Shown one piece after another: positions 1 through 57,688 of a stretch of 57,688 bases of DNA. The stretch spans positions 1-57,688 of the forward strand of contig JANJTP010000018.1 of the NCBI GenBank assembly GCA_024711025.1, read 5' to 3'. The DNA comes from Solirubrobacteraceae bacterium. Its GTDB lineage: Bacteria; Actinomycetota; Thermoleophilia; Solirubrobacterales; Solirubrobacteraceae. The position numbers and the translations under genes are program-made. Position 1 is the first letter of the stretch; each line of letters starts with the position of its first letter. The notes beneath the pieces are model-generated. The model worked only from the letters and a program-made list of their open reading frames with translations, ran no database searches and had not been told where the DNA came from.

Positions 1-3000
1 TGTCATGGTGCGGCGGCGGCGAGATCAGGCCGACGCCCGGGGTCGAGTGGCGCACCTTGGCGATGGTCTCGTTGACCTTGTCGCCGGGCAGCTGGCCGCC
101 TTCGCCGGGCTTGGCACCCTGCGCCATCTTGATCTGCATCATGTCGGAGTTGACGAGATATTCCGTCGTCACGCCGAACCGGCCCGATGCCACCTGCTTG
201 ATGGCCGAGCGCTTGGAATCGCCGTTCGGCAGTGGCACGAAGCGTTCGGGATCCTCGCCACCCTCGCCGGTGTTCGACTTGCCGCCGATGCGGTTCATCG
301 CCACCGCCAGGGTGGTGTGCGCCTCGGTGGAGATCGAGCCGAGCGACATCGCGCCGGTCGCGAAGCGGCGCACGATCGAGCTCGCCGGCTCGACCTCCTC
401 GATCGGCACCGGCTCGAGGCCCTCGCGGAAGCGCAGCAGCCCGCGCAGCGTCGCGTGCCGCGCGGCGTCCTCGTCGACCTGCGCCGCGTACTGGAGATAG
501 GTCTCCCAGGAGCGCCCCCATGCCTCGGGCCCGGCGCCGTCACGCGAGATCGCGGCCGGTCCGGCGCCGTCCGGCGAGCCGCCCGGTGCGGGCCCGCCGC
601 CGTGCGCGCTCGCCGCGGGTCCGCCCTCGGCGCGAACCGCGTGCTGCAGCAGCGCGATCGTCTCGGGGTTCCACATGTGCCGCTCGCCGTCGCGTCGCCA
701 GGCGTAGACGCCGCCGTCCGGCAGCAGCTCGTCGGTGGTCCCCGGCCAGGCGCGGCCGTGGCGGTCGAGCGCCTCCCGCGCGAGCACGTCCAAGCCGATC
801 CCGCCGATCCGCGACGCGGTCCCGGTGAAGTGACGGTCCACGAGGTCGCGCTCGAGCCCGACGGCCTCGAAGATCTGCGCGCCGCAGTAGGACTGGATCG
901 TCGAGATCCCCATCTTCGAGATCGTCTTCAGCAGGCCCTTGCCCAGCGCCTTGACGACGTTGCGCCGCGCGGCCGCCGGATCGCGGACGTCGCCCAGACG
1001 GCCCTCCTCGGCGAGCTCTGCGGCGGTCTCGAGCAGGAGGTAGGGGTTGATCGCGCTGGCGCCGTAGCCGATCAGCGTCGCCATGTGATGGACCTCGCGC
1101 GGCTCGCCGGACTCGACGACGAGGCCGGTCCGCAGCCGGTTGCCCAGCCGCACGAGATGGTGGTGGACGGCGCCTACCGCGAGCAGCGAGGGGATCGGCG
1201 CGCGGTCGGGGCGCAGCCGGCGATCGGACAGGATGACGATGTTCGCGCCGGCCGCGATCGCGTCGTGTGCCTCGTCGCAGACCTCGGCGAGCCGGGCGCT
1301 CATGCCGTCCGGGCCATCGGCGATCGGCCAGGTGACGTCGATCGTGTGCGCGTGGAACAGCCCGCCCGGGACGTGCCGCAGCGTCTCGAGCTCCACCTCG
1401 CTGAGGATCGGCTGGTCCATCACGAGCTGGTGGGCATGCTCGGGCGTCTCGTCGAGCAGGTTGCCCTCGCTGCCGACGCCGGTTCCCAGCGACATGACGA
1501 TCGACTCGCGGATCGGGTCGATCGGCGGGTTCGTCACCTGCGCGAACAGCTGCTTGAAGTAGGCGAACAGCGACGGACGCTGGTCGGACAGGACGGCCAG
1601 CGCGGCGTCGTTGCCCATCGACCCGATCGGCTCCTCGCCGGCCCTCGCCATCGGCCCGATCAGGACCCGCAGGTCCTCCTGGCTGTAGCCGAAGGCCAGC
1701 CGGCGCTCGTGGGCCGCCGGCAGGTCGCCGCGTGCGAGCTGCGCGGGCCGCAGGTCCGAGAAGCGCACGCTGTTGGCGGCGAACCACGAGCCGTAGGGAC
1801 GCCGCGTCGAGACCTCGCGCTTGACCTCCTCGTCCTCGACGATCCGTCCCTGGTCGAGATCGACCAGGAAGATCTTGCCGGGCTGCAGGCGGCCCAGCCG
1901 CTCGATGTCGCCGGGCTCGATCGCGAGCATCCCGGTCTCGGAGCCGAGGATGACGTAGCCGTCCTTCGTCTGGACCCAGCGACCGGGACGCAGCCCGTTG
2001 CGATCGAGCGTCGCGCCGACGATCCGCCCGTTCGTGAAGCAGACGGCCGCCGGCCCGTCCCACGGCTCCATGAGGCAGGAGTGGTAGGCGTAGAAGCCGG
2101 CGAGCTCGGGGGGCAGGTCCTCGCGCCCCGCGTACGCCTCGGGGATCATCATCATCGCCGCGTGCGGCAGTGAGCGGCCGGCGAGCATCAGCAGCTCGAG
2201 GACGTTGTCGAACGTCGCCGAGTCCGAGCCGCCGGGACGGACGATCGGCATCACCTTCGGGAGGTCCTCGCCGAACAGCTCGCTGGCGAGCTGGCTCTCG
2301 CGGGCGCGCATCCAGTTGACGTTGCCCATCAGCGTGTTGATCTCGCCGTTGTGGGCGATCACGCGGAACGGATGGGCGAGCTCCCAGCTCGGGAACGTGT
2401 TCGTCGAGAAGCGCGAGTGCACGAGCGCCAGCGCGCTGGCGTAGCGCTCGTCGGCCAGGTCCGGGTAGAAGCCCCGGAGCTGACGGGAGATCAGCATCCC
2501 CTTGTAGATGATCGTGCGCGAGGAGAAGCTCGGCGCGTAGAAGTCGGGGCCGGCGGCCAGCTCGACGCTGCGCCGGATCACGTACAGCTTGCGCTCGAAG
2601 GCGTCCTGGTCCTGCTCGAAGGCCTCCCCGGCGGCGACGAAGACCTGGCGGATGCACGGCCGCGAGCCGTTCGCCGTCCGCCCCACGTGGCGCTCGTCGA
2701 TCGGCACGTCGCGCCAGCACACGATGCGCTGACCCTCGCGTGCGATGTGATGCTCGACGAGCCGCTCGATCTTGCGGCGCAGCTCCTCGTCGCGCGGCAG
2801 GAAGCAGACGCCGACCCCGTAGCGCCCGACGGCGGGCAGCGACGCCTCGAGCACGGCGCGGAAGAAGGCGTCGGGGAGCTGGGTGAGGATGCCGGCGCCG
2901 TCGCCGGTGGTGACGTCCGCGCCCTCGGCGCCGCGATGCTCGAGGTTGTCGAGCGCCTCGAGCGCGCGCTCGACCACGTCGTGGGCCGGCACGTCGTCGA

Positions 3001-3085
3001 GCTTGGCGACCATCGCGACGCCGCAGGCGTCGTGTTCGTAGCGTCGGTCGTAGAGGCCCTGAGGCCCTGGAGTCTTCACATTCAT
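1..3085 (-). CDS. gltB: Glutamate synthase, large (alpha) subunit, 3' end cut by window
   Basis: Large subunit of glutamate synthase: it releases ammonia from glutamine and channels it to 2-oxoglutarate, making two glutamates. About 1,028 codons are present and the reading frame runs off the left edge, so roughly the last third of a ~1,500-residue protein is missing. The ATG at 3085 opens MNVKTPGPQGLYD, and EHDACGVAM follows; Cys21 is the expected N-terminal nucleophile of the glutaminase domain after propeptide removal. Further family signatures are GGSDSATFDNVLELL, IGYGASAINPYL and SKMGISTIQSYCGAQIF, and GLISPPPHHD lies at the window edge in the FMN/Fe-S synthase domain. The partner gltD is not in the window; it may follow beyond the left edge. 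Confidence 0.95.
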   Translation of the reverse strand, partial: MNVKTPGPQGLYDRRYEHDACGVAMVAKLDDVPAHDVVERALEALDNLEHRGAEGADVTTGDGAGILTQLPDAFFRAVLEASLPAVGRYGVGVCFLPRDEELRRKIERLVEHHIAREGQRIVCWRDVPIDERHVGRTANGSRPCIRQVFVAAGEAFEQDQDAFERKLYVIRRSVELAAGPDFYAPSFSSRTIIYKGMLISRQLRGFYPDLADERYASALALVHSRFSTNTFPSWELAHPFRVIAHNGEINTLMGNVNWMRARESQLASELFGEDLPKVMPIVRPGGSDSATFDNVLELLMLAGRSLPHAAMMMIPEAYAGREDLPPELAGFYAYHSCLMEPWDGPAAVCFTNGRIVGATLDRNGLRPGRWVQTKDGYVILGSETGMLAIEPGDIERLGRLQPGKIFLVDLDQGRIVEDEEVKREVSTRRPYGSWFAANSVRFSDLRPAQLARGDLPAAHERRLAFGYSQEDLRVLIGPMARAGEEPIGSMGNDAALAVLSDQRPSLFAYFKQLFAQVTNPPIDPIRESIVMSLGTGVGSEGNLLDETPEHAHQLVMDQPILSEVELETLRHVPGGLFHAHTIDVTWPIADGPDGMSARLAEVCDEAHDAIAAGANIVILSDRRLRPDRAPIPSLLAVGAVHHHLVRLGNRLRTGLVVESGEPREVHHMATLIGYGASAINPYLLLETAAELAEEGRLGDVRDPAAARRNVVKALGKGLLKTISKMGISTIQSYCGAQIFEAVGLERDLVDRHFTGTASRIGGIGLDVLAREALDRHGRAWPGTTDELLPDGGVYAWRRDGERHMWNPETIALLQHAVRAEGGPAASAHGGGPAPGGSPDGAGPAAISRDGAGPEAWGRSWETYLQYAAQVDEDAARHATLRGLLRFREGLEPVPIEEVEPASSIVRRFATGAMSLGSISTEAHTTLAVAMNRIGGKSNTGEGGEDPERFVPLPNGDSKRSAIKQVASGRFGVTTEYLVNSDMMQIKMAQGAKPGEGGQLPGDKVNETIAKVRHSTPGVGLISPPPHHD

Positions 3086-3155
3086 GATGTATCGCGCCCC
3101 TCGCATCCCCCCGGTGGGCGGCGCCGTCGGCGCGCTCCGGTGCGAAGGGCCGGGA

Positions 3156-3161
3156 ATCTTA
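3156..3161 (-). promoter_or_regulatory. Possible -10 box for gltB
   Basis: On the minus strand the hexamer TAAGAT lies about 70 nt before the gltB start, inside the 219-bp gap between gltB and ku. No convincing -35 hexamer sits at the right distance. A weak purine run (GAGGGG) lies 11 nt before the ATG. Tentative. Confidence 0.3.
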
Positions 3162-3304
3162 CCGGCCCGCGGCGCGGCGACACGGCCCGGCCGCCGTGCG
3201 CCACCGCGCGCCCGGCGCCGTGAAGGGCGTCGACGGGCATCGGGGCGTGTGAGCGCCCAATTCTGACCGGGGCGGCGTGGGGCACCCGGTCACGGGCGAC
3301 GCGA

Positions 3305-4279
3305 TCAGCCGTGCTTGGGCTTCGTGGCGACCGCACGCTTGGGCTTCGCGACGGCCGCACGCTTCGGCTTCGCGGCGGCCGCGCGCTCGGGCTTCGGAGC
3401 GGTTGCGGGCTCCTGGCTCGGCGCCCCGCGCTCGCGACCCGCTGCGCGCCCCGCAGCGGGTTCCCGCCTGCGCTTGGCCGGCGCGGGCGCCTGCCGCTCG
3501 CGGACGGCGTCGAGGCTCGCCTTGAGGGCGCTCATCAGGTCGGGCACCGGCGTCGGCTGAGCCTCCGGCTCGACGATCACCTCGATCTCCTCGCCCTGCG
3601 CCTTGCGCTCGACCAGGTCGAGAACCCGCTCGCGGTAGTCGTCCCGGTAGCGCGACGGGTCCCAGTCGGTCGCCAGCGACTCGACGAGCTGCGCCGCGAC
3701 GTCGAGCTCGCGCTTGGTCGTCTTCGCCTCTACCGCCGCCGCCAGCTCCTCGAGGCCGGACGGATCGACGATCTCGTCGGCGAACAGCATCGTCGTCAGC
3801 TCCAGCGACTCGCCGGCGGGCCGCAGCACGACCATGTACTCCTTCGTGCGCAGGACGACGCGCGCGATCCCCGCGCGCCCGGTGGCGCGCATCGCCTCCA
3901 TGAGCAGGCGATAGGGCTTCGATCCGCCGGCGCCCGGCGCCACGTGATACGTCGCATCGAAGTAGATCGGGTCGATCGCCGCGGCATCGACGAAGTCCTC
4001 GATCTCTATCTGGTGGGTGCGCCGCGGGTCGAGCGCGTCCAGCTCCTCCTGCGTGATCACGACGTAGCGATCCGGGCTCAGCTCGTAGCCCTTCACGAGG
4101 CGCTCGTACGGCACCTCCTCGCCGGTGCGGCTGCTGACCCGCCGCTGCTGGATCCGCGCGTGATCCGCGCCGTCGAGCTGGTGGAAGCGCACGGTGCGCC
4201 TGCGCACGGCCGGATAGAGCTTGACGGGGATCGACACCAGGCCGAACGACAGCGTCCCAGACCAGATCGCGCGTGCCAT
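3305..4279 (-). CDS. ku: Non-homologous end-joining protein Ku
   Basis: Bacterial Ku, a homodimer that rings DNA ends and recruits the ligase LigD for end joining. The Ku core is clear: MARAIWSGTLSFGLVSIPVK at the N-terminus, then EVPYERLVKGYEL, the IEIEDFVD segment and KTTKRELDVAAQLVESL. The protein is 324 aa if it starts at the ATG at 4279; a GTG two codons upstream is also in frame. I prefer the ATG because a CATGCT hexamer ends 6 nt before it. The last ~70 residues are a Lys/Ala/Pro-rich tail with repeated KPKRA units, like the basic C-terminal extensions known in actinobacterial Ku proteins that add DNA binding. No ligD is present in this window. Confidence 0.95.
   Translation of the reverse strand: MARAIWSGTLSFGLVSIPVKLYPAVRRRTVRFHQLDGADHARIQQRRVSSRTGEEVPYERLVKGYELSPDRYVVITQEELDALDPRRTHQIEIEDFVDAAAIDPIYFDATYHVAPGAGGSKPYRLLMEAMRATGRAGIARVVLRTKEYMVVLRPAGESLELTTMLFADEIVDPSGLEELAAAVEAKTTKRELDVAAQLVESLATDWDPSRYRDDYRERVLDLVERKAQGEEIEVIVEPEAQPTPVPDLMSALKASLDAVRERQAPAPAKRRREPAAGRAAGRERGAPSQEPATAPKPERAAAAKPKRAAVAKPKRAVATKPKHG
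3308..3400 (-). repeat. 24-bp in-frame repeats encoding the Lys-rich Ku tail
   Basis: Four imperfect 24-bp units code for the eight-residue pattern (A)KPKRAAV at the end of Ku. The unit length is a multiple of three, so copy-number change would alter only the tail length. Confidence 0.7.
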
Positions 4280-4285
4280 GGGCAC

Positions 4286-4291
4286 AGCATG
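4286..4291 (-). promoter_or_regulatory. Possible -10 box (CATGCT) of a leaderless ku transcript
   Basis: CATGCT on the minus strand ends 6 nt before the ATG at 4279, the spacing seen at many transcript-leading genes in this window. The first base departs from TAnnnT, so this is weaker than the others. Confidence 0.35.
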
Positions 4292-4369
4292 ACCGCTCCG
4301 GCGCCGCTCGCAACCACGCAGGTGGCGTTGCGCGGTCGCCCGCCACGGCCGCGGGGCGCGTCGGGGCCG

Positions 4370-5737
4370 CTATCCGGCGAGGATGCGCTCGACCGCCTCG
4401 GTGACGTGGGCCTCGTGCGTCCTGTGCGCGAGCACGCAGATCCGGATGTGGAAGCGGTCGCGGATGCTGGTGCTCGTCAGCAGGATGCGGCCCTCCGCGC
4501 GGATCTCGTCGAACAGCGCCCGCGTCGCGTCATCGCCGGCCTTCAGCCGCAGCGCGAGCGTGCTCAGCGGCGGCCGCCACGGGATATCGATACGGGGGTC
4601 GGCGGCGAGCCGCTCGTAGGCGAGCTCGGCGAGGTCCAGCTTCTCGTCGAGCGCGTCGCGGAACGCCTGGACGCCGTGCAGCCGCAGCGGCAGCCACATG
4701 CGCAGGCCTCGAGGGTCCCGCGTCAGCTCGATGCCGCGGTCGGAGTAGTCCGGCAGCCCGCTGAGCTGGTCGATGTCCTGGAGGTACGGAGCGTCGTGCC
4801 GGTGGGCGGCCGAGAGAACGCTCGCGTCCCGCACCAGCAGCGCGCCGACCCCGTAGGGCATGAACAGGCCCTTGTGCGGATCGAGCACGATCGAGTCCGC
4901 CTGCGTCACCCCGCGCAGCCGCTCGCAGCCGCGAGCGGTGAGCTGGAACGCGCCGCCGTAGGCTCCGTCGACGTGGAACCAGGCCCCCTCGCGCCTGGCC
5001 AGGTCGGACAGCGCCTCCAGGGGGTCGACCGCCCCCGTGTCCGTCGTGCCGGCGTTGCCGACGATCATGAACGGACGAAGCCCCTGTGCGCGGTCCTCGC
5101 GGAGCATGCGGTCGAGGGCGGCGGGATCGATCCGCAGGTCGTCGTCGACCGGAACCGTCCGCACGGCGGACGGCGGCAGCCCGGCGACGTGCGCGCTCTT
5201 GGCGACGCACAGGTGCGTGTGCTCGCTCACGTAGATGGTCCCTGACGCGATGTCGCCGCCCAGCAGCGCGTCTCGCGCGGCGACGACGGCCGACAGCGTG
5301 GCGCCGGACCCGCCCGCCGTCAGCAGCCCGCCCGCGCCCCGCGGCAGGTCGAACTCGTCGCACAGCCAGCGCAGGACGCTCTCCTCGAGCGCCACCATCC
5401 CCGGCGTCAGGTCCGCGACGGCGGTGTAGCGATTCACCGCAAGCGCGATCAGCTGCCCCAGCGCGGACGTCGGCAGCCCGCCGGCCGGGATGTAGCCGAA
5501 GTGGCGCGGACCGGCGCTCTCGATCCCCGAGTCGGTCGCCCGCCCGATCGTCGGCAGCAGCTCCCCGAGCCCCGTCGGATCGTCGACCAGCCTCAAGTCG
5601 TCGAGCAGCCGCTCGTCGATCTCGCCGGGGTACACCGCAGGCCGCTCGGCCAGCTGGTCGTCGAACGAGGCGACGAAGTCGACGACGGCCTCTCCCAGAG
5701 CGCGCAGCTCGGCGCCGGTCGGTTCAAGGGAGTTCAT
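4370..5737 (-). CDS. Pyridoxal-dependent (group II) amino acid decarboxylase
   Basis: PLP enzyme of the aromatic-L-amino-acid/glutamate/tyrosine decarboxylase family, which removes the alpha-carboxyl group of an amino acid. It is 455 aa from the ATG at 5737 (MNSLEPTGAELRALGEAVVD); a longer in-frame reading exists upstream but is rich in chance residues. Key family features: the PLP-lysine in DPHKGLFMPYG (Lys289), the aspartate that pairs with the pyridine nitrogen in HVDGAYGG (Asp257), the TAGGSGATLSA phosphate-binding stretch near 140-150, and the GPRHFGYIP segment near residue 80. The substrate cannot be told from sequence alone. It stands alone, divergent from the next gene, and no transporter or antiporter gene accompanies it. 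Confidence 0.85.
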   Translation of the reverse strand: MNSLEPTGAELRALGEAVVDFVASFDDQLAERPAVYPGEIDERLLDDLRLVDDPTGLGELLPTIGRATDSGIESAGPRHFGYIPAGGLPTSALGQLIALAVNRYTAVADLTPGMVALEESVLRWLCDEFDLPRGAGGLLTAGGSGATLSAVVAARDALLGGDIASGTIYVSEHTHLCVAKSAHVAGLPPSAVRTVPVDDDLRIDPAALDRMLREDRAQGLRPFMIVGNAGTTDTGAVDPLEALSDLARREGAWFHVDGAYGGAFQLTARGCERLRGVTQADSIVLDPHKGLFMPYGVGALLVRDASVLSAAHRHDAPYLQDIDQLSGLPDYSDRGIELTRDPRGLRMWLPLRLHGVQAFRDALDEKLDLAELAYERLAADPRIDIPWRPPLSTLALRLKAGDDATRALFDEIRAEGRILLTSTSIRDRFHIRICVLAHRTHEAHVTEAVERILAG

Positions 5738-5889
5738 GTGTGCCTGCCTGGACGTGGTGGAAAGGGTTCGCAGCGCCGGTCGCGTTGCACCGCGCGCTCC
5801 ACCGCGCAATGAATGGCCTGGCCGCAAGCTGAAGACTGCCTGCCGAACGGTACCGGGCGCGGAGGTCGACGCACCGTCCGCGATCGGAG

Positions 5890-6453
5890 ATGATCACCGA
5901 GGTGTCGCCGCGTCACCGCCAGAGGACGCCCGCTCGCGGGGCGGCGCGCCCACCGGGCAGGGGGCTCCCCGGCGAGAGCGAGGGCGAGCGCACCCAGCGC
6001 CAGCTCATCGAGCTGCTCAACGAGATCCGGGTCGCGATGCCCGGCGTCCAGGTCCTGTTCGCTTTCCTGCTCGCCGTCCCGTTCCAGGCGCGCTTCGGCC
6101 GGGCGGACGCGATCGACCGGACGCTGTTCGCAATCTCGCTCGTCTCCGCGGCGGTCGCCGTCGCCTGCTTCATCGCGTCGACGGCCGCGCACCGGGTGCT
6201 GTTCCACCACCGCCAGCGCGACTACATCATCCGCCTCGGCAGTCGGCTGCTGCTGGCGGGGCTGGTCGGGCTGGCGCTCGCGATGAGCTTCGCCGTCGCA
6301 CTGGTCCTCGGCTTCATCTACGGCCACCGCACCGGCTGGCTCGCACTGGCGCTTGGCATCGCGCTGTTCGGCGCGATGTGGTTCGTCGCCCCGGCGATCC
6401 GCATGCGGCGGGCCTCGGGCTGGGAGGAGTCGCGCGCGCGGGCCGAAGGCTGA
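5890..6453 (+). CDS. DUF6328-like four-helix membrane protein
   Basis: 187-aa protein with a variable basic N-terminus followed by a soluble helix (GERTQRQLIELLNEIRVAM) and four predicted membrane segments: around 57-70 (VLFAFLLAVPF), 80-103, 120-141 and 145-165. The order 'helix then PGVQVLFAFLLAVPFQARF' is what I associate with the DUF6328 family of uncharacterised actinobacterial membrane proteins. Function is unknown. The exact start is unsure: neither a good ribosome site nor a -10 box lies just upstream, and a GTG four codons further in is possible. A hairpin downstream probably ends its transcript. Confidence 0.75.
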   Translation: MITEVSPRHRQRTPARGAARPPGRGLPGESEGERTQRQLIELLNEIRVAMPGVQVLFAFLLAVPFQARFGRADAIDRTLFAISLVSAAVAVACFIASTAAHRVLFHHRQRDYIIRLGSRLLLAGLVGLALAMSFAVALVLGFIYGHRTGWLALALGIALFGAMWFVAPAIRMRRASGWEESRARAEG

Positions 6454-6482
6454 CCGAGCGCTCCGCGGCCGGCGGCAGGGTG

Positions 6483-6506
6483 CCCGTGGACGCGGCGCGC
6501 CACGGG
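6483..6506 (+). terminator. Hairpin after the DUF6328-like gene
   Basis: Perfect 7-bp stem CCCGTGG / CCACGGG with a 10-nt G+C-rich loop, 30 nt after the stop codon. There is no T-tract, as is usual in high-G+C actinobacteria. Confidence 0.5.
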
Positions 6507-6608
6507 TGGTATCCCTTGCCGCGCCGGCAACCGGCCGGCGCCATCTGCGACCGCAGGCGGCCGGGCAGTCCGGGCCACCGGCGCGTCGCTCGATCGGGGA
6601 GCGATCGC

Positions 6609-7265
6609 ATGAGGATCGGAGTACTGGGCACGGGGATAGTCGGCATGGCGATCGCCGACAGGCTCGTCGGGCTCGGCCACGAGGTGACGATGGGCTCGCG
6701 ATCGGCCGACAACCCCGATGCCGCGCACTGGGCACGCTCCGCCGGCGAGCGCGCCGGCCACGGCACCTTCGCCGACGCCGCGGAAGCCGGTGAGCTGCTG
6801 TTCAACTGCACGGCCGGCACGGGATCGCTCGACGCGCTGCGCTCCGCCGGAGCGGAGCTCGTCGCCGGCAAGATTCTGGTCGACGTCGCGAACCCGCTGG
6901 ACTTCACCGGCAGCATGCCGCCGTCGCTGCTGGTCTCGAACACCGACAGCCTCGGCGAGCAGATCCAGCGTGCCTTTCCCGAGGCCCGGGTCGTCAAGGC
7001 GCTGAACACGATGCGCTGCCAGATCATGGTCGATCCGGGGAGGGTTCCCGGCGCGCACGACGTCTTCGTCTGCGGCGACGACGCCGCCGCGAAACGGCAG
7101 GTGCGGGAGATGCTGACGACGTTCGGCTGGCCGGATGAGTCGATCGTCGACCTCGGCGGCATCGGCTCGGCGCGCGGGACCGAGGCGTACCTGCTGCTGT
7201 GGCTGCGTCTCTGGGGCGCCCTCGGCAGTCGCGACTTCAACATCCACGTCGCCCAGGCGCCGTAG
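6609..7265 (+). CDS. NADPH-dependent F420 reductase-type oxidoreductase
   Basis: 218-aa protein of the NADP oxidoreductase, coenzyme F420-dependent family. The N-terminal Rossmann motif GVLGTGIVGMAIADRLVGLGH binds the nucleotide, and MGSRSADNP follows at the end of the second strand, where this family recognises the NADP 2'-phosphate. VVKALNTMRCQIM and DLGGIGSARGTEAYLLLWL are family signatures of the remaining domain. The start ATG at 6609 has a good ribosome site, GGGGAG seven bases upstream. Whether the partner cofactor is F420 or another acceptor is not shown by the sequence; F420 is common in actinobacteria. Confidence 0.85.
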   Translation: MRIGVLGTGIVGMAIADRLVGLGHEVTMGSRSADNPDAAHWARSAGERAGHGTFADAAEAGELLFNCTAGTGSLDALRSAGAELVAGKILVDVANPLDFTGSMPPSLLVSNTDSLGEQIQRAFPEARVVKALNTMRCQIMVDPGRVPGAHDVFVCGDDAAAKRQVREMLTTFGWPDESIVDLGGIGSARGTEAYLLLWLRLWGALGSRDFNIHVAQAP

Positions 7266-7371
7266 GTCTCCGGACCGGCTGCCCGGGCGTCCGGACGCGG
7301 ACACCTCGGCGGGGCATGCGCGCATTCGAAGGCCGACCGGCTCGCCCGTCGCCCGTGCGGAGGGCGGCCGC

Positions 7372-10300
7372 TCAGGAGCCGCGAGCGGAGCTCTCCGCGT
7401 CGCCCGCCGCATGCTCCGGGGCGAGCCGAGCGAGCCCGCCGCGCGCGATCTCCTCGTCCGTCCACGAGCACAGCCCGCCGCGCCCGGGGCACTCGGCGCA
7501 CAGCGCCGGGGACGGGCTGTCCGTGACGGCGGCCTCGCCGGCGAGCAGCGGAGCGGCGGCCTCCAGCAGCGCCGCACGCAGGCGCGACTCGTCGGTACGC
7601 GCGAACGACGCGCTGACGGGCTCGTCGGGTCGCCCCAGATACAGGTGGACGACCTCGACGCGCTCGTGGCCGGCGGCGAGCGCGGCGAGCGCGTAGGCCG
7701 CCCGCTGCAGCCCGTAGTCGCGCTCGACGCGAGCGGCGAGATCCTCGTCCGCGCCGATGGCGTCCGTCTTGTGGTCGACGACGAGCGCCGTCCCGTCCTG
7801 CTCGCCGGCGAGCAGGTCGATCGACCCGACCAGGAGCGGCATGGCCGGATCGTCCGGCTCGAGCGCCACAGTGAAGCGGACCTCGCGATCGACGCCGGCG
7901 GCCGCGGCGGCGCGCGCCCCCGTGGCGCTCGAGAGGAACGCCGCGACGTATGCCTTCTGCGCCGCCACGTCGACCTCGCCGCGCGGGATGTCGCAGGCGT
8001 CGGCGGTCAGCAGGATCTCCGACTCGTCCGGGGGCTCGGCCCCCGGGTGGAGCGCGACCCGCTCGAGCAGCGCGTGGGTGAGCGTGCCGCGCCGGCGCGC
8101 GCTCCCGGAGGGCGCCGGCCGCTCCATCGCCGGATCCCACGACTCGCGCGACGGGAGCCTCAGGACGCGCCGCAGGTACCAGCCGTAGCCGCAGCTCGCG
8201 TGCTCGTCGAGCGACGAGTAGCTCAGCGTCGGCGGCACCGGGATCGCGCCCGCGGCAGCTTCGGGCGACCCACGCCGCGGGAAGCCCTTGCCTGAGCTCG
8301 CCGGCTCCGGCCGTGCCGGGCCCACGTCGCGACCCACATGCCGCGGCTCCGTGCCCGCGAGCCCCTCGCGCCGCGACGACCCGGCCGGCGCCGAGGCGTC
8401 GTCCGAGGGCCGCGCCGCACGGATCGCGCCCCCGCCCGGAGCCGGCGGCCGGAGCACCGAGCCGAACGTCCGCGGAGCGCTCACCGCCAGGCGCAGCGGA
8501 GCACACCACTTCCCGCGGGCAACCGTCAGCGTCTCGTCCCCGACGTCCGCGATGCGCTCAAGCGCATCCGTTCCGCGCAGCAGGCACGGCACCATCCAGC
8601 GCAGCGGCGCCACCGCCTTCTCGAGCGGCTCCGGCCAGCTGCTCGCAGCGACGTTCGTGATCCCGGAGAGCACGAGCCGCCGCCGCGCACGCGTCACCGC
8701 CACGTGCACGATGCGCGCCTCCTCGGCTCGCTCACGGGTCTTGCGGCGCTCGTCGAGGTCGTCGTAATCGAACGCCTTCCACTCGTGGCGATCGAGCGTC
8801 GTGACTTTCAGCCCGGCACGGCCGCCGTCGACGAGCAGCCGCCGTGCGCCGTTGACGGGCCCGCGCCCGAGGTCGGCGAACACGACGACGTCGAACTCGA
8901 GGCCCTTCGCGCCATGGACGGTCATCAGCCGGATCGCGTCGGTCTCGCCGACGTCGATCGACGCGTCGGAGGTCACAGCGCCGGCCTCCAGCTCGGCCTG
9001 CGCGTGATCGACGAGCGCGCGCACGTCTCCGCCGCGGTCGGCGGCGAAGCCGTGGGCCAGGCGGACGAGCTTTCGCGCGTTCGCCAGCCGGCGCACGCCA
9101 CCCGGGCGGCGCAGCAGCGCCTCGTCGTAGCGCAGCTCGCGCATGACGCGCTCGAGCAGCGGCCCCGGGCCCAGCCGGGCCGCCTCCGCCCGGTCGCGAT
9201 CGACGATCGCGACGTACCGGGCCAGCAGCCCTCGCTGCGCCGGCGGGACCGCGACCGCGGCCTCGCCGGCGGCCAGGCGTGTCGCCGCCGCCCAGGCGCG
9301 GGCGTCTCCTCCCCCGCGACCCACCCGCCGACGCTCGAGCGCGATCAGCGCCATCGTGTCGCGAGAGACGCCCGCGAGCGCCCGCAGGGCGGCGAACAGC
9401 GCCTCCTCGTCCGTCGGGTTCGCGACGGTGCGCAGGTGCGCGACGAGGTCGAGCACCTCCAGGCGCTCCCACCAGCCGCGACCCTGGGCGGCGACGGCCG
9501 ACAGCCCGACTCGTCCGAGCGCCCGCTCGAGCAGGCCCAGCTTCGCTCCGGCGCGGACGAGCACGGCGATCTCGTTCGGCGCCGCCTCGCCCGCGTCGAC
9601 GATCTCCCTCACGCGCTGCGCGACGAGCGCAGCCTCCGCCGCGTCGGTCGGGCTCGTCTGCGACGGCAGGCCTGCGAGCAGCGGCTCGAGCTGCTCCGCC
9701 GAGGCGCCGCTCCAGCTCTCGTCCGTGATCAGCAGCTCGACGCGCGCCGCCGGCGCGGCGGCGCCGGGTTCGGCGGCGCTTGGTTCGGCGGCGCTTGGCT
9801 CGGCGGCGCCCGACGCGGCGGCGCTTGGCTCGGCGGCGCTTGGCTCGGCGGGCGACCCCTCGCCGGGAGCCAGCAGCGGGATGTGCTCGCCCGGCCCGTG
9901 GACGTCACCCAGGGCCGCGTTGATCACGTCGAGGATCGCCGCGTGCGAGCGGAAGTTGGTCGTCAGGCTTGCCGTGCCGTCGTCGTCGGCGAGCTCGTCG
10001 CGAACGTCGCGGAAGACCTCCACGTCGGCGTGGCGGAAGCCGTAGATCGACTGCAGCGCGTCGCCGACCATGAAGCGGTCGGCGAGGCCCAGGGCGTCGA
10101 AGAGCCGCAGCTGCAGCCGGTTGCTGTCCTGGAACTCGTCGACGAGCAGCCGCCGCAACCGCCGCCGGTAGCCGGCCGCCACGGCCGGCTGCCCCTCGAG
10201 CAGCCGCGTGGCCCGCAGCGCCAGGTCGGCGAAGTCGAGCGCTCCGGCATTGCGCTTGGCATGCTCGTAGCCCTCGCCGTAGCGACGCAGCAGGTCGTCG

Positions 10301-11220
10301 AGCAGCACGAGCGACGGCAGCGAGCGCTGCGCGGCGAGCGCCGCCCCGTAGCGGTCGACGAGGTCCCGGCAGGCCTCGACCGGCGGCTCCCTCAGCAGAG
10401 CCGACCTCGCGGCGGGCCGCCAGCCGGCCACGTCCTGGGGATCGTGGGCGCCCCCCTCGAGGGCCTCCACGCAGGCCTCGAGCCGGCCGCGGGCCGTGAC
10501 GGCGGTCGGCGCCGAGGCGTCCGCGAGCAGCGCCAGCGCTTCGCGCGCGGCGTCGCGCAGCTCGGCGGCCAGCGGCGCCGGATCGCAGGTCGGCTCCGGA
10601 ACGGGTATCCGCGGGCGCTCGTCGCCGGCGTTTCGCAGGCTGTCGTGGACGCCGGAGACGAGCGCCGCGAGCTCGTCGTAGCCGATCGCCGCCAGCAGCT
10701 CCAGCGCCGCCAAGCCGTCCGGCGGCGGCCCGTCCAGCCAGGCGTCGAGCGCATCCGCGAACGCCTGGGCGCGCAGCTCGCGTGCATCGGCCTCGTCGAG
10801 CACGCGGAACTGCGGATCGAGTCCGGCGAGCACGGCGTGAGAGCGCAGGATCCGCGTACAGAGGCCGTCGATCGTCGTGATCCAGGCGCGCTCGCAGTCG
10901 CGCGCCGCCGCGTGCTCGCCGAGCTCGGCGAACCGCGCTCGCACGCGCTCGCGCAGCTCGCCCGCCGCCTTGCGGGTGAACGTCGTCGCGACGATCTGGT
11001 CGAGGCGGATCTCCCGCTCGGTCCCACGCGTCTCGAGGACGTCGCGGACGATCCGCTCGACGAGCACCGTCGTCTTCCCGGAGCCCGCTCCCGCCTGTAG
11101 CAGCAGGACCCCCTCACGGCGCTCCACCGCATCCGCCTGCTCGGCCGTGAGCGGGCGTCCGCCGGGTCCCGGCGGCGTGCCGCTCACGTGGTCGTCGAGG
11201 CCGACGTCGCCGATGGTCAT
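7372..11220 (-). CDS. AddA-like UvrD-family helicase with C-terminal PD-(D/E)XK nuclease
   Basis: 1,282-aa ATP-dependent helicase-nuclease of the AddA/RecB group, which resects double-strand breaks for recombination. Superfamily 1 motifs in order: Walker A AGAGSGKT (43-50), motif II LLVDEFQDSN, motif III GDALQSIYGFRHAD, motif IV TNFRSH, motif V TVHGAKGLEFDVVVFADL, and motif VI VAVTRARRRLVLSG. The C-terminal nuclease has LLVGSIDLL, VVDHKTD and the QRAAYALA helix. Cysteines in HASCGYGW and in C-X2-C-X6-C (ALCAECPGRGGLC) bracket it, the pattern of an iron-sulfur staple. The ATG at 11220 overlaps the upstream stop (ATGA), so the pair is translationally coupled. A low-complexity AEPSAA insert lies before the nuclease-proximal half. 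It could equally be called AdnA-like. Confidence 0.9.
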   Translation of the reverse strand: MTIGDVGLDDHVSGTPPGPGGRPLTAEQADAVERREGVLLLQAGAGSGKTTVLVERIVRDVLETRGTEREIRLDQIVATTFTRKAAGELRERVRARFAELGEHAAARDCERAWITTIDGLCTRILRSHAVLAGLDPQFRVLDEADARELRAQAFADALDAWLDGPPPDGLAALELLAAIGYDELAALVSGVHDSLRNAGDERPRIPVPEPTCDPAPLAAELRDAAREALALLADASAPTAVTARGRLEACVEALEGGAHDPQDVAGWRPAARSALLREPPVEACRDLVDRYGAALAAQRSLPSLVLLDDLLRRYGEGYEHAKRNAGALDFADLALRATRLLEGQPAVAAGYRRRLRRLLVDEFQDSNRLQLRLFDALGLADRFMVGDALQSIYGFRHADVEVFRDVRDELADDDGTASLTTNFRSHAAILDVINAALGDVHGPGEHIPLLAPGEGSPAEPSAAEPSAAASGAAEPSAAEPSAAEPGAAAPAARVELLITDESWSGASAEQLEPLLAGLPSQTSPTDAAEAALVAQRVREIVDAGEAAPNEIAVLVRAGAKLGLLERALGRVGLSAVAAQGRGWWERLEVLDLVAHLRTVANPTDEEALFAALRALAGVSRDTMALIALERRRVGRGGGDARAWAAATRLAAGEAAVAVPPAQRGLLARYVAIVDRDRAEAARLGPGPLLERVMRELRYDEALLRRPGGVRRLANARKLVRLAHGFAADRGGDVRALVDHAQAELEAGAVTSDASIDVGETDAIRLMTVHGAKGLEFDVVVFADLGRGPVNGARRLLVDGGRAGLKVTTLDRHEWKAFDYDDLDERRKTRERAEEARIVHVAVTRARRRLVLSGITNVAASSWPEPLEKAVAPLRWMVPCLLRGTDALERIADVGDETLTVARGKWCAPLRLAVSAPRTFGSVLRPPAPGGGAIRAARPSDDASAPAGSSRREGLAGTEPRHVGRDVGPARPEPASSGKGFPRRGSPEAAAGAIPVPPTLSYSSLDEHASCGYGWYLRRVLRLPSRESWDPAMERPAPSGSARRRGTLTHALLERVALHPGAEPPDESEILLTADACDIPRGEVDVAAQKAYVAAFLSSATGARAAAAAGVDREVRFTVALEPDDPAMPLLVGSIDLLAGEQDGTALVVDHKTDAIGADEDLAARVERDYGLQRAAYALAALAAGHERVEVVHLYLGRPDEPVSASFARTDESRLRAALLEAAAPLLAGEAAVTDSPSPALCAECPGRGGLCSWTDEEIARGGLARLAPEHAAGDAESSARGS
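9764..9850 (-). repeat. 15-bp repeats encoding an Ala-Glu-Pro-Ser linker in the AddA-like helicase
   Basis: About five copies of a 15-bp unit (plus-strand ggcgcttggctcggc) encode tandem AEPSA residues. They fall between the DNA-helicase 1A/1B and 2A regions, just before the segment beginning RVELLITDES, and probably form a flexible surface loop. Confidence 0.75.
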
Positions 11221-14200
11221 CCCTCGGCCCGACAGATCGAGGGATGGGCACAGCCCTCGTCGCGCCCCTGCCCGCAGCGACCCGGGCACGGCTCCAGGTG
11301 GCCCGATCGGATCGCCGCGACGACGTCGACGGCCACCGCCCGCACCCGGTCGCCGAGCTCAGCCAGCTCGCCGGCGGCGATCCGGTCGTCGGCGTCGGCA
11401 GCGACGTCGGCGCGCGCCTCGTCGGCGCCTTCGAGCAGGAACCCGCGCGCGGCGAGCTTGTCGGGCGCCGCGCCGACCGGCTGGTACAGCGCCCCGACGA
11501 CCCGCGTGCCGCGCCGCTCCTCGAGTCGCTCCAGCGCGAGCGCGTAGAGCGGCGCCTGCAGCCGGCCCTCGTCGAGCCACGAGCGCCACGAGCCCTGCCG
11601 GCCGCGGCCCTTGTAGTCGACGACGATCGCCTGCTCGCCGCGGCGGTCGATCCTGTCGATCCGCCCGCGCAGCTCGAGGCCGTCGGCGAGCGGCGCCGAC
11701 GGCGATCCCTCGTCGACGCCGAAGGCCAGCTCGAAGTCGCAGGGGGCGAACGAGGACCCGATCGCCGCCTCGTGGACGAGCGCGCGCACGAGGTCGGCCT
11801 CGACGCGGTGGCGCTCGGCGGCGCGCCTGCGCGGGTCGCCCGAGATCGGGTTGTCGCGCTCGACCACTTCGAGGTGTCCGCGCATCGCCTCGATCGCACG
11901 GGGCAGGCTGGCGCCGTCAAGCCGCAGCCCGCGATCCCGCAGCTCGCTCAGCGTGCGCTCGAGCACCGCGTGCTGGACGCGGCCGCGACCGAGCGGCTCC
12001 GCGTCCGGCTCGAGCGCGCCCGGCCGCAGGAGGTGCTCGACGAACCAGCGCACGGGGCACCGGGCGTACGCCTCCAGCTCGCTCGGCGACCAGACGACGC
12101 GTTCGGCGAGGCTCGCCAGCACCGCGGGGTCGCCGAGCGGCTCCGCGGCGGCCCGATCGGGCGCGCCGCCGCGCTCCAGGCCGGCGACCAGCGCGAGGGC
12201 GAGACGGTCTGCCACCTCGCCGGGGTTCTCTCCGGGATCCCACTCGACGGCGCCACGCCGGCGCTCGCGGGTGTCGGGCCGCCGATCGAGGCAGTCGAGC
12301 ACGTCTTCGGCGAATGGCGAGCGCATCGCGGGCTCGCCGTCGTCGTCCGCCAGGTGCCACGAGAGGACTAGCCTCTCGGTCGGGCGCGAGATCGCCGAGT
12401 AGAGCAGGTAGCGCTCGGCATCGAGCCGATCCTCGTGGCGGGGCAGCCGCAGCCGCGCGATCGTCGGCCGGACGGCGGTCGCCGCCTCGATCTCGGCGCG
12501 CTCGGCATCGCCGAGGAACGGCTCCCCGCTGCCGAGCTTCGGGAAGACGCCCTCCTGCAGGCGCGCGAGGGCAAGCACGCGCACGCGCCTGACGCGCATG
12601 AGCAACGGGTCGGCGACCGTCACCGCGCCCGGCCGCGGGCGCTCGCCGGCGTCGACCGGAAGCGCGGCCAGCAGATCGTGGAGCTCACGCGGATCGGGCG
12701 CCAGCGCGCGCTCCGCCGCCGCCAGCGAGCCCAGCTCGTCGAGTGCCACCAGGATCTCGCGGGCGGCCGCGGCATCCACGAGCTCGGGCCCGGCGAGCAG
12801 CGGCGCCGAGCCGCGCCATGCTCCGTCCGCCGGCGCGCGCCACGGCCCGGCGAGCAGCCGCCGGGTCTCCAGCGCGAGCGCGTCGCACAGACGACGTCCG
12901 CCGCGCTCGGCGGCGCCGGTGAGCCGCCCGAGCGCCGGGACGGAGGGGCCGCCGAGCTCCTCCAGCCGCTCGAGTGCGAACGGCAGCCCGCGCCGGCCGG
13001 CTCGCCGAAGATCGCGCTCGAGCCGGTCGGCGATCGACGCCCGGCGCAGCACGCCGGGCGTTCGCAGCCAGGTCAGCAGGTCGTCGGCATCGCCGTCGAG
13101 AAGCGCGCAGCGCAGCAGCGCGAGCAGCCCGCGGCCGAGCGAGGTGCGCTCGGCGGGCAGTCGATGCTCGAGCGCGAACGGGACTCCGGCGGCGCCCAGG
13201 ACCTCGCGAATCAGCGATCCCGCCGCCGCCGGATCGCGCACGGCGACCGCCATCTCGTCGAACGGGACGCCGTCGCGCTCATGCAGCGTGCGCAGCCGCT
13301 CGGCGACGAGCTCGAGCTCGGCCCGCTCCCCGCCGCCGACGAGCACGGCGATCGCGTCGCCGGGCTCCACCCGCTCGGCGTCCGGCTCGAAGATCGCGCG
13401 CTCGAGCCCCTGCAGGGCCGCGCGCGACGGCTCGGCGTAGTCGGCGTCGCCGGCGTCCAGCTCGACGATCTCGCCGGCGATCCGCGCGAGCCGCTCACGG
13501 GTCTCCTGGCGTCCGGCGAACGCCGCTCGCGGCTCGAACGGAAGCGAGACGACGAGCGGCGCCCGGGCACCGGTGGCCAGCGTCTCGACCGCATCGAGCT
13601 GCCCCGCCGTCAGGTCGTCGAAGCCGTAGAGGGCGACCGGCGTCCCGCCCCAGGCGGCCGGGCGCCGGCGCAGCTCGTCGCAGACCCTGCAAGCGTGCAG
13701 CGCGCCGTCGGGGCGTCCCAGCCGGTCGAGGCGCCGGCGATATGCCGCGTAGAGGGCCGCCAGCTCGCTCGCAAACCGGTCGCGGCCCGGAACATCCTCG
13801 GCCCAGGCGCCCATCGCCAGCGAGAACGAGCGAGGGTCGCTGCGCGCCGCGGCCAGCTCGCCGCACAGCTTCGCCAGCGCGCCCGAGAAGCCGGCGGTGG
13901 CCGCCGAGGCGGCGAGCGCCCGCAGCTCACCACGGTCCTGCAGCTCGCGCACCGCGCCCCGCGCGACCCGCTCGGCGGCGAGCTCCCCGAGCGGGGCCGT
14001 GCTCACGCCCGCGCGGCGCGCCATCTCGCGCCCGAGCTCGCGGAAGGTGACGACGCTCACGCCGAGCACGAGACCGTCCCGAGCGAGCTCGCGACGGAAG
14101 GCGTCGACCTCGTCGGCGTTGGGGACGACCAGCCACGGATCCCTGCCCGCGCGCGCGGCGGATCGAACGGCGTCGAGGACGCGGCCTGCCTTCTCGGCGT

Positions 14201-14231
14201 TCGCCGGGCCTGTGACGAGGGTCAACGGCAT
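11217..14231 (-). CDS. AddB-like PD-(D/E)XK nuclease subunit
   Basis: 1,004-aa partner of the downstream AddA-like protein. The N-terminus MPLTLVTGPANAEKAGRVLD sits where AddB proteins have a Walker A, but only Gly and Lys remain (GPANAEKA), so ATP binding is doubtful. The body resembles an inactive helicase fold (LYGFDDLTAGQLDAVE, ERYLLYSAISRPTERLVLSW). The C-terminal nuclease is intact by motif: LRGRIDRID, IVVDYKG and LQAPLYALALE. A cysteine in AYARCPVRWF plus a terminal cluster C-X3-C-X7-C-X5-C suggest a 4Fe-4S staple as in Bacillus AddB. The reading frame stays open far upstream through topB, but homology starts at this ATG. A GACCCT hexamer 10 nt before the ATG could be its -10 box. Confidence 0.85.
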   Translation of the reverse strand: MPLTLVTGPANAEKAGRVLDAVRSAARAGRDPWLVVPNADEVDAFRRELARDGLVLGVSVVTFRELGREMARRAGVSTAPLGELAAERVARGAVRELQDRGELRALAASAATAGFSGALAKLCGELAAARSDPRSFSLAMGAWAEDVPGRDRFASELAALYAAYRRRLDRLGRPDGALHACRVCDELRRRPAAWGGTPVALYGFDDLTAGQLDAVETLATGARAPLVVSLPFEPRAAFAGRQETRERLARIAGEIVELDAGDADYAEPSRAALQGLERAIFEPDAERVEPGDAIAVLVGGGERAELELVAERLRTLHERDGVPFDEMAVAVRDPAAAGSLIREVLGAAGVPFALEHRLPAERTSLGRGLLALLRCALLDGDADDLLTWLRTPGVLRRASIADRLERDLRRAGRRGLPFALERLEELGGPSVPALGRLTGAAERGGRRLCDALALETRRLLAGPWRAPADGAWRGSAPLLAGPELVDAAAAREILVALDELGSLAAAERALAPDPRELHDLLAALPVDAGERPRPGAVTVADPLLMRVRRVRVLALARLQEGVFPKLGSGEPFLGDAERAEIEAATAVRPTIARLRLPRHEDRLDAERYLLYSAISRPTERLVLSWHLADDDGEPAMRSPFAEDVLDCLDRRPDTRERRRGAVEWDPGENPGEVADRLALALVAGLERGGAPDRAAAEPLGDPAVLASLAERVVWSPSELEAYARCPVRWFVEHLLRPGALEPDAEPLGRGRVQHAVLERTLSELRDRGLRLDGASLPRAIEAMRGHLEVVERDNPISGDPRRRAAERHRVEADLVRALVHEAAIGSSFAPCDFELAFGVDEGSPSAPLADGLELRGRIDRIDRRGEQAIVVDYKGRGRQGSWRSWLDEGRLQAPLYALALERLEERRGTRVVGALYQPVGAAPDKLAARGFLLEGADEARADVAADADDRIAAGELAELGDRVRAVAVDVVAAIRSGHLEPCPGRCGQGRDEGCAHPSICRAEG

Positions 14232-14285
14232 CGATGCCCCCAGGGTCGCGCACCGACCGGCGGATCTGACCGTCGAGCCGATGAG

Positions 14286-14303
14286 GTGCCGCCGCGGCGG
14301 CAC
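14286..14303 (-). terminator. 18-bp perfect palindrome between topB and the AddB-like gene
   Basis: GTGCCGCCG / CGGCGGCAC is a perfect palindrome 70 nt after the topB stop and 55 nt before the next start. Folded as RNA it gives a strong 7-bp stem with a CGCG loop; it is best read as a terminator of topB, without a T-tract. Confidence 0.45.
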
Positions 14304-14374
14304 GACGACGCGGTCGTCGGACGCCGGCTCGGCGTGGCGCCGCGGCGCCCGGTCGCCCGCGGTGGCCGGGCGGC

Positions 14375-16621
14375 TCAGGCGGCCGCCACGCCGCCGCCGG
14401 TCGCTGCGGCGGTGACCTCGGCCTCGGCCTCGGCGTCGTCGACCTTCGGCGTCGCCGCGCCCTCCTTCGCCCAGGGCTCGTCGAACTGCACGCGCCAGCG
14501 CCCCTCGGGCGTCTGCTCGAGCGCCAGTCGCGCGCGGAACGAGCGGCCGCTGCGGCCGCGGAAGCCGGTGACCGGCTTTGCCGTCCGGCCGGCCGAGATC
14601 AGCTCTCGAACCACGCCCGGGCCGAGCTGCTTGCCGGCCTTCGCCTTCCAGATCACGAACCCGCAGCCCGGGTCGGCCCGGGACCAGCACGAGTAGCCCT
14701 TGCGGTTCTCGACGATGTCGTGGCCGCAGACCGGGCACGGGCCCAGGTTCGCGCGCGGGATCCGCACGTCCTTGAGCGTCTCGTCGAGCATGTTGACGGT
14801 CTGGCCGGCAAAGCTCGCGATGTCGCTCATGAAGCGCTCTCGCGTCTCCTCCCCGGACTCGATGCGCGCCAGGCGCAGCTCCCAGTCGCCGGTCAGGCCC
14901 GGCTGGGTCAGCGGATGCTCGCCGAGCAGGCGGATGACGTTCATCCCCTTCTCGGTCGGGACGAGCGCCCGGCCGTCGCGCTCGACGTAGCCGACGTCGA
15001 TCAGCCGCTCGATGATCGCGGCCCGAGTCGCCGGCGTGCCGATGCCGGAGTCCCCCATCGCCTCGCGCAGCTGGTCCTCGTCCACGAGCTTGCCCGCCGA
15101 CTCCATCGCTCCCAGCAGCGAGGCATCCGAGTAGCGCCGCGGCGGCTTGGTCTCCTTCTCCAGCGCGGTGACCTCGGTCACGTTCGCCTGCTCGCCCGCG
15201 GCGAGCTTCGGGAGCTGCTGGTCGCGGCCCTCGTCCTCGTCGCCCTCGCCCTCGGGAAGCTCGCCGTAGACGCCTCGCCAGCCCGGCACCAGCAGCACCT
15301 TGCCGCGGGTGCGGAACACGTGGCCGGCGACCGTCGTCTCGATCCGCGTGTTCTCGAACACGGCGTCGGGATGGAAGACGGCGAGGAACCGCCGCGCGAC
15401 GAGGTCGTAGATCCGGCGGTCGTCGTCGCCCATCTTCTCGAGCCGATGGGGCGCGTTCGTCGGGATGATCGCGTGGTGGTCGCCGACCTTCTCGTCGTTG
15501 ACGACCCGTGCCAGGGGAAGCAGGTCGAGCCCGGCGACGTACTTGGCGGCCGTTGCGTACTCCGGCCGCGCTCCGACCTGACGGGCCGTCGGCTTGATCT
15601 CGGCGACCATGTCGCCGGTCAGGTAGCGCGAGCTCGTTCGCGGATAGGTCAGCGCCTTGTGCTCCTCGTAGCAGCGCTGGGCGGCGGCGAGCGTACGCCG
15701 CGCCGAGAAGCCGTAGCGGGTGTTGGCCTCGCGCTGCAGCGACGTCAGGTCGTACAGCAGCGGCGCCCGCTCGCGGCGCTCGGTCGTCTCGAGCTTGGTG
15801 ATCTCGCCGCGCCCGCCGTCGACGTCCGCGACGATCGCGGCCGCCTCCTCGGCGCTCGCCATGCGGGGCTTGGCGCCGAGGTGGTAGCGCCCCTCGTAGG
15901 CCCGCCCGTCGTCGGTGCGCAGCGCGGCGTCGACGAGCCAGTAGCGCTCCGGCCGGAAGGCGCGGATCTCCTCCTCGCGGCGCGTGAGGATCGCAAGCGT
16001 CGGAGTCTGGACGCGGCCGAGCGACACGGCTCCGTCGAACGACGAGCGCAGGCGGATCGTCGCCGCGCGCGTCGCGTTCATGCCGACGATCCAGTCGGCC
16101 TCCGAGCGTGAGCGCGCAGCCAGCTCGAGCGTGTGCAGCTCGTCGCCGGGACGCAGCCGGCCGAAGCCGTCGCGGATCGCCGACTCCGTCATGGAGCTGA
16201 GCCAGAGCCGCTCGACGGGCAGCTTCGAGCCCGACTTCTCGTACACGTAGGCGAAGATCAGCTCGCCCTCTCGCCCGGCGTCGCAGGCGTTCACGACGAC
16301 GTCGAACTCGTCGCTGCGCAGCAGCCTGCTGACGACGCTCATCTGCTTCTGGGAGCGCTCGTCGCGCACCACGAGCCTGAAGCGCTCGGGGACGATCGGC
16401 AGGTCGCCCATCTTCCACTTGGCGAAGCGCGCGTCGTACTCGTCGGGATCGGCAAGGCCGACGAGGTGCCCGACGGCCCACGTGATGACGTGCTCGGGTC
16501 CCTCGAGCCAGCGCGCGGTCCGCTCGCCCGTCCCGGTGTGCTTCTGGAACGGACCCGGGAGCACGCGCGCCAGGTCTTGGCCCACGGACGGCTTCTCGGC
16601 GATGACGAGGGTCTTTCCCAT
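14375..16621 (-). CDS. topB: DNA topoisomerase III (type IA)
   Basis: 748-aa type IA topoisomerase that passes single strands to relax or decatenate DNA, here of the TopB/topoisomerase III kind. Toprim domain: LVIAEKPSVGQDLA at residues 5-18 and the acidic triad motif DAGREGELIF at 114-123. The core includes SLGRVQTPTLAIL (200-212) and the catalytic tyrosine Tyr326 in LTYPRTSSRYL. The C-terminal region carries a CPVCG...C...C zinc-ribbon-like module followed by an Ala/Glu-rich tail. The ATG at 16621 is preceded by TAAGGT at a 9-nt spacing, which predicts a leaderless mRNA. It lies just upstream of the AddA/B-like pair, a sensible grouping of recombination functions. Confidence 0.93.
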   Translation of the reverse strand: MGKTLVIAEKPSVGQDLARVLPGPFQKHTGTGERTARWLEGPEHVITWAVGHLVGLADPDEYDARFAKWKMGDLPIVPERFRLVVRDERSQKQMSVVSRLLRSDEFDVVVNACDAGREGELIFAYVYEKSGSKLPVERLWLSSMTESAIRDGFGRLRPGDELHTLELAARSRSEADWIVGMNATRAATIRLRSSFDGAVSLGRVQTPTLAILTRREEEIRAFRPERYWLVDAALRTDDGRAYEGRYHLGAKPRMASAEEAAAIVADVDGGRGEITKLETTERRERAPLLYDLTSLQREANTRYGFSARRTLAAAQRCYEEHKALTYPRTSSRYLTGDMVAEIKPTARQVGARPEYATAAKYVAGLDLLPLARVVNDEKVGDHHAIIPTNAPHRLEKMGDDDRRIYDLVARRFLAVFHPDAVFENTRIETTVAGHVFRTRGKVLLVPGWRGVYGELPEGEGDEDEGRDQQLPKLAAGEQANVTEVTALEKETKPPRRYSDASLLGAMESAGKLVDEDQLREAMGDSGIGTPATRAAIIERLIDVGYVERDGRALVPTEKGMNVIRLLGEHPLTQPGLTGDWELRLARIESGEETRERFMSDIASFAGQTVNMLDETLKDVRIPRANLGPCPVCGHDIVENRKGYSCWSRADPGCGFVIWKAKAGKQLGPGVVRELISAGRTAKPVTGFRGRSGRSFRARLALEQTPEGRWRVQFDEPWAKEGAATPKVDDAEAEAEVTAAATGGGVAAA

Positions 16622-16630
16622 CGGCGCGCA

Positions 16631-16636
16631 ACCTTA
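16631..16636 (-). promoter_or_regulatory. -10 box (TAAGGT) of topB
   Basis: TAAGGT on the minus strand with 9 nt to the ATG at 16621. The usual -10-to-start distance would put the transcript 5' end at or next to the start codon. Confidence 0.5.
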
Positions 16637-16713
16637 GCGACCGCGCGCCGGGGCGCTCCGCGGAAGCGTCGTCCCGGCGCGAAGCCGCGACCGCTGCGTC
16701 GCACTTTGCGGCC

Positions 16714-18519
16714 GTGCGCGCCGAACCCTCTACGCTGCGCCGCAGAGGCCGCTTGACCGAGCCGACGACGCGATCTGGGGAGCGCCGCGCCGGCCCGAAG
16801 CCGGCGCCGAGGACCGTGCGCCGGCGGCAATCAGACTCCGTCCGCCGCCGGCGACTCGCGATCGGCGGCGCCATCGCGGGCGTCGCGTTCGCCGTCGGCG
16901 CCGCCGTCGGCGCCGGTGCCGGCGACGACGGCGAGGCGACCGTCGCCGCGTACGCGCGTGCCTGGGCACAAGCCGACTGGGCGCGGATGCACGCGCAGCT
17001 CGCGGCGACGACCCGCCGACGCACCGATCTGATCGCCTTCGCGCAGGCGAACCGCGACGCGCTCGCGACGGCGACGGCCGACGAGCACGCGGTCAGCACC
17101 GGGCGCCCCAAGCGGGTCGGCGAGGACCGCTGGCGAGTTCCGGTCGCGATCCGCACGCGCGTCTTCGGCACCGTACGCGGCGCGGTGCTCGTGCCGCTGG
17201 TCCGCGAGGGAGACTCGCTCAAGGTTGCCTGGACGGCGCAGCTGGCCTTCCCGGGCCTGCGCCGGGGCGAGGCTCTCTCACGCGAGACGCGGCTGCTGGA
17301 GCGCGGCGCCCTGCTGGCCCGTGACAAGACCGTGCTCGCGGCGGGACCGCAGCGCTCCTCGCCGATCCCCGACGTCGCCGGCCAGGTCGTGGGCGCTCTG
17401 GGGCCCGCGCCGCCCGAGCAGGCTGCGCGACTCGAGGCGCTCGGAGTTCCCCCCGGCGCCCCGGTCGGGCTCACCGGCCTCGAGCGCATCTTCGACGAGC
17501 GGCTCGCCGGTGCGCCCGCCGGCATGCTGCGCGCGGGCAGCCGGACGATCGCCCGCTCTGCCGGACGGCCGGGCGAGAACGTGCGTACGACGATCGCCCC
17601 GGATCTGGTGCGCGCCTCCGTCGCGGCGCTGGCCGGGCGCTATGGGGGCTCGGTGACGATCGACCCGCGCGACGGCGCCGTCCTCGCGTTCGCCGGGGCG
17701 CCGTTCTCGCTCCTCCAGCCGCCGGGCTCGACGTTCAAGATCGTCACGACCGCCGCCGCGCTCGACGCCGGCGTCGCGAGCACGCGCAGCAGCTTCCCGT
17801 TCGAGGAGCGAGCCGTGCTGTCCGGCGTGCCGCTCGCGAACGCAGGCGGCGAGATCTGCGGCGGGACGCTCGCCCAGGCGTTTGCCGAGTCCTGCAACTC
17901 GGTCTTCGCGCCGCTCGGCGCGAGGCTGGGCGCGAAGCGCCTCGTCGCCGCGGCCGAGCGCTTCGGCTTCAACGCCGACCCGCCGTTTCCGGGCGTCGCA
18001 CGCAGCACGATCCCCGCGGCCGGAGAGATCGGCGACGACCTCGCGGTCGGCTCGACGGCCATCGGCCAGGGCCGGGTGCAGGCGACGACGCTGCTCATGA
18101 CCCGGGTCGCGGCGAGCGTTGCCGCGGGCGGCTATGCACCCCGCCCGACGCTCGACCTCGCGACGGCGCGCGCCACTCGACCCCGCGACGGCGAGCGTGT
18201 CATGAAGCCGTCGACCGCGCGGACCCTGGAACGGCTGATGCTCGACGTCGTGCGCACGGGCACCGGGCGCGCGGCGCAGATCGCGGGCGTTCCGGTCGCG
18301 GGAAAGACCGGCACCGCCGAGCTGCGCTCACGCGAGCCGGGCGACACGAGCACCAACCCCGACGAGACGACCGCGTGGTTCGTCGCGTTCGCCCCGGCCG
18401 GCAAGAGCCGCACGCCGCGCGCGTGCGTGGGCGTCGTGCTCCCCGGGCAGGGTGCGGGCGGCGACGTCGCGGCGCCGGTGGCGCGCGAGATCCTCGTCGC
18501 GGCCCTGCGGCGAGGCTGA
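16714..18519 (+). CDS. Penicillin-binding protein (transpeptidase) with NTF2-like N-terminal domain
   Basis: 601-aa class B-type penicillin-binding protein that cross-links peptidoglycan outside the membrane. A basic cytoplasmic N-terminus is followed by one membrane anchor (about 48-70, LAIGGAIAGVAFAVGAAVGA) and an NTF2-like/MecA_N-type domain (about 72-175). The transpeptidase motifs are complete: SxxK at Ser339 (PPGSTFKIV), SxN at 393-395 (ESCNS) and KTG at 531-533 (AGKTGTAE). The start is uncertain: GTG at 16714 gives the full length, while TTG at 16753 has a GAGG site just upstream and a TACGCT hexamer (16731-16736) placed to start a short leader. It is divergent from topB. Confidence 0.9.
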   Translation: MRAEPSTLRRRGRLTEPTTRSGERRAGPKPAPRTVRRRQSDSVRRRRLAIGGAIAGVAFAVGAAVGAGAGDDGEATVAAYARAWAQADWARMHAQLAATTRRRTDLIAFAQANRDALATATADEHAVSTGRPKRVGEDRWRVPVAIRTRVFGTVRGAVLVPLVREGDSLKVAWTAQLAFPGLRRGEALSRETRLLERGALLARDKTVLAAGPQRSSPIPDVAGQVVGALGPAPPEQAARLEALGVPPGAPVGLTGLERIFDERLAGAPAGMLRAGSRTIARSAGRPGENVRTTIAPDLVRASVAALAGRYGGSVTIDPRDGAVLAFAGAPFSLLQPPGSTFKIVTTAAALDAGVASTRSSFPFEERAVLSGVPLANAGGEICGGTLAQAFAESCNSVFAPLGARLGAKRLVAAAERFGFNADPPFPGVARSTIPAAGEIGDDLAVGSTAIGQGRVQATTLLMTRVAASVAAGGYAPRPTLDLATARATRPRDGERVMKPSTARTLERLMLDVVRTGTGRAAQIAGVPVAGKTGTAELRSREPGDTSTNPDETTAWFVAFAPAGKSRTPRACVGVVLPGQGAGGDVAAPVAREILVAALRRG

Positions 18520-18535
18520 CCGCCGCGGCTCGCGC

Positions 18536-19096
18536 TCAGACGTCGAGCTGGACGCTCGACTCGGCGCCCGGCAGCTCGCTGCTGCCGAACGCCAGCTCGA
18601 GCGGGCGGAAGTCGAGCGCCTGGCGCGGCAGCTTGAACAGCACCAGCGCGCCGGTCGACGGGCTCTGCGCCGGGACGCTGCCCAGCTCGGGGTACTGGCT
18701 CTTGCCGGGCACCCTCACCGAGCGGTAGGCGAAGCTGTTCACCGGCTGCAGCTGGATCGGCTGGTACGTGACACCGCGCGTGTCGACGATCCGAAACTCG
18801 TCGGCGCCCCGCTGCGCACCGTCGGTCTCGTTGAAGATCCGCACCCAGACGCCGAACCAGACCTGGTCGGCGGTGAGCTCGCGCTCCGCCGGCGGAATGC
18901 CGACGAGCGTCTGGCGGTCGCCGAGCTCCTGCGGGTTCAGCTGGCGCGAGATCTGCACCTGGTACTGCATCTCGCCGAGCGTGACGTAGAAGGCCTCGGA
19001 CTCGCCGTGCGTGACGCGCTGCTCCTTGTCGCCACAGGCGGCGAGGCCCAGGATGGCGAGTGCGGCGAGCAGGATCGGCAGGAGTCGGCGGCTCAT
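18536..19096 (-). CDS. Secreted lipoprotein, unknown function
   Basis: 186-aa predicted lipoprotein. The N-terminus MSRRLLPILLAALAILGLAA ends in a lipobox with the lipidated Cys in LAACGDKEQ. The mature part (about 165 aa) is beta-rich: AFYVTLGEMQYQVQISRQL, VWFGVWVRIFNETD, DEFRIVDTRGVTYQPI and ALVLFKLP. That layout recalls DUF4352-type immunoglobulin-like extracellular domains, but the match is only by eye. The ATG at 19096 follows TAGACT by 10 nt (leaderless). Convergent with the PBP gene, 16 nt apart. Confidence 0.75.
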   Translation of the reverse strand: MSRRLLPILLAALAILGLAACGDKEQRVTHGESEAFYVTLGEMQYQVQISRQLNPQELGDRQTLVGIPPAERELTADQVWFGVWVRIFNETDGAQRGADEFRIVDTRGVTYQPIQLQPVNSFAYRSVRVPGKSQYPELGSVPAQSPSTGALVLFKLPRQALDFRPLELAFGSSELPGAESSVQLDV

Positions 19097-19102
19097 GGCC
19101 GG

Positions 19103-19122
19103 CCGGAGTCTAGACATTCCGG
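19103..19122. promoter_or_regulatory. Palindromic promoter element, copy 1 (-10 TAGACT of the lipoprotein gene)
   Basis: The sequence CCGGAGTCTAGACATTCCGG has a palindromic GTCTAGAC core and inverted CCGGA/TTCCGG arms. On the minus strand TAGACT (19107-19112) lies 10 nt before the lipoprotein ATG. A near-identical element lies before the next gene at 19655. Confidence 0.55.
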
Positions 19123-19124
19123 AC

Positions 19125-19649
19125 CTACGCCCGCAGGCCGGTGGCGGGCTTGCGGGGACCGCCGGCGATCGTCGCTCGAGCACCGCGCAGGCGACCCTCC
19201 TCGAGGATCGCGCGCAGACGCTTGACCGCCTTGCGCCAATGGCGCTTGGCCGCCCGACGCTGACCGAGGGACTCCAGGAGCCGATCGCTGGGGAGCTCGG
19301 GGCGGGTCTCGACCGTGACCGTGACGCGCGTCTTGCCGCCGGCCACCTCCCTCAGCTCGACGAGCGAGAGCGTCCGGACCCGGTTGAACTTCCCGCTGCG
19401 TCCGCGAAGCACCAGCAGCCCCGGCTCCTCGAGCTCGGAGATCGCCCAGTCGCCCCACGGGAACCGTGCGAACGGCAGCTTCGCGCGGAAGCGCCCGCCG
19501 GCCCCCAGGCCGTAGGTCTCCTCACGCGTCATGTGCCAGTCGCGCAGGAAGTGATCGGTGAACTCGGGATGGTTCGCGACGTCGGCGAGGTACGCGAAGA
19601 TCTCCTCGCGCGGCACCGCGATCGTCGTCTCGAGCGTGAAGGGCTGCAT
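19125..19649 (-). CDS. SRPBCC-fold (polyketide cyclase/dehydrase-like) protein
   Basis: 174-aa protein beginning MQPFTLETTIAVPREEIFAY, followed by LADVANHPEFTDHFLRDW: the opening strand, the 'IFAYLADVANHPEF' helix and the beta strands (GGRFRAKLP, WAISELEEPGLLVLRG, RVTVTVETRPE) are typical of the SRPBCC/START-like helix-grip fold that binds hydrophobic ligands. A basic helical tail (about 125-174, AAKRHWRKAVKRLRAIL) follows. Ligand unknown. The ATG at 19649 is chosen over one seven codons upstream because TAGACT lies exactly 10 nt before it and homology starts there. Confidence 0.8.
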   Translation of the reverse strand: MQPFTLETTIAVPREEIFAYLADVANHPEFTDHFLRDWHMTREETYGLGAGGRFRAKLPFARFPWGDWAISELEEPGLLVLRGRSGKFNRVRTLSLVELREVAGGKTRVTVTVETRPELPSDRLLESLGQRRAAKRHWRKAVKRLRAILEEGRLRGARATIAGGPRKPATGLRA

Positions 19650-19654
19650 CGGCG

Positions 19655-19675
19655 CCCGGAGTCTAGACATCCGGG
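19655..19675. promoter_or_regulatory. Palindromic promoter element, copy 2 (-10 TAGACT of the SRPBCC gene)
   Basis: CCCGGAGTCTAGACATCCGGG is nearly palindromic and nearly identical to the element at 19103. The minus-strand TAGACT (19660-19665) is 10 nt before the SRPBCC ATG, the same spacing as in copy 1. Confidence 0.55.
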
Positions 19676-19694
19676 GCCGACGAGCGACGTACGG

Positions 19695-19943
19695 TCACGC
19701 CGCGTCCGCAAGCCGCCTGACGCTGCTCCCGTGCTCGCCGTGGCGTACGACGTCGGACGCCTCCGGGCCCTCGCTGCGGCGCGGGCGGCACAGCTCGCAC
19801 ACGGCGTCGGGGCCGTAAAGGTGGACCGTCTCCCCTGTCAGCGGGGTGCGTCCGCAGTCGGCGCAGTGGACGCCTCGCACGCTGCGCCGGTGAACCCCCT
19901 TGCGCAGCAGCGCCCGCTCGAGCTCGGGCTCGGAGATCCCCAT
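19695..19943 (-). CDS. Small zinc-finger-like protein, unknown function
   Basis: 82-aa protein (87 aa from an ATG five codons upstream). Two CxxC pairs, VHCADCGRTPLTGETVHLYG then AVCELCRPRR, look like a treble-clef or zinc-ribbon metal site at about residues 26-54. The N-terminal helix MGISEPELERALLRKGVHRR is basic. I do not know its role. The start at 19943 is suggested by CATGCT 10 nt upstream. Its stop lies 46 nt before the SRPBCC start, with the copy 2 promoter element between them. Confidence 0.6.
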   Translation of the reverse strand: MGISEPELERALLRKGVHRRSVRGVHCADCGRTPLTGETVHLYGPDAVCELCRPRRSEGPEASDVVRHGEHGSSVRRLADAA

Positions 19944-20138
19944 CAGAGGTCGCAGCATGGTGCGCTGTTCGGCGTGCTCGCCGGCGATCCTGCGAGACGA
20001 ACGGGCCGTTGCGGCGTCCTACGGCGCCGCCGCCGAGGCGGGCGGCGAGGCCCTCGCCGCTCGTTGACACCCGGTCTATCATCGTTTGAAGGCGCCTTCG
20101 GGGGACGGCTGCCTTCGGAGTTGACGGGTCCGCGAACG

Positions 20139-20759
20139 ATGGAGGCCCTTGACCACATGGAATCGCTGACTGCCGGGACCGCTGCCGGAGCAGGTGCCTT
20201 CCATTGCGAGCGCTGTGGCTACGTGCTGTCGCTCGAAGCCTCCGATTCCGTGCCGCGCTGCCCGAGCTGCGGCGGCGAGAGCTTCCACCGCGCCTCGCTG
20301 TTCGCCGCAGGGCTCCCGCCAGGGCGACGCAGCGGCCCCGGACCGCTCGACGACGACGAGCGGCGCGGTCTCCTGGAGCTCGCCGGCGGACTCGCCGGGG
20401 GTCCCGGCTGCTACCTGGCCTACCACGAGACCGGAGAGCTGCGCGTCGTCGCCCTCGCGCGCGAGTGGACTCGCATCGGTCGCAGCCTCGCGGCCGACGT
20501 GCGCTTCGACGACCCGACCGTGTCCCGTCGTCATGCGCTGATCGTGCGCCAGCCCGACGGAGTGCGGGTGCTCGACGACCGCAGCCTCAACGGCGTCTTC
20601 GTCAACGGCGAGCGGGTCGAGTGGCGCACGCTGCGCGGCGGGGACGAGATCGTCGTCGGACGCCACCGGCTGCACTTCCTCGAGATCGAGCCCACCGGCG
20701 TGCCGGCAGCGGAGTCGTGGCGGCCCGCCTCGGCGGTCGAGGTCGAGGCGGACGCGTAG
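20139..20759 (+). CDS. Zinc-ribbon and FHA domain protein
   Basis: 206-aa protein (200 aa if the in-frame ATG at 20157, which has GGAGG 11 nt upstream, is used). An N-terminal zinc ribbon CERCGYVLSL...RCPSCGG (about 27-48) is followed by a linker and a C-terminal FHA domain (about 105-185). The FHA phosphothreonine-binding signatures are all present: IGRSLAADVRF, VSRRHALI and DRSLNGVFVNGERV. FHA domains bind phosphothreonine, so a Ser/Thr kinase substrate is the likely partner. A TATCAT hexamer at 20077-20082 could be its -10, with a leader of about 50-70 nt that contains the palindrome GAAGGCGCCTTC (20088-20099). The parA gene follows in the same direction. Confidence 0.85.
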   Translation: MEALDHMESLTAGTAAGAGAFHCERCGYVLSLEASDSVPRCPSCGGESFHRASLFAAGLPPGRRSGPGPLDDDERRGLLELAGGLAGGPGCYLAYHETGELRVVALAREWTRIGRSLAADVRFDDPTVSRRHALIVRQPDGVRVLDDRSLNGVFVNGERVEWRTLRGGDEIVVGRHRLHFLEIEPTGVPAAESWRPASAVEVEADA

Positions 20760-20801
20760 CACACGGGTCGCGCGACGCGCGATAGGGCCCCTCGGCGCCC
20801 G

Positions 20802-20807
20802 TAGACT
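20802..20807 (+). promoter_or_regulatory. -10 box (TAGACT) of the parA gene
   Basis: TAGACT with 8 nt to the ATG at 20816; predicts a leaderless transcript independent of the upstream FHA gene. Confidence 0.55.
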
Positions 20808-20815
20808 CCGCCGCC

Positions 20816-21604
20816 ATGGCGCTGACGATCGCGGTCCTCTCGCAGAAGGGCGGCACCGGCAAGACCACCGCGGTGCGCCACCTCGCGGGGGCCTTCCGCG
20901 AGGCGGGCCTGCGCGTCCTCTCAGTCGACCTCGACCCGCAGGGGAACCTCTCCGACTACTTCGACGTCGACCCGGAGGCGGAGCCGACGATCGGCGACGT
21001 GCTGACCGGCCGCGCCCGCCCCGAGGACGCGGTCCGCGACGACGTGATCCCAGCGAACCTGAGCCTTGCCGAGGCCGAGCTGGCGCTCGCCGGGAAGATG
21101 GGCCGCGAGCTGGCGCTGCGCAAGGCGCTGTCGACGTTCGCCGACGACTACGACGTGATCTTCGTCGATTGCCCGCCGGCGCTCGGCCTGCTGACCGTCA
21201 ACGCTCTCGTCGCGGCCGACTTCGCGCTGATCAGTGCCGAGGCCCAGTACTTCGCCCTCCAGGGAGTGGAGCAGGCGCTCGAGGTGATCGAGCTGGCTCG
21301 GGACAGCCTGAACCCCGGGCTGGAGTGGCTGGGGGTGCTGTTCAACATCGCGGACATGAGGACGGTCCACTCGCGCGAGGCCTTCGCCGCGCTGCGAGAG
21401 CACGTGGGCGACAGGCTGCTCGACCAGACGGTGCGCCAGTCGATCGCCTACGCGGAGTCGGCCGAGCGGGCGATCCCGATCTACGAGCATCGACCCGACC
21501 TCGGTGCCGACTACCTCGCCGTCGCCGAGGAGCTGCTGCGCCGGCTCGGCCTCGAGCAGGCTCGCCGCAACGTCAGCGAGCGCCTCGCGGCGGCGAGCGC
21601 CTGA
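20816..21604 (+). CDS. ParA/Soj-family ATPase
   Basis: 262-aa Walker-type ATPase of the ParA/MinD family, which positions chromosomes, plasmids or other cargo by ATP-dependent DNA binding. Deviant Walker A KGGTGKTT at residues 11-18, Walker A' in LSVDLDPQGNLSDYF (about 36-50), and Walker B in DVIFVDCPPALGLLTVNAL. The C-terminal QTVRQSIAYAESAERAIPIYEH is typical of chromosomal Soj-like members. No parB or parS-like site is visible beside it, and neither gidB nor rpmH is near, so it may be an orphan ParA rather than the origin-linked one. Confidence 0.9.
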   Translation: MALTIAVLSQKGGTGKTTAVRHLAGAFREAGLRVLSVDLDPQGNLSDYFDVDPEAEPTIGDVLTGRARPEDAVRDDVIPANLSLAEAELALAGKMGRELALRKALSTFADDYDVIFVDCPPALGLLTVNALVAADFALISAEAQYFALQGVEQALEVIELARDSLNPGLEWLGVLFNIADMRTVHSREAFAALREHVGDRLLDQTVRQSIAYAESAERAIPIYEHRPDLGADYLAVAEELLRRLGLEQARRNVSERLAAASA

Positions 21605-21623
21605 GCCGGCTCGAAACCGGCTC
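21603..21623 (+). terminator. Hairpin terminator at the parA stop
   Basis: Perfect 7-bp stem GAGCCGG / CCGGCTC with the loop CTCGAAA, starting within the parA stop codon. It lies between convergent parA and thrB and could act in both directions. Confidence 0.55.
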
Positions 21624-21699
21624 CGCCCGCCGCGCACCGCGGCCGCACGCCGTTCTTCGACCGGCGTCGGAGACGCTCTCCCCGCCGACCGGGGCGGCG

Positions 21700-22557
21700 C
21701 TACAGCTCGCGAACGTCGGCGCCGGCGGACTCGAACGGCACGCGCAGGACGCTCGCCCAGCCGCCGGCCCGGTCGCGGAGCTGCTCGACGACGGCCCCGG
21801 TCGAGTCGGACGTCGTCCAGACGAGCACGGACGGCCCGGCCCCGGAGATCGTCGCGCCGAGCGCGCCAAGTCCACGAGCGTCGCGCACCAGCTCGATCGA
21901 GCTCGGGAAGAGGTGTCCACGGCGCTCCTGGTGGAGGCGGTCGTCGAGGCCGCGCGAGACGAGGTCGAGATCGCCCCGCTCGAGCCCGAGCACCAGCAGA
22001 GCCCCGTGCGCGACGTTGAAGACCGCCTCGGCAAGCGGCACCAGGGGCGGCAGCGCGGCTCGGGCGGCCGCTGTGCGGACCGGGTCGTGCGGCGCCACCA
22101 GGACGGCCTCCAGACCCGCGGGCGCCGCCAGGCGCGCCGGCCTGCCCTCGACCGGGCAGACGACGATCCCGCCGTGGAGCGCCGCGGCGGCGTTGTCGGG
22201 ATGGCCGTCGAGCTCCGCGGCTAGGGCGAGCAGGTCGGCGTCCAGCTCGAACAGGTGATCGGCCGCGACGAGCCCCGCGACGTACGCCGCCGCGCTCGTG
22301 CCCAGGCCGCCGCAGAGCGGGATCGCGGAGCGGATCCGGAAGGTGAACCCGTCGGCGGGAGCCAGCCGCTCGAAGCCGCGCACGACGAGGTTGGAGCGGT
22401 CGCGGTCGATCGGCAGGTCGGTCTCGACGGCGAACTTGCCGGGCGTCTCCAGGACCTCGAGCTCCATGTGCAGCGAGAGCGCAGCCGCGAACGCGTCGAA
22501 CCCCGGGCCGAGGTTGGCCGTCGAGGCGGGCACTCGGACCAGGCGCCGGCGGCGCAT
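21700..22557 (-). CDS. thrB: Homoserine kinase
   Basis: 285-aa GHMP-family kinase that phosphorylates L-homoserine for threonine synthesis. Signatures: VRVPASTANLGPGFDAFAAA at the N-terminus, the GHMP ATP loop IPLCGGLGTSAAAYVAGL near 95-112, and the C-terminal GATISGAGPSVLVW glycine-rich motif. Its ATG (22557-22555) shares one base with the thrC stop (TGATG), so translation is coupled. It is the last gene of the lgt-lysA-hom-thrC-thrB operon. Confidence 0.95.
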   Translation of the reverse strand: MRRRRLVRVPASTANLGPGFDAFAAALSLHMELEVLETPGKFAVETDLPIDRDRSNLVVRGFERLAPADGFTFRIRSAIPLCGGLGTSAAAYVAGLVAADHLFELDADLLALAAELDGHPDNAAAALHGGIVVCPVEGRPARLAAPAGLEAVLVAPHDPVRTAAARAALPPLVPLAEAVFNVAHGALLVLGLERGDLDLVSRGLDDRLHQERRGHLFPSSIELVRDARGLGALGATISGAGPSVLVWTTSDSTGAVVEQLRDRAGGWASVLRVPFESAGADVREL

Positions 22558-23576
22558 CACGCCTCGCCGTAGATAGCGCGTTCGACGGCCTCGCCGTCCG
22601 CGTCGCACGGTACGACCGAGCCGGCCTGCTCGAGCGCGGTCTGCGGATCCTTCAGCCCGTGCCCGGTGAGCACGCAGACGATCCGCTGCGCCCCCTCCGG
22701 CGCTCCGTGGACGAGCAGACCGGCGACCGACGCCGCGCTCGCCGGCTCGCAGAAGACGCCCTCGCGCGACGCCAGGAAGCGGTAGGCGTCGAGGATCTGC
22801 TCGTCGGTGACGGCGGCCACCGCGCCGCGCGAGTCGCGCATCGCCGCCATCGCCTCCTCCCAGCGCGCCGGGTTGCCGATGCGGATCGCGCTGGCGACGG
22901 TCTCGGGGTGCTCGACGGGGGCGCCCTCGACGAGCGGCGCGGCGCCCGCGGCCTGGAAGCCGTGCATGCGCGGCGCGGCGCCCATCTCCGAGAAGCCCTT
23001 CCAGTAGGCGGTGATGTTGCCGGCGTTGCCGACCGGGATGCACAGAGCGTCGATCTCGCCGAGCTCGTCGAGGATCTCGAACGCCGCGGTCTTCTGCCCC
23101 TCGAGCCGATAGGGGTTGACGCTGTTGACGAGCGCCACCGGCCGACGTTCGGCGAGCTCGCGCACGATCTGCAGCGCCTGGTCGAAGTTCCCGCGCAGAG
23201 CGATGACCGTCGCGCCGTGCATGAGGGCCTGGGCCAGCTTGCCGGTGGCGATCTTGCCCTCCGGCACGATCACGGCGCCGGTCAGGCCGGCGCGCGCCGC
23301 GTAGGCCGCCGCGCTCGCCGCCGTGTTCCCGGTCGAGGCGCAGATCACCGCTCCGGCCCCTTCCCTCACCGCCGCCGACACCGCGCAGGTCATCCCGCGG
23401 TCCTTGAACGAGCCGGTCGGGTTTGCGCCCTCGATCTTCAGCCAGACCTCGGCACCGACGCGCTCGCCGAGCGTCGGCGCCGGCACGAGCGGCGTCGAGC
23501 CCTCTTCCAGGCTGACGACGGGGTCGCCCGGACCGAACGGAAGCCGGTCGCGCCAGCGCTCGATCAGCCCGGCCAT
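22557..23576 (-). CDS. thrC: Threonine synthase
   Basis: 339-aa PLP enzyme that converts O-phosphohomoserine to threonine. The PLP lysine is in the [11 protein letters not shown] motif (about 53-63), followed by the [18 protein letters not shown] phosphate loop; [14 protein letters not shown] is the second PLP-contact stretch. The length is that of the short bacterial class. The ATG at 23576 overlaps the hom stop by one base (TGATG). Confidence 0.95.
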
Positions 23577-24811
23577 CAGGCGACGTCGAACGTCTCGTCG
23601 ATGACGCGGATCGCCCGCGGCGCGGCGCGCAGGAAGTCGAGCGCCTCCAGCAGCCGGACGGCGGCGAGGAAGCGGCTCTCGGGCGCCGGATGGCTGACGA
23701 TGACGAGCCTCGCCGTCTCCCCCAGGCCGCGCTGGACGACCGACTTGACCGATATCCCCTGCAGCCCGAGCCGCTCGGCGACCTGCGCCAGCACGCCCGG
23801 GCGGTCGTCGACCTCGAGGTGCAGGTAGAACGACGAGCGAACGTCGTGCACGAGCTTGGCGGGCCCGTCCGCGGCCGGCAGGGGCCGAGTTCCGCGCATC
23901 ACGCCGACGACGTCGCCGAGCACGGCGCTGGCCGTCTGCGGGCCGCCGGCGCCGGGGCCCGAGAGCGTGATCTCGGTGATCGCCGGCGACTCGATCGTCA
24001 CGGCGTTGTACGGACCGTCGATGGCGGCGAGCGGGTGCTCCGCGTAGAGGAAGACGGGGTGGACGCGCACCGAGATGCCGTCGGCGACGCGCTCCGCGGT
24101 ACCGACGAGCTTCAGGCTCAGCCCGAGCTCGCGCGCATAGGCGATGTCGTCGGCCGTCACGTGCTCGATCCCCTCGTACACCACGTCGTCGAGGTGGACC
24201 CAGCGTCCGAACGCGAGCCGCGCCAGGATCGCCATCTTCGCCGCGGCATCGGCCCCGGTGACGTCGTCGGTCGGGTCGGCCTCGGCGTAGCCGAGCGCCT
24301 GCGCCTCGCGCAGCGCATCGGCGTACGAGGCCCCGGTCGCGGCCATCTGGCTGAGGATGTAGTTCGTCGTGCCGTTGACGATCCCGTGGATGCGGTCGAC
24401 GTGCGCTCCGGCGAGCGACTCGCCGAGCACCCGGATCACCGGCACGACGCCGGCGACGGCCGCCTCGAAGCGCAGCTCGGTCCCGCCCTGCGCGGCCGCC
24501 TCCCACAGCTCGGGGCCGTGGCGGCTGACGAGCTGCTTGTTCGCCGTCACGACCGGCGTGCCGGCACGCAGCGCGGTGAGGACGTGCTCGCGCGCCGTGT
24601 CGACGCCGCCCATCAGCTCGACGACGACGTCGGCGCCGGCGATGATCCCGGCCGCGTCGCCTCGACTGCGAGTCAGCACGCCGCTGATCAGCGGGCGCCG
24701 GCCGGTGATCCGGGCGACCTCATCGGCGCGCTCGTCGACGAGCGCCGCGAACGCCGCGCCGACGGTGCCGTGGCCGAGCAGGCCGATGTGGAACGGCTCG
24801 GCCTCAGGCAT
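23576..24811 (-). CDS. hom: Homoserine dehydrogenase
   Basis: 411-aa enzyme that reduces aspartate semialdehyde to homoserine. The Rossmann motif [13 protein letters not shown] is at residues 10-22; [15 protein letters not shown] and [15 protein letters not shown] carry catalytic-domain residues, and [14 protein letters not shown] and [19 protein letters not shown] are family signatures. The last ~75 residues form an ACT domain ([20 protein letters not shown]), the usual site of threonine feedback. The start overlaps the lysA end by 8 bp. Confidence 0.95.
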
Positions 24812-26078
24812 CGCGGACGAGGAGGTCGTCGCAGGTCTCGCGCCTGACGACCAGCCGGGCGTCGCCGCCCGAGGCGAAGACGACCGGCGGGCGCAGAGCC
24901 CCGTTGTACGTGTTGGCCATCGCGTGACCATAGGCACCGGTCACCGGGACGACGAGCACGTCGCCGGGGTGCGGGTCTGCGAGGTCCGCGTCGCGCACGA
25001 GGATGTCGCCGGACTCGCAGTGCTTGCCGACGAGGTGGCAGCGCGTGCCGCCGCCGATCCGGTCGGCCACCTGCGCCTCGTAGCGAGCGCCGTAGAGCAT
25101 CGGGCGCAGGTTGTCGGACATCCCGCCGTCGACGGCGACGTAGGTGTCGACGTTGCGCTTGACCGACTGCACCTCGTAGAGCGTCACGCACGCGTTCGCG
25201 ACGAGCGCACGGCCGGGCTCGTCGAGCACGCGCCGGCCGGGGCCGACGATCTCCGCGACCGCGTCGAGCTTCGCCGCGACGTAGTCCTCGATCGACGGCG
25301 GCCGGTCGTGCTCGCCGTAGGCGACGCCGAGCCCGCCGCCGAGGTTGTACTCCCGGAAGTCGCCGAGCGCCGTCAGCGCCTCGAGCGCCGTGCGGAACGG
25401 CGCGAGGTCGAGGATCTGCGAGCCGATGTGGAAATGCAGGCCGCGCAGCTCGACGGCGCGCGAGGCCCGCGCGCGCTCGATCGCCGCCGGAGCGTGGGCG
25501 AGGTCGAAGCCGAACTTCGTGTTGGGACCGCCGGTCGAGATCGCCGGATGCGTCTCGGGGCTAACCCCGGGGGCGATCCGCAGGAAGACCGGCTGGCGCC
25601 GACCGGCCGGGACGAGCTGCTCGAGCAGGTCCAGGTCCCGGTGGTTGTCGACGATGACGTCGCCGACGCCGGCGTCGATCGCCGCCGCCAGCTCCGCCCG
25701 CGTCTTGGCGTTGCCGTGGACGTGGATCCGCGCGGGATCGACGCCGGCGGCGAGCGCCATCGCCAGCTCGCCCGGCCCCGCGACGTCGCAGCCGATGCCC
25801 TCCTCCCACAGCAGCCGGTAGACGGCGGTGCAGGGGAACGCCTTCGACGCGAAGATCACCTCGAAGTCGTCGGTCTGCGCGGCGAACGCCTCGCGGAAGG
25901 CGCGGGCCCGCGCGCGGATGTCGTCCGGGGCGACGACGAAGCACGGCGTACCGAACTCCCGCGCCAGCTCCATGGTGTCGCAGCCGCCGACCTCGACCCG
26001 CCCGCGCTCGTTGATGCGGCTGCCGAGCGGGAAGACGTGCGAGAGCTGTTGCGCGGCGAGCATCCGGCGCAGCATCAT
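24804..26078 (-). CDS. lysA: Diaminopimelate decarboxylase
   Basis: 424-aa PLP enzyme that makes lysine from meso-diaminopimelate. The alanine-racemase-like barrel carries the PLP lysine in EVIFASKAFPC (about 76-86), the HVHGNAKT segment, GLHFHIGSQI and the phosphate loop EYNLGGGLGVAY. The C-terminal domain has GKHCESGDILVRD, where Cys comes from the partner subunit in the dimer, and AYGHAMANTYNG. The ATG at 26078 overlaps the lgt stop (ATGA). Confidence 0.95.
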   Translation of the reverse strand: MMLRRMLAAQQLSHVFPLGSRINERGRVEVGGCDTMELAREFGTPCFVVAPDDIRARARAFREAFAAQTDDFEVIFASKAFPCTAVYRLLWEEGIGCDVAGPGELAMALAAGVDPARIHVHGNAKTRAELAAAIDAGVGDVIVDNHRDLDLLEQLVPAGRRQPVFLRIAPGVSPETHPAISTGGPNTKFGFDLAHAPAAIERARASRAVELRGLHFHIGSQILDLAPFRTALEALTALGDFREYNLGGGLGVAYGEHDRPPSIEDYVAAKLDAVAEIVGPGRRVLDEPGRALVANACVTLYEVQSVKRNVDTYVAVDGGMSDNLRPMLYGARYEAQVADRIGGGTRCHLVGKHCESGDILVRDADLADPHPGDVLVVPVTGAYGHAMANTYNGALRPPVVFASGGDARLVVRRETCDDLLVRDA

Positions 26079-26881
26079 GCCACGCCGCGCGCGCCGCCCA
26101 CGCGCGGGCGACCGGCTTGCGCGGGGCCGGCCAGCAGAACCGAGCCGTGCCGCCCGCGGATCAGCGCGAGCCAGGCGATGCCGGCGGCGATCATCGCGAC
26201 GCTCATGAGCTGCGGCAGGGTCAGTCCCAGCCAGACGGCGTCGTTGAGGCGCAGGAACTCGATCAGCAGGCGCTCGAGCCCGGCGAGCACGAGCCAGAGC
26301 GCGAACAGCGCGCCCGGGCGCACGCGGTCGCGCAGCGTCCACAGCAGCCACGCGATCAGCCCCATCGCGATCGTCTCGTAGATCGGCGTCGGGTGCACGG
26401 TCTCGCCGGGAGCCGTGGGGACGACCCCGTTGGGATAGCCCATCGCCCACGGACCGTCCCAGGCCTTGCCGTAGTCGCCGTCGCCGGAGATCTGGCAGCC
26501 GATCCGCCCGATCGCGTTGCCGAGCGCCAGCGGGACGGCGGCGATGTCGATCGTCTCCAGCGTGAGCCAGCGCCGCCGGCGGGCCCAGGCGAGGACGAGC
26601 GCCGCGCCGCCGATCACGCCGCCGTACCAGACGAGGCCGGTACCGCCGACGATGTCGCCGAGGCCCTCGACCTTGGAGGGGTTCTCCAGGATCCAGAAGA
26701 GCCGCGCGCCGACGAGACCGCCGATCAGCGCGGCGAAGATCATCTCGAACGCCCAGTCGACGGGCTTGCCGATCTCCCGCATCCGCCGATGTATGACCGC
26801 GCCGCTGGCCAGGAAGCCGAGCGCGAACATCAAGCCGAAGGTCTTGATCGAGATGCCGAAGAGATCGATCTCGGGCTGCAC
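26075..26881 (-). CDS. lgt: Prolipoprotein diacylglyceryl transferase
   Basis: 268-aa integral membrane enzyme that adds diacylglycerol to the lipobox cysteine of prolipoproteins. Seven membrane segments are expected. Signatures: GLVWYGGVIGG, the Lgt motif GNAIGRIGCQISGDGDYG, and HPTPIYETIAM. The GTG start at 26881 is preceded by TAGCCT at 7 nt, so lgt probably leads the whole lysine/threonine operon as a leaderless mRNA. Several predicted lipoproteins in this window (at 18536 and 46927) would be its substrates. Confidence 0.95.
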   Translation of the reverse strand: MQPEIDLFGISIKTFGLMFALGFLASGAVIHRRMREIGKPVDWAFEMIFAALIGGLVGARLFWILENPSKVEGLGDIVGGTGLVWYGGVIGGAALVLAWARRRRWLTLETIDIAAVPLALGNAIGRIGCQISGDGDYGKAWDGPWAMGYPNGVVPTAPGETVHPTPIYETIAMGLIAWLLWTLRDRVRPGALFALWLVLAGLERLLIEFLRLNDAVWLGLTLPQLMSVAMIAAGIAWLALIRGRHGSVLLAGPAQAGRPRVGGARGVA

Positions 26882-26888
26882 GCAGCGC

Positions 26889-26894
26889 AGGCTA
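26889..26894 (-). promoter_or_regulatory. -10 box (TAGCCT) of the lgt-lysA-hom-thrC-thrB operon
   Basis: TAGCCT on the minus strand, 7 nt before the lgt GTG. It lies in the 39-bp gap after the nhaA stop, so the operon need not depend on nhaA transcription. Confidence 0.5.
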
Positions 26895-26920
26895 CCGGCA
26901 GTCGCCGGTCGGGCCCGTCG

Positions 26921-28795
26921 TCAGCGCGCCGCTTCGCGGCTCGCCTCCAGCTCGCGTGCGAGGCTCTCGGTGTCGTACGGGCCGACATGGCGCCGCTCGC
27001 CGATGAAGAACGTCGGAGTGCCGCGCGCGCCGCTGGCCTCGGCACTCGCCGCGTCCTCCCGCACCCGCCCCTCGTGGCGCGCCTCGCCCAGCTCACGCGC
27101 GAAGCGCTCGACGGCGAGCCCCAGCTCGCCGCCGTGCCCGATCAGGTCCTCCAGCTCGAGCTCGTCCTGGTGCTCGAACAGGAGGTCGTGCATCTCCCAG
27201 AAGCGCCCCTGGGCGCCCGCCGCCTCGACCGCCTGTGCGGCGAGCTCGGCGCGCTCGTGCACGTCCGCGAGCGGCAGGTGGCGAAAGACGTAGCGCAGCC
27301 TGTCGCCGAAGCGCTCACGCAGCTCGTGGACGACGCCGGTCGCGCGCCCGCAGAACGAGCACTCGAAGTCGCCGTACTCGACGAGCGTCAGCGGAGCGTC
27401 TGCGGGCCCCCGGATGTGGTCGCGACGGGGGTCGACGGGGCGGTCGAGCGCCATCGGCAGGCCGGCGTTGCGCTCGCCCCGCAGGACGGCCGCCAGCCAG
27501 AACGCCGTCCGCCCGTTGAGCGTCGCGAGCACGAGGGCGATCAGCACGCCGACGGTCGCCTGGTCGCGCAGCGCGGGACTGTCGAAGGCGAGGCCGGTGA
27601 TCAGCAGCGCGACGGTGAAGCCGATCCCGGAGAGGGCCGCGCCGCCCACCGCCTGCCCGGGCCCGACGCCCTGGGGCAGCGCTCCGAGGCCCAGCCGCAC
27701 GGAGCCGAGCGTCCCGCCGGCGACCCCGACGAGCTTCCCGACGACCAGGCCGAGCGCGACGCCCCAGGTGACCGGCGAGGCGAGCGCGTCGCCGAGCACT
27801 CCGCCCCTCAGGTCCACGCCCGCGTTCGCCAGCGCGAACAGCGGCACCACGACGTAGCTCGTCCAGGGATGCAGCGCCGTCTGCAAGCGCTCGTTCAACG
27901 ACACCGCGCGCACCAGGCCGAGCTTGGCGGAGTAGCCCACGCTCGGCAGCGGCGATTGGCGAAACGCCCGGAACAGCGACGCCGCGCGCTCGACGTGCTC
28001 CCGACGGGGCGGGCGCGCGGTCACGAGCAGCCCGGCGGCCATCCCGGCGATCGCCGGGTGCAGCCCGGACTGCTCGGCCGCCACCCAGAGCACGCCCCCG
28101 ACCACCGCGTAGGCCGAGGCCCGCCAGACGCGCAGCCGCCCGAGCATGGCGATCCCCGCAAGCGACGCCAGCGCGACCGCGAGCCAGGCGACGTCGACCG
28201 CCTCCGAGTAGACGAGGCCGATGACGGCCACCGCCACCACGTCGTCGACGATCGAGAGCGCCAGCAGGAAGACCCGCAGCTGCGTCGGGCAGGCAGGGCC
28301 GACGAGCGCCAGGGCACCGAGCAGGAACGCGGTGTCGGTGCCGATCACGATGCCCCAGCCGGCTGCGGCATCCCCGGAGGGGTTGACCGCGAGGTACAGG
28401 AGGGCGGGCACGGCCAACCCGCCCAGCGCGGCGATCGCAGGCACGTCCATCCGACGGCGATCGGTCAGCTCGCCCATCGAGAGCTCCCGCCTGACCTCGA
28501 GGCCGATGACGAGGAAGAACAGCGCCATCAGGCCGTCGTCGACCCAGTGCCGCAGGTCTCGCACGAGCTCGGCCCCGCCGATCCGGACGGCCAGCTCGGT
28601 GCCCCACAGCGACTCGTAGGCATCCGACCACGGCGAGTTGGCCCAGACCAGCGCCGCGGCGGTCGCCGCGAGCAGCAGGCCGGCGCTGCCGGCCTCGGTC
28701 GCGACGAAGCTGCGCAGCGGTGCGGCGAGCTGCGCGACGAGAGCCCGGCGGCGAGGACGCGTCTGACCGGCCGGCGGTGCCTCGCGCGTCGCCAC
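26921..28795 (-). CDS. nhaA: NhaA-type Na+/H+ antiporter fused to a DsbA-like thioredoxin domain
   Basis: 624-aa fusion. Residues about 20-430 form an NhaA antiporter with some 12 membrane segments; the paired aspartates that bind Na+/H+ are in [14 protein letters not shown], and [24 protein letters not shown] and [11 protein letters not shown] are NhaA signatures. From about 440 on ([20 protein letters not shown]) a DsbA/thioredoxin-like domain follows with the redox pair CSFC and a [11 protein letters not shown] cis-Pro loop. Such fusions are known in actinobacteria; whether the redox domain controls transport is not established here. The GTG at 28795 has TAGGAT 6 nt upstream. Confidence 0.93.
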
Positions 28796-28801
28796 GGGCG
28801 G

Positions 28802-28807
28802 ATCCTA
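28802..28807 (-). promoter_or_regulatory. -10 box (TAGGAT) of nhaA
   Basis: TAGGAT on the minus strand with 6 nt to the GTG start at 28795; predicts a leaderless mRNA and fixes the start. Confidence 0.5.
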
Positions 28808-28816
28808 GGAGCTGTG

Positions 28817-28844
28817 TCGGAGCCCCGCGCGCGGCGGGCTCCGA
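28817..28844 (-). terminator. Hairpin terminator after the M23 peptidase gene
   Basis: Perfect 9-bp stem TCGGAGCCC / GGGCTCCGA with a 10-nt GC loop, 43 nt past the M23 stop codon and just upstream of the nhaA promoter. No T-tract. Confidence 0.6.
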
Positions 28845-28887
28845 CCGGTGACGATTCGCGGGTGCGCGGCGCGCCGCGGGACCGGCG

Positions 28888-30087
28888 CTACAGGTAGCCC
28901 ATCGGGTTCACGACGGACCCGTTCACCCGCACCTCGAAGTGCAGATGGTCGCCGAAGCACAGACCGGTGCAGCCCACGTAGCCGATCACCTGGCCCTTGG
29001 AGACGTTCTGGCCGACGCTGACCGCGTAGCGCGACTGGTGCGCGTAGCAGGTCGAGAGCGACGCGCTGTGCTGGATGCAGGTGAAGTTCCCGTAGCCGCT
29101 GGTCGGCGCGGCGAGGGCGACCCGGCCGCCGTCGGCGGCGCGGATCGGCGTTCCGGCGGGGACGCCGATGTCGATGCCCGGATGGCAGGACTCCCACGAG
29201 CGCCGCTCGCAGAACGGCGAGGTGATCGGCCCGTTGACCGGCCAGATCATCTGGCCCGACCCCCGGCGGATCGGCCCGGGCGGCGGAGCGCCGTTCAGGA
29301 TCCCCTGGATCTTGGCCTGCGTCTCGCGCATCTTCGACAGGTCGCCCTCGAGGTCGTGGCGCTCGCCGCGGATGCTCAGCAGCAGCCGGCGCTTGCCCGC
29401 TCGCGTGCGGTCGTAGCCGCTGCGCGCACCGACCAGGTCGCGCTTGACGCCGGCGATCTCGTCGCGGCGCGACTGGATTCGGGAGGTCGCGCGCTGCTGG
29501 CGCTGCTCGAGCCCGTCGAGCCGATCGGCGTTCGCCGTCGCGTCTGCCTTCGCCGTCCTGACGACGTCGATGATCCGCGTGTCCTGCTCGTTGATCCGCT
29601 TGAGGAACTCGCCGCGCTCGAGCAGCTCGGCGAACCCGTTCGAGCTGAGCACGACCGTGACCAGGTCGGGCTCGTCGGCCCGGTAGCGCTCGACCAGCCG
29701 CTGCGCGAGCATTCGCCGGCCGTCGGCGAGCCGCGCCCGCAGGCGGACCTGGCGCGCCCGCTGGAAGCGCAGCTCCTTCTGGATCGCCCGCAGCTCGCTC
29801 ACCGCGCCGTCGAGGTCGCGCTGGACGCGGTCCTGGCGCGTCTGCAGCGTGTCGATCCGGCCCTGCAGGCGGTTGATCTTCGAGGTCCAGCGCGCGATGT
29901 CGGTCGTCAGGACGCGCTCGCGGCCCTTGCGCCGGCCGATCTTGCCCTCGGTGACGTCGATCTTGCGCTGCAGCTCGTCGAGCTTCTGCTGGCTCGTGCC
30001 GGCGGTCGAGCCGACAGGCAGAGCCATCCAGGAGAGGACGGCCATCGCGCAGATCGCGCAGAGAAGGGCGAGCAGGCGCAGGCGCAT
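28888..30087 (-). CDS. Secreted M23-family peptidoglycan endopeptidase with coiled coil
   Basis: 399-aa secreted protein starting MRLRLLALLCAICAMAVLSW, a signal peptide or anchor. A long coiled coil (about 30-270, rich in LDELQRKIDVTEGKI-like heptads) is followed by an M23/LytM domain: HPGIDIGVPAGTPI carries the first zinc ligands (HxxxD) and GDHLHFEVRVNG the catalytic HxH. This layout matches EnvC/NlpD-type and mycobacterial-type cell-division hydrolases or their activators; since HxxxD and HxH are both present it may be active. The ATG at 30087 is chosen over one 24 codons upstream because TACCCT lies 10 nt before it. Confidence 0.9.
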   Translation of the reverse strand: MRLRLLALLCAICAMAVLSWMALPVGSTAGTSQQKLDELQRKIDVTEGKIGRRKGRERVLTTDIARWTSKINRLQGRIDTLQTRQDRVQRDLDGAVSELRAIQKELRFQRARQVRLRARLADGRRMLAQRLVERYRADEPDLVTVVLSSNGFAELLERGEFLKRINEQDTRIIDVVRTAKADATANADRLDGLEQRQQRATSRIQSRRDEIAGVKRDLVGARSGYDRTRAGKRRLLLSIRGERHDLEGDLSKMRETQAKIQGILNGAPPPGPIRRGSGQMIWPVNGPITSPFCERRSWESCHPGIDIGVPAGTPIRAADGGRVALAAPTSGYGNFTCIQHSASLSTCYAHQSRYAVSVGQNVSKGQVIGYVGCTGLCFGDHLHFEVRVNGSVVNPMGYL

Positions 30088-30097
30088 GCGACGGCCC

Positions 30098-30103
30098 AGG
30101 GTA
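30098..30103 (-). promoter_or_regulatory. -10 box (TACCCT) of the M23 peptidase gene
   Basis: TACCCT on the minus strand with 10 nt to the ATG at 30087; predicts a leaderless mRNA. Confidence 0.5.
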
Positions 30104-30212
30104 GGAGACGGGGCCGCGCCGTCCTGCAAGTTGGCCTGCGCACGAGCCCTTCGCGCCATTTCCGGGCATGAGCCTGCCGCGCACCGAGCGCGAGCCCGTC
30201 ACACCCCCTTAT

Positions 30213-30228
30213 GAACCTTTCATGGTTC
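30213..30228 (+). promoter_or_regulatory. Small inverted repeat in the htpX promoter
   Basis: GAACC-N6-GGTTC lies in an unusually A+T-rich patch just upstream of the CAAGAT hexamer (30233-30238), which is 7 nt before the htpX ATG. Its place between the likely -35 and -10 positions fits an operator. It matches neither CIRCE nor the HspR repeat. Confidence 0.4.
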
Positions 30229-30245
30229 CTGTCAAGATGGTGTCC

Positions 30246-31163
30246 ATGACCCGCTCGACCTCCGTGATCGGCCGCGATCGGGGCCTGCAGGCCCGGATGC
30301 TGATGACGATGTTCCTGCTCGGCGCGCTGTACGTCGCGTTCATGGGCGTGCTCTTCGCCGCCGGCGCCGGGGCGGTGACGATCGTCGCACTCGCCGGCGG
30401 GATGCTCGCGCTGCAGTACTTCGCCTCCGACAAGATCGCGCTGGCGTCGATGGGCGCTCGCGAGGCCTCGCCGAAGGAGGCGCCGGAGCTGCACCAGATC
30501 GTCGAGCGCCTCTGCCTACAGGCCGACCTGCCCAAGCCGCGGATCGCGATGGTGCAGTCGACGATGCCGAACGCCTTCGCGCTCGGCCGCTCGCCGAAGC
30601 ACGCGACGGTCTGCGCGACGAGTGCGATCGTCGAGCTGCTGAGCCCGTCCGAGCTCGAGGGCGTCATCGCCCACGAGCTCACGCACGTCGCCAACCGCGA
30701 CGTCGCGATCATGACGCTCGCCAGCTTCTTCGCGTCGCTGGCGGCGATGATCATGCAGTTCGGGTTCTTCTTCGGCGGTGGCGGCGACGACGACGAGAAC
30801 GCCGGCTTCTTCCTGATGATCGTCGCCGCGATGGCGACGTACGTGATCTCGTTCGTCCTGATGCAGGCGCTGTCGCGCTATCGCGAGTTCGCCGCCGACC
30901 GCGGCGCCGCGGTGCTCACCGGACGGCCGAGCGCGCTGGCCTCGGCGCTGCTGAAGATCAGCCAGGGGATGGAGCGGGTTCCGACGCGCGACCTGCGCCA
31001 CGCCGAGATGAACGCCTTCTACATCTTCCCCGCCAAGGCCAAGCGCTCGATGTTCAACATCTTCTCGACGCACCCACCGATCGAGCAGCGGATCGCGCGG
31101 CTCGAGCGGATGGAGAGCGAGCTCCAGGGCACGGCCGGCTCGATGCTTCCCGCCGCCGCCTAG
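30246..31163 (+). CDS. htpX: Membrane zinc metalloprotease HtpX
   Basis: 305-aa M48 membrane protease that degrades damaged membrane proteins. Two N-terminal membrane segments (about 18-40 and 42-57), the zinc motif HELTHV (His143, Glu144, His147), two more segments around 155-210, and the third ligand in RYREFAADRGA. The ATG at 30246 is taken over several earlier in-frame starts because homology begins here and CAAGAT lies 7 nt before it. It heads a block with pspAB, pspA and pspAA, an actinobacterial arrangement for envelope stress. Confidence 0.93.
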   Translation: MTRSTSVIGRDRGLQARMLMTMFLLGALYVAFMGVLFAAGAGAVTIVALAGGMLALQYFASDKIALASMGAREASPKEAPELHQIVERLCLQADLPKPRIAMVQSTMPNAFALGRSPKHATVCATSAIVELLSPSELEGVIAHELTHVANRDVAIMTLASFFASLAAMIMQFGFFFGGGGDDDENAGFFLMIVAAMATYVISFVLMQALSRYREFAADRGAAVLTGRPSALASALLKISQGMERVPTRDLRHAEMNAFYIFPAKAKRSMFNIFSTHPPIEQRIARLERMESELQGTAGSMLPAAA

Positions 31164-31166
31164 CGG

Positions 31167-31739
31167 ATGGGGCTGTTCGACGCGATCCTCGGGCGCCGGA
31201 AGGTCGCCCGTCCGGCGCCCGACCGCCTGTTCGCGATCACCACCGCGGACATCACGCTCAGCACGGAGCACGGGATCACAAGCCGCGGCGTCGCGGCGAT
31301 CGTCTTCCAGCCGCTCGCGACCGGCGACTTCGAGCGGATCGCCGGCGACATGGAGGCGGTCCTGCGCAGCGCCGGCGAGGAGACGGGCTCGACGATCGAG
31401 ACGAGCACCGACGAAGTCGGCTACCGCTGGATGATCGTCCACGACCCGGACGTCGAGGACCTGGCGGTCGGCGTCAACGCCGTAAGCGACCAGCTCCAGC
31501 TCGACGGCTACGCCGAGCGGCTGCTGTGCGCGGTGTTCGCCTTCCAGGACGGCGAGGGCCGGCCGCTCTACTTCATCTACAACTACAAGCGCGGCGCCTG
31601 GTACCCGTTCGCCCCCGCCGACGGCGAGCAGCAGCGGGACACCGAGCGCGAGCTGCGGATCAAGGCCGTCGTCGGCGCCGACCTGCCGATCGAGCCGGAG
31701 CTGAGCCGCTGGTTCCCCCTCTGGGGCATCCCGATCTGA
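31167..31739 (+). CDS. pspAB: PspA-associated protein PspAB
   Basis: 190-aa soluble protein starting MGLFDAILGRRKVARPAPDR, with a GYRWMIVHDPDVEDLAVGVN segment and a C-terminal PLYFIYNYKRGAWYPFAP. This matches the PspAB family found between htpX and pspA in actinobacteria. Its molecular role is not settled; the context implies a part in the membrane-stress response. It starts 3 nt after htpX, so the two are probably co-translated. Confidence 0.85.
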   Translation: MGLFDAILGRRKVARPAPDRLFAITTADITLSTEHGITSRGVAAIVFQPLATGDFERIAGDMEAVLRSAGEETGSTIETSTDEVGYRWMIVHDPDVEDLAVGVNAVSDQLQLDGYAERLLCAVFAFQDGEGRPLYFIYNYKRGAWYPFAPADGEQQRDTERELRIKAVVGADLPIEPELSRWFPLWGIPI

Positions 31740-31780
31740 GCTTCCCGGCCGATCGTGGCCGCGAGCCGCGCGGCTCTCGA

Positions 31781-31812
31781 TAGGCTGGGCGCAGCGCAAG
31801 CCGATCAAGGAG
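31781..31812 (+). promoter_or_regulatory. Internal promoter (-10 TAGGCT) and ribosome site of pspA
   Basis: TAGGCT at 31781-31786 lies 32 nt before the pspA ATG, and AAGGAG at 31807-31812 is 6 nt before it. This is one of the few classical leadered starts in the window and lets pspA be expressed apart from htpX-pspAB. Confidence 0.5.
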
Positions 31813-31818
31813 CAGCGG

Positions 31819-32613
31819 ATGGCAGGTCTCGGCGGACGGATGTCCACCGTCATCAAGGCGAAGATCTCGAAGATCCTCGACAAGGCGGAGGATCCCGCCG
31901 AGACGCTGGACTACAGCTACCAGAAGCAGCTCGAGTCGCTGCAGAACGTCAAGAAGGGCATCGCCGACGTCGTCACCGCGAAGAAGCGCCTGCAGATGCA
32001 GTCGCAGAAGCTCGAGCAGCAGCTGGTCAAGCTCGACACGCAGGCCCGTCAGGCGCTCGCCCAGGGCAACGAGGATCTCGCGCGCGTCGCGCTCGAGCGC
32101 AAGAACGGCATCCAGGTCGAGCTGCAGACGCTCGACAAGCAGGTCAGCGAGCTCGAGGACCAGCAGCAGCGGCTGGCCGACTCCGAGCAGAAGCTGCGCA
32201 CGAAGATCGAGGCCTTCCGCACCAAGAAGGAGGTCATCAAGGCGCAGTACTCGGCGGCCGAGGCCCAGGTGCGGATCTCGGAGGCGGCGACCGGCGTCGG
32301 CGAGGAGATGGCCGACGTCGGCCTGGCGATGCAGCGCGCGGTCGACAAGACCGAGCAGATGAAGGCGCGCGCCGACGCGGTCTCCGAGCTCGAGGCGTCC
32401 GGCACGTTCGAGGACCTGACGCAGCTCGGCGGCGGCGAGGACGAGATCGACCGCCAGCTCCGCGAGCTGTCCAGCGCCAGCGTCGTCGATGACGAGCTCG
32501 CGCGGATGAAGGCCGAGCTGGGCGCCGGCACCGGGTCGAACGGCGAGCTGAACGCCGGCGCCCCACCGGCCGACGCCGAGGGCGACGCGGAGCCCGAGGA
32601 CGGCCGGGCATGA
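31819..32613 (+). CDS. pspA: Phage shock protein A (PspA/IM30 family)
   Basis: 264-aa ESCRT-III-related protein that coats and stabilises the inner membrane under stress. An N-terminal segment MSTVIKAKISKILDKAEDP (amphipathic helix and following turn) is followed by a long helical hairpin/coiled coil (about 35-190, e.g. LQMQSQKLEQQLVKLDTQAR and KIEAFRTKKEVIKAQYSAAE) and an acidic, disordered tail. The pspAA start overlaps its stop (ATGA). Confidence 0.93.
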   Translation: MAGLGGRMSTVIKAKISKILDKAEDPAETLDYSYQKQLESLQNVKKGIADVVTAKKRLQMQSQKLEQQLVKLDTQARQALAQGNEDLARVALERKNGIQVELQTLDKQVSELEDQQQRLADSEQKLRTKIEAFRTKKEVIKAQYSAAEAQVRISEAATGVGEEMADVGLAMQRAVDKTEQMKARADAVSELEASGTFEDLTQLGGGEDEIDRQLRELSSASVVDDELARMKAELGAGTGSNGELNAGAPPADAEGDAEPEDGRA

Positions 32614-32888
32614 TCGTCCGGATCTCCCAGGAAGGGCAGTACAAGCTGCCCGACGACGTCCTCGCGCGCGTCAACGAGCTCGACAACGCGGTCGTCGCGG
32701 CCGTCGAGGCCGGCGACGAGGGCGCGTTCGCCACGCGCTTTGCAGAGCTGCTCGCACTGGTGCGAGACGGCGGCGAGCAGCTCCCCGGCGACGACCTGCA
32801 CCCGTCCGACGTGATCCTGCCTCCCGCCGACATCACGCTCGACGAGGCCCGTCACGAGTTCACCGGCGAGGGCCTGATCCCCGACTGA
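32610..32888 (+). CDS. pspAA: PspA-associated protein PspAA
   Basis: 92-aa protein, MIVRISQEGQYKLPDDVLAR at the start, ending ITLDEARHEFTGEGLIPD. It matches the short PspAA family that follows pspA in actinobacteria and is thought to act as a partner of PspA. Its ATG overlaps the pspA stop (ATGA), so it is coupled to pspA. Confidence 0.88.
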   Translation: MIVRISQEGQYKLPDDVLARVNELDNAVVAAVEAGDEGAFATRFAELLALVRDGGEQLPGDDLHPSDVILPPADITLDEARHEFTGEGLIPD

Positions 32889-32916
32889 CGGCGGCGCCTG
32901 TCCCGGCGGGCGTCAG
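32885..32916. terminator. Bidirectional hairpin between pspAA and the ACP gene
   Basis: Inverted repeat CTGACG / CGTCAG around a 20-nt G+C-rich core, overlapping the stop codons of both convergent genes. Confidence 0.4.
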
Positions 32917-33152
32917 ACGCCTGCCAGGTAGGCGACCGCGCCGTCGAGCGTGCGCAGCTTCGGCTGGTCGCGCTCGGGGATGTCGATACCCGTCCGCTCG
33001 CTGACGAGCGTCATCAGCGTCAGGAAGTCCATCGAGTCGATGTCGAGCTGTTCGCCCAGCTCGACATCGCCGTCGAGCCGGACGCCCTCGGTCTCCGGCG
33101 CGATCTCGACGAGCGCGGCGAGCACCACGGCGCGGGCCTCCGCCTCGGTCAC
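32913..33152 (-). CDS. Acyl carrier protein
   Basis: 79-aa acyl carrier protein. The phosphopantetheine site is Ser40 in LDIDSMDFLTLMTL, preceded by the acidic helix VELGEQ, and the fold is complete to TLDGAVAYLAGV. Its GTG start overlaps the stop of the E2 gene (GTGA), so it is made together with the dehydrogenase subunits. This is unusual: 2-oxo-acid dehydrogenase operons normally end with E3 (lipoamide dehydrogenase), not an ACP. It may receive the acyl group from the E2, but that is inference. Confidence 0.88.
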   Translation of the reverse strand: MTEAEARAVVLAALVEIAPETEGVRLDGDVELGEQLDIDSMDFLTLMTLVSERTGIDIPERDQPKLRTLDGAVAYLAGV

Positions 33153-34450
33153 AGCGCCTCCGGCTCCTGGAGCCTCGAGTCGATCGAGCCGAGGAAGAGG
33201 CCTCCGGTGTGGCCGTCGGCGGCACGGTGGTCGACGGCGAGCGTCGCATGGACGACCGGGCGCGCCCCGACCATTCCCCTCACCGCCCACGCCCGCTCGG
33301 TCACCCGGCCGAAGCCGACGAGCGCGACCTGCGGCGGGTGGATGACGCCGTAGACCGTCTCGACGCCCCGCTCGCCGAGGCTCGTGACGGTGATCGTCGG
33401 GTCGGCCATCTCCGAGCCGCGCAGCTGGCCGCGCCGAGCGCGCTGGGTCAGGTCGCGCAGCGCCGCCATCAGCGCCTCGACGCCCAGCATGTCGGCGTCG
33501 TGGATCGCCGGCGCCAGGAGGCCGCCGCCCCGTAGCGAGATCGCGACGCCGACGTGGACGCCGCCGCCGGGGCGCAGCTCGTCGTCGACCCAGAAGCCGT
33601 TGAGGCCCGGATGCTCGCGGCATGCGAGCGCGACGGCCTTGAGCAGCAGTGCGGCGGGCAGGACCCGCTCGGCCGGGCCGCGGGGCGCGTTGCGCTCCTT
33701 CAGCCAGTCGAGCGCGCGCGAGAGGTCGATGTGGTGACCCAGGTAGTAGTGCGGGATCTCGCGCTTGGAGCGGGCCATCAGCCGCGCGATCGTGCGGCGC
33801 ATCGCGATCGATCGCTCGTCGCCGGCTGTGGCAGCGACGGCGGGAGGCTCGATCGTCTGGGGCATGGGCGCGCTCGGCGCAGGCATCGTGGGCGGCGCAG
33901 GCATCGCGCTCGGCGCGGGCATCGCGGGCGGCGCGGGAGCCCGGGTCGCCGGCTCGGCTGCGGTCCGCTCGACGTCGGCCCTCGTCACCGCACCGCCCGG
34001 CCCGGTGCCCTCGCAGGAGGCGGGGTCGACGCCCAGGTGAGCGGCGACGCGTCGTGCGAGCGGCGAGACGCGGCGGCGCCCTGAGCCGTCGGCGGCGCCG
34101 GGCGGCTCGGCAGGCGGCGCGGGCGCCGCAGCCGCGACGACGGCCGCGGGCACCGGGGGCGCGGGCTCGGCGGCGGTCGGCTCGGGAGCGGCCGGCGCCT
34201 GTGTCGCGGCGACGCCGGTCGACCTCACGTGCGCGAGCACCGCCCCGACGGCGACCTTCTCCCCCGGGTCCACGACCAGCTCCTCGATCACGCCCGGCTC
34301 GAAGATCTCGACCTCGATCTCCGCCTTGCTCGTGTCCACCACCGCGACGATGTCGCCCTTCGCGACGACGTCGCCGGGCGCCACGCGCCACTGGATCAGC
34401 CGCCCTTCGACCATGTCGGCGCCCAGCGACGGCATCAGGAAGTCACCCAT
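33149..34450 (-). CDS. Dihydrolipoamide acyltransferase (E2) of a 2-oxo-acid dehydrogenase complex
   Basis: 433-aa E2 core. One lipoyl domain at 1-78 with the lipoyl lysine Lys42 in [12 protein letters not shown], a Pro/Ala linker, a peripheral subunit-binding domain (about 118-155, [14 protein letters not shown]...[12 protein letters not shown]), a second linker with MPAP repeats, and the catalytic domain with the active-site histidine in [13 protein letters not shown]. The ATG at 34450 overlaps the E1-beta end by 8 bp; a TTG three codons upstream is less likely. Substrate class (pyruvate, acetoin or branched-chain acid) is not decided by these motifs. Confidence 0.9.
33870..33950 (-). repeat. 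Short in-frame repeats coding the E2 MPAP linker
   Basis: Imperfect repeats of about 15 bp encode a run of MPAPP/MPAPS units between the subunit-binding and catalytic domains of the E2, a swinging-arm linker. Confidence 0.6.
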
Positions 34451-35444
34451 CGCGCCCAACCGTCCTCAGCGCGGCGGCGACGACGTCGTCGGCCTGCGGT
34501 ATCGCGGCCTGCTCGAGGTGCGCCGCGTACGAGGTCGGCACCTCCTCGGCGCAGACGCGCTCGACCGGAGCGTCGAGCTCGTAGAAGGCGCGCTCGGCGA
34601 TGCGCGCGCTCAGCTCAGCCGACAGCGAGCCGCTGCGCCAGCCCTCGTCGACGATCACGGCGCGGTGGGTGCGGGAGATCGAGCGCAGCACGGTCGCCTC
34701 GTCGAGCGGGCGCAGGACGCGCAGGTCGATCACCTCGGCGCTCACACCCCGCCCCGTCAGCCGCTCGGCGGCCTCCAGGACTCGGCCGAGCAGGCCACCG
34801 TAGGCGACCAGCGTCACGTCATCCCCGGCGTGCATGACCGCGGCGCGCTCGATGTCGACGGGCTCACGCTCCGCGGGCAGCTCGCCGCTCACGTTGTAGA
34901 GCGAGCCGTGCTCGAAGATCAGCACCGGGTTCGGGTCCGCCAACGCCGGCGCGAGCATGCCGCGCGCGTCGGCGATCGTCGCCGGCGCGAGCACCTTGAT
35001 CCCCGGGATGTGCGCGTACCAGCCCTCGAAGCTGTGCGAGTGCTGGGCCGCCAGCTGACGCCCGGCGCCGGTGCACATCCGGATCACGAGCGGCACCGCG
35101 AACTGACCGCCCGACATATGGCGGATCGTCGCGGCGTTGTTGACGATCTGGTCGAGCGCGAGCAGGCTGAAGTTGACGGTCATGATCTCGACGATCGGAC
35201 GCATGCCGTTCAGCGCGGCGCCGATTCCCGCGCCGGTGAACGCGCTCTCCGAGAGCGGCGCATCGCGGATCCGCTCGGGGCCGAACTCGGCGAGCATCCC
35301 CTTGCTGACGCCGAACGCCCCGCCATAGCGCCCGACGTCCTCGCCGATGAGGAAGACGCGCTCGTCGGCCCTCATCGCCTCGCTCATCGCCTCGCGCATC
35401 GCGTCGCGGTACGTCAGCGTCACGGTCCGATCGGCCGTGCTCAC
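34443..35444 (-). CDS. Pyruvate dehydrogenase-like E1 component, beta subunit
   Basis: 333-aa transketolase-like E1 beta subunit: [20 protein letters not shown] and [15 protein letters not shown] at the N-terminus, with the TPP-contact glutamate in this region, then [20 protein letters not shown] and the C-terminal [16 protein letters not shown]. It pairs with the alpha subunit in a thiamine-diphosphate alpha2beta2 tetramer. The GTG start overlaps the alpha-subunit stop (GTGA). Confidence 0.92.
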
Positions 35445-36463
35445 GGCCTGTCCTGTGCAGCGGCGTAGACGTCGCGCAGCAGATCCTCGACCGGCTCGGG
35501 CTCGGAGGCCTCGGCGAACGCGACCGCATGCTCGATCTCGGCCGCGATGGCCGCCTCGATCTCGTCGATCGCCGCCTGGCCCAGGGCCCCGTGAGCGCGC
35601 AGCCGCGCCGCGAGCAGCTCGATCGGGTCGTGGCCCTCACGCCACTCGCGGACCTCCTCCTTGTCGCGGTAGAGGTCGGGGTCGTACATCGAGTGCGCAC
35701 GGAAGCGATACGTGCGGCACTCGAGGAAGACCGGCCCCTCGCCGCCGCGGATCGCGAGCGCCGCCCGCCGCGCCGCGCGCTCGACGGCGACGACGTCCAT
35801 CCCGTCGACGCTCCAGGCGGGCAGGTCGTACGAGGCCGCCTTGATCGTGAGCTTCGTCTGCGACTCGGTCAGCTCCAGCGCGCTGCCCATCGCGTAGTAG
35901 TTGTTCTCGCAGACGAACAGCACCGGGAGCCGCCAGAGGGCCGCGAGGTTCAGCGACTCGTGGAACTCCCCCTCGGCGATCGCGCCCTCGCCGAAGAAGC
36001 AGGCCGTGACGCGCTCGCGGCCGAGCATCAGGTCGGCCAGCGCGAGGCCCGCGGCGATCGGCAGCCCGCCGGCGACGATCGCGTTGCCGCCGTAGAAGCG
36101 TGAGGCGCGGTCGAAGACGTGCATCGAGCCGCCGCGCCCGCGGCAGCAGCCCCCCGAGCGGCCGAGCATCTCCGCCATCAGAGCGTCGGCTGCGACCCCC
36201 CGCGCCAGCGCGTGACCGTGCTCGCGATACGTCGTGACGACCGCGTCGTCGGGCTCGAGCACGCGCATCACGCCGGTCGCGACCGCCTCCTCGCCGATGT
36301 AGAGGTGCAGGAAGCCGCGGATCCTGGTCGCGCTGTAGAGCTCGACGCAGCGCTCCTCGAAGCGCCGGATGCGCAGCATCCCGCGCAGCAGCTCGATCGC
36401 GTGCGGCGGAAGCGGCCCGGACGCCGGGTCGGGCCGGCCGGCCGGCGGGTGGACGGGTGTCAC
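35441..36463 (-). CDS. Pyruvate dehydrogenase-like E1 component, alpha subunit
   Basis: 340-aa E1 alpha subunit of a thiamine-diphosphate 2-oxo-acid dehydrogenase. [14 protein letters not shown], the [19 protein letters not shown] segment, and the TPP-magnesium motif, here [15 protein letters not shown]...ENNYYAMG (GDG replaced by GEG), are present. [19 protein letters not shown] is the conserved C-terminal loop. Sequence style is that of pyruvate or acetoin dehydrogenases. The GTG start overlaps the acsA stop (GTGA). Confidence 0.92.
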
Positions 36464-38211
36464 GCGGCGCCCTCCAGCGTCGAGGTGTCGCCCTCGGGCA
36501 GCCCGAGAGCGCGGGCGCGCAGCAGCCGGCGCATGATCTTGCCGCTGCGGGTGCGAGGCAGCTCGTCGGCGGCCTCGATCCCCCGCGGCGCGACGCTCGG
36601 GCCCAGGCGCGTGCGAGCGAAGCCGACGAGCTCGCGCCTCAGCTCCGGCGTCCACTCGACGCCCGGCGCGAGGCACACGACCGCCTCGACGAGCTCGCCG
36701 GCGACCTCGTCGGGCACGCCGAAGACCGCCGCCTCGACGACCGCCTCGTGCTCCATCAAAACGCTCTCGACCTCGAACGGGCCGATCAGGTGGCCGCTCG
36801 TCTTGATCACGTCGTCGGCGCGCCCGACGAACCAGAACCAGCCGTCCGCGTCGCGCCGCGCGAGATCGCCCGAGAGGTACCAGCCGTCCGAGAACGCCGC
36901 CGCGTAGCGCTCCGGCTGGTCGAGGTAGCCGCGGAACATCGACGGCCACCCGGCACGCAGCGCCAGCTCACCCTCGACCCCGGCCTCCTCGACGACGCGC
37001 ACGCCCCCGTACTCGTCGCGATGGACGATCGCGGCATCGATCCCGGGCAGCGGTCGACCCATCGAGCCGGGTCTGATCTCGTCGCAGGCGAGGTTGGCGA
37101 TCATGATCCCGCCGGTCTCCGTCTGCCACCAGTCGTCGTGCGCGGGGCGGCCGTAGGCCTCGTCGGTCCACAGCACGACCTCGGGGTTCAGCGGCTCGCC
37201 GACGCTCGCGACGAGGCGCAGCGCGCCCAGGTCGTGGCCGCCCACGGCCTCGGCCCCTGCGCGCATCAGCATCCGCAGCGCCGTCGGCGCCGTGTACCAG
37301 ACGCTCACGCGCTCATCGGCGAGGATCGAGTACCAGCGCTCGACGTCGAGCTCGCCCTCGTCGACGAGCATCGTCACGCCGCGGCACAGCGGCGCGACGA
37401 TCCCGTACGAGGTTCCCGTGACCCAGCCCGGATCGGCGGTGCACCAGAAGAGATCGTCGCGATGTAGGTCGAGCGCGATCCGCGCGGTCGCGTCGTGGAC
37501 GACGACCGCGTCGTGCACGTGCTGGGCGCCCTTCGGCAGACCCGTCGTCCCACTGGTGAAGTGCAGCAGCGCCCAGTCCTCGGCGGCCGTCGCCTCGACC
37601 CGCCGCCGAGGGTCGCCGGCCGCCAGCAGGGCGTCGAGGTCGAGAGTCCCCTCGGGCGCCGGCTCGCCCTCGAGGCCCGCCACGAGAACGTGGCGAAGGC
37701 CGGGGAGGCGATCGCGGATCGCGGCGACCTTGCGCCGGTGCAACACGGGTGTCGTGACGAGCACGCGCGCGTCGCCGAGCGCGAGCCGCTGGGCGACGGG
37801 CTCGGGGCCGAACGCGGAGAACAGCGGGCAGAAGACGGCGCCGCGCTTGAGCGTCCCGAGCGCGGCGACGTACAACTCGGGGATCCGCCCGGAGAGCGCG
37901 TAGACGCGCTCTCCGCGGTCGACGCCGAGACCGTCGAGCACGCTCGCGAAGCGGCTCGTGAGCTCCGCCAGCTCGCCGTAGGTGATCTCCCGCCGGGCGC
38001 CCGTCCTGCCGAGCCAGCGGATCGCCACGTGGCCTGCCCGCTCACCCTGCGCGTGCCGATCGACGGCCTCGTGGCAGATGTTCAGCCCGCCGTCCGGCAG
38101 CCCGTCGAGCGCCGAGCGCGCCTCGGCCCAGCTGAACCGGGCGCGAGCCTCCTCGTAGCTGACGACGTTGGGCGGCACGCTGGCCGAAGCTGGCGGTCGG
38201 ATCACTCGCAT
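36460..38211 (-). CDS. acsA: Acetate-CoA ligase (AcsA-type acyl-CoA synthetase)
   Basis: 583-aa adenylate-forming ligase that makes acetyl-CoA (or a short-chain acyl-CoA) from the acid, ATP and CoA. It follows the Bacillus AcsA layout closely: [20 protein letters not shown] near the N-terminus, the P-loop [60 protein letters not shown], and the acetylatable lysine in [16 protein letters not shown]. The ATG shares one base with the ppsA stop (TGATG). Confidence 0.92.
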
Positions 38212-40532
38212 CAGCGCTCGCGTGCCGCCTCGAGCAGCAGCCGCCGCTCCGCGGCGGCGACAAGCCGGCGCGTACGGTCGACGGCGTCGACGGTCACCGA
38301 GATCGCGTCGATCCCCGCGCGGACGAGCAGCTCGGCGTACTCGGGGTGCACCGAGGGCGCCTGGCCGCAGATCGACGTCGCAAGGCCGAGTCGGCGCGCC
38401 GCCGGGATCAGCTGTCGCAGGTATGCGACGACCGCGGGATCGCGCTCGTCGAACGTCCCGGCCAGCAGCTCGGAGTCGCGGTCGGCACCGAGCACGAGCT
38501 GTGTCAGGTCGTTGGAGCCGATCGAGATCCCGGCGACGCCGAGCTCCGCGTACTCCTCGAGCGCGAAGAGCACCGACGGGACCTCGGCCATGATCCACAG
38601 CTCGAAGCCGGGCCGGCCGAGCAGCCCGCCGGCGGCGACCAGCTCGCGGCAGGCCGCCAGCTCCCGAGCGCTGCGCACGAACGGCAGCATCACGTGGAAG
38701 TTCGTGTGGCCGGCGTCCCAGACGCGCCCGATCGCCGCCAGCTCCAGCGCGAAGACCTCCGGGTCGCGCGTGTAGCGCAGCGCGCCGCGGAAGCCGATCA
38801 TCGGGTTGGCCTCCTGCGGCTCGAAGCGCTCGCCGCCCTGCAGCCCGCGGAACTCGTTCGTGCGGAAGTCGATCGTCCGGTAGGTCACCGGCCGCGGCGC
38901 GAAGCCGGCCGCGAACGTCGTCAGCGCGTCGGCCATCCGGGCGACGAACTCCTCGCCGCGCCCCTCCTCGAGCAGCAGGCGCGGGTGCGCGCCGTCCAGC
39001 GCCTCGAGCACCATCATCTCGGCCCGCAGCAGCCCGACGCCGTCGACGTCGAGCGCGGCGGCGCGCGCGACCTGCGAGGGCTCGGAGAGGTTCACGAGCA
39101 GCCGCGTCCCCGTGACGGGCGCAGTCCCCTGCGCTGCCGCCGCGCCGGGCGAAAGCACCGGCTGCGGCGCCGCCACGGGCCGCGGCGCCTCACCCTCCAG
39201 CACGTCGCCGCGCGTCGCGTCGACCGTGACGATCTCGCCGTCGCGCAGCCTGCGCGTCGCGTCGCCGGTGCCGACGACGCACGGGATCCCCATCTCGCGG
39301 GCGACGATCGCCGCGTGACAGGTCATCCCGCCCGAGTCGGTGACGATCGCGGCGGCCCGGCGCATCAGCGGCACCCAGTCGGGCGCGGTCATCCGGGCGA
39401 CGAGCACGTCGCCCGCTCGCAGGTCCTCGGCGGCGGCCAGCGACGGGGCGACGCGCACCGGGCCGCCCGCGACGCCCGGCGCGGCGCCGAGGCCGTGCGT
39501 CAGGAGGACCCGCCCGCCGGCCCCCGCCGCAGCCGGTGCGGCCGTGACGACGGCGAGTGTGGTCACCGGGCGCGACTGCAGCATCCACAGCGTTCCCTCG
39601 GCGTCGAACGCCCACTCGGTGTCCTGCGGCGCCCCGTAGTGGCGCTCGATGCGCTCCCCCATCTCGGCCAGCGCCCGGACGTCGGCGTCGGCGAGGACGG
39701 GCCGCAGCGCCTCCTCGTCGCTCAGCCGCCGGGTGACGGTCCCGCCCCCCGGGTCGGGCTCGACGACGAGCTCCTTGCGGCGGACCTCGCGGATCAGGAT
39801 CTCGAGGGTGCGCTTGTCGACGACGTAGCGATCGGGCGAGACGCTGCCGGAGACGACCGACTCGCCGAGCCCGAACGAGCCCTCGATGACCAGCCGGCCC
39901 TCGTCGCCGGTCGACGGGTCGATCGTGAACAGAACCCCGGCGCGCACCGCCGCAACCTGGCGCTGGACGACGACCGCGATGTCGACGTCGGCGCGGCCGA
40001 GCCCGCGCCTGGCCCGGTAGAAGACCGTGCGCGTCCCGAACAGGGAGGCCCAGCAGCGGCGAACCGCGGCGACCACCGCATCGGCGCCGATCACGTTGAG
40101 GAAGGTCTCGTTCATCCCCGCGAACGAGGCCGACGCGGTGTCCTCGGCGGTCGCCGACGAGCGCACCGCGACCGCGACCTCGCGATCCGAGCCGGCGAGC
40201 TCGGCGTACGCGGCGCGGATCGCGTCGGCGACGTCGTCCGGGAGCGGCTGGGCGTCGAGCAGCGCCCGGGCGCGCGCGCACGCAGCCTCGAGCGCCCCCG
40301 TGTCCTCGACGTCGACGCCCCCCAGCTCGGCATCGAGGCGCTCGCGCAGGCCGGCGGCGTCGACGAACGCGCCGTAGACCGGCGCCCCGACGACAAAGCC
40401 CGGCGGGACCGGCAGGCCGGCCGCGATCAGCTCGCCGAGGTTCGCCCCCTTTCCGCCGGCGAGCGCCACGTCGCCGCGGCGCACGTCAGCGAGGGACCGC
40501 ACGGCGGTTCTGGCGCTCGCCCTCAGGGCCAT
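38211..40532 (-). CDS. ppsA: Phosphoenolpyruvate synthase
   Basis: 773-aa enzyme that converts pyruvate and ATP to PEP, AMP and phosphate. The N-terminal ATP-binding domain has [20 protein letters not shown] (about 26-45) and [20 protein letters not shown]; the swivelling domain has the phosphohistidine in [20 protein letters not shown]; the C-terminal PEP/pyruvate barrel has [19 protein letters not shown]. It is close to the usual ~790 aa. It leads the operon with acsA, the E1/E2 genes and the ACP, and has a strong ribosome site (GGGAGG, 7 nt before ATG). Confidence 0.93.
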
Positions 40533-40539
40533 CGGGGAA

Positions 40540-40600
40540 CCTCCCTCTGCCTGACGTCGGTCTGCGGGTCGAGCGTATTTGGGAGCGCCCGCGGCGACAA
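40540..40600 (-). promoter_or_regulatory. Sigma70-type promoter and ribosome site of the ppsA operon
   Basis: On the minus strand: -35 TTGTCG (40600-40595), 17-nt spacer, -10 TACGCT (40577-40572), predicted start near 40565, then GGGAGG (40545-40540) 7 nt before the ATG. It is one of the two best-formed two-box promoters seen in the window, the other being at 53335, and it serves a leadered mRNA. Confidence 0.7.
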
Positions 40601-40688
40601 GGGCATGCGGCTGTCAGCCCATCGGGGCTCGCGCAGCGGGCGCGACCCGGCTCGCGCGCACACGCCGGTGCGGCACCATCACCGGGCG

Positions 40689-43493
40689 ATGCCCGCGCAG
40701 GATCGACCGAATCCCGACGGGACGGGCCCCGGCACCGCTCGGTCGCCTCCCGGGGTGCAGGGCACGGTGCCGCCGTCGGCGGTCGTCGACCCCGAGGAGG
40801 CGATCGACCGCCTGCTCGGGCACCTCGACACCCGACTCTCCGGGCTGTCGACGCAGGAGGCGATCCGCCGACTGGAGCAGCACGGCGCCAACGAGATCCG
40901 TCGCCGCGAGGGCCCGGGACACCTGCGGTCGCTGGTGCGGCAGCTCACGAACCCGCTCGCGCTGCTCCTTTGGCTCGCCGCCGGGCTTGCCGCGGCCGCG
41001 GACCTCGCTCCGCTTGCGCTGGCGATCGTCGCGGTGATCGCCATCAACGCGGTCTTCGCGTTCCTCCAGGAGGTGCAGGCCGAGCGGGCGACCGAGGCAC
41101 TCCGGCAGTTCCTGCCCCCGCGGGCGCGCGTTCGGCGCGACGGGCGCGAGCTCGAGGTCGACGCGCTCGAGCTGGTTCCCGGCGACGTGCTGCTGATCGC
41201 CGAGGGCGACCGCCTCTCAGCCGACGCGCGGCTCATCGACGGCGCCGTCGAGGTCGACATCGCGCCGCTGACCGGCGAGTCGCAGCCCGTCGGGCGCAGC
41301 GCCCTGCCGAGCCGGCGTCGCGCGCCCCCGCTCCAGTCCGAGGATCTGGTCTTCGCCGGCACGCTGTGCACGGGGGGCCAGGCGACCGCCGTCGTCTACG
41401 CGACCGGAATCGCGACGCAGCTGGGGCGTATCGCGGCGCTCTCCCAACGCGTACGCCAGGACGTCAGCCCGCTCCAGCGGCAGGTCAACCGCGCGGCCCT
41501 GCTGATCGCCGCGGTGGCCATCGCCTTCGGCGTGGTGTTCCTGCTCGTCGGAACGCTGCTCGCGGGACTGGCGCTGAGCGACGCGGTGCCGTTCGCGATC
41601 GGGCTCATCGTGGCCAACGTGCCCGAGGGACTCCTGCCGACGATCACGCTGGCGCTCGCCGTCGGCGTACGGCGCATGGCGCGTCGACGAGCGCTGATCA
41701 AGCGGCTCACGGCGGTCGAGACGCTGGGCTCGACCGACGTCATCTGCACGGACAAGACCGGGACGCTGACGACCGGCCGGATGTCCGTTCGCGCGTTCTG
41801 GGCCGACGGCCGCGAGCTGAGGCCGTCCGTCGCGGACCTGACGACGGCCTCGGCCGAGCCGTTCTCGGCGCTGCTGCGAACGGCGGTGCGCTGCAACAAC
41901 GCGCACGCCCTGCGCACGGATTCCGGCTGGGAGCGCGGCGGCGACCCCAGCGAGAGCGCACTGCTCGTCGCCGCAAGCGAGCTCGGCGTGCCCGTCGAGG
42001 AGCTCGTGGCGGAACGCGACGCCGAGCGCCTGCGCCTCTTCCGCTTCGACCCGCACGTCAAGCGCATGACGACGCTCGACGTCGAGCCGGACGGGGAGCG
42101 CTGGCTTCACACGAAGGGCGCCCCGCTCGAGCTGCTCGAGCGCTGCACCAGCGTGCGCACGGCCGACGGCGACGTCGCCTTCTCGCAGCACGGGCGCGAC
42201 GCGGCGGCGGCGGCATTCCGCCGCTACGCGGGCAGCGGGCTGCGCGTCCTCGGGTTCGCCGAGCGACGAGCGCAGACGCCACCGGACGGTCCGCGACGCG
42301 ACGACGCCGAGTCGCGGCTGACGTTCCTCGGACTCGCCGCGCTGGAGGACCCTCCGCGACCGGAGGTCGGGCCGGCGGTCAGCGCCTGCCGGGCGGCGAG
42401 CATCCGGATCGTCGTGATCTCGGGCGACCACGGGCTGACCGTGAGCGCCGTGGCTCGCGACGTGGGGATCGTGGGCGAGCACCCGCGAGTGGCGACCGGA
42501 CCCGAGCTCGACGCGATGGACGATCCCACGCTGCGGACCGTGCTGGCCGAGCCGGAGCTCGTCATCGCGCGCTCCTCGCCGGAGACGAAGCTGCGCATCG
42601 TCGATGCGCTGCGCTCGGAGGGACACGTCGTCGCGATGACCGGCGACGGGGTGAACGACGCTCCCGCTCTGCGACGGGCGGACATCGGCGTGGCGATGGG
42701 CGCCTCGGGCACCGACGTCGCGCGCGAGGCGGCGACCATGGTGCTCACCGACGACAGCTTCGCCTCGATCGTCGACGCCGTGCGCGAGGGCCGCGTCGTG
42801 TTCGACAACATCCGCAAGTTCGTCCTCTACATCTTCGCCCACGCGACGCCGGAGGTCGTGCCGTTCCTGCTCTTCGCCCTGTCCGGCGGCTCGATCCCGC
42901 TGCCGATCACCGTCATGCAGATCCTCGCGATCGACCTCGGCACGGAGACCCTCCCGGCCTTGGCGCTCGGTCGCGAGCCGCCCGAGCCGGGGATCATGGG
43001 TCGTCCTCCCCGGCCACGCGAACGGGGCATCCTCGACCGTCCGATGCTCACGCGCGCGTGGCTGTGGCTGGGCCTCGTGGAGGCGGCGCTCGTGCTCGGC
43101 GGCTTCCTCTGGGTGCTGTCGCGCTCCGGCTGGTCTCCGGGCGACGCGACCGGCTCGGGCAGCCCGCTGCACCACGCCTATCTCACCGCGACGACGATGA
43201 CCTTCGCCGGGATAACCGCGTGCCAGGTGGGAACCGCGTTCGCGGCGCGCTCGAGCGGACCGTCGCTGCGGCGCATCGGCGCGCTCTCGAATCCCCTGCT
43301 GATCGGCGGGATCGCCTTCGAGCTCGCGATCGCGGCAGCGATCGTCTACCTGCCACCGCTGCAGCCGCTGTTCGGGACGGCATCGTTGGGCGCCGACGAG
43401 CTCGCGGTGCTGGCGACGTTCCCGGTCGTCGTCTGGGGGAGCGACGAGCTGCGACGCTGGGTGCTCCGGCGGCGCTCGGGTCGGTCGGGCTGA
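40689..43493 (+). CDS. P-type cation-transporting ATPase, resembling the Na+,K+-ATPase (P2C) branch
   Basis: 934-aa ion pump. Actuator motif TGES (195-198), the M4 motif VANVPEGLLPTITLALAVGV (309 on), phosphorylation site DKTGTLT with Asp355, KGAP nucleotide loop, and hinge GDGVNDAPALRRADIG. M4 and the following AVETLGST read like P2C (Na+,K+/H+,K+) pumps rather than SERCA (PEGLP...). About ten membrane segments. Ion specificity is not provable from this. The ATG at 40689 is chosen because the cation-ATPase N-terminal domain follows; an ATG at 40605 would add 28 odd residues. Confidence 0.9.
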   Translation: MPAQDRPNPDGTGPGTARSPPGVQGTVPPSAVVDPEEAIDRLLGHLDTRLSGLSTQEAIRRLEQHGANEIRRREGPGHLRSLVRQLTNPLALLLWLAAGLAAAADLAPLALAIVAVIAINAVFAFLQEVQAERATEALRQFLPPRARVRRDGRELEVDALELVPGDVLLIAEGDRLSADARLIDGAVEVDIAPLTGESQPVGRSALPSRRRAPPLQSEDLVFAGTLCTGGQATAVVYATGIATQLGRIAALSQRVRQDVSPLQRQVNRAALLIAAVAIAFGVVFLLVGTLLAGLALSDAVPFAIGLIVANVPEGLLPTITLALAVGVRRMARRRALIKRLTAVETLGSTDVICTDKTGTLTTGRMSVRAFWADGRELRPSVADLTTASAEPFSALLRTAVRCNNAHALRTDSGWERGGDPSESALLVAASELGVPVEELVAERDAERLRLFRFDPHVKRMTTLDVEPDGERWLHTKGAPLELLERCTSVRTADGDVAFSQHGRDAAAAAFRRYAGSGLRVLGFAERRAQTPPDGPRRDDAESRLTFLGLAALEDPPRPEVGPAVSACRAASIRIVVISGDHGLTVSAVARDVGIVGEHPRVATGPELDAMDDPTLRTVLAEPELVIARSSPETKLRIVDALRSEGHVVAMTGDGVNDAPALRRADIGVAMGASGTDVAREAATMVLTDDSFASIVDAVREGRVVFDNIRKFVLYIFAHATPEVVPFLLFALSGGSIPLPITVMQILAIDLGTETLPALALGREPPEPGIMGRPPRPRERGILDRPMLTRAWLWLGLVEAALVLGGFLWVLSRSGWSPGDATGSGSPLHHAYLTATTMTFAGITACQVGTAFAARSSGPSLRRIGALSNPLLIGGIAFELAIAAAIVYLPPLQPLFGTASLGADELAVLATFPVVVWGSDELRRWVLRRRSGRSG

Positions 43494-43501
43494 GCGGAGG
43501 C

Positions 43502-43507
43502 TACGCT
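43502..43507 (+). promoter_or_regulatory. -10 box (TACGCT) of the phosphotransferase/ATPase gene
   Basis: TACGCT with 8 nt to the GTG at 43516; predicts a leaderless mRNA even though the ATPase gene ends only 22 nt before that start. Confidence 0.5.
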
Positions 43508-43515
43508 CGCCACCA

Positions 43516-45129
43516 GTGCCCGACCGTCAGGATGCCCGCGCCGAGCAGGAGACGCTGATCGCGGCCCTCCGCCGACCCGGCGCGCTGCCCGGCGACCCGG
43601 GAAGCGCGACGCTGCACGAGACGCACGTCTCCTGGGTGCTCGTCGGCCGTGACCGCGCGTACAAGGTCAAGAAGGCCCTGACCCTTGCGTTCCTCGACTA
43701 CGGCACGCTCGCGCAGCGGCGCGCCTGCTGCGAGGCCGAGGTGGCGCTGAACCGCCGCCTCGCGCCCGATCTGTACCTCGGGGTGCGGGGGATCGCCCGC
43801 ACGCCCGGCGGCGCGGTGCTCGTCGATCCCGACGGCGCCGGCGTCGTCGAGCACGCGGTCGAGATGCGGCGGTTCGACGAGCGCTCGACGCTGGCGGCCC
43901 GCATCCTCGCCGGCGAGCCCTGCGACGAGCCGATCGACGCCGCCGGGCGCATGATCGCGGCCTTCCACGCCTGCGCCGCGCGGGTGCCGGGCGTCGACTC
44001 GCCCGGCGGGCTCCTGAGCCGGCTCGCCGACACCCGCTCCACGCTCGACGAGCTGATCGGCGACCCACTGCGCCTGCGCCTGATGAGCGGCGCGGCACGC
44101 GGCGCCGCCGCCGCGATCGGGCGCCACGCCCCACTCCTGCGCCGGCGCGCCGCATCGGGCCTCGTCCGCGACGGCCACGGCGACCTGCGCGCCGAGCACG
44201 TGCTGTGGGACCCGGACGTCGGCATGCAGGTCGTCGACTGCGTCGAGTTCGACCCGCTGATGCGCCGGGTCGACGTCGGCGCCGACCTCGCGTTCCTGCT
44301 GATGGACCTCGAGGGGCTCGGGCGCCCGGACCTGGCGGCGCGCCTGCTCGACTCCTACGTCGCCGCCGGCGGCGAGCCGGGGCCGCCCGCGCTGCTGTGG
44401 GCCCTGGCGACCGACCGCGCCCTCGTACGGGTCAAGGTCGCGCTGCTGCGGGCCGCGCAGCAGCAAGGCGCCGAGGCTCGGCGCTCACGCGAGCGGGCCG
44501 AGGACCTGCTCGACCTGGCGGAGCGGCTTGCCTGGAGGGCCCGGCTGCCGCTTGCGATCGCCGTCTGTGGCCCCCCGGCCAGCGGCAAGTCGACGCTCGC
44601 GGCGGCGATCGCCGAGGCGAGCGGGCTTGCGGTGCTCGCGTCCGACCTCGTGCGCAAGGAGCTCGGCGGGATCGCCCCGACCGAGCGGGGCCGGCAAGGT
44701 CTGTACGGCGCGGACGTGACGCGGCGTGTGTACGCACAGATCGCCGAGCGCGCCGCGCGAGAGGTCGACTCACGCGGCGGGGCGATCCTCGACGCGACCT
44801 TCGGGCGCCGCGAGGCGCGCGACCTGCTGCGCGCGTCGCTCGCCGGCACGCCGCTCCTGTGGGCTGCTTGCGAGGTCCCACGCGCGCTCGCGCTTGCCCG
44901 CGCCGCTGCGCGCGAGCGCGACCCGGAGCGGATCTCCGACGCCGACGTCGCGGTCGCCGCGAGGCTCGCCGCGAGCTTCGAGCCGCTCGCCGAGTGCCGA
45001 CCCGCGCAGCGCGCCGTCATCGACGCGACGCGCCCGGTCGGCGAGCAGCTCGAGCAGGTCCGCGAAGCCGCCGACGGGCTGCTCGCAGGCACTCCCGTCC
45101 ACGAGGGCGAAGTTGCCGCGACCCCGTAG
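43516..45129 (+). CDS. Aminoglycoside-phosphotransferase-like domain fused to an AAA/kinase-type ATPase
   Basis: 537-aa two-domain protein. The N-terminal half (about 1-330) resembles the APH/kinase-like fold: RAYKVKKALTLAFLDYGT near 47-64 and the catalytic-loop-like DGHGDLRAEHVLW followed by VVDCVEFDPLMRRVDVGADL. The C-terminal half (about 345-530) is a P-loop kinase with Walker A GPPASGKST, related to zeta-toxin/nucleotide-kinase-like AAA_33 proteins. This fusion is widespread, annotated as 'bifunctional aminoglycoside phosphotransferase/ATP-binding protein', but its real substrate is unknown; drug resistance should not be assumed. Confidence 0.85.
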   Translation: MPDRQDARAEQETLIAALRRPGALPGDPGSATLHETHVSWVLVGRDRAYKVKKALTLAFLDYGTLAQRRACCEAEVALNRRLAPDLYLGVRGIARTPGGAVLVDPDGAGVVEHAVEMRRFDERSTLAARILAGEPCDEPIDAAGRMIAAFHACAARVPGVDSPGGLLSRLADTRSTLDELIGDPLRLRLMSGAARGAAAAIGRHAPLLRRRAASGLVRDGHGDLRAEHVLWDPDVGMQVVDCVEFDPLMRRVDVGADLAFLLMDLEGLGRPDLAARLLDSYVAAGGEPGPPALLWALATDRALVRVKVALLRAAQQQGAEARRSRERAEDLLDLAERLAWRARLPLAIAVCGPPASGKSTLAAAIAEASGLAVLASDLVRKELGGIAPTERGRQGLYGADVTRRVYAQIAERAAREVDSRGGAILDATFGRREARDLLRASLAGTPLLWAACEVPRALALARAAARERDPERISDADVAVAARLAASFEPLAECRPAQRAVIDATRPVGEQLEQVREAADGLLAGTPVHEGEVAATP

Positions 45130-45195
45130 CGCCCGGCCTGCGGGATGAACGCCCCTCCCCGCCCGGCCGCTCGGCGGAGTGGACGCGCCCGGCCG

Positions 45196-45633
45196 CTACT
45201 CGGCGGTGCGACCGCGGCGCAGGAACTCCTCCTCCCACGCAGACGGCTCGAAGGGAGCGCCCTGCGGGGCGCCGACCGCGAAGACGACGGTCTGAGGCTC
45301 GAGCGCGATCGCGCGTCGAACGAGCGCCGGATCCTCGATGAACACGATCCCGCGCGCCGGCAGGTCGACGACCTCGTCGCCGATCTCGAAGCGCGCCGAG
45401 CCGGCCAGGACCAGGTAGAGCTCCTGCTGTCCCGGTAGCCCGCTGCCCTCCTCCGGCAGCTCGTCGTGTCGCTCGACGACGACGTCGCCCGGCTCCTCGG
45501 CCACGTAGGCGTTGGTCCCGAACGCCGCGACGCCGAGCTGCCGGCGGACCGGCTTCCACGGCGGGGTGACGCCGTCGTCGAACTCGACGGTCGGGATGTC
45601 GTCGAGACGAAGCGTGCGGTAGCCGGAGCTCAT
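45196..45633 (-). CDS. Cupin-domain protein
   Basis: 145-aa single-domain cupin, MSSGYRTLRLDDIPTVEFDD at the start. The beta-barrel motifs are recognisable: VVVERHDELPEEGSGLPGQQ with ELYLVLAGSA (motif 1, with H and E metal ligands) and VVDLPARGIVFIEDP (motif 2 without the usual His). Substrate unknown. The ATG at 45633 lies 6 nt after TACGGT and is preferred over one five codons upstream. Confidence 0.8.
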   Translation of the reverse strand: MSSGYRTLRLDDIPTVEFDDGVTPPWKPVRRQLGVAAFGTNAYVAEEPGDVVVERHDELPEEGSGLPGQQELYLVLAGSARFEIGDEVVDLPARGIVFIEDPALVRRAIALEPQTVVFAVGAPQGAPFEPSAWEEEFLRRGRTAE

Positions 45634-45639
45634 CGGCGG

Positions 45640-45645
45640 ACCGTA
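45640..45645 (-). promoter_or_regulatory. -10 box (TACGGT) of the cupin gene
   Basis: TACGGT on the minus strand, 6 nt before the ATG at 45633; leaderless mRNA predicted. Confidence 0.45.
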
Positions 45646-45732
45646 CACGCGCCGAGCCGGCTCGGCGTCGATCCGCCGGCGTCGCTCGACCGGATCGCCG
45701 ACCGGGGAGCGAAGCCGCAGCCGCCTCGAGGC

Positions 45733-46326
45733 CTAGAAGCCTGCCGGGTGCCGCGCGCGGAAGCCGCGGGTCGACCGCAGCGCCGGACGCCAGCGCGGGC
45801 CCTTGCCGCCGCGGGGATCGCCGGCCGCGCTGGTGTCGAGGCGCAGCCCGGCGATGACCACGTACGCGTGCCCCGGGTTCGTGTAGACGGTGATCCAGTC
45901 GCCTCTTCCGCGCTCGCCCCAGCTCATGAACGAGGACGAGTCGAGCGGGCTGTCCAGTGCACCGGCGCCGTGCAGCGCGAACGAGACCGTGCCCGAGCAG
46001 TCGTAGCCGCTGTCGCGAAAGCGCCGGTGCCCGCCGCCGTAGCGGTAGGGCTTGCCGACGATCGCGTTCGCGGCCCAGATCGCCCGCTGGACCTCGACCG
46101 GCGCCCCGGCCGGCGCGGCGGCCAGGCCGGACCGCAGACGGCGCGCCCGCAGGCCGGCGACGACCCCCGTCACCCGTGCGTTGGTCTGGTGGAAGGCGAG
46201 TCCGCCGGTCGGGCGGCTCTGGGCGGCGTCGAGCAGCTCGACGCTCGTGTCAGCGCTCGCGCCTGCCGGAACGACGGCACACGCGAGCGCGGTCAGGGTC
46301 AGGATCGTCGCTTGGCGAAATCGCAC
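45733..46326 (-). CDS. Secreted NlpC/P60-family peptidoglycan hydrolase
   Basis: 197-aa secreted protein. The GTG start at 46326 is followed by a signal peptide (RFRQATILTLTALACAVVPA then GASA). The C-terminal NlpC/P60-like domain has GKPYRYGGGH, the catalytic cysteine in GYDCSGTVSFAL and the histidine in NPGHAYVVIAGLRLD. It should cleave peptide stems of the cell wall. The frame remains open far upstream on this strand, but the signal peptide, and the riboswitch ending just before this GTG, fix the start. Control by c-di-AMP is expected from that riboswitch. Confidence 0.88.
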   Translation of the reverse strand: MRFRQATILTLTALACAVVPAGASADTSVELLDAAQSRPTGGLAFHQTNARVTGVVAGLRARRLRSGLAAAPAGAPVEVQRAIWAANAIVGKPYRYGGGHRRFRDSGYDCSGTVSFALHGAGALDSPLDSSSFMSWGERGRGDWITVYTNPGHAYVVIAGLRLDTSAAGDPRGGKGPRWRPALRSTRGFRARHPAGF

Positions 46327-46341
46327 GGAGTCCGTTGCTGT

Positions 46342-46470
46342 CGTTCGTCGGCCTCCGGGGTTAGCTGACGGGCTGGCGCGAAACGAACCTGCGCTCCCCG
46401 CGGGATCACCGCGGAGTTCGCCCCAAACTTTGGGTCCCCCGGTCCCCGCGATCGCGGGGATTCGGCGTCT
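46342..46470 (-). ncRNA. c-di-AMP riboswitch (ydaO/yuaA class) before the NlpC/P60 gene
   Basis: Read on the minus strand, the hallmark pieces of the actinobacterial ydaO/yuaA riboswitch occur in order: GCCGAATCC (46466-46458), a CCCCGCGATCGCGGGG hairpin (46459-46444), GACCGGGGGACCCA, GGGGCGAACTCCGCG, then CCCGTCAGCTAACC and GGAGGC (46373-46350). It ends about 20 nt before the GTG of the hydrolase gene. This class binds c-di-AMP and usually lowers expression of cell-wall hydrolase and ion-transport genes when the ligand is abundant. The exact ends are approximate. Confidence 0.9.
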
Positions 46471-46481
46471 TGTGCGCGCGC

Positions 46482-46487
46482 ACAGTA
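46482..46487 (-). promoter_or_regulatory. -10 box (TACTGT) for the riboswitch transcript
   Basis: TACTGT on the minus strand; a start about 8 nt on would place the RNA 5' end just ahead of the riboswitch. Confidence 0.4.
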
Positions 46488-46600
46488 CACAAGCGCGACG
46501 ACGGAACGCCATCTCGCCGTCGCGAAGACCCTCGCAGTTTGCGGGGAGGACCCGCAGTACTGGCTCCGTTTCCTGGTCGGTGGGGCCGATGATTCGGCGC

Positions 46601-46733
46601 GCCCCGAACGACGCGGCACGCCCCGAACGACGCGGCACGCCCCGAACGACGCGGCACGCCCCGAACGACGCGGCGCGCCCCGAACGACGCGGCACGCCCC
46701 GAACGACGCGGCACGCCCCGAGCCATGCGGCAC
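46601..46733. repeat. Seven 19-bp tandem repeats
   Basis: The unit GCCCCGAACGACGCGGCAC is repeated head to tail at 46601, 46620, 46639, 46658, 46677, 46696 and 46715. The first six are identical but for one base (46658 unit); the last is degenerate. There are no spacers, and 19 is not a multiple of three, so it is neither CRISPR nor coding. It lies upstream of the riboswitch promoter. Confidence 0.95.
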
Positions 46734-46746
46734 GCCTGCGAGGGTT

Positions 46747-46789
46747 GTGGCTGCAGTAGCTCAGGTATGGGGTGTGTTTCTGCAGCCAC
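46747..46789. repeat. Inverted repeat with 10-bp perfect arms
   Basis: GTGGCTGCAG (46747-46756) and CTGCAGCCAC (46780-46789) flank 23 nt of lower G+C content. It could be an operator or an RNA hairpin; it sits right after the 19-bp repeats. Confidence 0.7.
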
Positions 46790-46911
46790 GTTCCCGTCGC
46801 GGCGGCGACGGCACGAAGGCGGCGCGGTCCTGTCGCAGAGCGTGCGCGATCAGCGGGCGCAGCGGGTCTCGTCGGAGGTGGCCGACCGGCGGACGCGCCC
46901 GCCGCCCTCGC

Positions 46912-46917
46912 TATGGT
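46912..46917 (+). promoter_or_regulatory. -10 box (TATGGT) of the cell-wall-binding lipoprotein gene
   Basis: TATGGT with 9 nt to the ATG at 46927; leaderless mRNA predicted. Confidence 0.45.
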
Positions 46918-46926
46918 CGCGCCGCG

Positions 46927-48129
46927 ATGCGCCCGATCGGCAACCGTCGCGCCACGGCCGCACTGGCGCTGGCGCTCTCCGCGCTGGCCCTGGCCGCCTG
47001 CGGCCGCGGCGGCGACTCGCGCGACGAGGGGCGCACGACGCGCGGCCCGGGCTCGTCCCCCGGTCCCGCCGCAAGCCCCTCGCCGGCGACCCCCGACCTG
47101 GCGTCGGTGACCAAGAACACCGCCCGCGTCGAGGCCGACGAGCCCGTCGAGGTGGCCGCGGCCGTCGCCTCGATCGTCTACCCGTCGGATCTCGGAGGCG
47201 ATCGACCGGATGCCGTCGCGCTCGCCGACGTCCGCGACTGGCGTGCAGCCGTCGCCGGCGCGGTGCTGATGGCGCCGCCGCTGCGCGCGCCGCTGCTGCT
47301 GACCGATGCCGGCGAGATCCCCGCGGCGACCGCCGCGGCGATCGAGCGCCTGAGCCCGCGCGGCTCGTCTCGCGCGGGCGGCGCGCAGGCCGTGCGCCTC
47401 GGAACCGCCGGGAGCGTCCCGGGCCTGCGCACCACGTCGATCGCCGGCGACGACCCGTTCGCCCTGGCCGGTCGCATCGCCGAGTACCGCGCCCGACTGG
47501 CGGGCCGCTACGCGAACGCGGTCGTCGTCGTCGGCTCGGACTCTCCCGAGCTGGCGGCCCCGGCGGCCGCGTGGGCGGCGAAGTCCGGCGATCCGGTGCT
47601 GTTCGCCACGCGCACCACCCTGCCCACCGCGACCCGCCGGGCGATCCGCGCGCACGGCCGGCCGCGTATCTACGTGCTCGGGTCGGCCGCCGCCGTCGGC
47701 GACGGCGTGCGAGCGCAGCTCTCTCGACTGGGCACGGTGACCCGGCTGGCAGCCCGTACGCCGCAGGCCGCGGCCGTCGCCTTCGCACGCTTCTCCGAGG
47801 GCGCGTTCGGCTGGGGAGTCAGCGACCCCGGGCACGGCTTCGTGTTCGCGGCCCCCGGCCGGCCCGCGCTCGCCGGGGCCGCCGCCGCCCTCTCGGCGAG
47901 CGGCTCGTACGGGCCGCTGCTGCTGCTCGACGACGACGGCGGCCTGCCGGCGGTGGTCCGCGACTACCTGCTCGACGTCAAGCCCGGCTACTCCCGCGAC
48001 CCGGTGCGCGGGGTCTACAATCACGCGTGGATCGTCGGCGCAGCGGCCACGGTCCCGTTCGCGACGCAGGCCGAGATCGACGGCCTGCTCGAGATCGCCC
48101 CCGTCCCCCCTCCCCCCAGCGAGCCGTGA
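46927..48129 (+). CDS. Lipoprotein with cell-wall-binding repeat 2 (CWBR2)-like domain
   Basis: 400-aa predicted lipoprotein: signal MRPIGNRRATAALALALSAL, lipobox Cys in LALAACGRGG, then a Pro/Ser/Gly-rich spacer (28-55). The body has CWBR2-like repeats seen as paired strands: APLLLTDAGEIPAATAAAIE, ANAVVVVGSDSPELAAPAAA and VLFATRTTLPTATRRAI with RIYVLGSAAAVGDGVRAQL. This domain in clostridia and actinobacteria anchors proteins to the wall. The next small gene overlaps the stop (GTGA). Confidence 0.8.
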   Translation: MRPIGNRRATAALALALSALALAACGRGGDSRDEGRTTRGPGSSPGPAASPSPATPDLASVTKNTARVEADEPVEVAAAVASIVYPSDLGGDRPDAVALADVRDWRAAVAGAVLMAPPLRAPLLLTDAGEIPAATAAAIERLSPRGSSRAGGAQAVRLGTAGSVPGLRTTSIAGDDPFALAGRIAEYRARLAGRYANAVVVVGSDSPELAAPAAAWAAKSGDPVLFATRTTLPTATRRAIRAHGRPRIYVLGSAAAVGDGVRAQLSRLGTVTRLAARTPQAAAVAFARFSEGAFGWGVSDPGHGFVFAAPGRPALAGAAAALSASGSYGPLLLLDDDGGLPAVVRDYLLDVKPGYSRDPVRGVYNHAWIVGAAATVPFATQAEIDGLLEIAPVPPPPSEP

Positions 48130-48407
48130 GCGAAGCCGAGAGCCCAGTCCTGACCGCGACAAGCCGCGTCACCGTCGACGACGTGCGCGAGCTGGTGGGC
48201 GCGTCGACCCCGCACTTCGCGCTGCAGATCCGCAACCGCCTGCGGCGCCTGACGCTCGACCTCCCCGCCGGCCATCCGGCCCGGATCGAGGCGGAGCGCG
48301 AGATCGCACGGCTCGAGACGCTCGGGCTCGCGGGCGAGCACCGCGGTCGCCCCGCCGAGCCGGGGCTCGCTCCGCTCGCGTCGGCCGGCGGCCCGGCCCT
48401 CGGCTAG
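48126..48407 (+). CDS. Small conserved hypothetical protein
   Basis: 93-aa protein, MSEAESPVLTATSRVTVDDV at the start. A helical core (VRELVGASTPHFALQIRNRL and HPARIEAEREIARLETLGL) is followed by a Pro/Ala tail. I do not recognise the family. It starts at a GTG that overlaps the lipoprotein stop (GTGA), which argues that it is a real, coupled gene. Confidence 0.6.
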   Translation: MSEAESPVLTATSRVTVDDVRELVGASTPHFALQIRNRLRRLTLDLPAGHPARIEAEREIARLETLGLAGEHRGRPAEPGLAPLASAGGPALG

Positions 48408-48423
48408 GAACCCCGCCGCGGGG

Positions 48424-48429
48424 TAGGCT
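48424..48429 (+). promoter_or_regulatory. -10 box (TAGGCT) of the xseA operon
   Basis: TAGGCT with 7 nt to an ATG at 48437 that opens an 11-codon leader frame; the mRNA 5' end should fall at or next to that ATG. Confidence 0.55.
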
Positions 48430-48436
48430 GGCGGCG

Positions 48437-48472
48437 ATGCGCGCCGGCCCCGCTCCCGTCCATCGGCCTTGA
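48437..48472 (+). CDS. Predicted 11-residue leader peptide upstream of xseA
   Basis: ATG-led frame coding MRAGPAPVHRP, whose TGA stop (48470-48472) overlaps the TTG that starts xseA (48469-48471). The ATG lies 7 nt after a TAGGCT hexamer. No Shine-Dalgarno precedes the xseA TTG, so leaderless translation of this peptide followed by re-initiation is a plausible way to translate xseA. No amino-acid run typical of attenuators is present. Confidence 0.45.
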   Translation: MRAGPAPVHRP

Positions 48473-49839
48473 CCCGGAGCCGGGAGCACGACGGCTCGAC
48501 GCCGGCACCGGCACCGGCACCGGCGGAGCCCGAGCCGCGCCCCGAGGGGCTGGAGGGCAGTGAGCTTCCGGGGCCGTTCCCCGTCGGCACCTGGGCGAAG
48601 GGCTTCCAGGGCTTCCTACGCACCCGTCCGCGCGTGCAGCTCTTCGGCGAGGTCTGGAACCTGCGCCGCTCACGCGCCAAGGTCTACTTCGAGCTGCGCG
48701 ACGTCGACGGCGCGGCACCGTGCTCGATCTGGGCCGACCGGCTCGACGCGCTCGGCCTGCCCGAGGGGAGCCTCGTCGACGGCGCGCGCGTCGTCGTCGC
48801 GGGCGGGCCCGGCTACTACCCGGGGAGCCGCACCGCATCGCCGAGCTTCGGCTTCGACGTCTCGGCGCTGCGGATCGCGGGCGAGGGCGATCTGCTCGCC
48901 CAGCTCGCGGCGCTGCGCCGCCGGCTCGACGCCGAAGGCCTCTTCAAGCCGCAGAAGGCGCTGCCCCGCACGACGCTGCCCCGGATGATCGGGGTCGTGA
49001 CCGGCGAGGGCGGCAAGGCCCGCGACGACGTCCTCGCCGCGCTGCTCCGGCGAGGCTGGGGCGGCCGGCTGGTCTGGGCGTTCGCGCCCGTCCAGGACCG
49101 CCACGCCGCGCCGGCGATCACCCGCGCGCTGCAGGACCTTGCGGCGCTGGAGGAGGTGGACGTCGTGATCGTCGCGCGCGGCGGCGGCTCGCTGGCCGAC
49201 CTGTTCGCGTTCTGCGACGAGATGCTCTGCCGGACGGTGGCCCTGCTGCGCGTGCCGGTGATCGCCAGCCTCGGCCATCACACCGACAGCACGCTGCTCG
49301 ACGACGTCGCCGCCGTGAGCTGCTCGACGCCGACGCACGCCGCGACCGCCGCCGTGCCGCTCGACATCGGCGAGCAGCGCCGGCTCATCGCCGTGGCCGG
49401 GCGCTCGCTCGCACGCCACGGGCGGCGCGCGGTCGTCGAGCGCGCACGAGCGCTCACGAGGCTGGCCCGCGTGCCCGGCGAACACGTCGAGCGCCAGCGC
49501 CGAGCGCTGCACCAGGAGCTTCGCGAGCTGCGCGCGAGCGCGACGCGGCGGGTCGCCGAGCGGCGCCGCGGGAGCGCCGTCCACGCCGAGGTCCTGCGCC
49601 GCAAGGCCACGGCCGCCGCGGATTCGGGGGTCCGCGAGCGTCGCCGCGCGCTCGACGGGCTCACACTCGCGCTCGACGCACACGAGCCGCGACGGGTGCT
49701 CGAACGCGGCTACGCGATGGTCGACGACGGCGCGGGCGCACTGGTCACGAGCGCGACGGCGGCGCGGGCGGCCCGCAGCCTCCGGGTGACGTTCGCCGAC
49801 GGGTCGGTCCGGGCCGACGTCAAGGATGCAGGTACATGA
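48469..49839 (+). CDS. xseA: Exodeoxyribonuclease VII large subunit
   Basis: 456-aa large subunit of exonuclease VII, which degrades single-stranded DNA in both directions. After a Pro/Glu-rich N-terminus (1-35) comes the OB-fold (VQLFGEVWNLRRSRAKVYFE), then the catalytic core: PRMIGVVTGEGGKARDDVLA, VIVARGGGSLADLFAFCDE and VIASLGHHTDSTLLDDVA, followed by the long coiled-coil region (about 290-420) and the C-terminal PRRVLERGYAMV. The TTG start is inferred from overlap with the leader frame. xseB follows by ATGA overlap. Confidence 0.93.
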   Translation: MTRSREHDGSTPAPAPAPAEPEPRPEGLEGSELPGPFPVGTWAKGFQGFLRTRPRVQLFGEVWNLRRSRAKVYFELRDVDGAAPCSIWADRLDALGLPEGSLVDGARVVVAGGPGYYPGSRTASPSFGFDVSALRIAGEGDLLAQLAALRRRLDAEGLFKPQKALPRTTLPRMIGVVTGEGGKARDDVLAALLRRGWGGRLVWAFAPVQDRHAAPAITRALQDLAALEEVDVVIVARGGGSLADLFAFCDEMLCRTVALLRVPVIASLGHHTDSTLLDDVAAVSCSTPTHAATAAVPLDIGEQRRLIAVAGRSLARHGRRAVVERARALTRLARVPGEHVERQRRALHQELRELRASATRRVAERRRGSAVHAEVLRRKATAAADSGVRERRRALDGLTLALDAHEPRRVLERGYAMVDDGAGALVTSATAARAARSLRVTFADGSVRADVKDAGT

Positions 49840-50081
49840 GCGACGACGAGCAGAGCTACGAGAGCGCGACCGCGCGCCTCGAGGAGATCATCCGGCGGCT
49901 GGATTCCGGCTCGGCGGGGCTGCGCGAGACGCTGGAGCTCGTCCGCGAGGGCCGCGGCCTGGTGGAGTTCTGCGCCGGTGAGCTCGACGCCGTGAGCCGG
50001 GGCCTCGAGGAGCTGCGTCTCGACGAGCTCGTCGCCCGCCTGGAGGCGCAGGCGCCGAGCACCGCCGGGGAGGGCTCATGA
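49836..50081 (+). CDS. xseB: Exodeoxyribonuclease VII small subunit
   Basis: 81-aa helical small subunit that binds the coiled coil of XseA: SYESATARLEEIIRRLDSGS, then LRETLELVREGRGLVEFC. ATG overlaps the xseA stop (ATGA) and its own stop overlaps the next start (ATGA). Confidence 0.93.
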   Translation: MSDDEQSYESATARLEEIIRRLDSGSAGLRETLELVREGRGLVEFCAGELDAVSRGLEELRLDELVARLEAQAPSTAGEGS

Positions 50082-51136
50082 GCACCTGGTCGCGCCTGGC
50101 GGACCTGCCGTTGACGATCGACGACTATGCGCTCGAGCCGCGCGAGCAGCTCGTGTCGAGCGGCTTCCAGCGCCGCACGACGACCTACCTGCTGCGTGGC
50201 GCCGGCGGGGAGGGAGCCGGCGAGGACGTCTCCTACGACGTCGACGACCAGGAGGCGCTCCAGCGGGCGGGGGCGACGCTTCCGCTCGCCGGGTCGTGGA
50301 CGCTCGGCTCGTTCTGCGAGCACGTCGAGGCGCTCGGGCTGTGGCCCGAGCCGCCCCGGCACGCGCCGTCGGTCCAGTACCGCGTGTGGGGCTACGAGTC
50401 GGCGGCGCTCGACCTTGCGCTGCGCCAGGCCGGCACCTCGCTGCACGTGCACCTGCGCCGCGACCTGCGCCCCGTGCGATTCGTCTGCTCGCGACGGCTC
50501 AACGGCCCCGACGAGCCGCCGGACGCGCGGCGTATAACGGGACTGCTGGAGCGCTATCCGACGCTGCGCTTCAAGCTCGACCCGATGCCGTCGTGGACGA
50601 GCGCGATCGTCGCCGAGCTGCAGGCGACCGGCGCGGTCGACTCGGTCGACCTCAAGGGCCTCTACGAGGGCACGATCGTCGACAACCCCGCCGACCCGGT
50701 CTTCTACCGCTGGATCGCCGAGTCGTTCCCGGACGCCTGGATCGAGGACCCGAAGCTGACGCCCGAGACCGACGAGGCGCTGCGCCCGTTCCGCGACCGA
50801 ATCACCTGGGACGCCAACATCCACTCCGTCGAGGACGTCGACGCACTGCCGTTCGCGCCGCGGATGGTCAACGTGAAGCCGAGCCGCTTCGGCCCGCTGC
50901 GCGAGCTCATGCGGATGTACGACACGTGCGCGGAGCGCGGGATCGGCATGTACGGCGGCGGCCAGTTCGAGCTCGGTCCGGGGCGAGGCCAGATCCAGCT
51001 CCTGGCGTCGCTGTTCCACTCCGACGGGCCGAACGACGTCGCACCGACCGGCTACAACGAGCCCGACCCGCCGGACGGCCTGCCCGCCAGCCCGCTGCCC
51101 GTGGCGGCGCACGAGCTCGGCATGCGCTGGGGCTGA
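50078..51136 (+). CDS. Enolase-superfamily protein (muconate-lactonizing/OSB-synthase-like)
   Basis: 352-aa protein with the barrel signatures of the enolase superfamily: FKLDPMPSW (KxD in place of KxK), the metal-binding series VDLKGLY, WIEDPKL and TWDANIHS, and a C-terminal lysine in MVNVKPSRFG, with GGGQFELGPGRGQ near the end. These point to an enzyme that removes a proton alpha to a carboxylate. I cannot name the substrate. It overlaps xseB by ATGA, an unexpected pairing with a nuclease. Confidence 0.75.
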   Translation: MSTWSRLADLPLTIDDYALEPREQLVSSGFQRRTTTYLLRGAGGEGAGEDVSYDVDDQEALQRAGATLPLAGSWTLGSFCEHVEALGLWPEPPRHAPSVQYRVWGYESAALDLALRQAGTSLHVHLRRDLRPVRFVCSRRLNGPDEPPDARRITGLLERYPTLRFKLDPMPSWTSAIVAELQATGAVDSVDLKGLYEGTIVDNPADPVFYRWIAESFPDAWIEDPKLTPETDEALRPFRDRITWDANIHSVEDVDALPFAPRMVNVKPSRFGPLRELMRMYDTCAERGIGMYGGGQFELGPGRGQIQLLASLFHSDGPNDVAPTGYNEPDPPDGLPASPLPVAAHELGMRWG

Positions 51137-51157
51137 GCGGCCGCCGAAGGGGCTCAG
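51133..51157. terminator. Hairpin between the enolase-like and thiolase genes
   Basis: CTGAGC / GCTCAG inverted repeat with a 13-nt loop, spanning the stop codons of two convergent genes. Confidence 0.4.
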
Positions 51158-52323
51158 ATCCGCTGGATCAGGGTGCCGGTCCCGAGGCCGCCGCCGCAGC
51201 ACATCGTGACGAGGCCGATCTCCTTGTCCTCGTCCTCGAGGGTGTGCAGGAGCGTGGTGATCAGGCGCGCGCCGGTCGAGCCGAGCGGGTGGCCGAGCGC
51301 CATCGCGCCGCCACGGACATTGACGCGGTCCATGTCCGGGTGGTGCTCGCGGGCCCAGGCGAGCACGACCGGCGCGAACGCCTCGTTGACCTCGAAGCGG
51401 TCGATGTCGCCGATGGCCATGCTGTTGCGCTCCAGCAGCCTGGCGGTCGCCGGGATCGGTCCTTCGAGCATCTTCACCGGGTCGGTGCCGACGCTCGTCT
51501 GGTCGACGATCCGCGCGCGCGGGGCAACGCCCAGCTCGTCGGCCTTCTCACGGGCCATCAGCAGGACCGCCGCGGCGCCGTCGGAGATCTGCGAGGAGTT
51601 GCCGGCGGTGATCCGGCCGTCCTCCTTGAACGCCGGCCGCAGAGCGGCGAGCGCCTCGAGCGTCGTGTCCGGCCGAATCCCCTGATCGGCGACGACCACC
51701 TGGCCGTCGATCTCGAACGGGACGACCTCGCGCGCGAAGGCGCCCCCTTCGGTCGCCTTCGCGGCGAGCCGATGGGAGCGCAGCGCGAGCTCGTCCATCT
51801 CGGCGCGGGTGATCTCCCACTCGTCGGCGATCATCTCCGCTCCGAGGCCCTGGCCGACGATGTGGTGGCGGTCCATCAGCTTCGGCGTGAAGGCGATGCC
51901 GTACTCCTGCTGGATCCTCATCCCGTCGGCGAACGAGACGTGGCCCATGTGCTCCACGCCCGAGCCGATCACGACGTCGTGGATGCCGGCGGCGATCAGC
52001 GCTGCGCCGAACCCGACCGCCTGCTGCGCCGAGCCGCACTGGAGGTCGACCGTCTGGGCCGAGGTCCCGATCGGCAGGCCCTCCTGCAGCCACGCGTTGC
52101 GCGCGATGTTGAACGCCTGCTCGCCGAACTGCTGCACGCAGCCGGCGATCACGTCCTCGACCTCGCCGGCGTCGATCCCGCTGCGCGCGATCAGCTCCGT
52201 ATACGTCCTTCCCAGCAGATCGGCCGGATGCGTGTCCTTGAAGTAGCCCTTCTCCCTGTGGCCGCGACCGATCGGCGTGCGAACGGCATCGACGATGACG
52301 ACCTCTCGACCCTGCTGCGCCAT
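51154..52323 (-). CDS. Acetyl-CoA acyltransferase (thiolase)
   Basis: 389-aa thiolase of beta-oxidation or acetoacetyl-CoA formation. The acyl-binding nucleophile is Cys96 in VDLQCGSAQQA; the remaining catalytic motifs are NEAFAPV, GHPLGSTGAR and CCGGGLGTG. Starts at ATG 52323 with GGAGGT 9 nt upstream. TACCCT on the minus strand (52365-52370) suits a leadered transcript of about 35 nt. Divergent from the dehydrogenase gene at 52428. Confidence 0.93.
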   Translation of the reverse strand: MAQQGREVVIVDAVRTPIGRGHREKGYFKDTHPADLLGRTYTELIARSGIDAGEVEDVIAGCVQQFGEQAFNIARNAWLQEGLPIGTSAQTVDLQCGSAQQAVGFGAALIAAGIHDVVIGSGVEHMGHVSFADGMRIQQEYGIAFTPKLMDRHHIVGQGLGAEMIADEWEITRAEMDELALRSHRLAAKATEGGAFAREVVPFEIDGQVVVADQGIRPDTTLEALAALRPAFKEDGRITAGNSSQISDGAAAVLLMAREKADELGVAPRARIVDQTSVGTDPVKMLEGPIPATARLLERNSMAIGDIDRFEVNEAFAPVVLAWAREHHPDMDRVNVRGGAMALGHPLGSTGARLITTLLHTLEDEDKEIGLVTMCCGGGLGTGTLIQRI

Positions 52324-52364
52324 GGATCAGCTACCTCCGGTTCTTGTCGAGCACGACCATCGAG

Positions 52365-52370
52365 AGGGTA
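52365..52370 (-). promoter_or_regulatory. -10 box (TACCCT) of the thiolase gene
   Basis: TACCCT on the minus strand about 42 nt before the ATG, with a GGAGGT ribosome site in the leader. Confidence 0.4.
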
Positions 52371-52411
52371 GTCGCCCCGGTCGACCGCTACGCGCCACGC
52401 GGCGCGCGCGG

Positions 52412-52417
52412 TAACCT
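52412..52417 (+). promoter_or_regulatory. -10 box (TAACCT) of the 3-hydroxyacyl-CoA dehydrogenase gene
   Basis: TAACCT with 10 nt to the ATG at 52428; leaderless mRNA predicted. It chooses this ATG over in-frame starts up to 28 codons upstream. Confidence 0.5.
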
Positions 52418-52427
52418 GCCGCGCCGC

Positions 52428-53228
52428 ATGCAAGACGAGCGCCTCGCCATCGCAGGGACCGGTTCGATCGCCTGCGGGCTCGCGGTGGTCGGCGCCCGTT
52501 TGGGAGATGTCCACGTCAGAGCCCGCTCCGAGTCCTCGGCGGAGCGCGCGCGCGGCGCCATCGCCGCCCTGCGCGAGAAGCTCGGCGACGACGACGGATC
52601 CGGCGAGATCCACGTCGGAACCGAATGGGAGCCGCTGGCGTCGGCCACGGTGCTCGTCGAGGCGGTCGCCGAGGAGCCGGTCGTCAAGGGCGGCGTGCTC
52701 GGTCGCCTCGATGCGCTCGCCGCCCCCGACGCGATCATCGCGACGACGACCTCCTCGCTCTCGATCTCCGACCTGGCGCGAGCCAGCGGCAGACCGGACC
52801 GCTTCGTCGGCCTGCACGTCTTCAACCCGGTGACGCGGATGGAGCTCGTCGAGCTCGCTTTCCCGGCGCAGGCGCGCGAGAGCACCGTCGCCCGCGCCAG
52901 CGCGCTCTGCGAGGCGCTCGGCAAGACCTCGGTCGTCGTTCCGGACACGCCCGGCTTCGTCGTCAACCGCCTGCTGTTCCCCTACCTGTTCTCCGCGGTC
53001 GACTTCATGGAGCGGCACGGGATGCGGCCCGAGGACATCGACGAGTGCATGCGCCTCGGCGCCGGCCATCCGATGGGGCCGCTCGCGCTGCTCGACTTCG
53101 TCGGCCTCGACGTCGCTGCGGCGATCGGGCGCGAAATCGGCGTGCCCGTCCCCCAGCGGATCGGCGCGCTGGTCGGCGAGGGCGCGCTCGGCCGCAAGAC
53201 CGGGCGCGGCTTCTACAACTACGGCTGA
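52428..53228 (+). CDS. 3-hydroxyacyl-CoA dehydrogenase (3-hydroxybutyryl-CoA type)
   Basis: 266-aa NAD-dependent dehydrogenase. The Rossmann start IAGTGSIACGLAVVGA is slightly divergent (GxGxMGxG in most members). TTTSSLSISDLA, GLHVFNPVTRMELVEL (catalytic His in HVFNPV), VVVPDTPGFVVNRLLFPYL and GAGHPMGPLALLDFVGLD are family signatures; FYNYG ends it. With the divergent thiolase it forms a small fatty-acid/hydroxybutyrate degradation pair. Confidence 0.9.
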   Translation: MQDERLAIAGTGSIACGLAVVGARLGDVHVRARSESSAERARGAIAALREKLGDDDGSGEIHVGTEWEPLASATVLVEAVAEEPVVKGGVLGRLDALAAPDAIIATTTSSLSISDLARASGRPDRFVGLHVFNPVTRMELVELAFPAQARESTVARASALCEALGKTSVVVPDTPGFVVNRLLFPYLFSAVDFMERHGMRPEDIDECMRLGAGHPMGPLALLDFVGLDVAAAIGREIGVPVPQRIGALVGEGALGRKTGRGFYNYG

Positions 53229-53260
53229 GCGGCGCCGCCGGCCCGAGCGCGAAGGCCGCG

Positions 53261-53323
53261 GGCACTCCAGGGACCCGTCGACATGCCCCCCTGGCACTCC
53301 GGGGACCCGTCGACATGCCCCCT
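53261..53323. repeat. Two 32-bp direct repeats
   Basis: Copies at 53261-53292 and 53293-53323 share ACCCGTCGACATGCCCCC and an upstream GGCACTCC. Each can fold CCAGGG/CCCTGG-type stems. They follow the dehydrogenase stop by about 30 nt and may act as its terminator. Confidence 0.8.
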
Positions 53324-53334
53324 GGACCGAAACC

Positions 53335-53363
53335 TTAACGACCTCGTAGCCCGTCTTTAGGCT
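53335..53363 (+). promoter_or_regulatory. Promoter in a gene-free region (TTAACG-17-TAGGCT)
   Basis: -35 TTAACG at 53335-53340, exactly 17 nt, -10 TAGGCT at 53358-53363; predicted start near 53370. The only start codons right after it are a TTG 3 nt on and ATGs within the GCATGATG at 53382; none leads a coding-like frame. Confidence 0.5.
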
Positions 53364-53369
53364 GCGTTG

Positions 53370-53475
53370 AGGGGCGCGGCGCATGATGCTCCTGCGAACG
53401 CACCTCGCAAGTGCACCTCCTCCCAGAAGCACAGGAATCGGCCCGCCTCAAGCGGGTCGATTCCTTTCTGGGGGG
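53370..53475 (+). ncRNA. Candidate structured non-coding RNA
   Basis: From the predicted transcript start, a small hairpin GCAC/GTGC (53400-53414) is followed by a long one: outer stem CCCAGA (53422-53427) / TCTGGG (53467-53472) and a continuous 14-bp inner stem 53433-53446 / 53452-53465 (one G-T pair) with loop CTCAA. I match it to no RNA family. Confidence 0.45.
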
Positions 53476-53510
53476 GCTCGCGGAACGGCTGGGGGGCTCG
53501 CGGAACGGGC
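53471..53510. repeat. Two 20-bp direct repeats
   Basis: GGGGGGCTCGCGGAACGG begins both 53471 and 53491; the copies differ only in their last two bases. They follow the long hairpin directly. Confidence 0.8.
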
Positions 53511-53520
53511 CCGTTCGGGC

Positions 53521-53700
53521 CGGCCGGGCGCCTCACGGGCGAAAGCCGCCGATCTGGACGGCGGGCCGGCCGGGCGCCTCACGGGCGAAGCCGCCGATCT
53601 GGACGGCGGGTCGGCCGGGCGCCTCACGGGCGAAGCCGCCGGCCTGGGCGGCGAGCTGGCCTGGCGCATCACGGGCGGAGTCGCCGGTCTGGGTGGGGTC
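53521..53700. repeat. Four ~45-bp tandem repeats
   Basis: Unit of about 45 bp beginning GGCCGGGCGCCTCACGGGCG and containing GATCTGGACGGCGGG. Copies 1-3 are close (copy 1 has one extra A), copy 4 is degenerate. Each unit can form a CCGCC/GGCGG stem with the loop GATCTGGAC. The frame reading AGRLTGEAADLDGGS has coding-like third positions, so a decayed repeat protein is possible. Confidence 0.8.
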
Positions 53701-53725
53701 TCCTCGGACCGCCGAGCCCGGCCCG

Positions 53726-55039
53726 TCAGCCCTCAGCGGGCGGGGCCGCCGTGCGCGGGCGGATCCGGACCGCCTCGATGCGGTTCTCGCGGACCGACTC
53801 GACGCGGATCGAGTAGCCGTCGGCGCGCACCGTGTCGCCGCGCTTGGGCAGCCGGCCGAGCTCGTCGAACACGAGGCCGCCGACGGAGTTGTAGGCGTCC
53901 GTCTCCACGGGCAGCTCGATTCCGTGATCGAGTAGGTCTGTGATCGACACGTGGCCGCGCACGAACCAGTCGCCGTTTGCGAGCCGGCGGATCGCCCCGC
54001 CCGCCGGATCGGTCTCGTCGTCGATCTCGCCGACGACCTCCTCGACGATGTCCTCGACCGTCACGACGCCGGCCGTGCGCCCGTACTCGTCGACGACGAC
54101 GGCGAGCGACGAGCGCTCGCGCTGCAGGTCGGCGAGCAGGTCGTCGAGCGGCTTGGTCTCGGGAACGATCAGCGCCGGCTTGACGAGCGGCTCGATCGAC
54201 GCCTGGGGCCCGTCGGCCATGTAGCGACGCACGAGCGAGTTGGCGTGGACGGTGCCGCGCACGCGGTCGGAGCTCTCGTCCTCGGTGACGACGAGCCGCG
54301 TGTGGCCCGAGGAGACGCAGCGGCGCAGCGCCGTCTCGATGTCGTCGGAGACGTCGATCGTGACGACCGCGGGAATCGGCGTCATCACCTGACGGGCCTC
54401 CTGCTCGTGCAGGTGGAAGACGCCCGCCAGCATCCCCGCCTCGCCGGCGTCGAGCTTGCCGCCGACATGGGCCTGGGAGATCAGCAGCTTCAGGTCCTCC
54501 GGCGAGGCCTCGTCGTGGAAGCCGGCGTGCGGGTCGATGCGGCCGAGTCGCAGGATGCCGTTCGACGCCGCGTTGAGCGTCGAGATCGCCGGCCGCATGA
54601 CGATCTCGAACACGTCGAGCACCAGCGCCGAGTGACACGCGACGCTCTCGGCCCGGACGATCGCGAAGATCTTCGGGACCTGCTCGCCGGCGACGACGTG
54701 CAGCGCGGTGACGAGGACGTAGGCGATCGCGACCGAGACGACGACGGCGGCGCCGTGGGCCGCCACGCCGCCGATGAGCGGCTCGAAGATCCGCGCGACG
54801 GCCGGCTCGCCGAGGAAGCCGATGCCCAGCGAGGCCATGGTGATCCCGAACTGACAGGCCGACAGGTAGCGCGACAGGCTGCCCTGCTGGCGCAGCGCCC
54901 GGGCCGCGCCGCGCACGCCTGCGTGCGCCTGCTGCTCGAGCCGGGCGCGCGTGGCGCGTACCAGCGCGAACTCGGCCGCGACGAAGAACCCGTTGACCAG
55001 CACGAGCACGAGGACCGCGAGCAGGAGCAGCGCGGTCAT
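53726..55039 (-). CDS. CNNM/CorC (HlyC) family membrane protein with CBS domains
   Basis: 437-aa protein (439 from a GTG two codons upstream). A DUF21/CNNM transmembrane domain (about 1-190; VNGFFVAAEFALVRATRARL is its signature) is followed by a CBS pair (about 205-330, MTPIPAVVTIDVSDDIETAL and VVVDEYGRTAGVVTVEDIVE) and a C-terminal CorC_HlyC domain (FVRGHVSITDLLDHG onward). Members are linked to magnesium/cobalt export or resistance; despite the 'hemolysin' name no toxicity is implied. A TATGCT hexamer at 55101-55106 might start a leadered transcript. Confidence 0.9.
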   Translation of the reverse strand: MTALLLLAVLVLVLVNGFFVAAEFALVRATRARLEQQAHAGVRGAARALRQQGSLSRYLSACQFGITMASLGIGFLGEPAVARIFEPLIGGVAAHGAAVVVSVAIAYVLVTALHVVAGEQVPKIFAIVRAESVACHSALVLDVFEIVMRPAISTLNAASNGILRLGRIDPHAGFHDEASPEDLKLLISQAHVGGKLDAGEAGMLAGVFHLHEQEARQVMTPIPAVVTIDVSDDIETALRRCVSSGHTRLVVTEDESSDRVRGTVHANSLVRRYMADGPQASIEPLVKPALIVPETKPLDDLLADLQRERSSLAVVVDEYGRTAGVVTVEDIVEEVVGEIDDETDPAGGAIRRLANGDWFVRGHVSITDLLDHGIELPVETDAYNSVGGLVFDELGRLPKRGDTVRADGYSIRVESVRENRIEAVRIRPRTAAPPAEG

Positions 55040-55139
55040 GGGCACGCGGCCTGAGAGCCGCTACTTCGAGGAAGGTCGTCGGGCACGATCGACTCAGCGG
55101 AGCATAGAGGGCATGGCGGCCGGCACGTCCCGAGGTCGC

Positions 55140-55421
55140 TCAGACGAGCTCGTCGATCCGCTCGGCGAGCTCGAAGTCGGCGTCGGTCAGGCCGCCCGCG
55201 CTGTGCGTCGACAGCGTCAGCCTCACCCTGTTCCAGTCGTGAACGAGGATGTCGGGGTGGTGCCCCGCCTCCTCGGCCGCGTGCGCGACGCGGTTGACGA
55301 AGGCCATCGCGGCGGTGAAGCCGGCGAAGTGCAGGTCGCGGACGATCGCCGTGCCCTCACGGCGCCAGAGCCGACCCTCCAGCCGCGCCGCGATCTCCTC
55401 GTCGCCGAGCGTGGTGCTCAT
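55140..55421 (-). CDS. Pterin-4a-carbinolamine dehydratase-like protein
   Basis: 93-aa protein of the PCD/DCoH family: GFTAAMAFVNRVAHAAEEAG and HHPDILVHDWNRVRLTL carry the double-histidine active site, and THSAGGLTDADFELAERID the third conserved part. It recycles oxidised pterin cofactors or serves molybdopterin metabolism. The ATG at 55421 lies 6 nt after TACACT and is preferred over starts up to 43 codons upstream. Confidence 0.88.
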   Translation of the reverse strand: MSTTLGDEEIAARLEGRLWRREGTAIVRDLHFAGFTAAMAFVNRVAHAAEEAGHHPDILVHDWNRVRLTLSTHSAGGLTDADFELAERIDELV

Positions 55422-55427
55422 CGCCGG

Positions 55428-55433
55428 AGTGTA
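55428..55433 (-). promoter_or_regulatory. -10 box (TACACT) of the pterin dehydratase gene
   Basis: TACACT on the minus strand, 6 nt before the ATG at 55421. Divergent from the -10 box at 55453, only 20 bp away. Confidence 0.5.
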
Positions 55434-55452
55434 CGCCGCACGGCTCGCCTCA

Positions 55453-55458
55453 TACGAT
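55453..55458 (+). promoter_or_regulatory. -10 box (TACGAT) of the BtuF-like gene
   Basis: TACGAT with 8 nt to the GTG at 55467; leaderless mRNA predicted. Confidence 0.5.
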
Positions 55459-55466
55459 CCCCGTCC

Positions 55467-56357
55467 GTGCGCATCGTGAGCCTCGTCCCCCATGCGACCG
55501 AGCTGCTGTTCGCCCTCGGGCTCGGCGACCAGGTCGTCGGCGTCACCCACGAGTGCGACTTCCCGCCTGAGGCGCTGGACCTCCCGCAGCTGACTCGCGA
55601 CGTGCTGCCGGCCGGCCTGGGCGCGGCCGAGATCGATGCCGCGGTGCGCGAGCGAGCCGGCGCCGGAGAGGCGATCTACGAGCTCGACGAGGAGCTGCTC
55701 GCCGAGCTCGAGCCGGATCTCGTCGTCACCCAGGCGCTGTGCCCCGTCTGCGCGGTCGACGTCGCCGCGGTGCGCCAGGCGGCCGAGCGGATGCCGTCAC
55801 AGCCGCGCGTCGTCGCCCTCGACCCGCATACGTTCGGGGAGACGCTCGCCGACGTCCGGACGATCGCGCAGGCGACCCGGGCGGAGGCGGCGGCGCTCGA
55901 GCTGATCGTCCGGCTGCGCTCCCGCGTCGACACGGTGCGCGAGGCGGTGCGCGGCGCCCCGCCCGTGCCGGTCGCGGCGCTCGAGTGGCTCGACCCGGTC
56001 TTCGTCGCCGGCCACTGGACGCCGCAGCTCGTCGAGCTCGCCGGAGGGATCGACGTCCTCGGCTTTCCCGGCGAGGCCTCGCTGCAGGCGAGCTGGGAGA
56101 TGGTCGCCGCCGCGGGCCCGGAGATCGTGGTCGTGATGCCGTGCGGCCTTGACGCCTCACGCGCGCTGACGGAGGCCGACGCGCACGCCGGGGAGCTGCG
56201 CGCGCTCGGTGCGCGGCGAATCGTCGCGGTCGACGCTGCGGCGACGTTCTCGCGCCCCGGACCGCGGCTCGTCGACGGGCTCGAGACGCTCGCTCACGTC
56301 CTGCACCCCGACCGCGTCGCGCACGCGCCGACCGCGGTCCTCGACGTCGAGCTCTAG
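55467..56357 (+). CDS. Cobalamin-binding (BtuF/TroA-fold) protein without signal peptide
   Basis: 296-aa protein of the periplasmic-binding fold used by BtuF: it starts directly with VRIVSLVPHATELLFALGLG, then VVGVTHECDFP, a DLVVTQALCPVCAVD segment and WLDPVFVAGHWTPQLVELAG. There is no signal peptide or lipobox, so it is probably cytoplasmic, as in other 'cobalamin-binding protein' members with unclear roles. CPVC could bind metal. No ABC transporter gene is next to it. Confidence 0.85.
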   Translation: MRIVSLVPHATELLFALGLGDQVVGVTHECDFPPEALDLPQLTRDVLPAGLGAAEIDAAVRERAGAGEAIYELDEELLAELEPDLVVTQALCPVCAVDVAAVRQAAERMPSQPRVVALDPHTFGETLADVRTIAQATRAEAAALELIVRLRSRVDTVREAVRGAPPVPVAALEWLDPVFVAGHWTPQLVELAGGIDVLGFPGEASLQASWEMVAAAGPEIVVVMPCGLDASRALTEADAHAGELRALGARRIVAVDAAATFSRPGPRLVDGLETLAHVLHPDRVAHAPTAVLDVEL

Positions 56358-56378
56358 AGCCGTCCGGGGGCGCGGCTC
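56357..56378. terminator. Bidirectional hairpin between the BtuF-like and rhomboid genes
   Basis: GAGCCG / CGGCTC with flanking CTCT/AGAG pairing, overlapping the stops of both convergent genes. Confidence 0.5.
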
Positions 56379-57204
56379 AGAGGCCGAGCCCGGCACTGCT
56401 CGCGACCGTCTCGGCGCCGGCCACGGCGGCGATCGCGACGGCCGCGCAGACCGCCCAGCCGAGCCACGGCGCGCGACGGCGCTCGCCGATCGCGAACGCC
56501 AGGCCGGTCGCGACGCCTCCGGCCAGGCCTCCGAGATGGCCGCCGATCGAGACGTTCGGGATCGCCAGGCTGAACACGAGGTTGATGACGATCAGCATCC
56601 CGATCCCGGTCTGGAACGGGTTGACGCCGCGCGCCCAGAGGATTGCGGCGATGGCCCCCATCAGGCCGTAGATCGCTCCGGAGGCGCCCACGGTCAGCGC
56701 GTCCGGCTGGAACAGCAGCGCGCCGAAGGCACCGGCGAGCAGCGAAGCGAAGAAGATCGCGGCGAAGCGTGCCGATCCGAGCTGGGGCTCCATCTCGCGG
56801 CCCAGCAGCCAGAGCAGCAGCATGTTGAAGCCGAGGTGCAGCAGCCCGGCGTGCAGGAAGCCGGAGGTCACCAGCCGCCACCAGTCGCCGGCGGCGACCG
56901 CGGGGCCGTAGAGCGCGCCGTCGCGGAACAGCGCGCCGCGCCCGCCGGTCGCACCGAAGCTGCCCTCGGCGAGGAAGGCGACGGCGCAGATCGCGATCAG
57001 TGCGATCGTCACTCGAGGCTCGCCGCCGGCGAGCGCGGGCAGAGAGCGGACCTTGGTCGTCTGCCGTGCGCACTCCGGGCAGCGCATGCCGACCGGGCTC
57101 GGCGTCATGCAGTCGGGGCAGATCGGCCGCCCACAGCTCGAGCACGACACTCGCGTCGGGCGGCCGGGGTGGCGGTAGCAGGTGGTCTCGGTCGTCGTGC
57201 TCAT
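56377..57204 (-). CDS. Rhomboid-family intramembrane serine protease with N-terminal zinc finger
   Basis: 275-aa membrane protease. Residues 8-46 form a cysteine/histidine-rich B-box-like finger (CYRHPGRPTRVSCSSCGRP, then CPDC and CPEC). Then come six to seven membrane segments with the rhomboid motifs FLHAGLLHLGFNMLLLW (116-132), the catalytic Ser175 in GASGAIYG and the partner His223 in GGHLGGLAGG. The finger plus rhomboid layout is common in actinobacteria. ATG at 57204 lies 11 nt after TAGCGT. Confidence 0.93.
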   Translation of the reverse strand: MSTTTETTCYRHPGRPTRVSCSSCGRPICPDCMTPSPVGMRCPECARQTTKVRSLPALAGGEPRVTIALIAICAVAFLAEGSFGATGGRGALFRDGALYGPAVAAGDWWRLVTSGFLHAGLLHLGFNMLLLWLLGREMEPQLGSARFAAIFFASLLAGAFGALLFQPDALTVGASGAIYGLMGAIAAILWARGVNPFQTGIGMLIVINLVFSLAIPNVSIGGHLGGLAGGVATGLAFAIGERRRAPWLGWAVCAAVAIAAVAGAETVASSAGLGL

Positions 57205-57215
57205 CGACTTCGGTC

Positions 57216-57221
57216 ACGCTA
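57216..57221 (-). promoter_or_regulatory. -10 box (TAGCGT) of the rhomboid gene
   Basis: TAGCGT on the minus strand, 11 nt before the ATG at 57204. Confidence 0.4.
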
Positions 57222-57358
57222 CCAGCGGCCCGTGACGCCCACGCCGCCGGTCCTCCCAAGGCGCAACGCCCAGCCGGCGCCGGCGTGCGACGCCTGCGCC
57301 CGCCGAAGCGCCCGGCTTCCGCGCGTCGCTCGATGTCGGCGACGCTCCCGCGCGTCGA

Positions 57359-57688
57359 TCAACCGCGCAGCCGGCGCTCGACGGCGCCCGCGATCGTACG
57401 GGCGGCGGCCGCGGCGAACGCGACCGGGTCCGCATCCTCCGGCCGACGCCGCCCGCGCCGTCGGCGGGCCTGGAGCAGCGCCACGCCCCCGGCGGCGAGC
57501 GTCCCGACGGCGGCCGCCGCGACGGGGCGCACCCAGGTCCGCGGATCGTGCAGCGTGCGCAGCTCCCAGGAGTCGAGCTCGTCGGCGGCGAGCGCGCTGA
57601 TCGTCGTCAGCGCGTCCTCGAGGCGCGCCGATAGGTGGGCCGGCGGCTCGACCGGCGCCAGCGCCCGGCTCAACAGCGCCTCGACGTC
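57359..57688 (-). CDS. Hypothetical protein with one membrane segment, 5' end cut by window
   Basis: At least 109 codons; the frame is open to the right edge, so the start lies outside. The visible part reads ALLSRALAPVEPPAHLSARL, then a predicted soluble stretch DELDSWELRTLHDPRTWVRP, one membrane segment (VAAAAVGTLAAGGVALLQ), a basic run (ARRRRGRRR) and a final helix. The 'LxRALxPVEPPAHLxxRL' opening recalls anti-sigma-factor-like tails, but I would not name it. Confidence 0.5.
   Translation of the reverse strand, partial: DVEALLSRALAPVEPPAHLSARLEDALTTISALAADELDSWELRTLHDPRTWVRPVAAAAVGTLAAGGVALLQARRRRGRRRPEDADPVAFAAAAARTIAGAVERRLRG

What the first reader, a model, noticed from the sequence alone, without database searches (positions are those of the whole stretch)
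46342..46470. c-di-AMP riboswitch in front of an NlpC/P60 hydrolase
The minus strand carries the ydaO/yuaA consensus pieces (GCCGAATCC, GGGGGACCCA, GTCAGCTAACC) ending just before the hydrolase GTG. It shows that this organism ties cell-wall hydrolysis to c-di-AMP, and it marks a true leadered mRNA among mostly leaderless ones. The strong CCCCGCGATCGCGGGG hairpin is a clear P-arm.
Basis: partly seen in the sequence, partly recalled or inferred. Interest (0 to 1): 0.55.

Follow-up and report, generated by a model that had tools for sequence, protein, structure and literature searches.

The report
c-di-AMP riboswitch before NlpC/P60 gene
A known kind of RNA sensor for the signal molecule c-di-AMP sits in front of a gene for a secreted cell-wall-cutting enzyme in an actinobacterium; the pairing is expected, with one small lineage-specific change in the sensor's core that deserves a bench test.

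Summary
The minus strand at 46335-46477 is a full-length RF00379 (ydaO/yuaA, c-di-AMP) aptamer: 63.9 bits, gathering score 38. Eight nt later, at GTG 46326, starts a 197-aa secreted-looking NlpC/P60 protein: Pfam score below cut-off (18 vs 23), but fold, profile matches and Cys/His residues fit. The genome has seven RF00379 matches, six above cut-off, each directly before a cell-wall enzyme gene, and one DisA cyclase. The class's loop-to-tail pseudoknot is present and covaries in relatives. Precedent: C. glutamicum nlpC, an OFF switch acting probably on translation (PMC9960051, passages). So this is a new member of a known kind, most likely an OFF switch; ligand binding was not measured. One detail I did not find described: before this NlpC lineage the conserved junction 'UA-stem-GAR' becomes 'NR-stem-YAG'; 17 of 18 such sequences can form one extra covarying pair, the window itself being the exception. 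Its effect is unknown. The 'leadered among leaderless' remark was not tested.

The parts
46335..46477 (-). c-di-AMP (ydaO/yuaA, RF00379) aptamer, full length
   Evidence: 63.9 bits, gathering score 38, model 1-134/134
46444..46459 (-). CCCCGCGATCGCGGGG, first (variable) hairpin of the aptamer
46464..46467 (-). P1 5' strand (CGCC); first pair with 46350 is not standard
   Evidence: alignment
46350..46353 (-). P1 3' strand (GGCC)
   Evidence: alignment
46376..46394 (-). terminal hairpin GCGC-loop-GCGC; flanking junction bases A46395 and C46375 (A-C in the window; A-U, G-C or G-U in 17 of 18 variant sequences)
46381..46386 (-). pseudoknot, loop strand (TCGTTT)
   Evidence: six of seven homologous pairs form in the window
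46341..46346 (-). pseudoknot, tail strand (GAACGA)
46352..46356 (-). GGAGG, SD-like, inside the 3' strands of the aptamer, 25 nt before the GTG; probably not a normal SD
   Evidence: sequence; no SD-like stretch 4-14 nt before the start
45733..46326 (-). 197-aa secreted-looking NlpC/P60 hydrolase gene, GTG start, stop included

Best explanation
A ydaO-class c-di-AMP riboswitch in the 5' leader of a secreted NlpC/P60 peptidoglycan hydrolase gene, one of seven RF00379 elements in this genome that each precede a cell-wall enzyme gene. Most likely it is an OFF switch on translation: c-di-AMP, made by DisA, stabilises P1 and the loop-tail pseudoknot, so that the aptamer's 3' strands (GGAGG at 46352-46356, GAACGA at 46341-46346) are paired and the 30S subunit cannot use the leader just before the GTG. 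Shown here: the aptamer, covariation of the pseudoknot in relatives, co-conservation with the gene, no terminator-like site in a simple scan, a DisA gene. Inferred: ligand binding, OFF direction, translational level.
For: RF00379 at 63.9 bits. Seven matches in the genome, six above cut-off, before two M23 peptidases, two DPBB/RlpA-like proteins, two PG_binding_1 proteins with sub-threshold NlpC domain, and the window gene; three of the genome's four weak NLPC_P60 matches lie behind these RNAs. DAC plus DisA-linker in one 376-aa frame. RF00379 in 10 of 12 GTDB loci that encode a relative of the protein. Pseudoknot: 79 of 99 loop-tail pairs reach 6 bp against a shuffled mean of 49.2, maximum 59. 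No terminator-like site at 46200-46900. C. glutamicum nlpC riboswitch is OFF and likely translational (PMC9960051, passages).
Against: No binding or expression data. The window has no SD-like stretch 4-14 nt before its GTG (best -2.6 kcal/mol), so the SD-masking step that suits 32 of 79 loci is not met literally here. In S. coelicolor a related riboswitch was reported to act on transcript level (as told in PMC9960051). The single-sequence minimum-energy fold is not the aptamer fold.
Confidence: 0.75

Rival explanations
1. A genuine c-di-AMP OFF switch that works on transcription (polymerase pausing, Rho or an unrecognised terminator) rather than translation.
For: S. coelicolor rpfA riboswitch: transcript-level effects, no canonical terminator (told in PMC9960051). 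The window lacks a near SD.
Against: No terminator-like site in 46200-46900; the aptamer ends 8 nt before the GTG, which leaves little room for an expression platform.
Confidence: 0.17
2. A decayed aptamer that no longer senses c-di-AMP, or is much weakened.
For: The window scores below four of the other six copies of its genome (63.9 against 67.5-70.9), lacks the extra junction pair of its relatives, has six of seven pseudoknot pairs and no near SD.
Against: Full-length match at E 1.5e-12; the element is kept before the gene in relatives.
Confidence: 0.04
3. A ydaO-like aptamer whose ligand choice or affinity has shifted through the rebuilt junction.
For: Conserved UA/GA replaced in one gene lineage, with covariation of the replacement.
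Against: The target gene class is the usual one for c-di-AMP in Actinobacteria; by my count the changed bases are not in the published contact list.
Confidence: 0.04

Closest known systems
C. glutamicum nlpC (cg2402) c-di-AMP riboswitch, PMC9960051
   Same: ydaO type, no canonical terminator, before an NlpC/P60 gene in an actinobacterium with DisA; authors discuss an RBS-blocking pseudoknot
   Different: There binding-dependent repression was measured; first gene of a seven-gene operon; here untested, different order, no near SD, altered junction
S. coelicolor rpfA c-di-AMP riboswitch (St-Onge and co-workers, known to me only through PMC9960051)
   Same: Actinobacterial, muralytic enzyme, no canonical terminator
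   Different: Different enzyme; transcript-level effects reported
T. tengcongensis and B. subtilis ydaO riboswitches
   Same: Same aptamer; the T. tengcongensis sequence printed in PMC5393176 shows the same loop-tail complementarity by inspection
   Different: B. subtilis acts by a terminator and on a K+ transporter gene (as told in PMC9960051); canonical UA/GAG junction in the T. tengcongensis sequence

Membership tests
RF00379 c-di-AMP riboswitch | Covariance-model score above gathering cut-off over the full model | tested here: met
   63.9 vs 38 bits, 1-134/134
RF00379 c-di-AMP riboswitch | Loop-tail pseudoknot | tested here: met
   Six of seven homologous pairs in the window; 92.1% of pseudoknot cells paired in 18 relatives, cells paired and covariation score above 500 of 500 shuffles, but number of pairs with two-sided change (3 vs 3.0) and of further pair types (8 vs 9.7) not above shuffles
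RF00379 c-di-AMP riboswitch | Conserved UA/GAR junction round the terminal stem | tested here: not met
   GA before and CAG after the stem; 67 of 99 hits have UA and GAG. The model score is still well over the cut-off; I treat this as a subclass feature, not as exclusion
RF00379 c-di-AMP riboswitch | Position directly upstream of a gene of the known regulon | tested here: met
   8 nt before GTG of an NlpC/P60 gene
[quoted passage not shown]
   needs in-line probing; a DisA gene is present
NlpC/P60 peptidase | Pfam PF00877 at or above cut-off | tested here: not met
   18.0 vs 23 bits; no frame of the genome reaches it
NlpC/P60 peptidase | Fold and catalytic Cys/His | tested here: met
   Foldseek best hits are NlpC/P60 domains (model pLDDT 69); profile hit to RipB E 5.6e-6; Cys110 and His153 invariant in 16 rows
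NlpC/P60 peptidase | Peptidoglycan hydrolysis | not testable with these tools
   needs an enzyme assay

The most novel reading that the evidence does not exclude
The RNA belongs to a subclass of the c-di-AMP aptamer, so far seen only in this order, whose three-way junction was rebuilt (terminal stem one covarying pair longer, conserved UA/GA lost) in front of one NlpC/P60 lineage, and this changes affinity, cooperativity or ligand choice, so that this hydrolase answers at another c-di-AMP level than the six other switched wall-enzyme genes of the cell.
Probability: 0.12. Interest if true: 0.6.

Novelty: new member of a known kind. Interest (0 to 1): 0.3.

Why it matters
It extends a known actinobacterial theme, c-di-AMP riboswitches before cell-wall genes, to a coherent seven-gene set in a deep-branching and mostly uncultured group. 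It also offers a natural comparison within one genome: several canonical aptamers and one junction variant. If the variant binds differently, it would show how a two-site riboswitch is tuned gene by gene.

Tried and rejected
ON-switch hairpin: CGGAG in the aptamer's 3' strand could pair with CUCCG at the start codon. It is in the window but I do not see it in L045-L052 (read by eye), so rejected.

Tandem 19-bp repeat upstream (46595-46736) pairing with the pseudoknot tail: one 8-nt complement, in 6 copies; but 1001 of 20000 random 20-mers of the window match the array as well, so rejected.

Junction bases as ligand contacts: I first read U71/A72 of a review's contact list (PMC7288161) as the junction UA. 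Counting back from C88, C89 and A93 puts them in the terminal hairpin, so I dropped that reading. This is my count on a consensus, not a look at a structure.

Riboswitch on phage-borne homologues: 41 viral-contig loci encode relatives of the protein; none of the 20 of 41 scanned has RF00379 at gathering level.

Limits. Start codons are mechanical and wrong for some loci (for example L011, L027, L050), so the counts (79 of 99 loci) are rough. The pattern gave 99 hits; 21 listed loci gave none (7 are short copies L001-L007; L044 and L053 were not expected to; I did not check the other 12 singly: near-duplicate keys or a differing core). In one search the window appears as L131, L037 and L091 are absent, and L126, which lacks the terminal stem, is counted as variant. 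L134 (pyrimidine after the stem, but UA kept and no NlpC frame seen) was left out of the 18 variant sequences. In alignment A4 the tail of L045 is one column out of register. Shuffles and the Fisher value ignore relatedness; two of five measures do not exceed the shuffles.

Literature. Nelson 2013, Jones 2014, Ren 2014 and St-Onge 2017 are not held. I saw the outline and passages of PMC9960051 and passages of PMC5393176, PMC7288161, PMC9481103 and PMC7266159; other papers only as listings. That the junction variant is undescribed rests only, none of which names such a variant in title or abstract start, and not on the primary papers.

Full report
What was checked. The window was scanned against all of Rfam. 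The only gathering-level hit is RF00379, the c-di-AMP (ydaO/yuaA) aptamer, at 46477-46335 on the minus strand, 63.9 bits against a cut-off of 38, whole model covered.

The gene. The frame starts at GTG 46326, 8 nt after the model's end, and encodes 197 aa with a signal-peptide-like N-terminus, judged by eye. Pfam NLPC_P60 scores 18.0 bits, below its cut-off of 23. A profile of 16 homologues finds RipB, LytE, CwlO and other NlpC/P60 enzymes among solved structures; an AlphaFold2 model from 10 sequences (mean pLDDT 69.4, pTM 0.66) has NlpC/P60 domains as its best Foldseek matches; Cys110 and His153 are invariant in the 16 rows. I accept the name as a divergent member; activity is untested.

The genome. 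The window lies in a 3.14-Mb assembly, 97% complete. Of 12 GTDB loci with a relative of the protein most are named Solirubrobacteraceae or Solirubrobacterales, one Conexibacter; two are labelled Bifidobacterium breve and look mislabelled. RF00379 is found in 10 of the 12. The genome holds seven RF00379 matches, six above cut-off and one at 36.7 bits. Directly downstream lie two M23 peptidases, two DPBB/RlpA-like proteins, two proteins with PG_binding_1 and a sub-threshold NlpC domain, and the window gene; the start codon of the C62 DPBB gene is unresolved. One 376-aa frame has both the DAC and the DisA-linker domain; two frames have a DHH domain, as c-di-AMP phosphodiesterases of the DhhP type do, but I did not identify one. 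All 41 genomes searched, the own one and 40 of its genus, family and order, have RF00379 matches, 2 to 12 each. That such riboswitches precede cell-wall genes in Actinobacteria is known (Nelson 2013 as told in PMC9960051).

The pseudoknot. Among 99 hits taken by a core pattern, the terminal hairpin's loop is complementary to the nucleotides just after P1: 79 of 99 have a best helix of 6 or more pairs, against a mean of 49.2 and a maximum of 59 in 500 shuffles of tails among sequences. In an 18-sequence alignment 92.1% of pseudoknot cells pair, with two-sided changes at two of seven pairs (UA 8, GC 6, CG 3 at one of them); percentage paired and covariation score exceed all 500 shuffles and all slid versions, while the number of pairs with two-sided change and of pair types do not exceed the shuffles. 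The T. tengcongensis crystal sequence printed in PMC5393176 shows the same complementarity by inspection, so this is the known fold. In the window six of seven homologous pairs form, 46381-46386 with 46341-46346.

How it most likely works. No terminator-like site was found in 46200-46900, and no sigma-70-like promoter either. Among 79 of 99 loci with a called start 6-30 nt after P1, 50 have an SD-like stretch and in 32 the pseudoknot tail overlaps it. The C. glutamicum nlpC switch is OFF and probably translational (PMC9960051). I therefore favour a translational OFF switch. Against it, the window has no SD-like stretch 4-14 nt before the GTG; its GGAGG, 25 nt away, is part of the aptamer's 3' strands. 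Occlusion of the leader by P1 and pseudoknot is inferred.

The junction variant. Of 99 hits 67 have UA before and GAG after the terminal stem, and 15 have a pyrimidine in place of that G. With L123, L124 and L129 this makes 18 sequences, in which the base before the stem varies with the base after it: G-C 9, A-U 7, G-U 1, and A with C in the window. In 17 of the 18 an NlpC/P60 frame could be read downstream; L091 was not readable. The exact pattern YAGCCCGNCAGCTNACC occurs in 16 of 396 genomes of the phylum. Of its 18 loci nine are RF00379 hits, all in genomes of the window's order; eight of the nine precede an NlpC frame and one, L134, does not. The GAR form occurs in 71 of the 396 genomes. 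On a tree of 41 NlpC domains the variant needs 4 changes (shuffled mean 13.3) and is rejected as one clade (AU p 0.002): it is clustered in one gene lineage, with some gains or losses. I did not find it described in the held library; the primary structure papers could not be read. Its effect is unknown, and the window, lacking the extra pair, is not its best example.

Verdict. This is a new member of a known kind in an expected place, with some extra interest from the seven-gene set and the junction variant. The remark on leaderless mRNAs was not tested.

Noticed in passing
window 46595-46736: Tandem array, 19-bp unit x 7.5, between the riboswitch and the divergent CWB2-domain gene; six exact or one-mismatch units here and one two-mismatch site elsewhere in the genome.
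   Followed up: partly
L126 1417-1541: A 56.4-bit RF00379 hit in which the two hairpins between the GGGG and the CAGCCCG core seem to be missing, before an NlpC frame: deletion, assembly error or a minimal form.
   Followed up: partly
L048 3223-3352, L049 3083-3242: A second RF00379 aptamer about 1.1-1.7 kb downstream of the NlpC gene, before another gene: two switched genes close together.
   Followed up: no
L140-L180: 41 viral-contig loci encode relatives of the NlpC protein, up to about 54% identical; none of the 20 scanned has RF00379.
   Followed up: partly
L049, L053: Records labelled Bifidobacterium breve hold close relatives of this Solirubrobacterales protein; probably mislabelled bins.
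   Followed up: no
L011 (genome C62:27691-27847 riboswitch): The DPBB gene behind this aptamer has no ATG/GTG/TTG in frame near the SD-like GAGGA; an ATC or other rare start is possible.
   Followed up: no

Follow-up and report, generated by a model that had tools for sequence, protein, structure and literature searches.

A predicted small RNA with an anti-Shine-Dalgarno segment, and an operator in common with htrA, in the Solirubrobacteraceae

Background

What is encoded by a gap between two convergent genes in which no protein can be recognized? In the window (the whole stretch of DNA analysed, 57,688 nucleotides of contig JANJTP010000018.1, assembly GCA_024711025.1, from a Solirubrobacteraceae bacterium), 497 bp separate the stop of a 3-hydroxyacyl-CoA dehydrogenase gene (hbd, stop at 53228) from a convergent corC-like gene (from 53726). 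An earlier note, made from the letters of the DNA, had drawn attention to about 500 bp free of any credible open reading frame (ORF), and had suggested that a promoter and a stable hairpin within them might constitute a new small RNA (sRNA). The gap does lack a credible ORF, and no Pfam match was obtained for any ORF tested within it. The features discussed below are as follows:

52344..53228, + strand: 3-hydroxyacyl-CoA dehydrogenase gene (hbd; PF02737, PF00725), upstream neighbour
53334..53339, + strand: possible extra half-site CTTAAC, a candidate read from the sequence
53356..53371, + strand: operator TTTAG-N6-TTGAG (11-bp direct repeat NTTNAG-N5-NTTNAG) with conserved half-sites
53382..53387, + strand: -10 element CATGAT, separated from the operator by 10 nt, from comparison of 50 members
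53393..53472, + strand: predicted small RNA of about 80 nt; covariance model match of 90 bits, E 1.5e-18, scored on a sequence that was itself in the training set of the model
53393..53409, + strand: 5' hairpin TGCGA-ACGCACC-TCGCA, with paired changes among 50 members
53416..53426, + strand: anti-Shine-Dalgarno segment CCTCCTCCCAG, left unpaired by the hairpins on either side; region predicted to bind mRNA
53433..53465, + strand: terminator hairpin of 14 bp with loop CTCAA, then T-rich sequence; covariation among 50 members
53726..55045, - strand: CNNM/CBS/CorC-like membrane protein gene (PF01595, PF00571, PF03471), convergent neighbour

Part of the gap is taken up by tandem-repeat arrays that flank the sRNA on both sides: 53261-53322 (32-bp unit, 1.9 copies), 53471-53508 (20-bp unit, 1.9 copies) and 53516-53692 (45-bp unit, 3.9 copies). 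Elsewhere in the window, a c-di-AMP riboswitch (RF00379, 63.9 bits) is found at 46335-46477 on the minus strand, with a 7.5-copy array of a 19-bp repeat (46595-46736) about 120 bp upstream of it.

Results and discussion

Structure of the RNA

The predicted RNA consists of a 5' hairpin, a near-invariant unpaired anti-Shine-Dalgarno (anti-SD) segment, CCUCCUCCCAG, and a terminator hairpin, in that order. The inner stem of the last pairs 53433-53446 with 53452-53465 over 14 bp, including one G-U pair, around the loop CTCAA, just as the earlier note had described it; the minimum free energy of 53363-53490 is -69 kcal/mol (z -4.6), and none of 200 shuffled sequences was equally stable. The note had extended this hairpin by a 6-bp outer stem (CCAGAA/TTCTGG), which can form around the 14-bp stem but, unlike the latter, is not conserved among relatives. 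The hairpin at 53433-53465 is probably the terminator stem of the approximately 80-nt sRNA.

In an alignment of 50 members, the fitting of which to the tested structure favours that structure in the pairing counts, 94.6% of pair cells are occupied by standard pairs, both partners have changed in 10 of the 15 pairs, and none of 500 shuffles reached any of five measures; with slid control structures, paired cells fell to 23-44%. By the same counts, all four outer pairs of the 5' hairpin are double-changed and 84% of its cells are paired, and the terminator hairpin has 98.9% of cells paired over nine pairs, five of them compensatory. Terminator pairs and differing 5' stems are also visible by eye and in separate folds: the 5' stem is TGCGA/TCGCA in most members and of the GAACRTTC type in others, the structure of this hairpin being better conserved than its sequence. 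The segment CCTCCTCCCAG is nearly invariant in the 50-member alignment, and an alignment of 18 relatives shows CCTCCTCCCA nearly unchanged, flanked by the 5' hairpin and by a terminator hairpin rich in GC. At the terminator tail, alignment columns 125-128 are T-rich across members, but the run of T is broken; a strict intrinsic-terminator scan made no call at the 3' end of the sRNA, where the GC stem is strongly conserved.

Distribution of the family

Neither the sRNA nor its homologues match any Rfam family (Rfam 15) at the gathering score, which agrees with the earlier impression that no known RNA family was recognizable; searches at E<=10 returned weak, chance-level matches for the sRNA stretch, and those at E<=0.5 nothing relevant in six homologue loci. 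When 61 relatives were searched at the DNA level, strong matches ran from the operator through the terminator, mostly beside the same gene or genes: in 24 of 46 loci an hbd-type gene on the same strand lies upstream, and in 40 of 46 a corC-like gene follows downstream in convergent orientation. A covariance model built from 14 sequences matches 70 of 121 Solirubrobacteraceae/Conexibacter genomes at E<1e-5 and 105 of them at E<=0.1, chance matches being included among the 105; the other 16 of the 121 gave no match, and in a search of 299 genomes of the class the matches outside the family are at chance level (best E 6e-5). In the GTDB collection of 84,980 genomes, 17 contigs contain the core GCACCTCCTCCCAGAAGCA letter for letter; every one of them has a covariance model match, and they are assigned to Solirubrobacterales, Solirubrobacteraceae, Conexibacter or unresolved Actinobacteria/Actinomycetota. 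This distribution is best explained by an RNA family confined to the Solirubrobacteraceae, soil bacteria taken here broadly so as to include Conexibacter; the RNA family is previously undescribed and absent from Rfam. In two genomes (G016 and G005) the whole unit, including its own promoter, is present twice in tandem; a whole-genome search found no further copy of 53250-53550 in the source genome.

The earlier suggestion of a new small RNA is thus supported on three counts, namely the lack of an Rfam family, conservation in related genomes by both DNA and covariance model searches, and the compensatory base changes that the note had proposed looking for. We hold with high confidence that 53393-53472 on the plus strand is a real sRNA gene, predicted from these comparisons to be transcribed.

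Promoter and operator

The upstream regions of members align almost without gaps as the repeat NTTNAG-N5-NTTNAG, 10 nt, and a -10 element. T3 and A5 are invariant in both half-sites (50 of 50 members), G6 is present in 39 and 42 of 50, respectively, and at position 4 the first half-site has T and the second mostly C or G. At a gap of 10 nt, A2 and T6 of the -10 hexamer are both found in 43 of 50 members, against at most six of 50 at gaps of 8, 9, 11 or 12 nt. The repeat, which overlaps the expected -35 position, is likely the operator of an OmpR-family response regulator, a class that we infer. In its strict form, TTTAR-N6-TTSAG, the operator occurs once in the whole source genome, at the sRNA, and 13 times in seven genomes, seven of these occurrences being at the sRNA.

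The candidate half-site CTTAAC lies 21-22 nt, or two repeat lengths, before the operator, and similar extra half-sites occur upstream in some relatives. It covers most of TTAACG (53335-53340), which the earlier note had joined with TAGGCT (53358-53363) into a promoter; both hexamers are present with 17 nt between them, but TAGGCT overlaps the first half-site of the operator and the -10 element conserved among the 50 members is CATGAT, so that the pair does not form the promoter. No promoter was called in the stretch by a sigma-70 scan. With the conserved promoter about 25 nt further downstream, the transcription start that had been placed near 53370 is now predicted at about 53393: the 5' hairpin begins 37-39 nt from TTTAG in 47 of 50 members, and given this fixed distance the RNA very probably starts at the 5' hairpin.

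An operator in common with htrA

One strict operator away from the sRNA is located just before a gene for an HtrA/DegP-like protease, and a -10 element and the ATG follow it at the spacing seen at the sRNA. We then collected htrA orthologues from 41 family genomes and scored 30 upstream regions with a position weight matrix built solely from sRNA promoters. Scores of at least 11, the cut-off, were found upstream of 14 of 30 orthologues, compared with 0 of 30 on the reverse strand and 0 of 30 in coding sequence (Fisher p 1.7e-5); 525 kb of other sequence yielded a single score that high. Of the 18 htrA promoters that have a box, 14 place the ATG at a distance of 38-42 nt from it, which is the position where the sRNA begins; the htrA mRNA is therefore probably leaderless. 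The orientation and spacing of the operator at htrA independently fix the strand of the sRNA promoter. In the source genome, htrA has a weak box (GTTTACTGGCCCTTCAA, score 7.0), after which CATGCT and ATG are spaced as at the other promoters. Taken across the family, these promoter sequences make it very likely that the sRNA and htrA are under shared control.

In several genomes htrA is situated amid genes of tryptophan biosynthesis (loci L212, 1181-2374; L213, 5159-6364; L214; L215; L216), identified from translations as trpD and trpC before it and trpF and trpB after it, and has its own internal promoter among them. No obvious two-component pair is beside htrA in five loci, and no regulator gene for the operator was seen there. 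An attempt to find the regulator gene through auto-regulation was rejected, there being no convincing operator within about 1.5 kb of 15 OmpR-type regulators of two genomes (G000 and G008).

Relaxed operators were also noted at two other genes, each a single case. In the source genome (G000:C41:15744; L175, about 1501-1540), one precedes a gene for a PAP2-family phosphatase, with a -10-like TAGCCT and the ATG 39 nt from the box, making this gene a possible further member of the regulon. A similar relaxed box, with a -10-like TAGCCT and comparable spacing, is found at a gene for an FxsA-family membrane protein (G008:C11; L174, about 392-437).

The anti-Shine-Dalgarno segment and its possible targets

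Both CCTCCTCCCAG and the motif CCUCCUCCC are perfect complements of GGGAGGAGG, and CACCUCCU is common to CCUCCUCCC and the 3' end of 16S rRNA. Held unpaired between two hairpins, CCUCCUCCC should block ribosome binding, and we consider it rather probable that blocking of SD sequences is the main action of the sRNA. In the source genome, GGGAGGAGG is not enriched before start codons (12 occurrences versus 10 for the reversed pattern), and several perfect 9-nt SD sites fall inside genes. The best candidate for a conserved target, a SigH-like gene, was discarded, GGGAGGAGG being kept in only two of the orthologues read. A crude count in the window showed little enrichment of GGAGG at start codons, so that SD-led mRNAs may be few and the sRNA may act on a minority of mRNAs with a strong SD.

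Comparison with known regulatory RNAs and regulons

The 6C RNA of Actinomycetota (RF01066) is an actinobacterial sRNA with C-rich unpaired segments, a feature in which the RNA described here resembles it, but the sRNA has no match to RF01066 even at E<=10. The alphaproteobacterial CcsR/cuckoo RNAs, which are stress-linked and often multicopy, present the identical anti-SD motif CCUCCUCCC (PMC3927594, PMC10253847); in those RNAs, however, it is located in hairpin loops rather than in the linker between hairpins, and they are driven by RpoH and co-transcribed with a DUF1127 gene. The sRNA scores 10.6 bits against RF02791 (CcsR1), for which the cut-off is 65.3.

On the side of the regulator, the OmpR-family protein MprA of Corynebacterium binds sites of the type TKTTAAGAAM as well as htrA (PMC12113857), so that the MprAB-HtrA/PepD systems of Corynebacterium and mycobacteria offer a parallel for an OmpR-family regulator of an actinobacterial htrA. 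The consensus contains TTAAG, and the Corynebacterium htrA site TTTTCAGCAA contains TTCAG (same source); an MprA-like regulator of the sRNA/htrA operator is therefore plausible by analogy. Unlike the regulon proposed here, the MprAB-HtrA/PepD regulons are described, in the passages of PMC12113857 consulted, with no mention of a comparable sRNA, and no mprAB-like genes were identified beside htrA in the five Solirubrobacteraceae loci.

The closest parallel is the streptococcal CiaRH regulon, in which CiaR acts at NTTAAG-N5-TTTAAG, with the -10 element ten nt away, to drive csRNAs that bear anti-SD segments (PMC3091779) and, by base-pairing near the start of translation, repress comC and other mRNAs (PMC3091779, PMC4507080), and to which htrA also belongs (PMC12826053). 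Resemblances extend to a direct-repeat operator with an 11-bp period and T3 and A5 conserved in both; a -10 element ten nt after the repeat (a gap of 10 in 43 of 50 Solirubrobacteraceae members); a similar size, with 5' and terminator stem-loops and an unpaired anti-SD segment, as judged from folds and covariation; and control of htrA by the same system, with several copies of the RNA in some genomes (PMC3091779, PMC12826053). By contrast, repeat position 4 is T, C or G in Solirubrobacteraceae and A in streptococci, so that NTTAAG-N5-TTTAAG is not matched; the csRNA nonamer [A/C]UCCUAAA[A/C] occurs neither in the sequence nor in the alignment, the anti-SD segment being the GC-rich CCUCCUCCCAG; and the sRNA belongs to another phylum, the Actinomycetota, in which the htrA of Solirubrobacteraceae looks leaderless. 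CiaH homologues have been reported only in streptococci (PMC3091779). We accordingly suggest a csRNA-like mode of working in an RNA that need not itself be a csRNA.

Proposed function and alternative explanations

The computed features (an RNA family, its structure, a conserved promoter and an operator common to htrA) can be joined in one reading, which we judge probable: a trans-acting sRNA of envelope stress, activated together with htrA by an OmpR-family regulator, that blocks translation of mRNAs with a strong SD. An OmpR/PhoB-family response regulator would bind NTTNAG-N5-NTTNAG, 10 bp upstream of the -10 element, and activate the promoter of the sRNA as well as that of htrA, the mRNA of which is apparently leaderless. 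A regulator common to both would place the sRNA in a cell-envelope (secretion) stress regulon, with envelope (secretion) stress as its presumed signal. The 5' hairpin and the terminator hairpin would hold CCUCCUCCCAG unpaired; thus exposed, it would mimic the 3' end of 16S rRNA, pair with ribosome-binding sites of the GGGAGGAGG type and prevent translation of the mRNAs that carry them.

A simpler account, in which the locus is merely a bidirectional terminator serving hbd and the corC-like gene that faces it, and the remainder is chance, is very unlikely: the hairpin does lie between convergent genes with T-rich sequence after it on the plus strand, and the corC-like gene is convergent in most of the loci counted above, but a terminator needs neither a covarying 5' hairpin nor a near-invariant CCTCCTCCCAG, neither a promoter at fixed spacing ahead nor duplication of the unit in tandem; moreover, operator, -10 element and start are common to htrA at a distant locus, and the unit also occurs without an adjacent hbd. 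We give scarcely any credence to a minus-strand element in which GGGAGGAGG would be a genuine ribosome-binding site, serving a short leader peptide (MRGAFAGASCAAPLNAA). On that strand GGGAGGAGG does have candidate start codons and a frame of 17 codons after it, but this reading was rejected on the frame, which by eye is not kept in relatives; the distance from operator to motif varies by numbers that are not multiples of three (54-66, 79), transcription of the minus strand would run antisense into hbd, and the operator and -10 element point the opposite way, in an orientation confirmed at htrA.

Two further alternatives accept the RNA and differ as to its regulon or its action. Direct repeats of 11 bp are typical of PhoB/PhoP-type boxes, some of which resemble TTAAC/TTTAG, and on this likeness the operator could be a phosphate box and the RNA a member of a phosphate-starvation regulon. 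That proposal is largely refuted and highly improbable: pstS-type genes (L109-L138) carry GTTCAC/TTTCAC repeats with an 11-bp period, which are classical actinobacterial boxes, and none has a member-like TTTAG-N6-TTSAG, the one high score being an isolated 12 (G020), whereas htrA does carry the box of the sRNA type. Membership of the Pho regulon was rejected on this difference between the box and the pstS box of the same genomes. That the RNA is real but serves chiefly as a protein sponge, or pairs with a single mRNA through its 5' hairpin rather than acting as a general anti-SD RNA, would fit both the lack of any conserved or enriched SD target and the conservation of the 5' hairpin in structure over sequence; we nevertheless regard it as unlikely, the near-invariant part being exactly the unpaired anti-SD segment, as in csRNAs and CcsR/cuckoo RNAs (PMC3091779, PMC3927594).

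Extending the reading of an anti-SD RNA of envelope stress, it is conceivable, though on balance doubtful, that the locus represents a CiaR/csRNA/HtrA-type circuit outside the Firmicutes, whether inherited from a common ancestor or convergent, in which leaderless htrA would escape the anti-SD RNA, its mRNA lacking an SD, and translation would shift to leaderless stress mRNAs.

Conclusions

A literature search on sRNAs in this bacterial class, the Thermoleophilia, turned up nothing relevant. The analysis yields a defined RNA family, the logic of its promoter and a stress gene under common control; the organisms include cultured ones (Conexibacter), in which function is therefore directly testable. 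The parallel to the streptococcal csRNA/HtrA circuit in another phylum raises the question whether an anti-SD RNA together with HtrA may be a recurrent design, and also whether leaderless mRNAs exempt stress genes from anti-SD RNAs.
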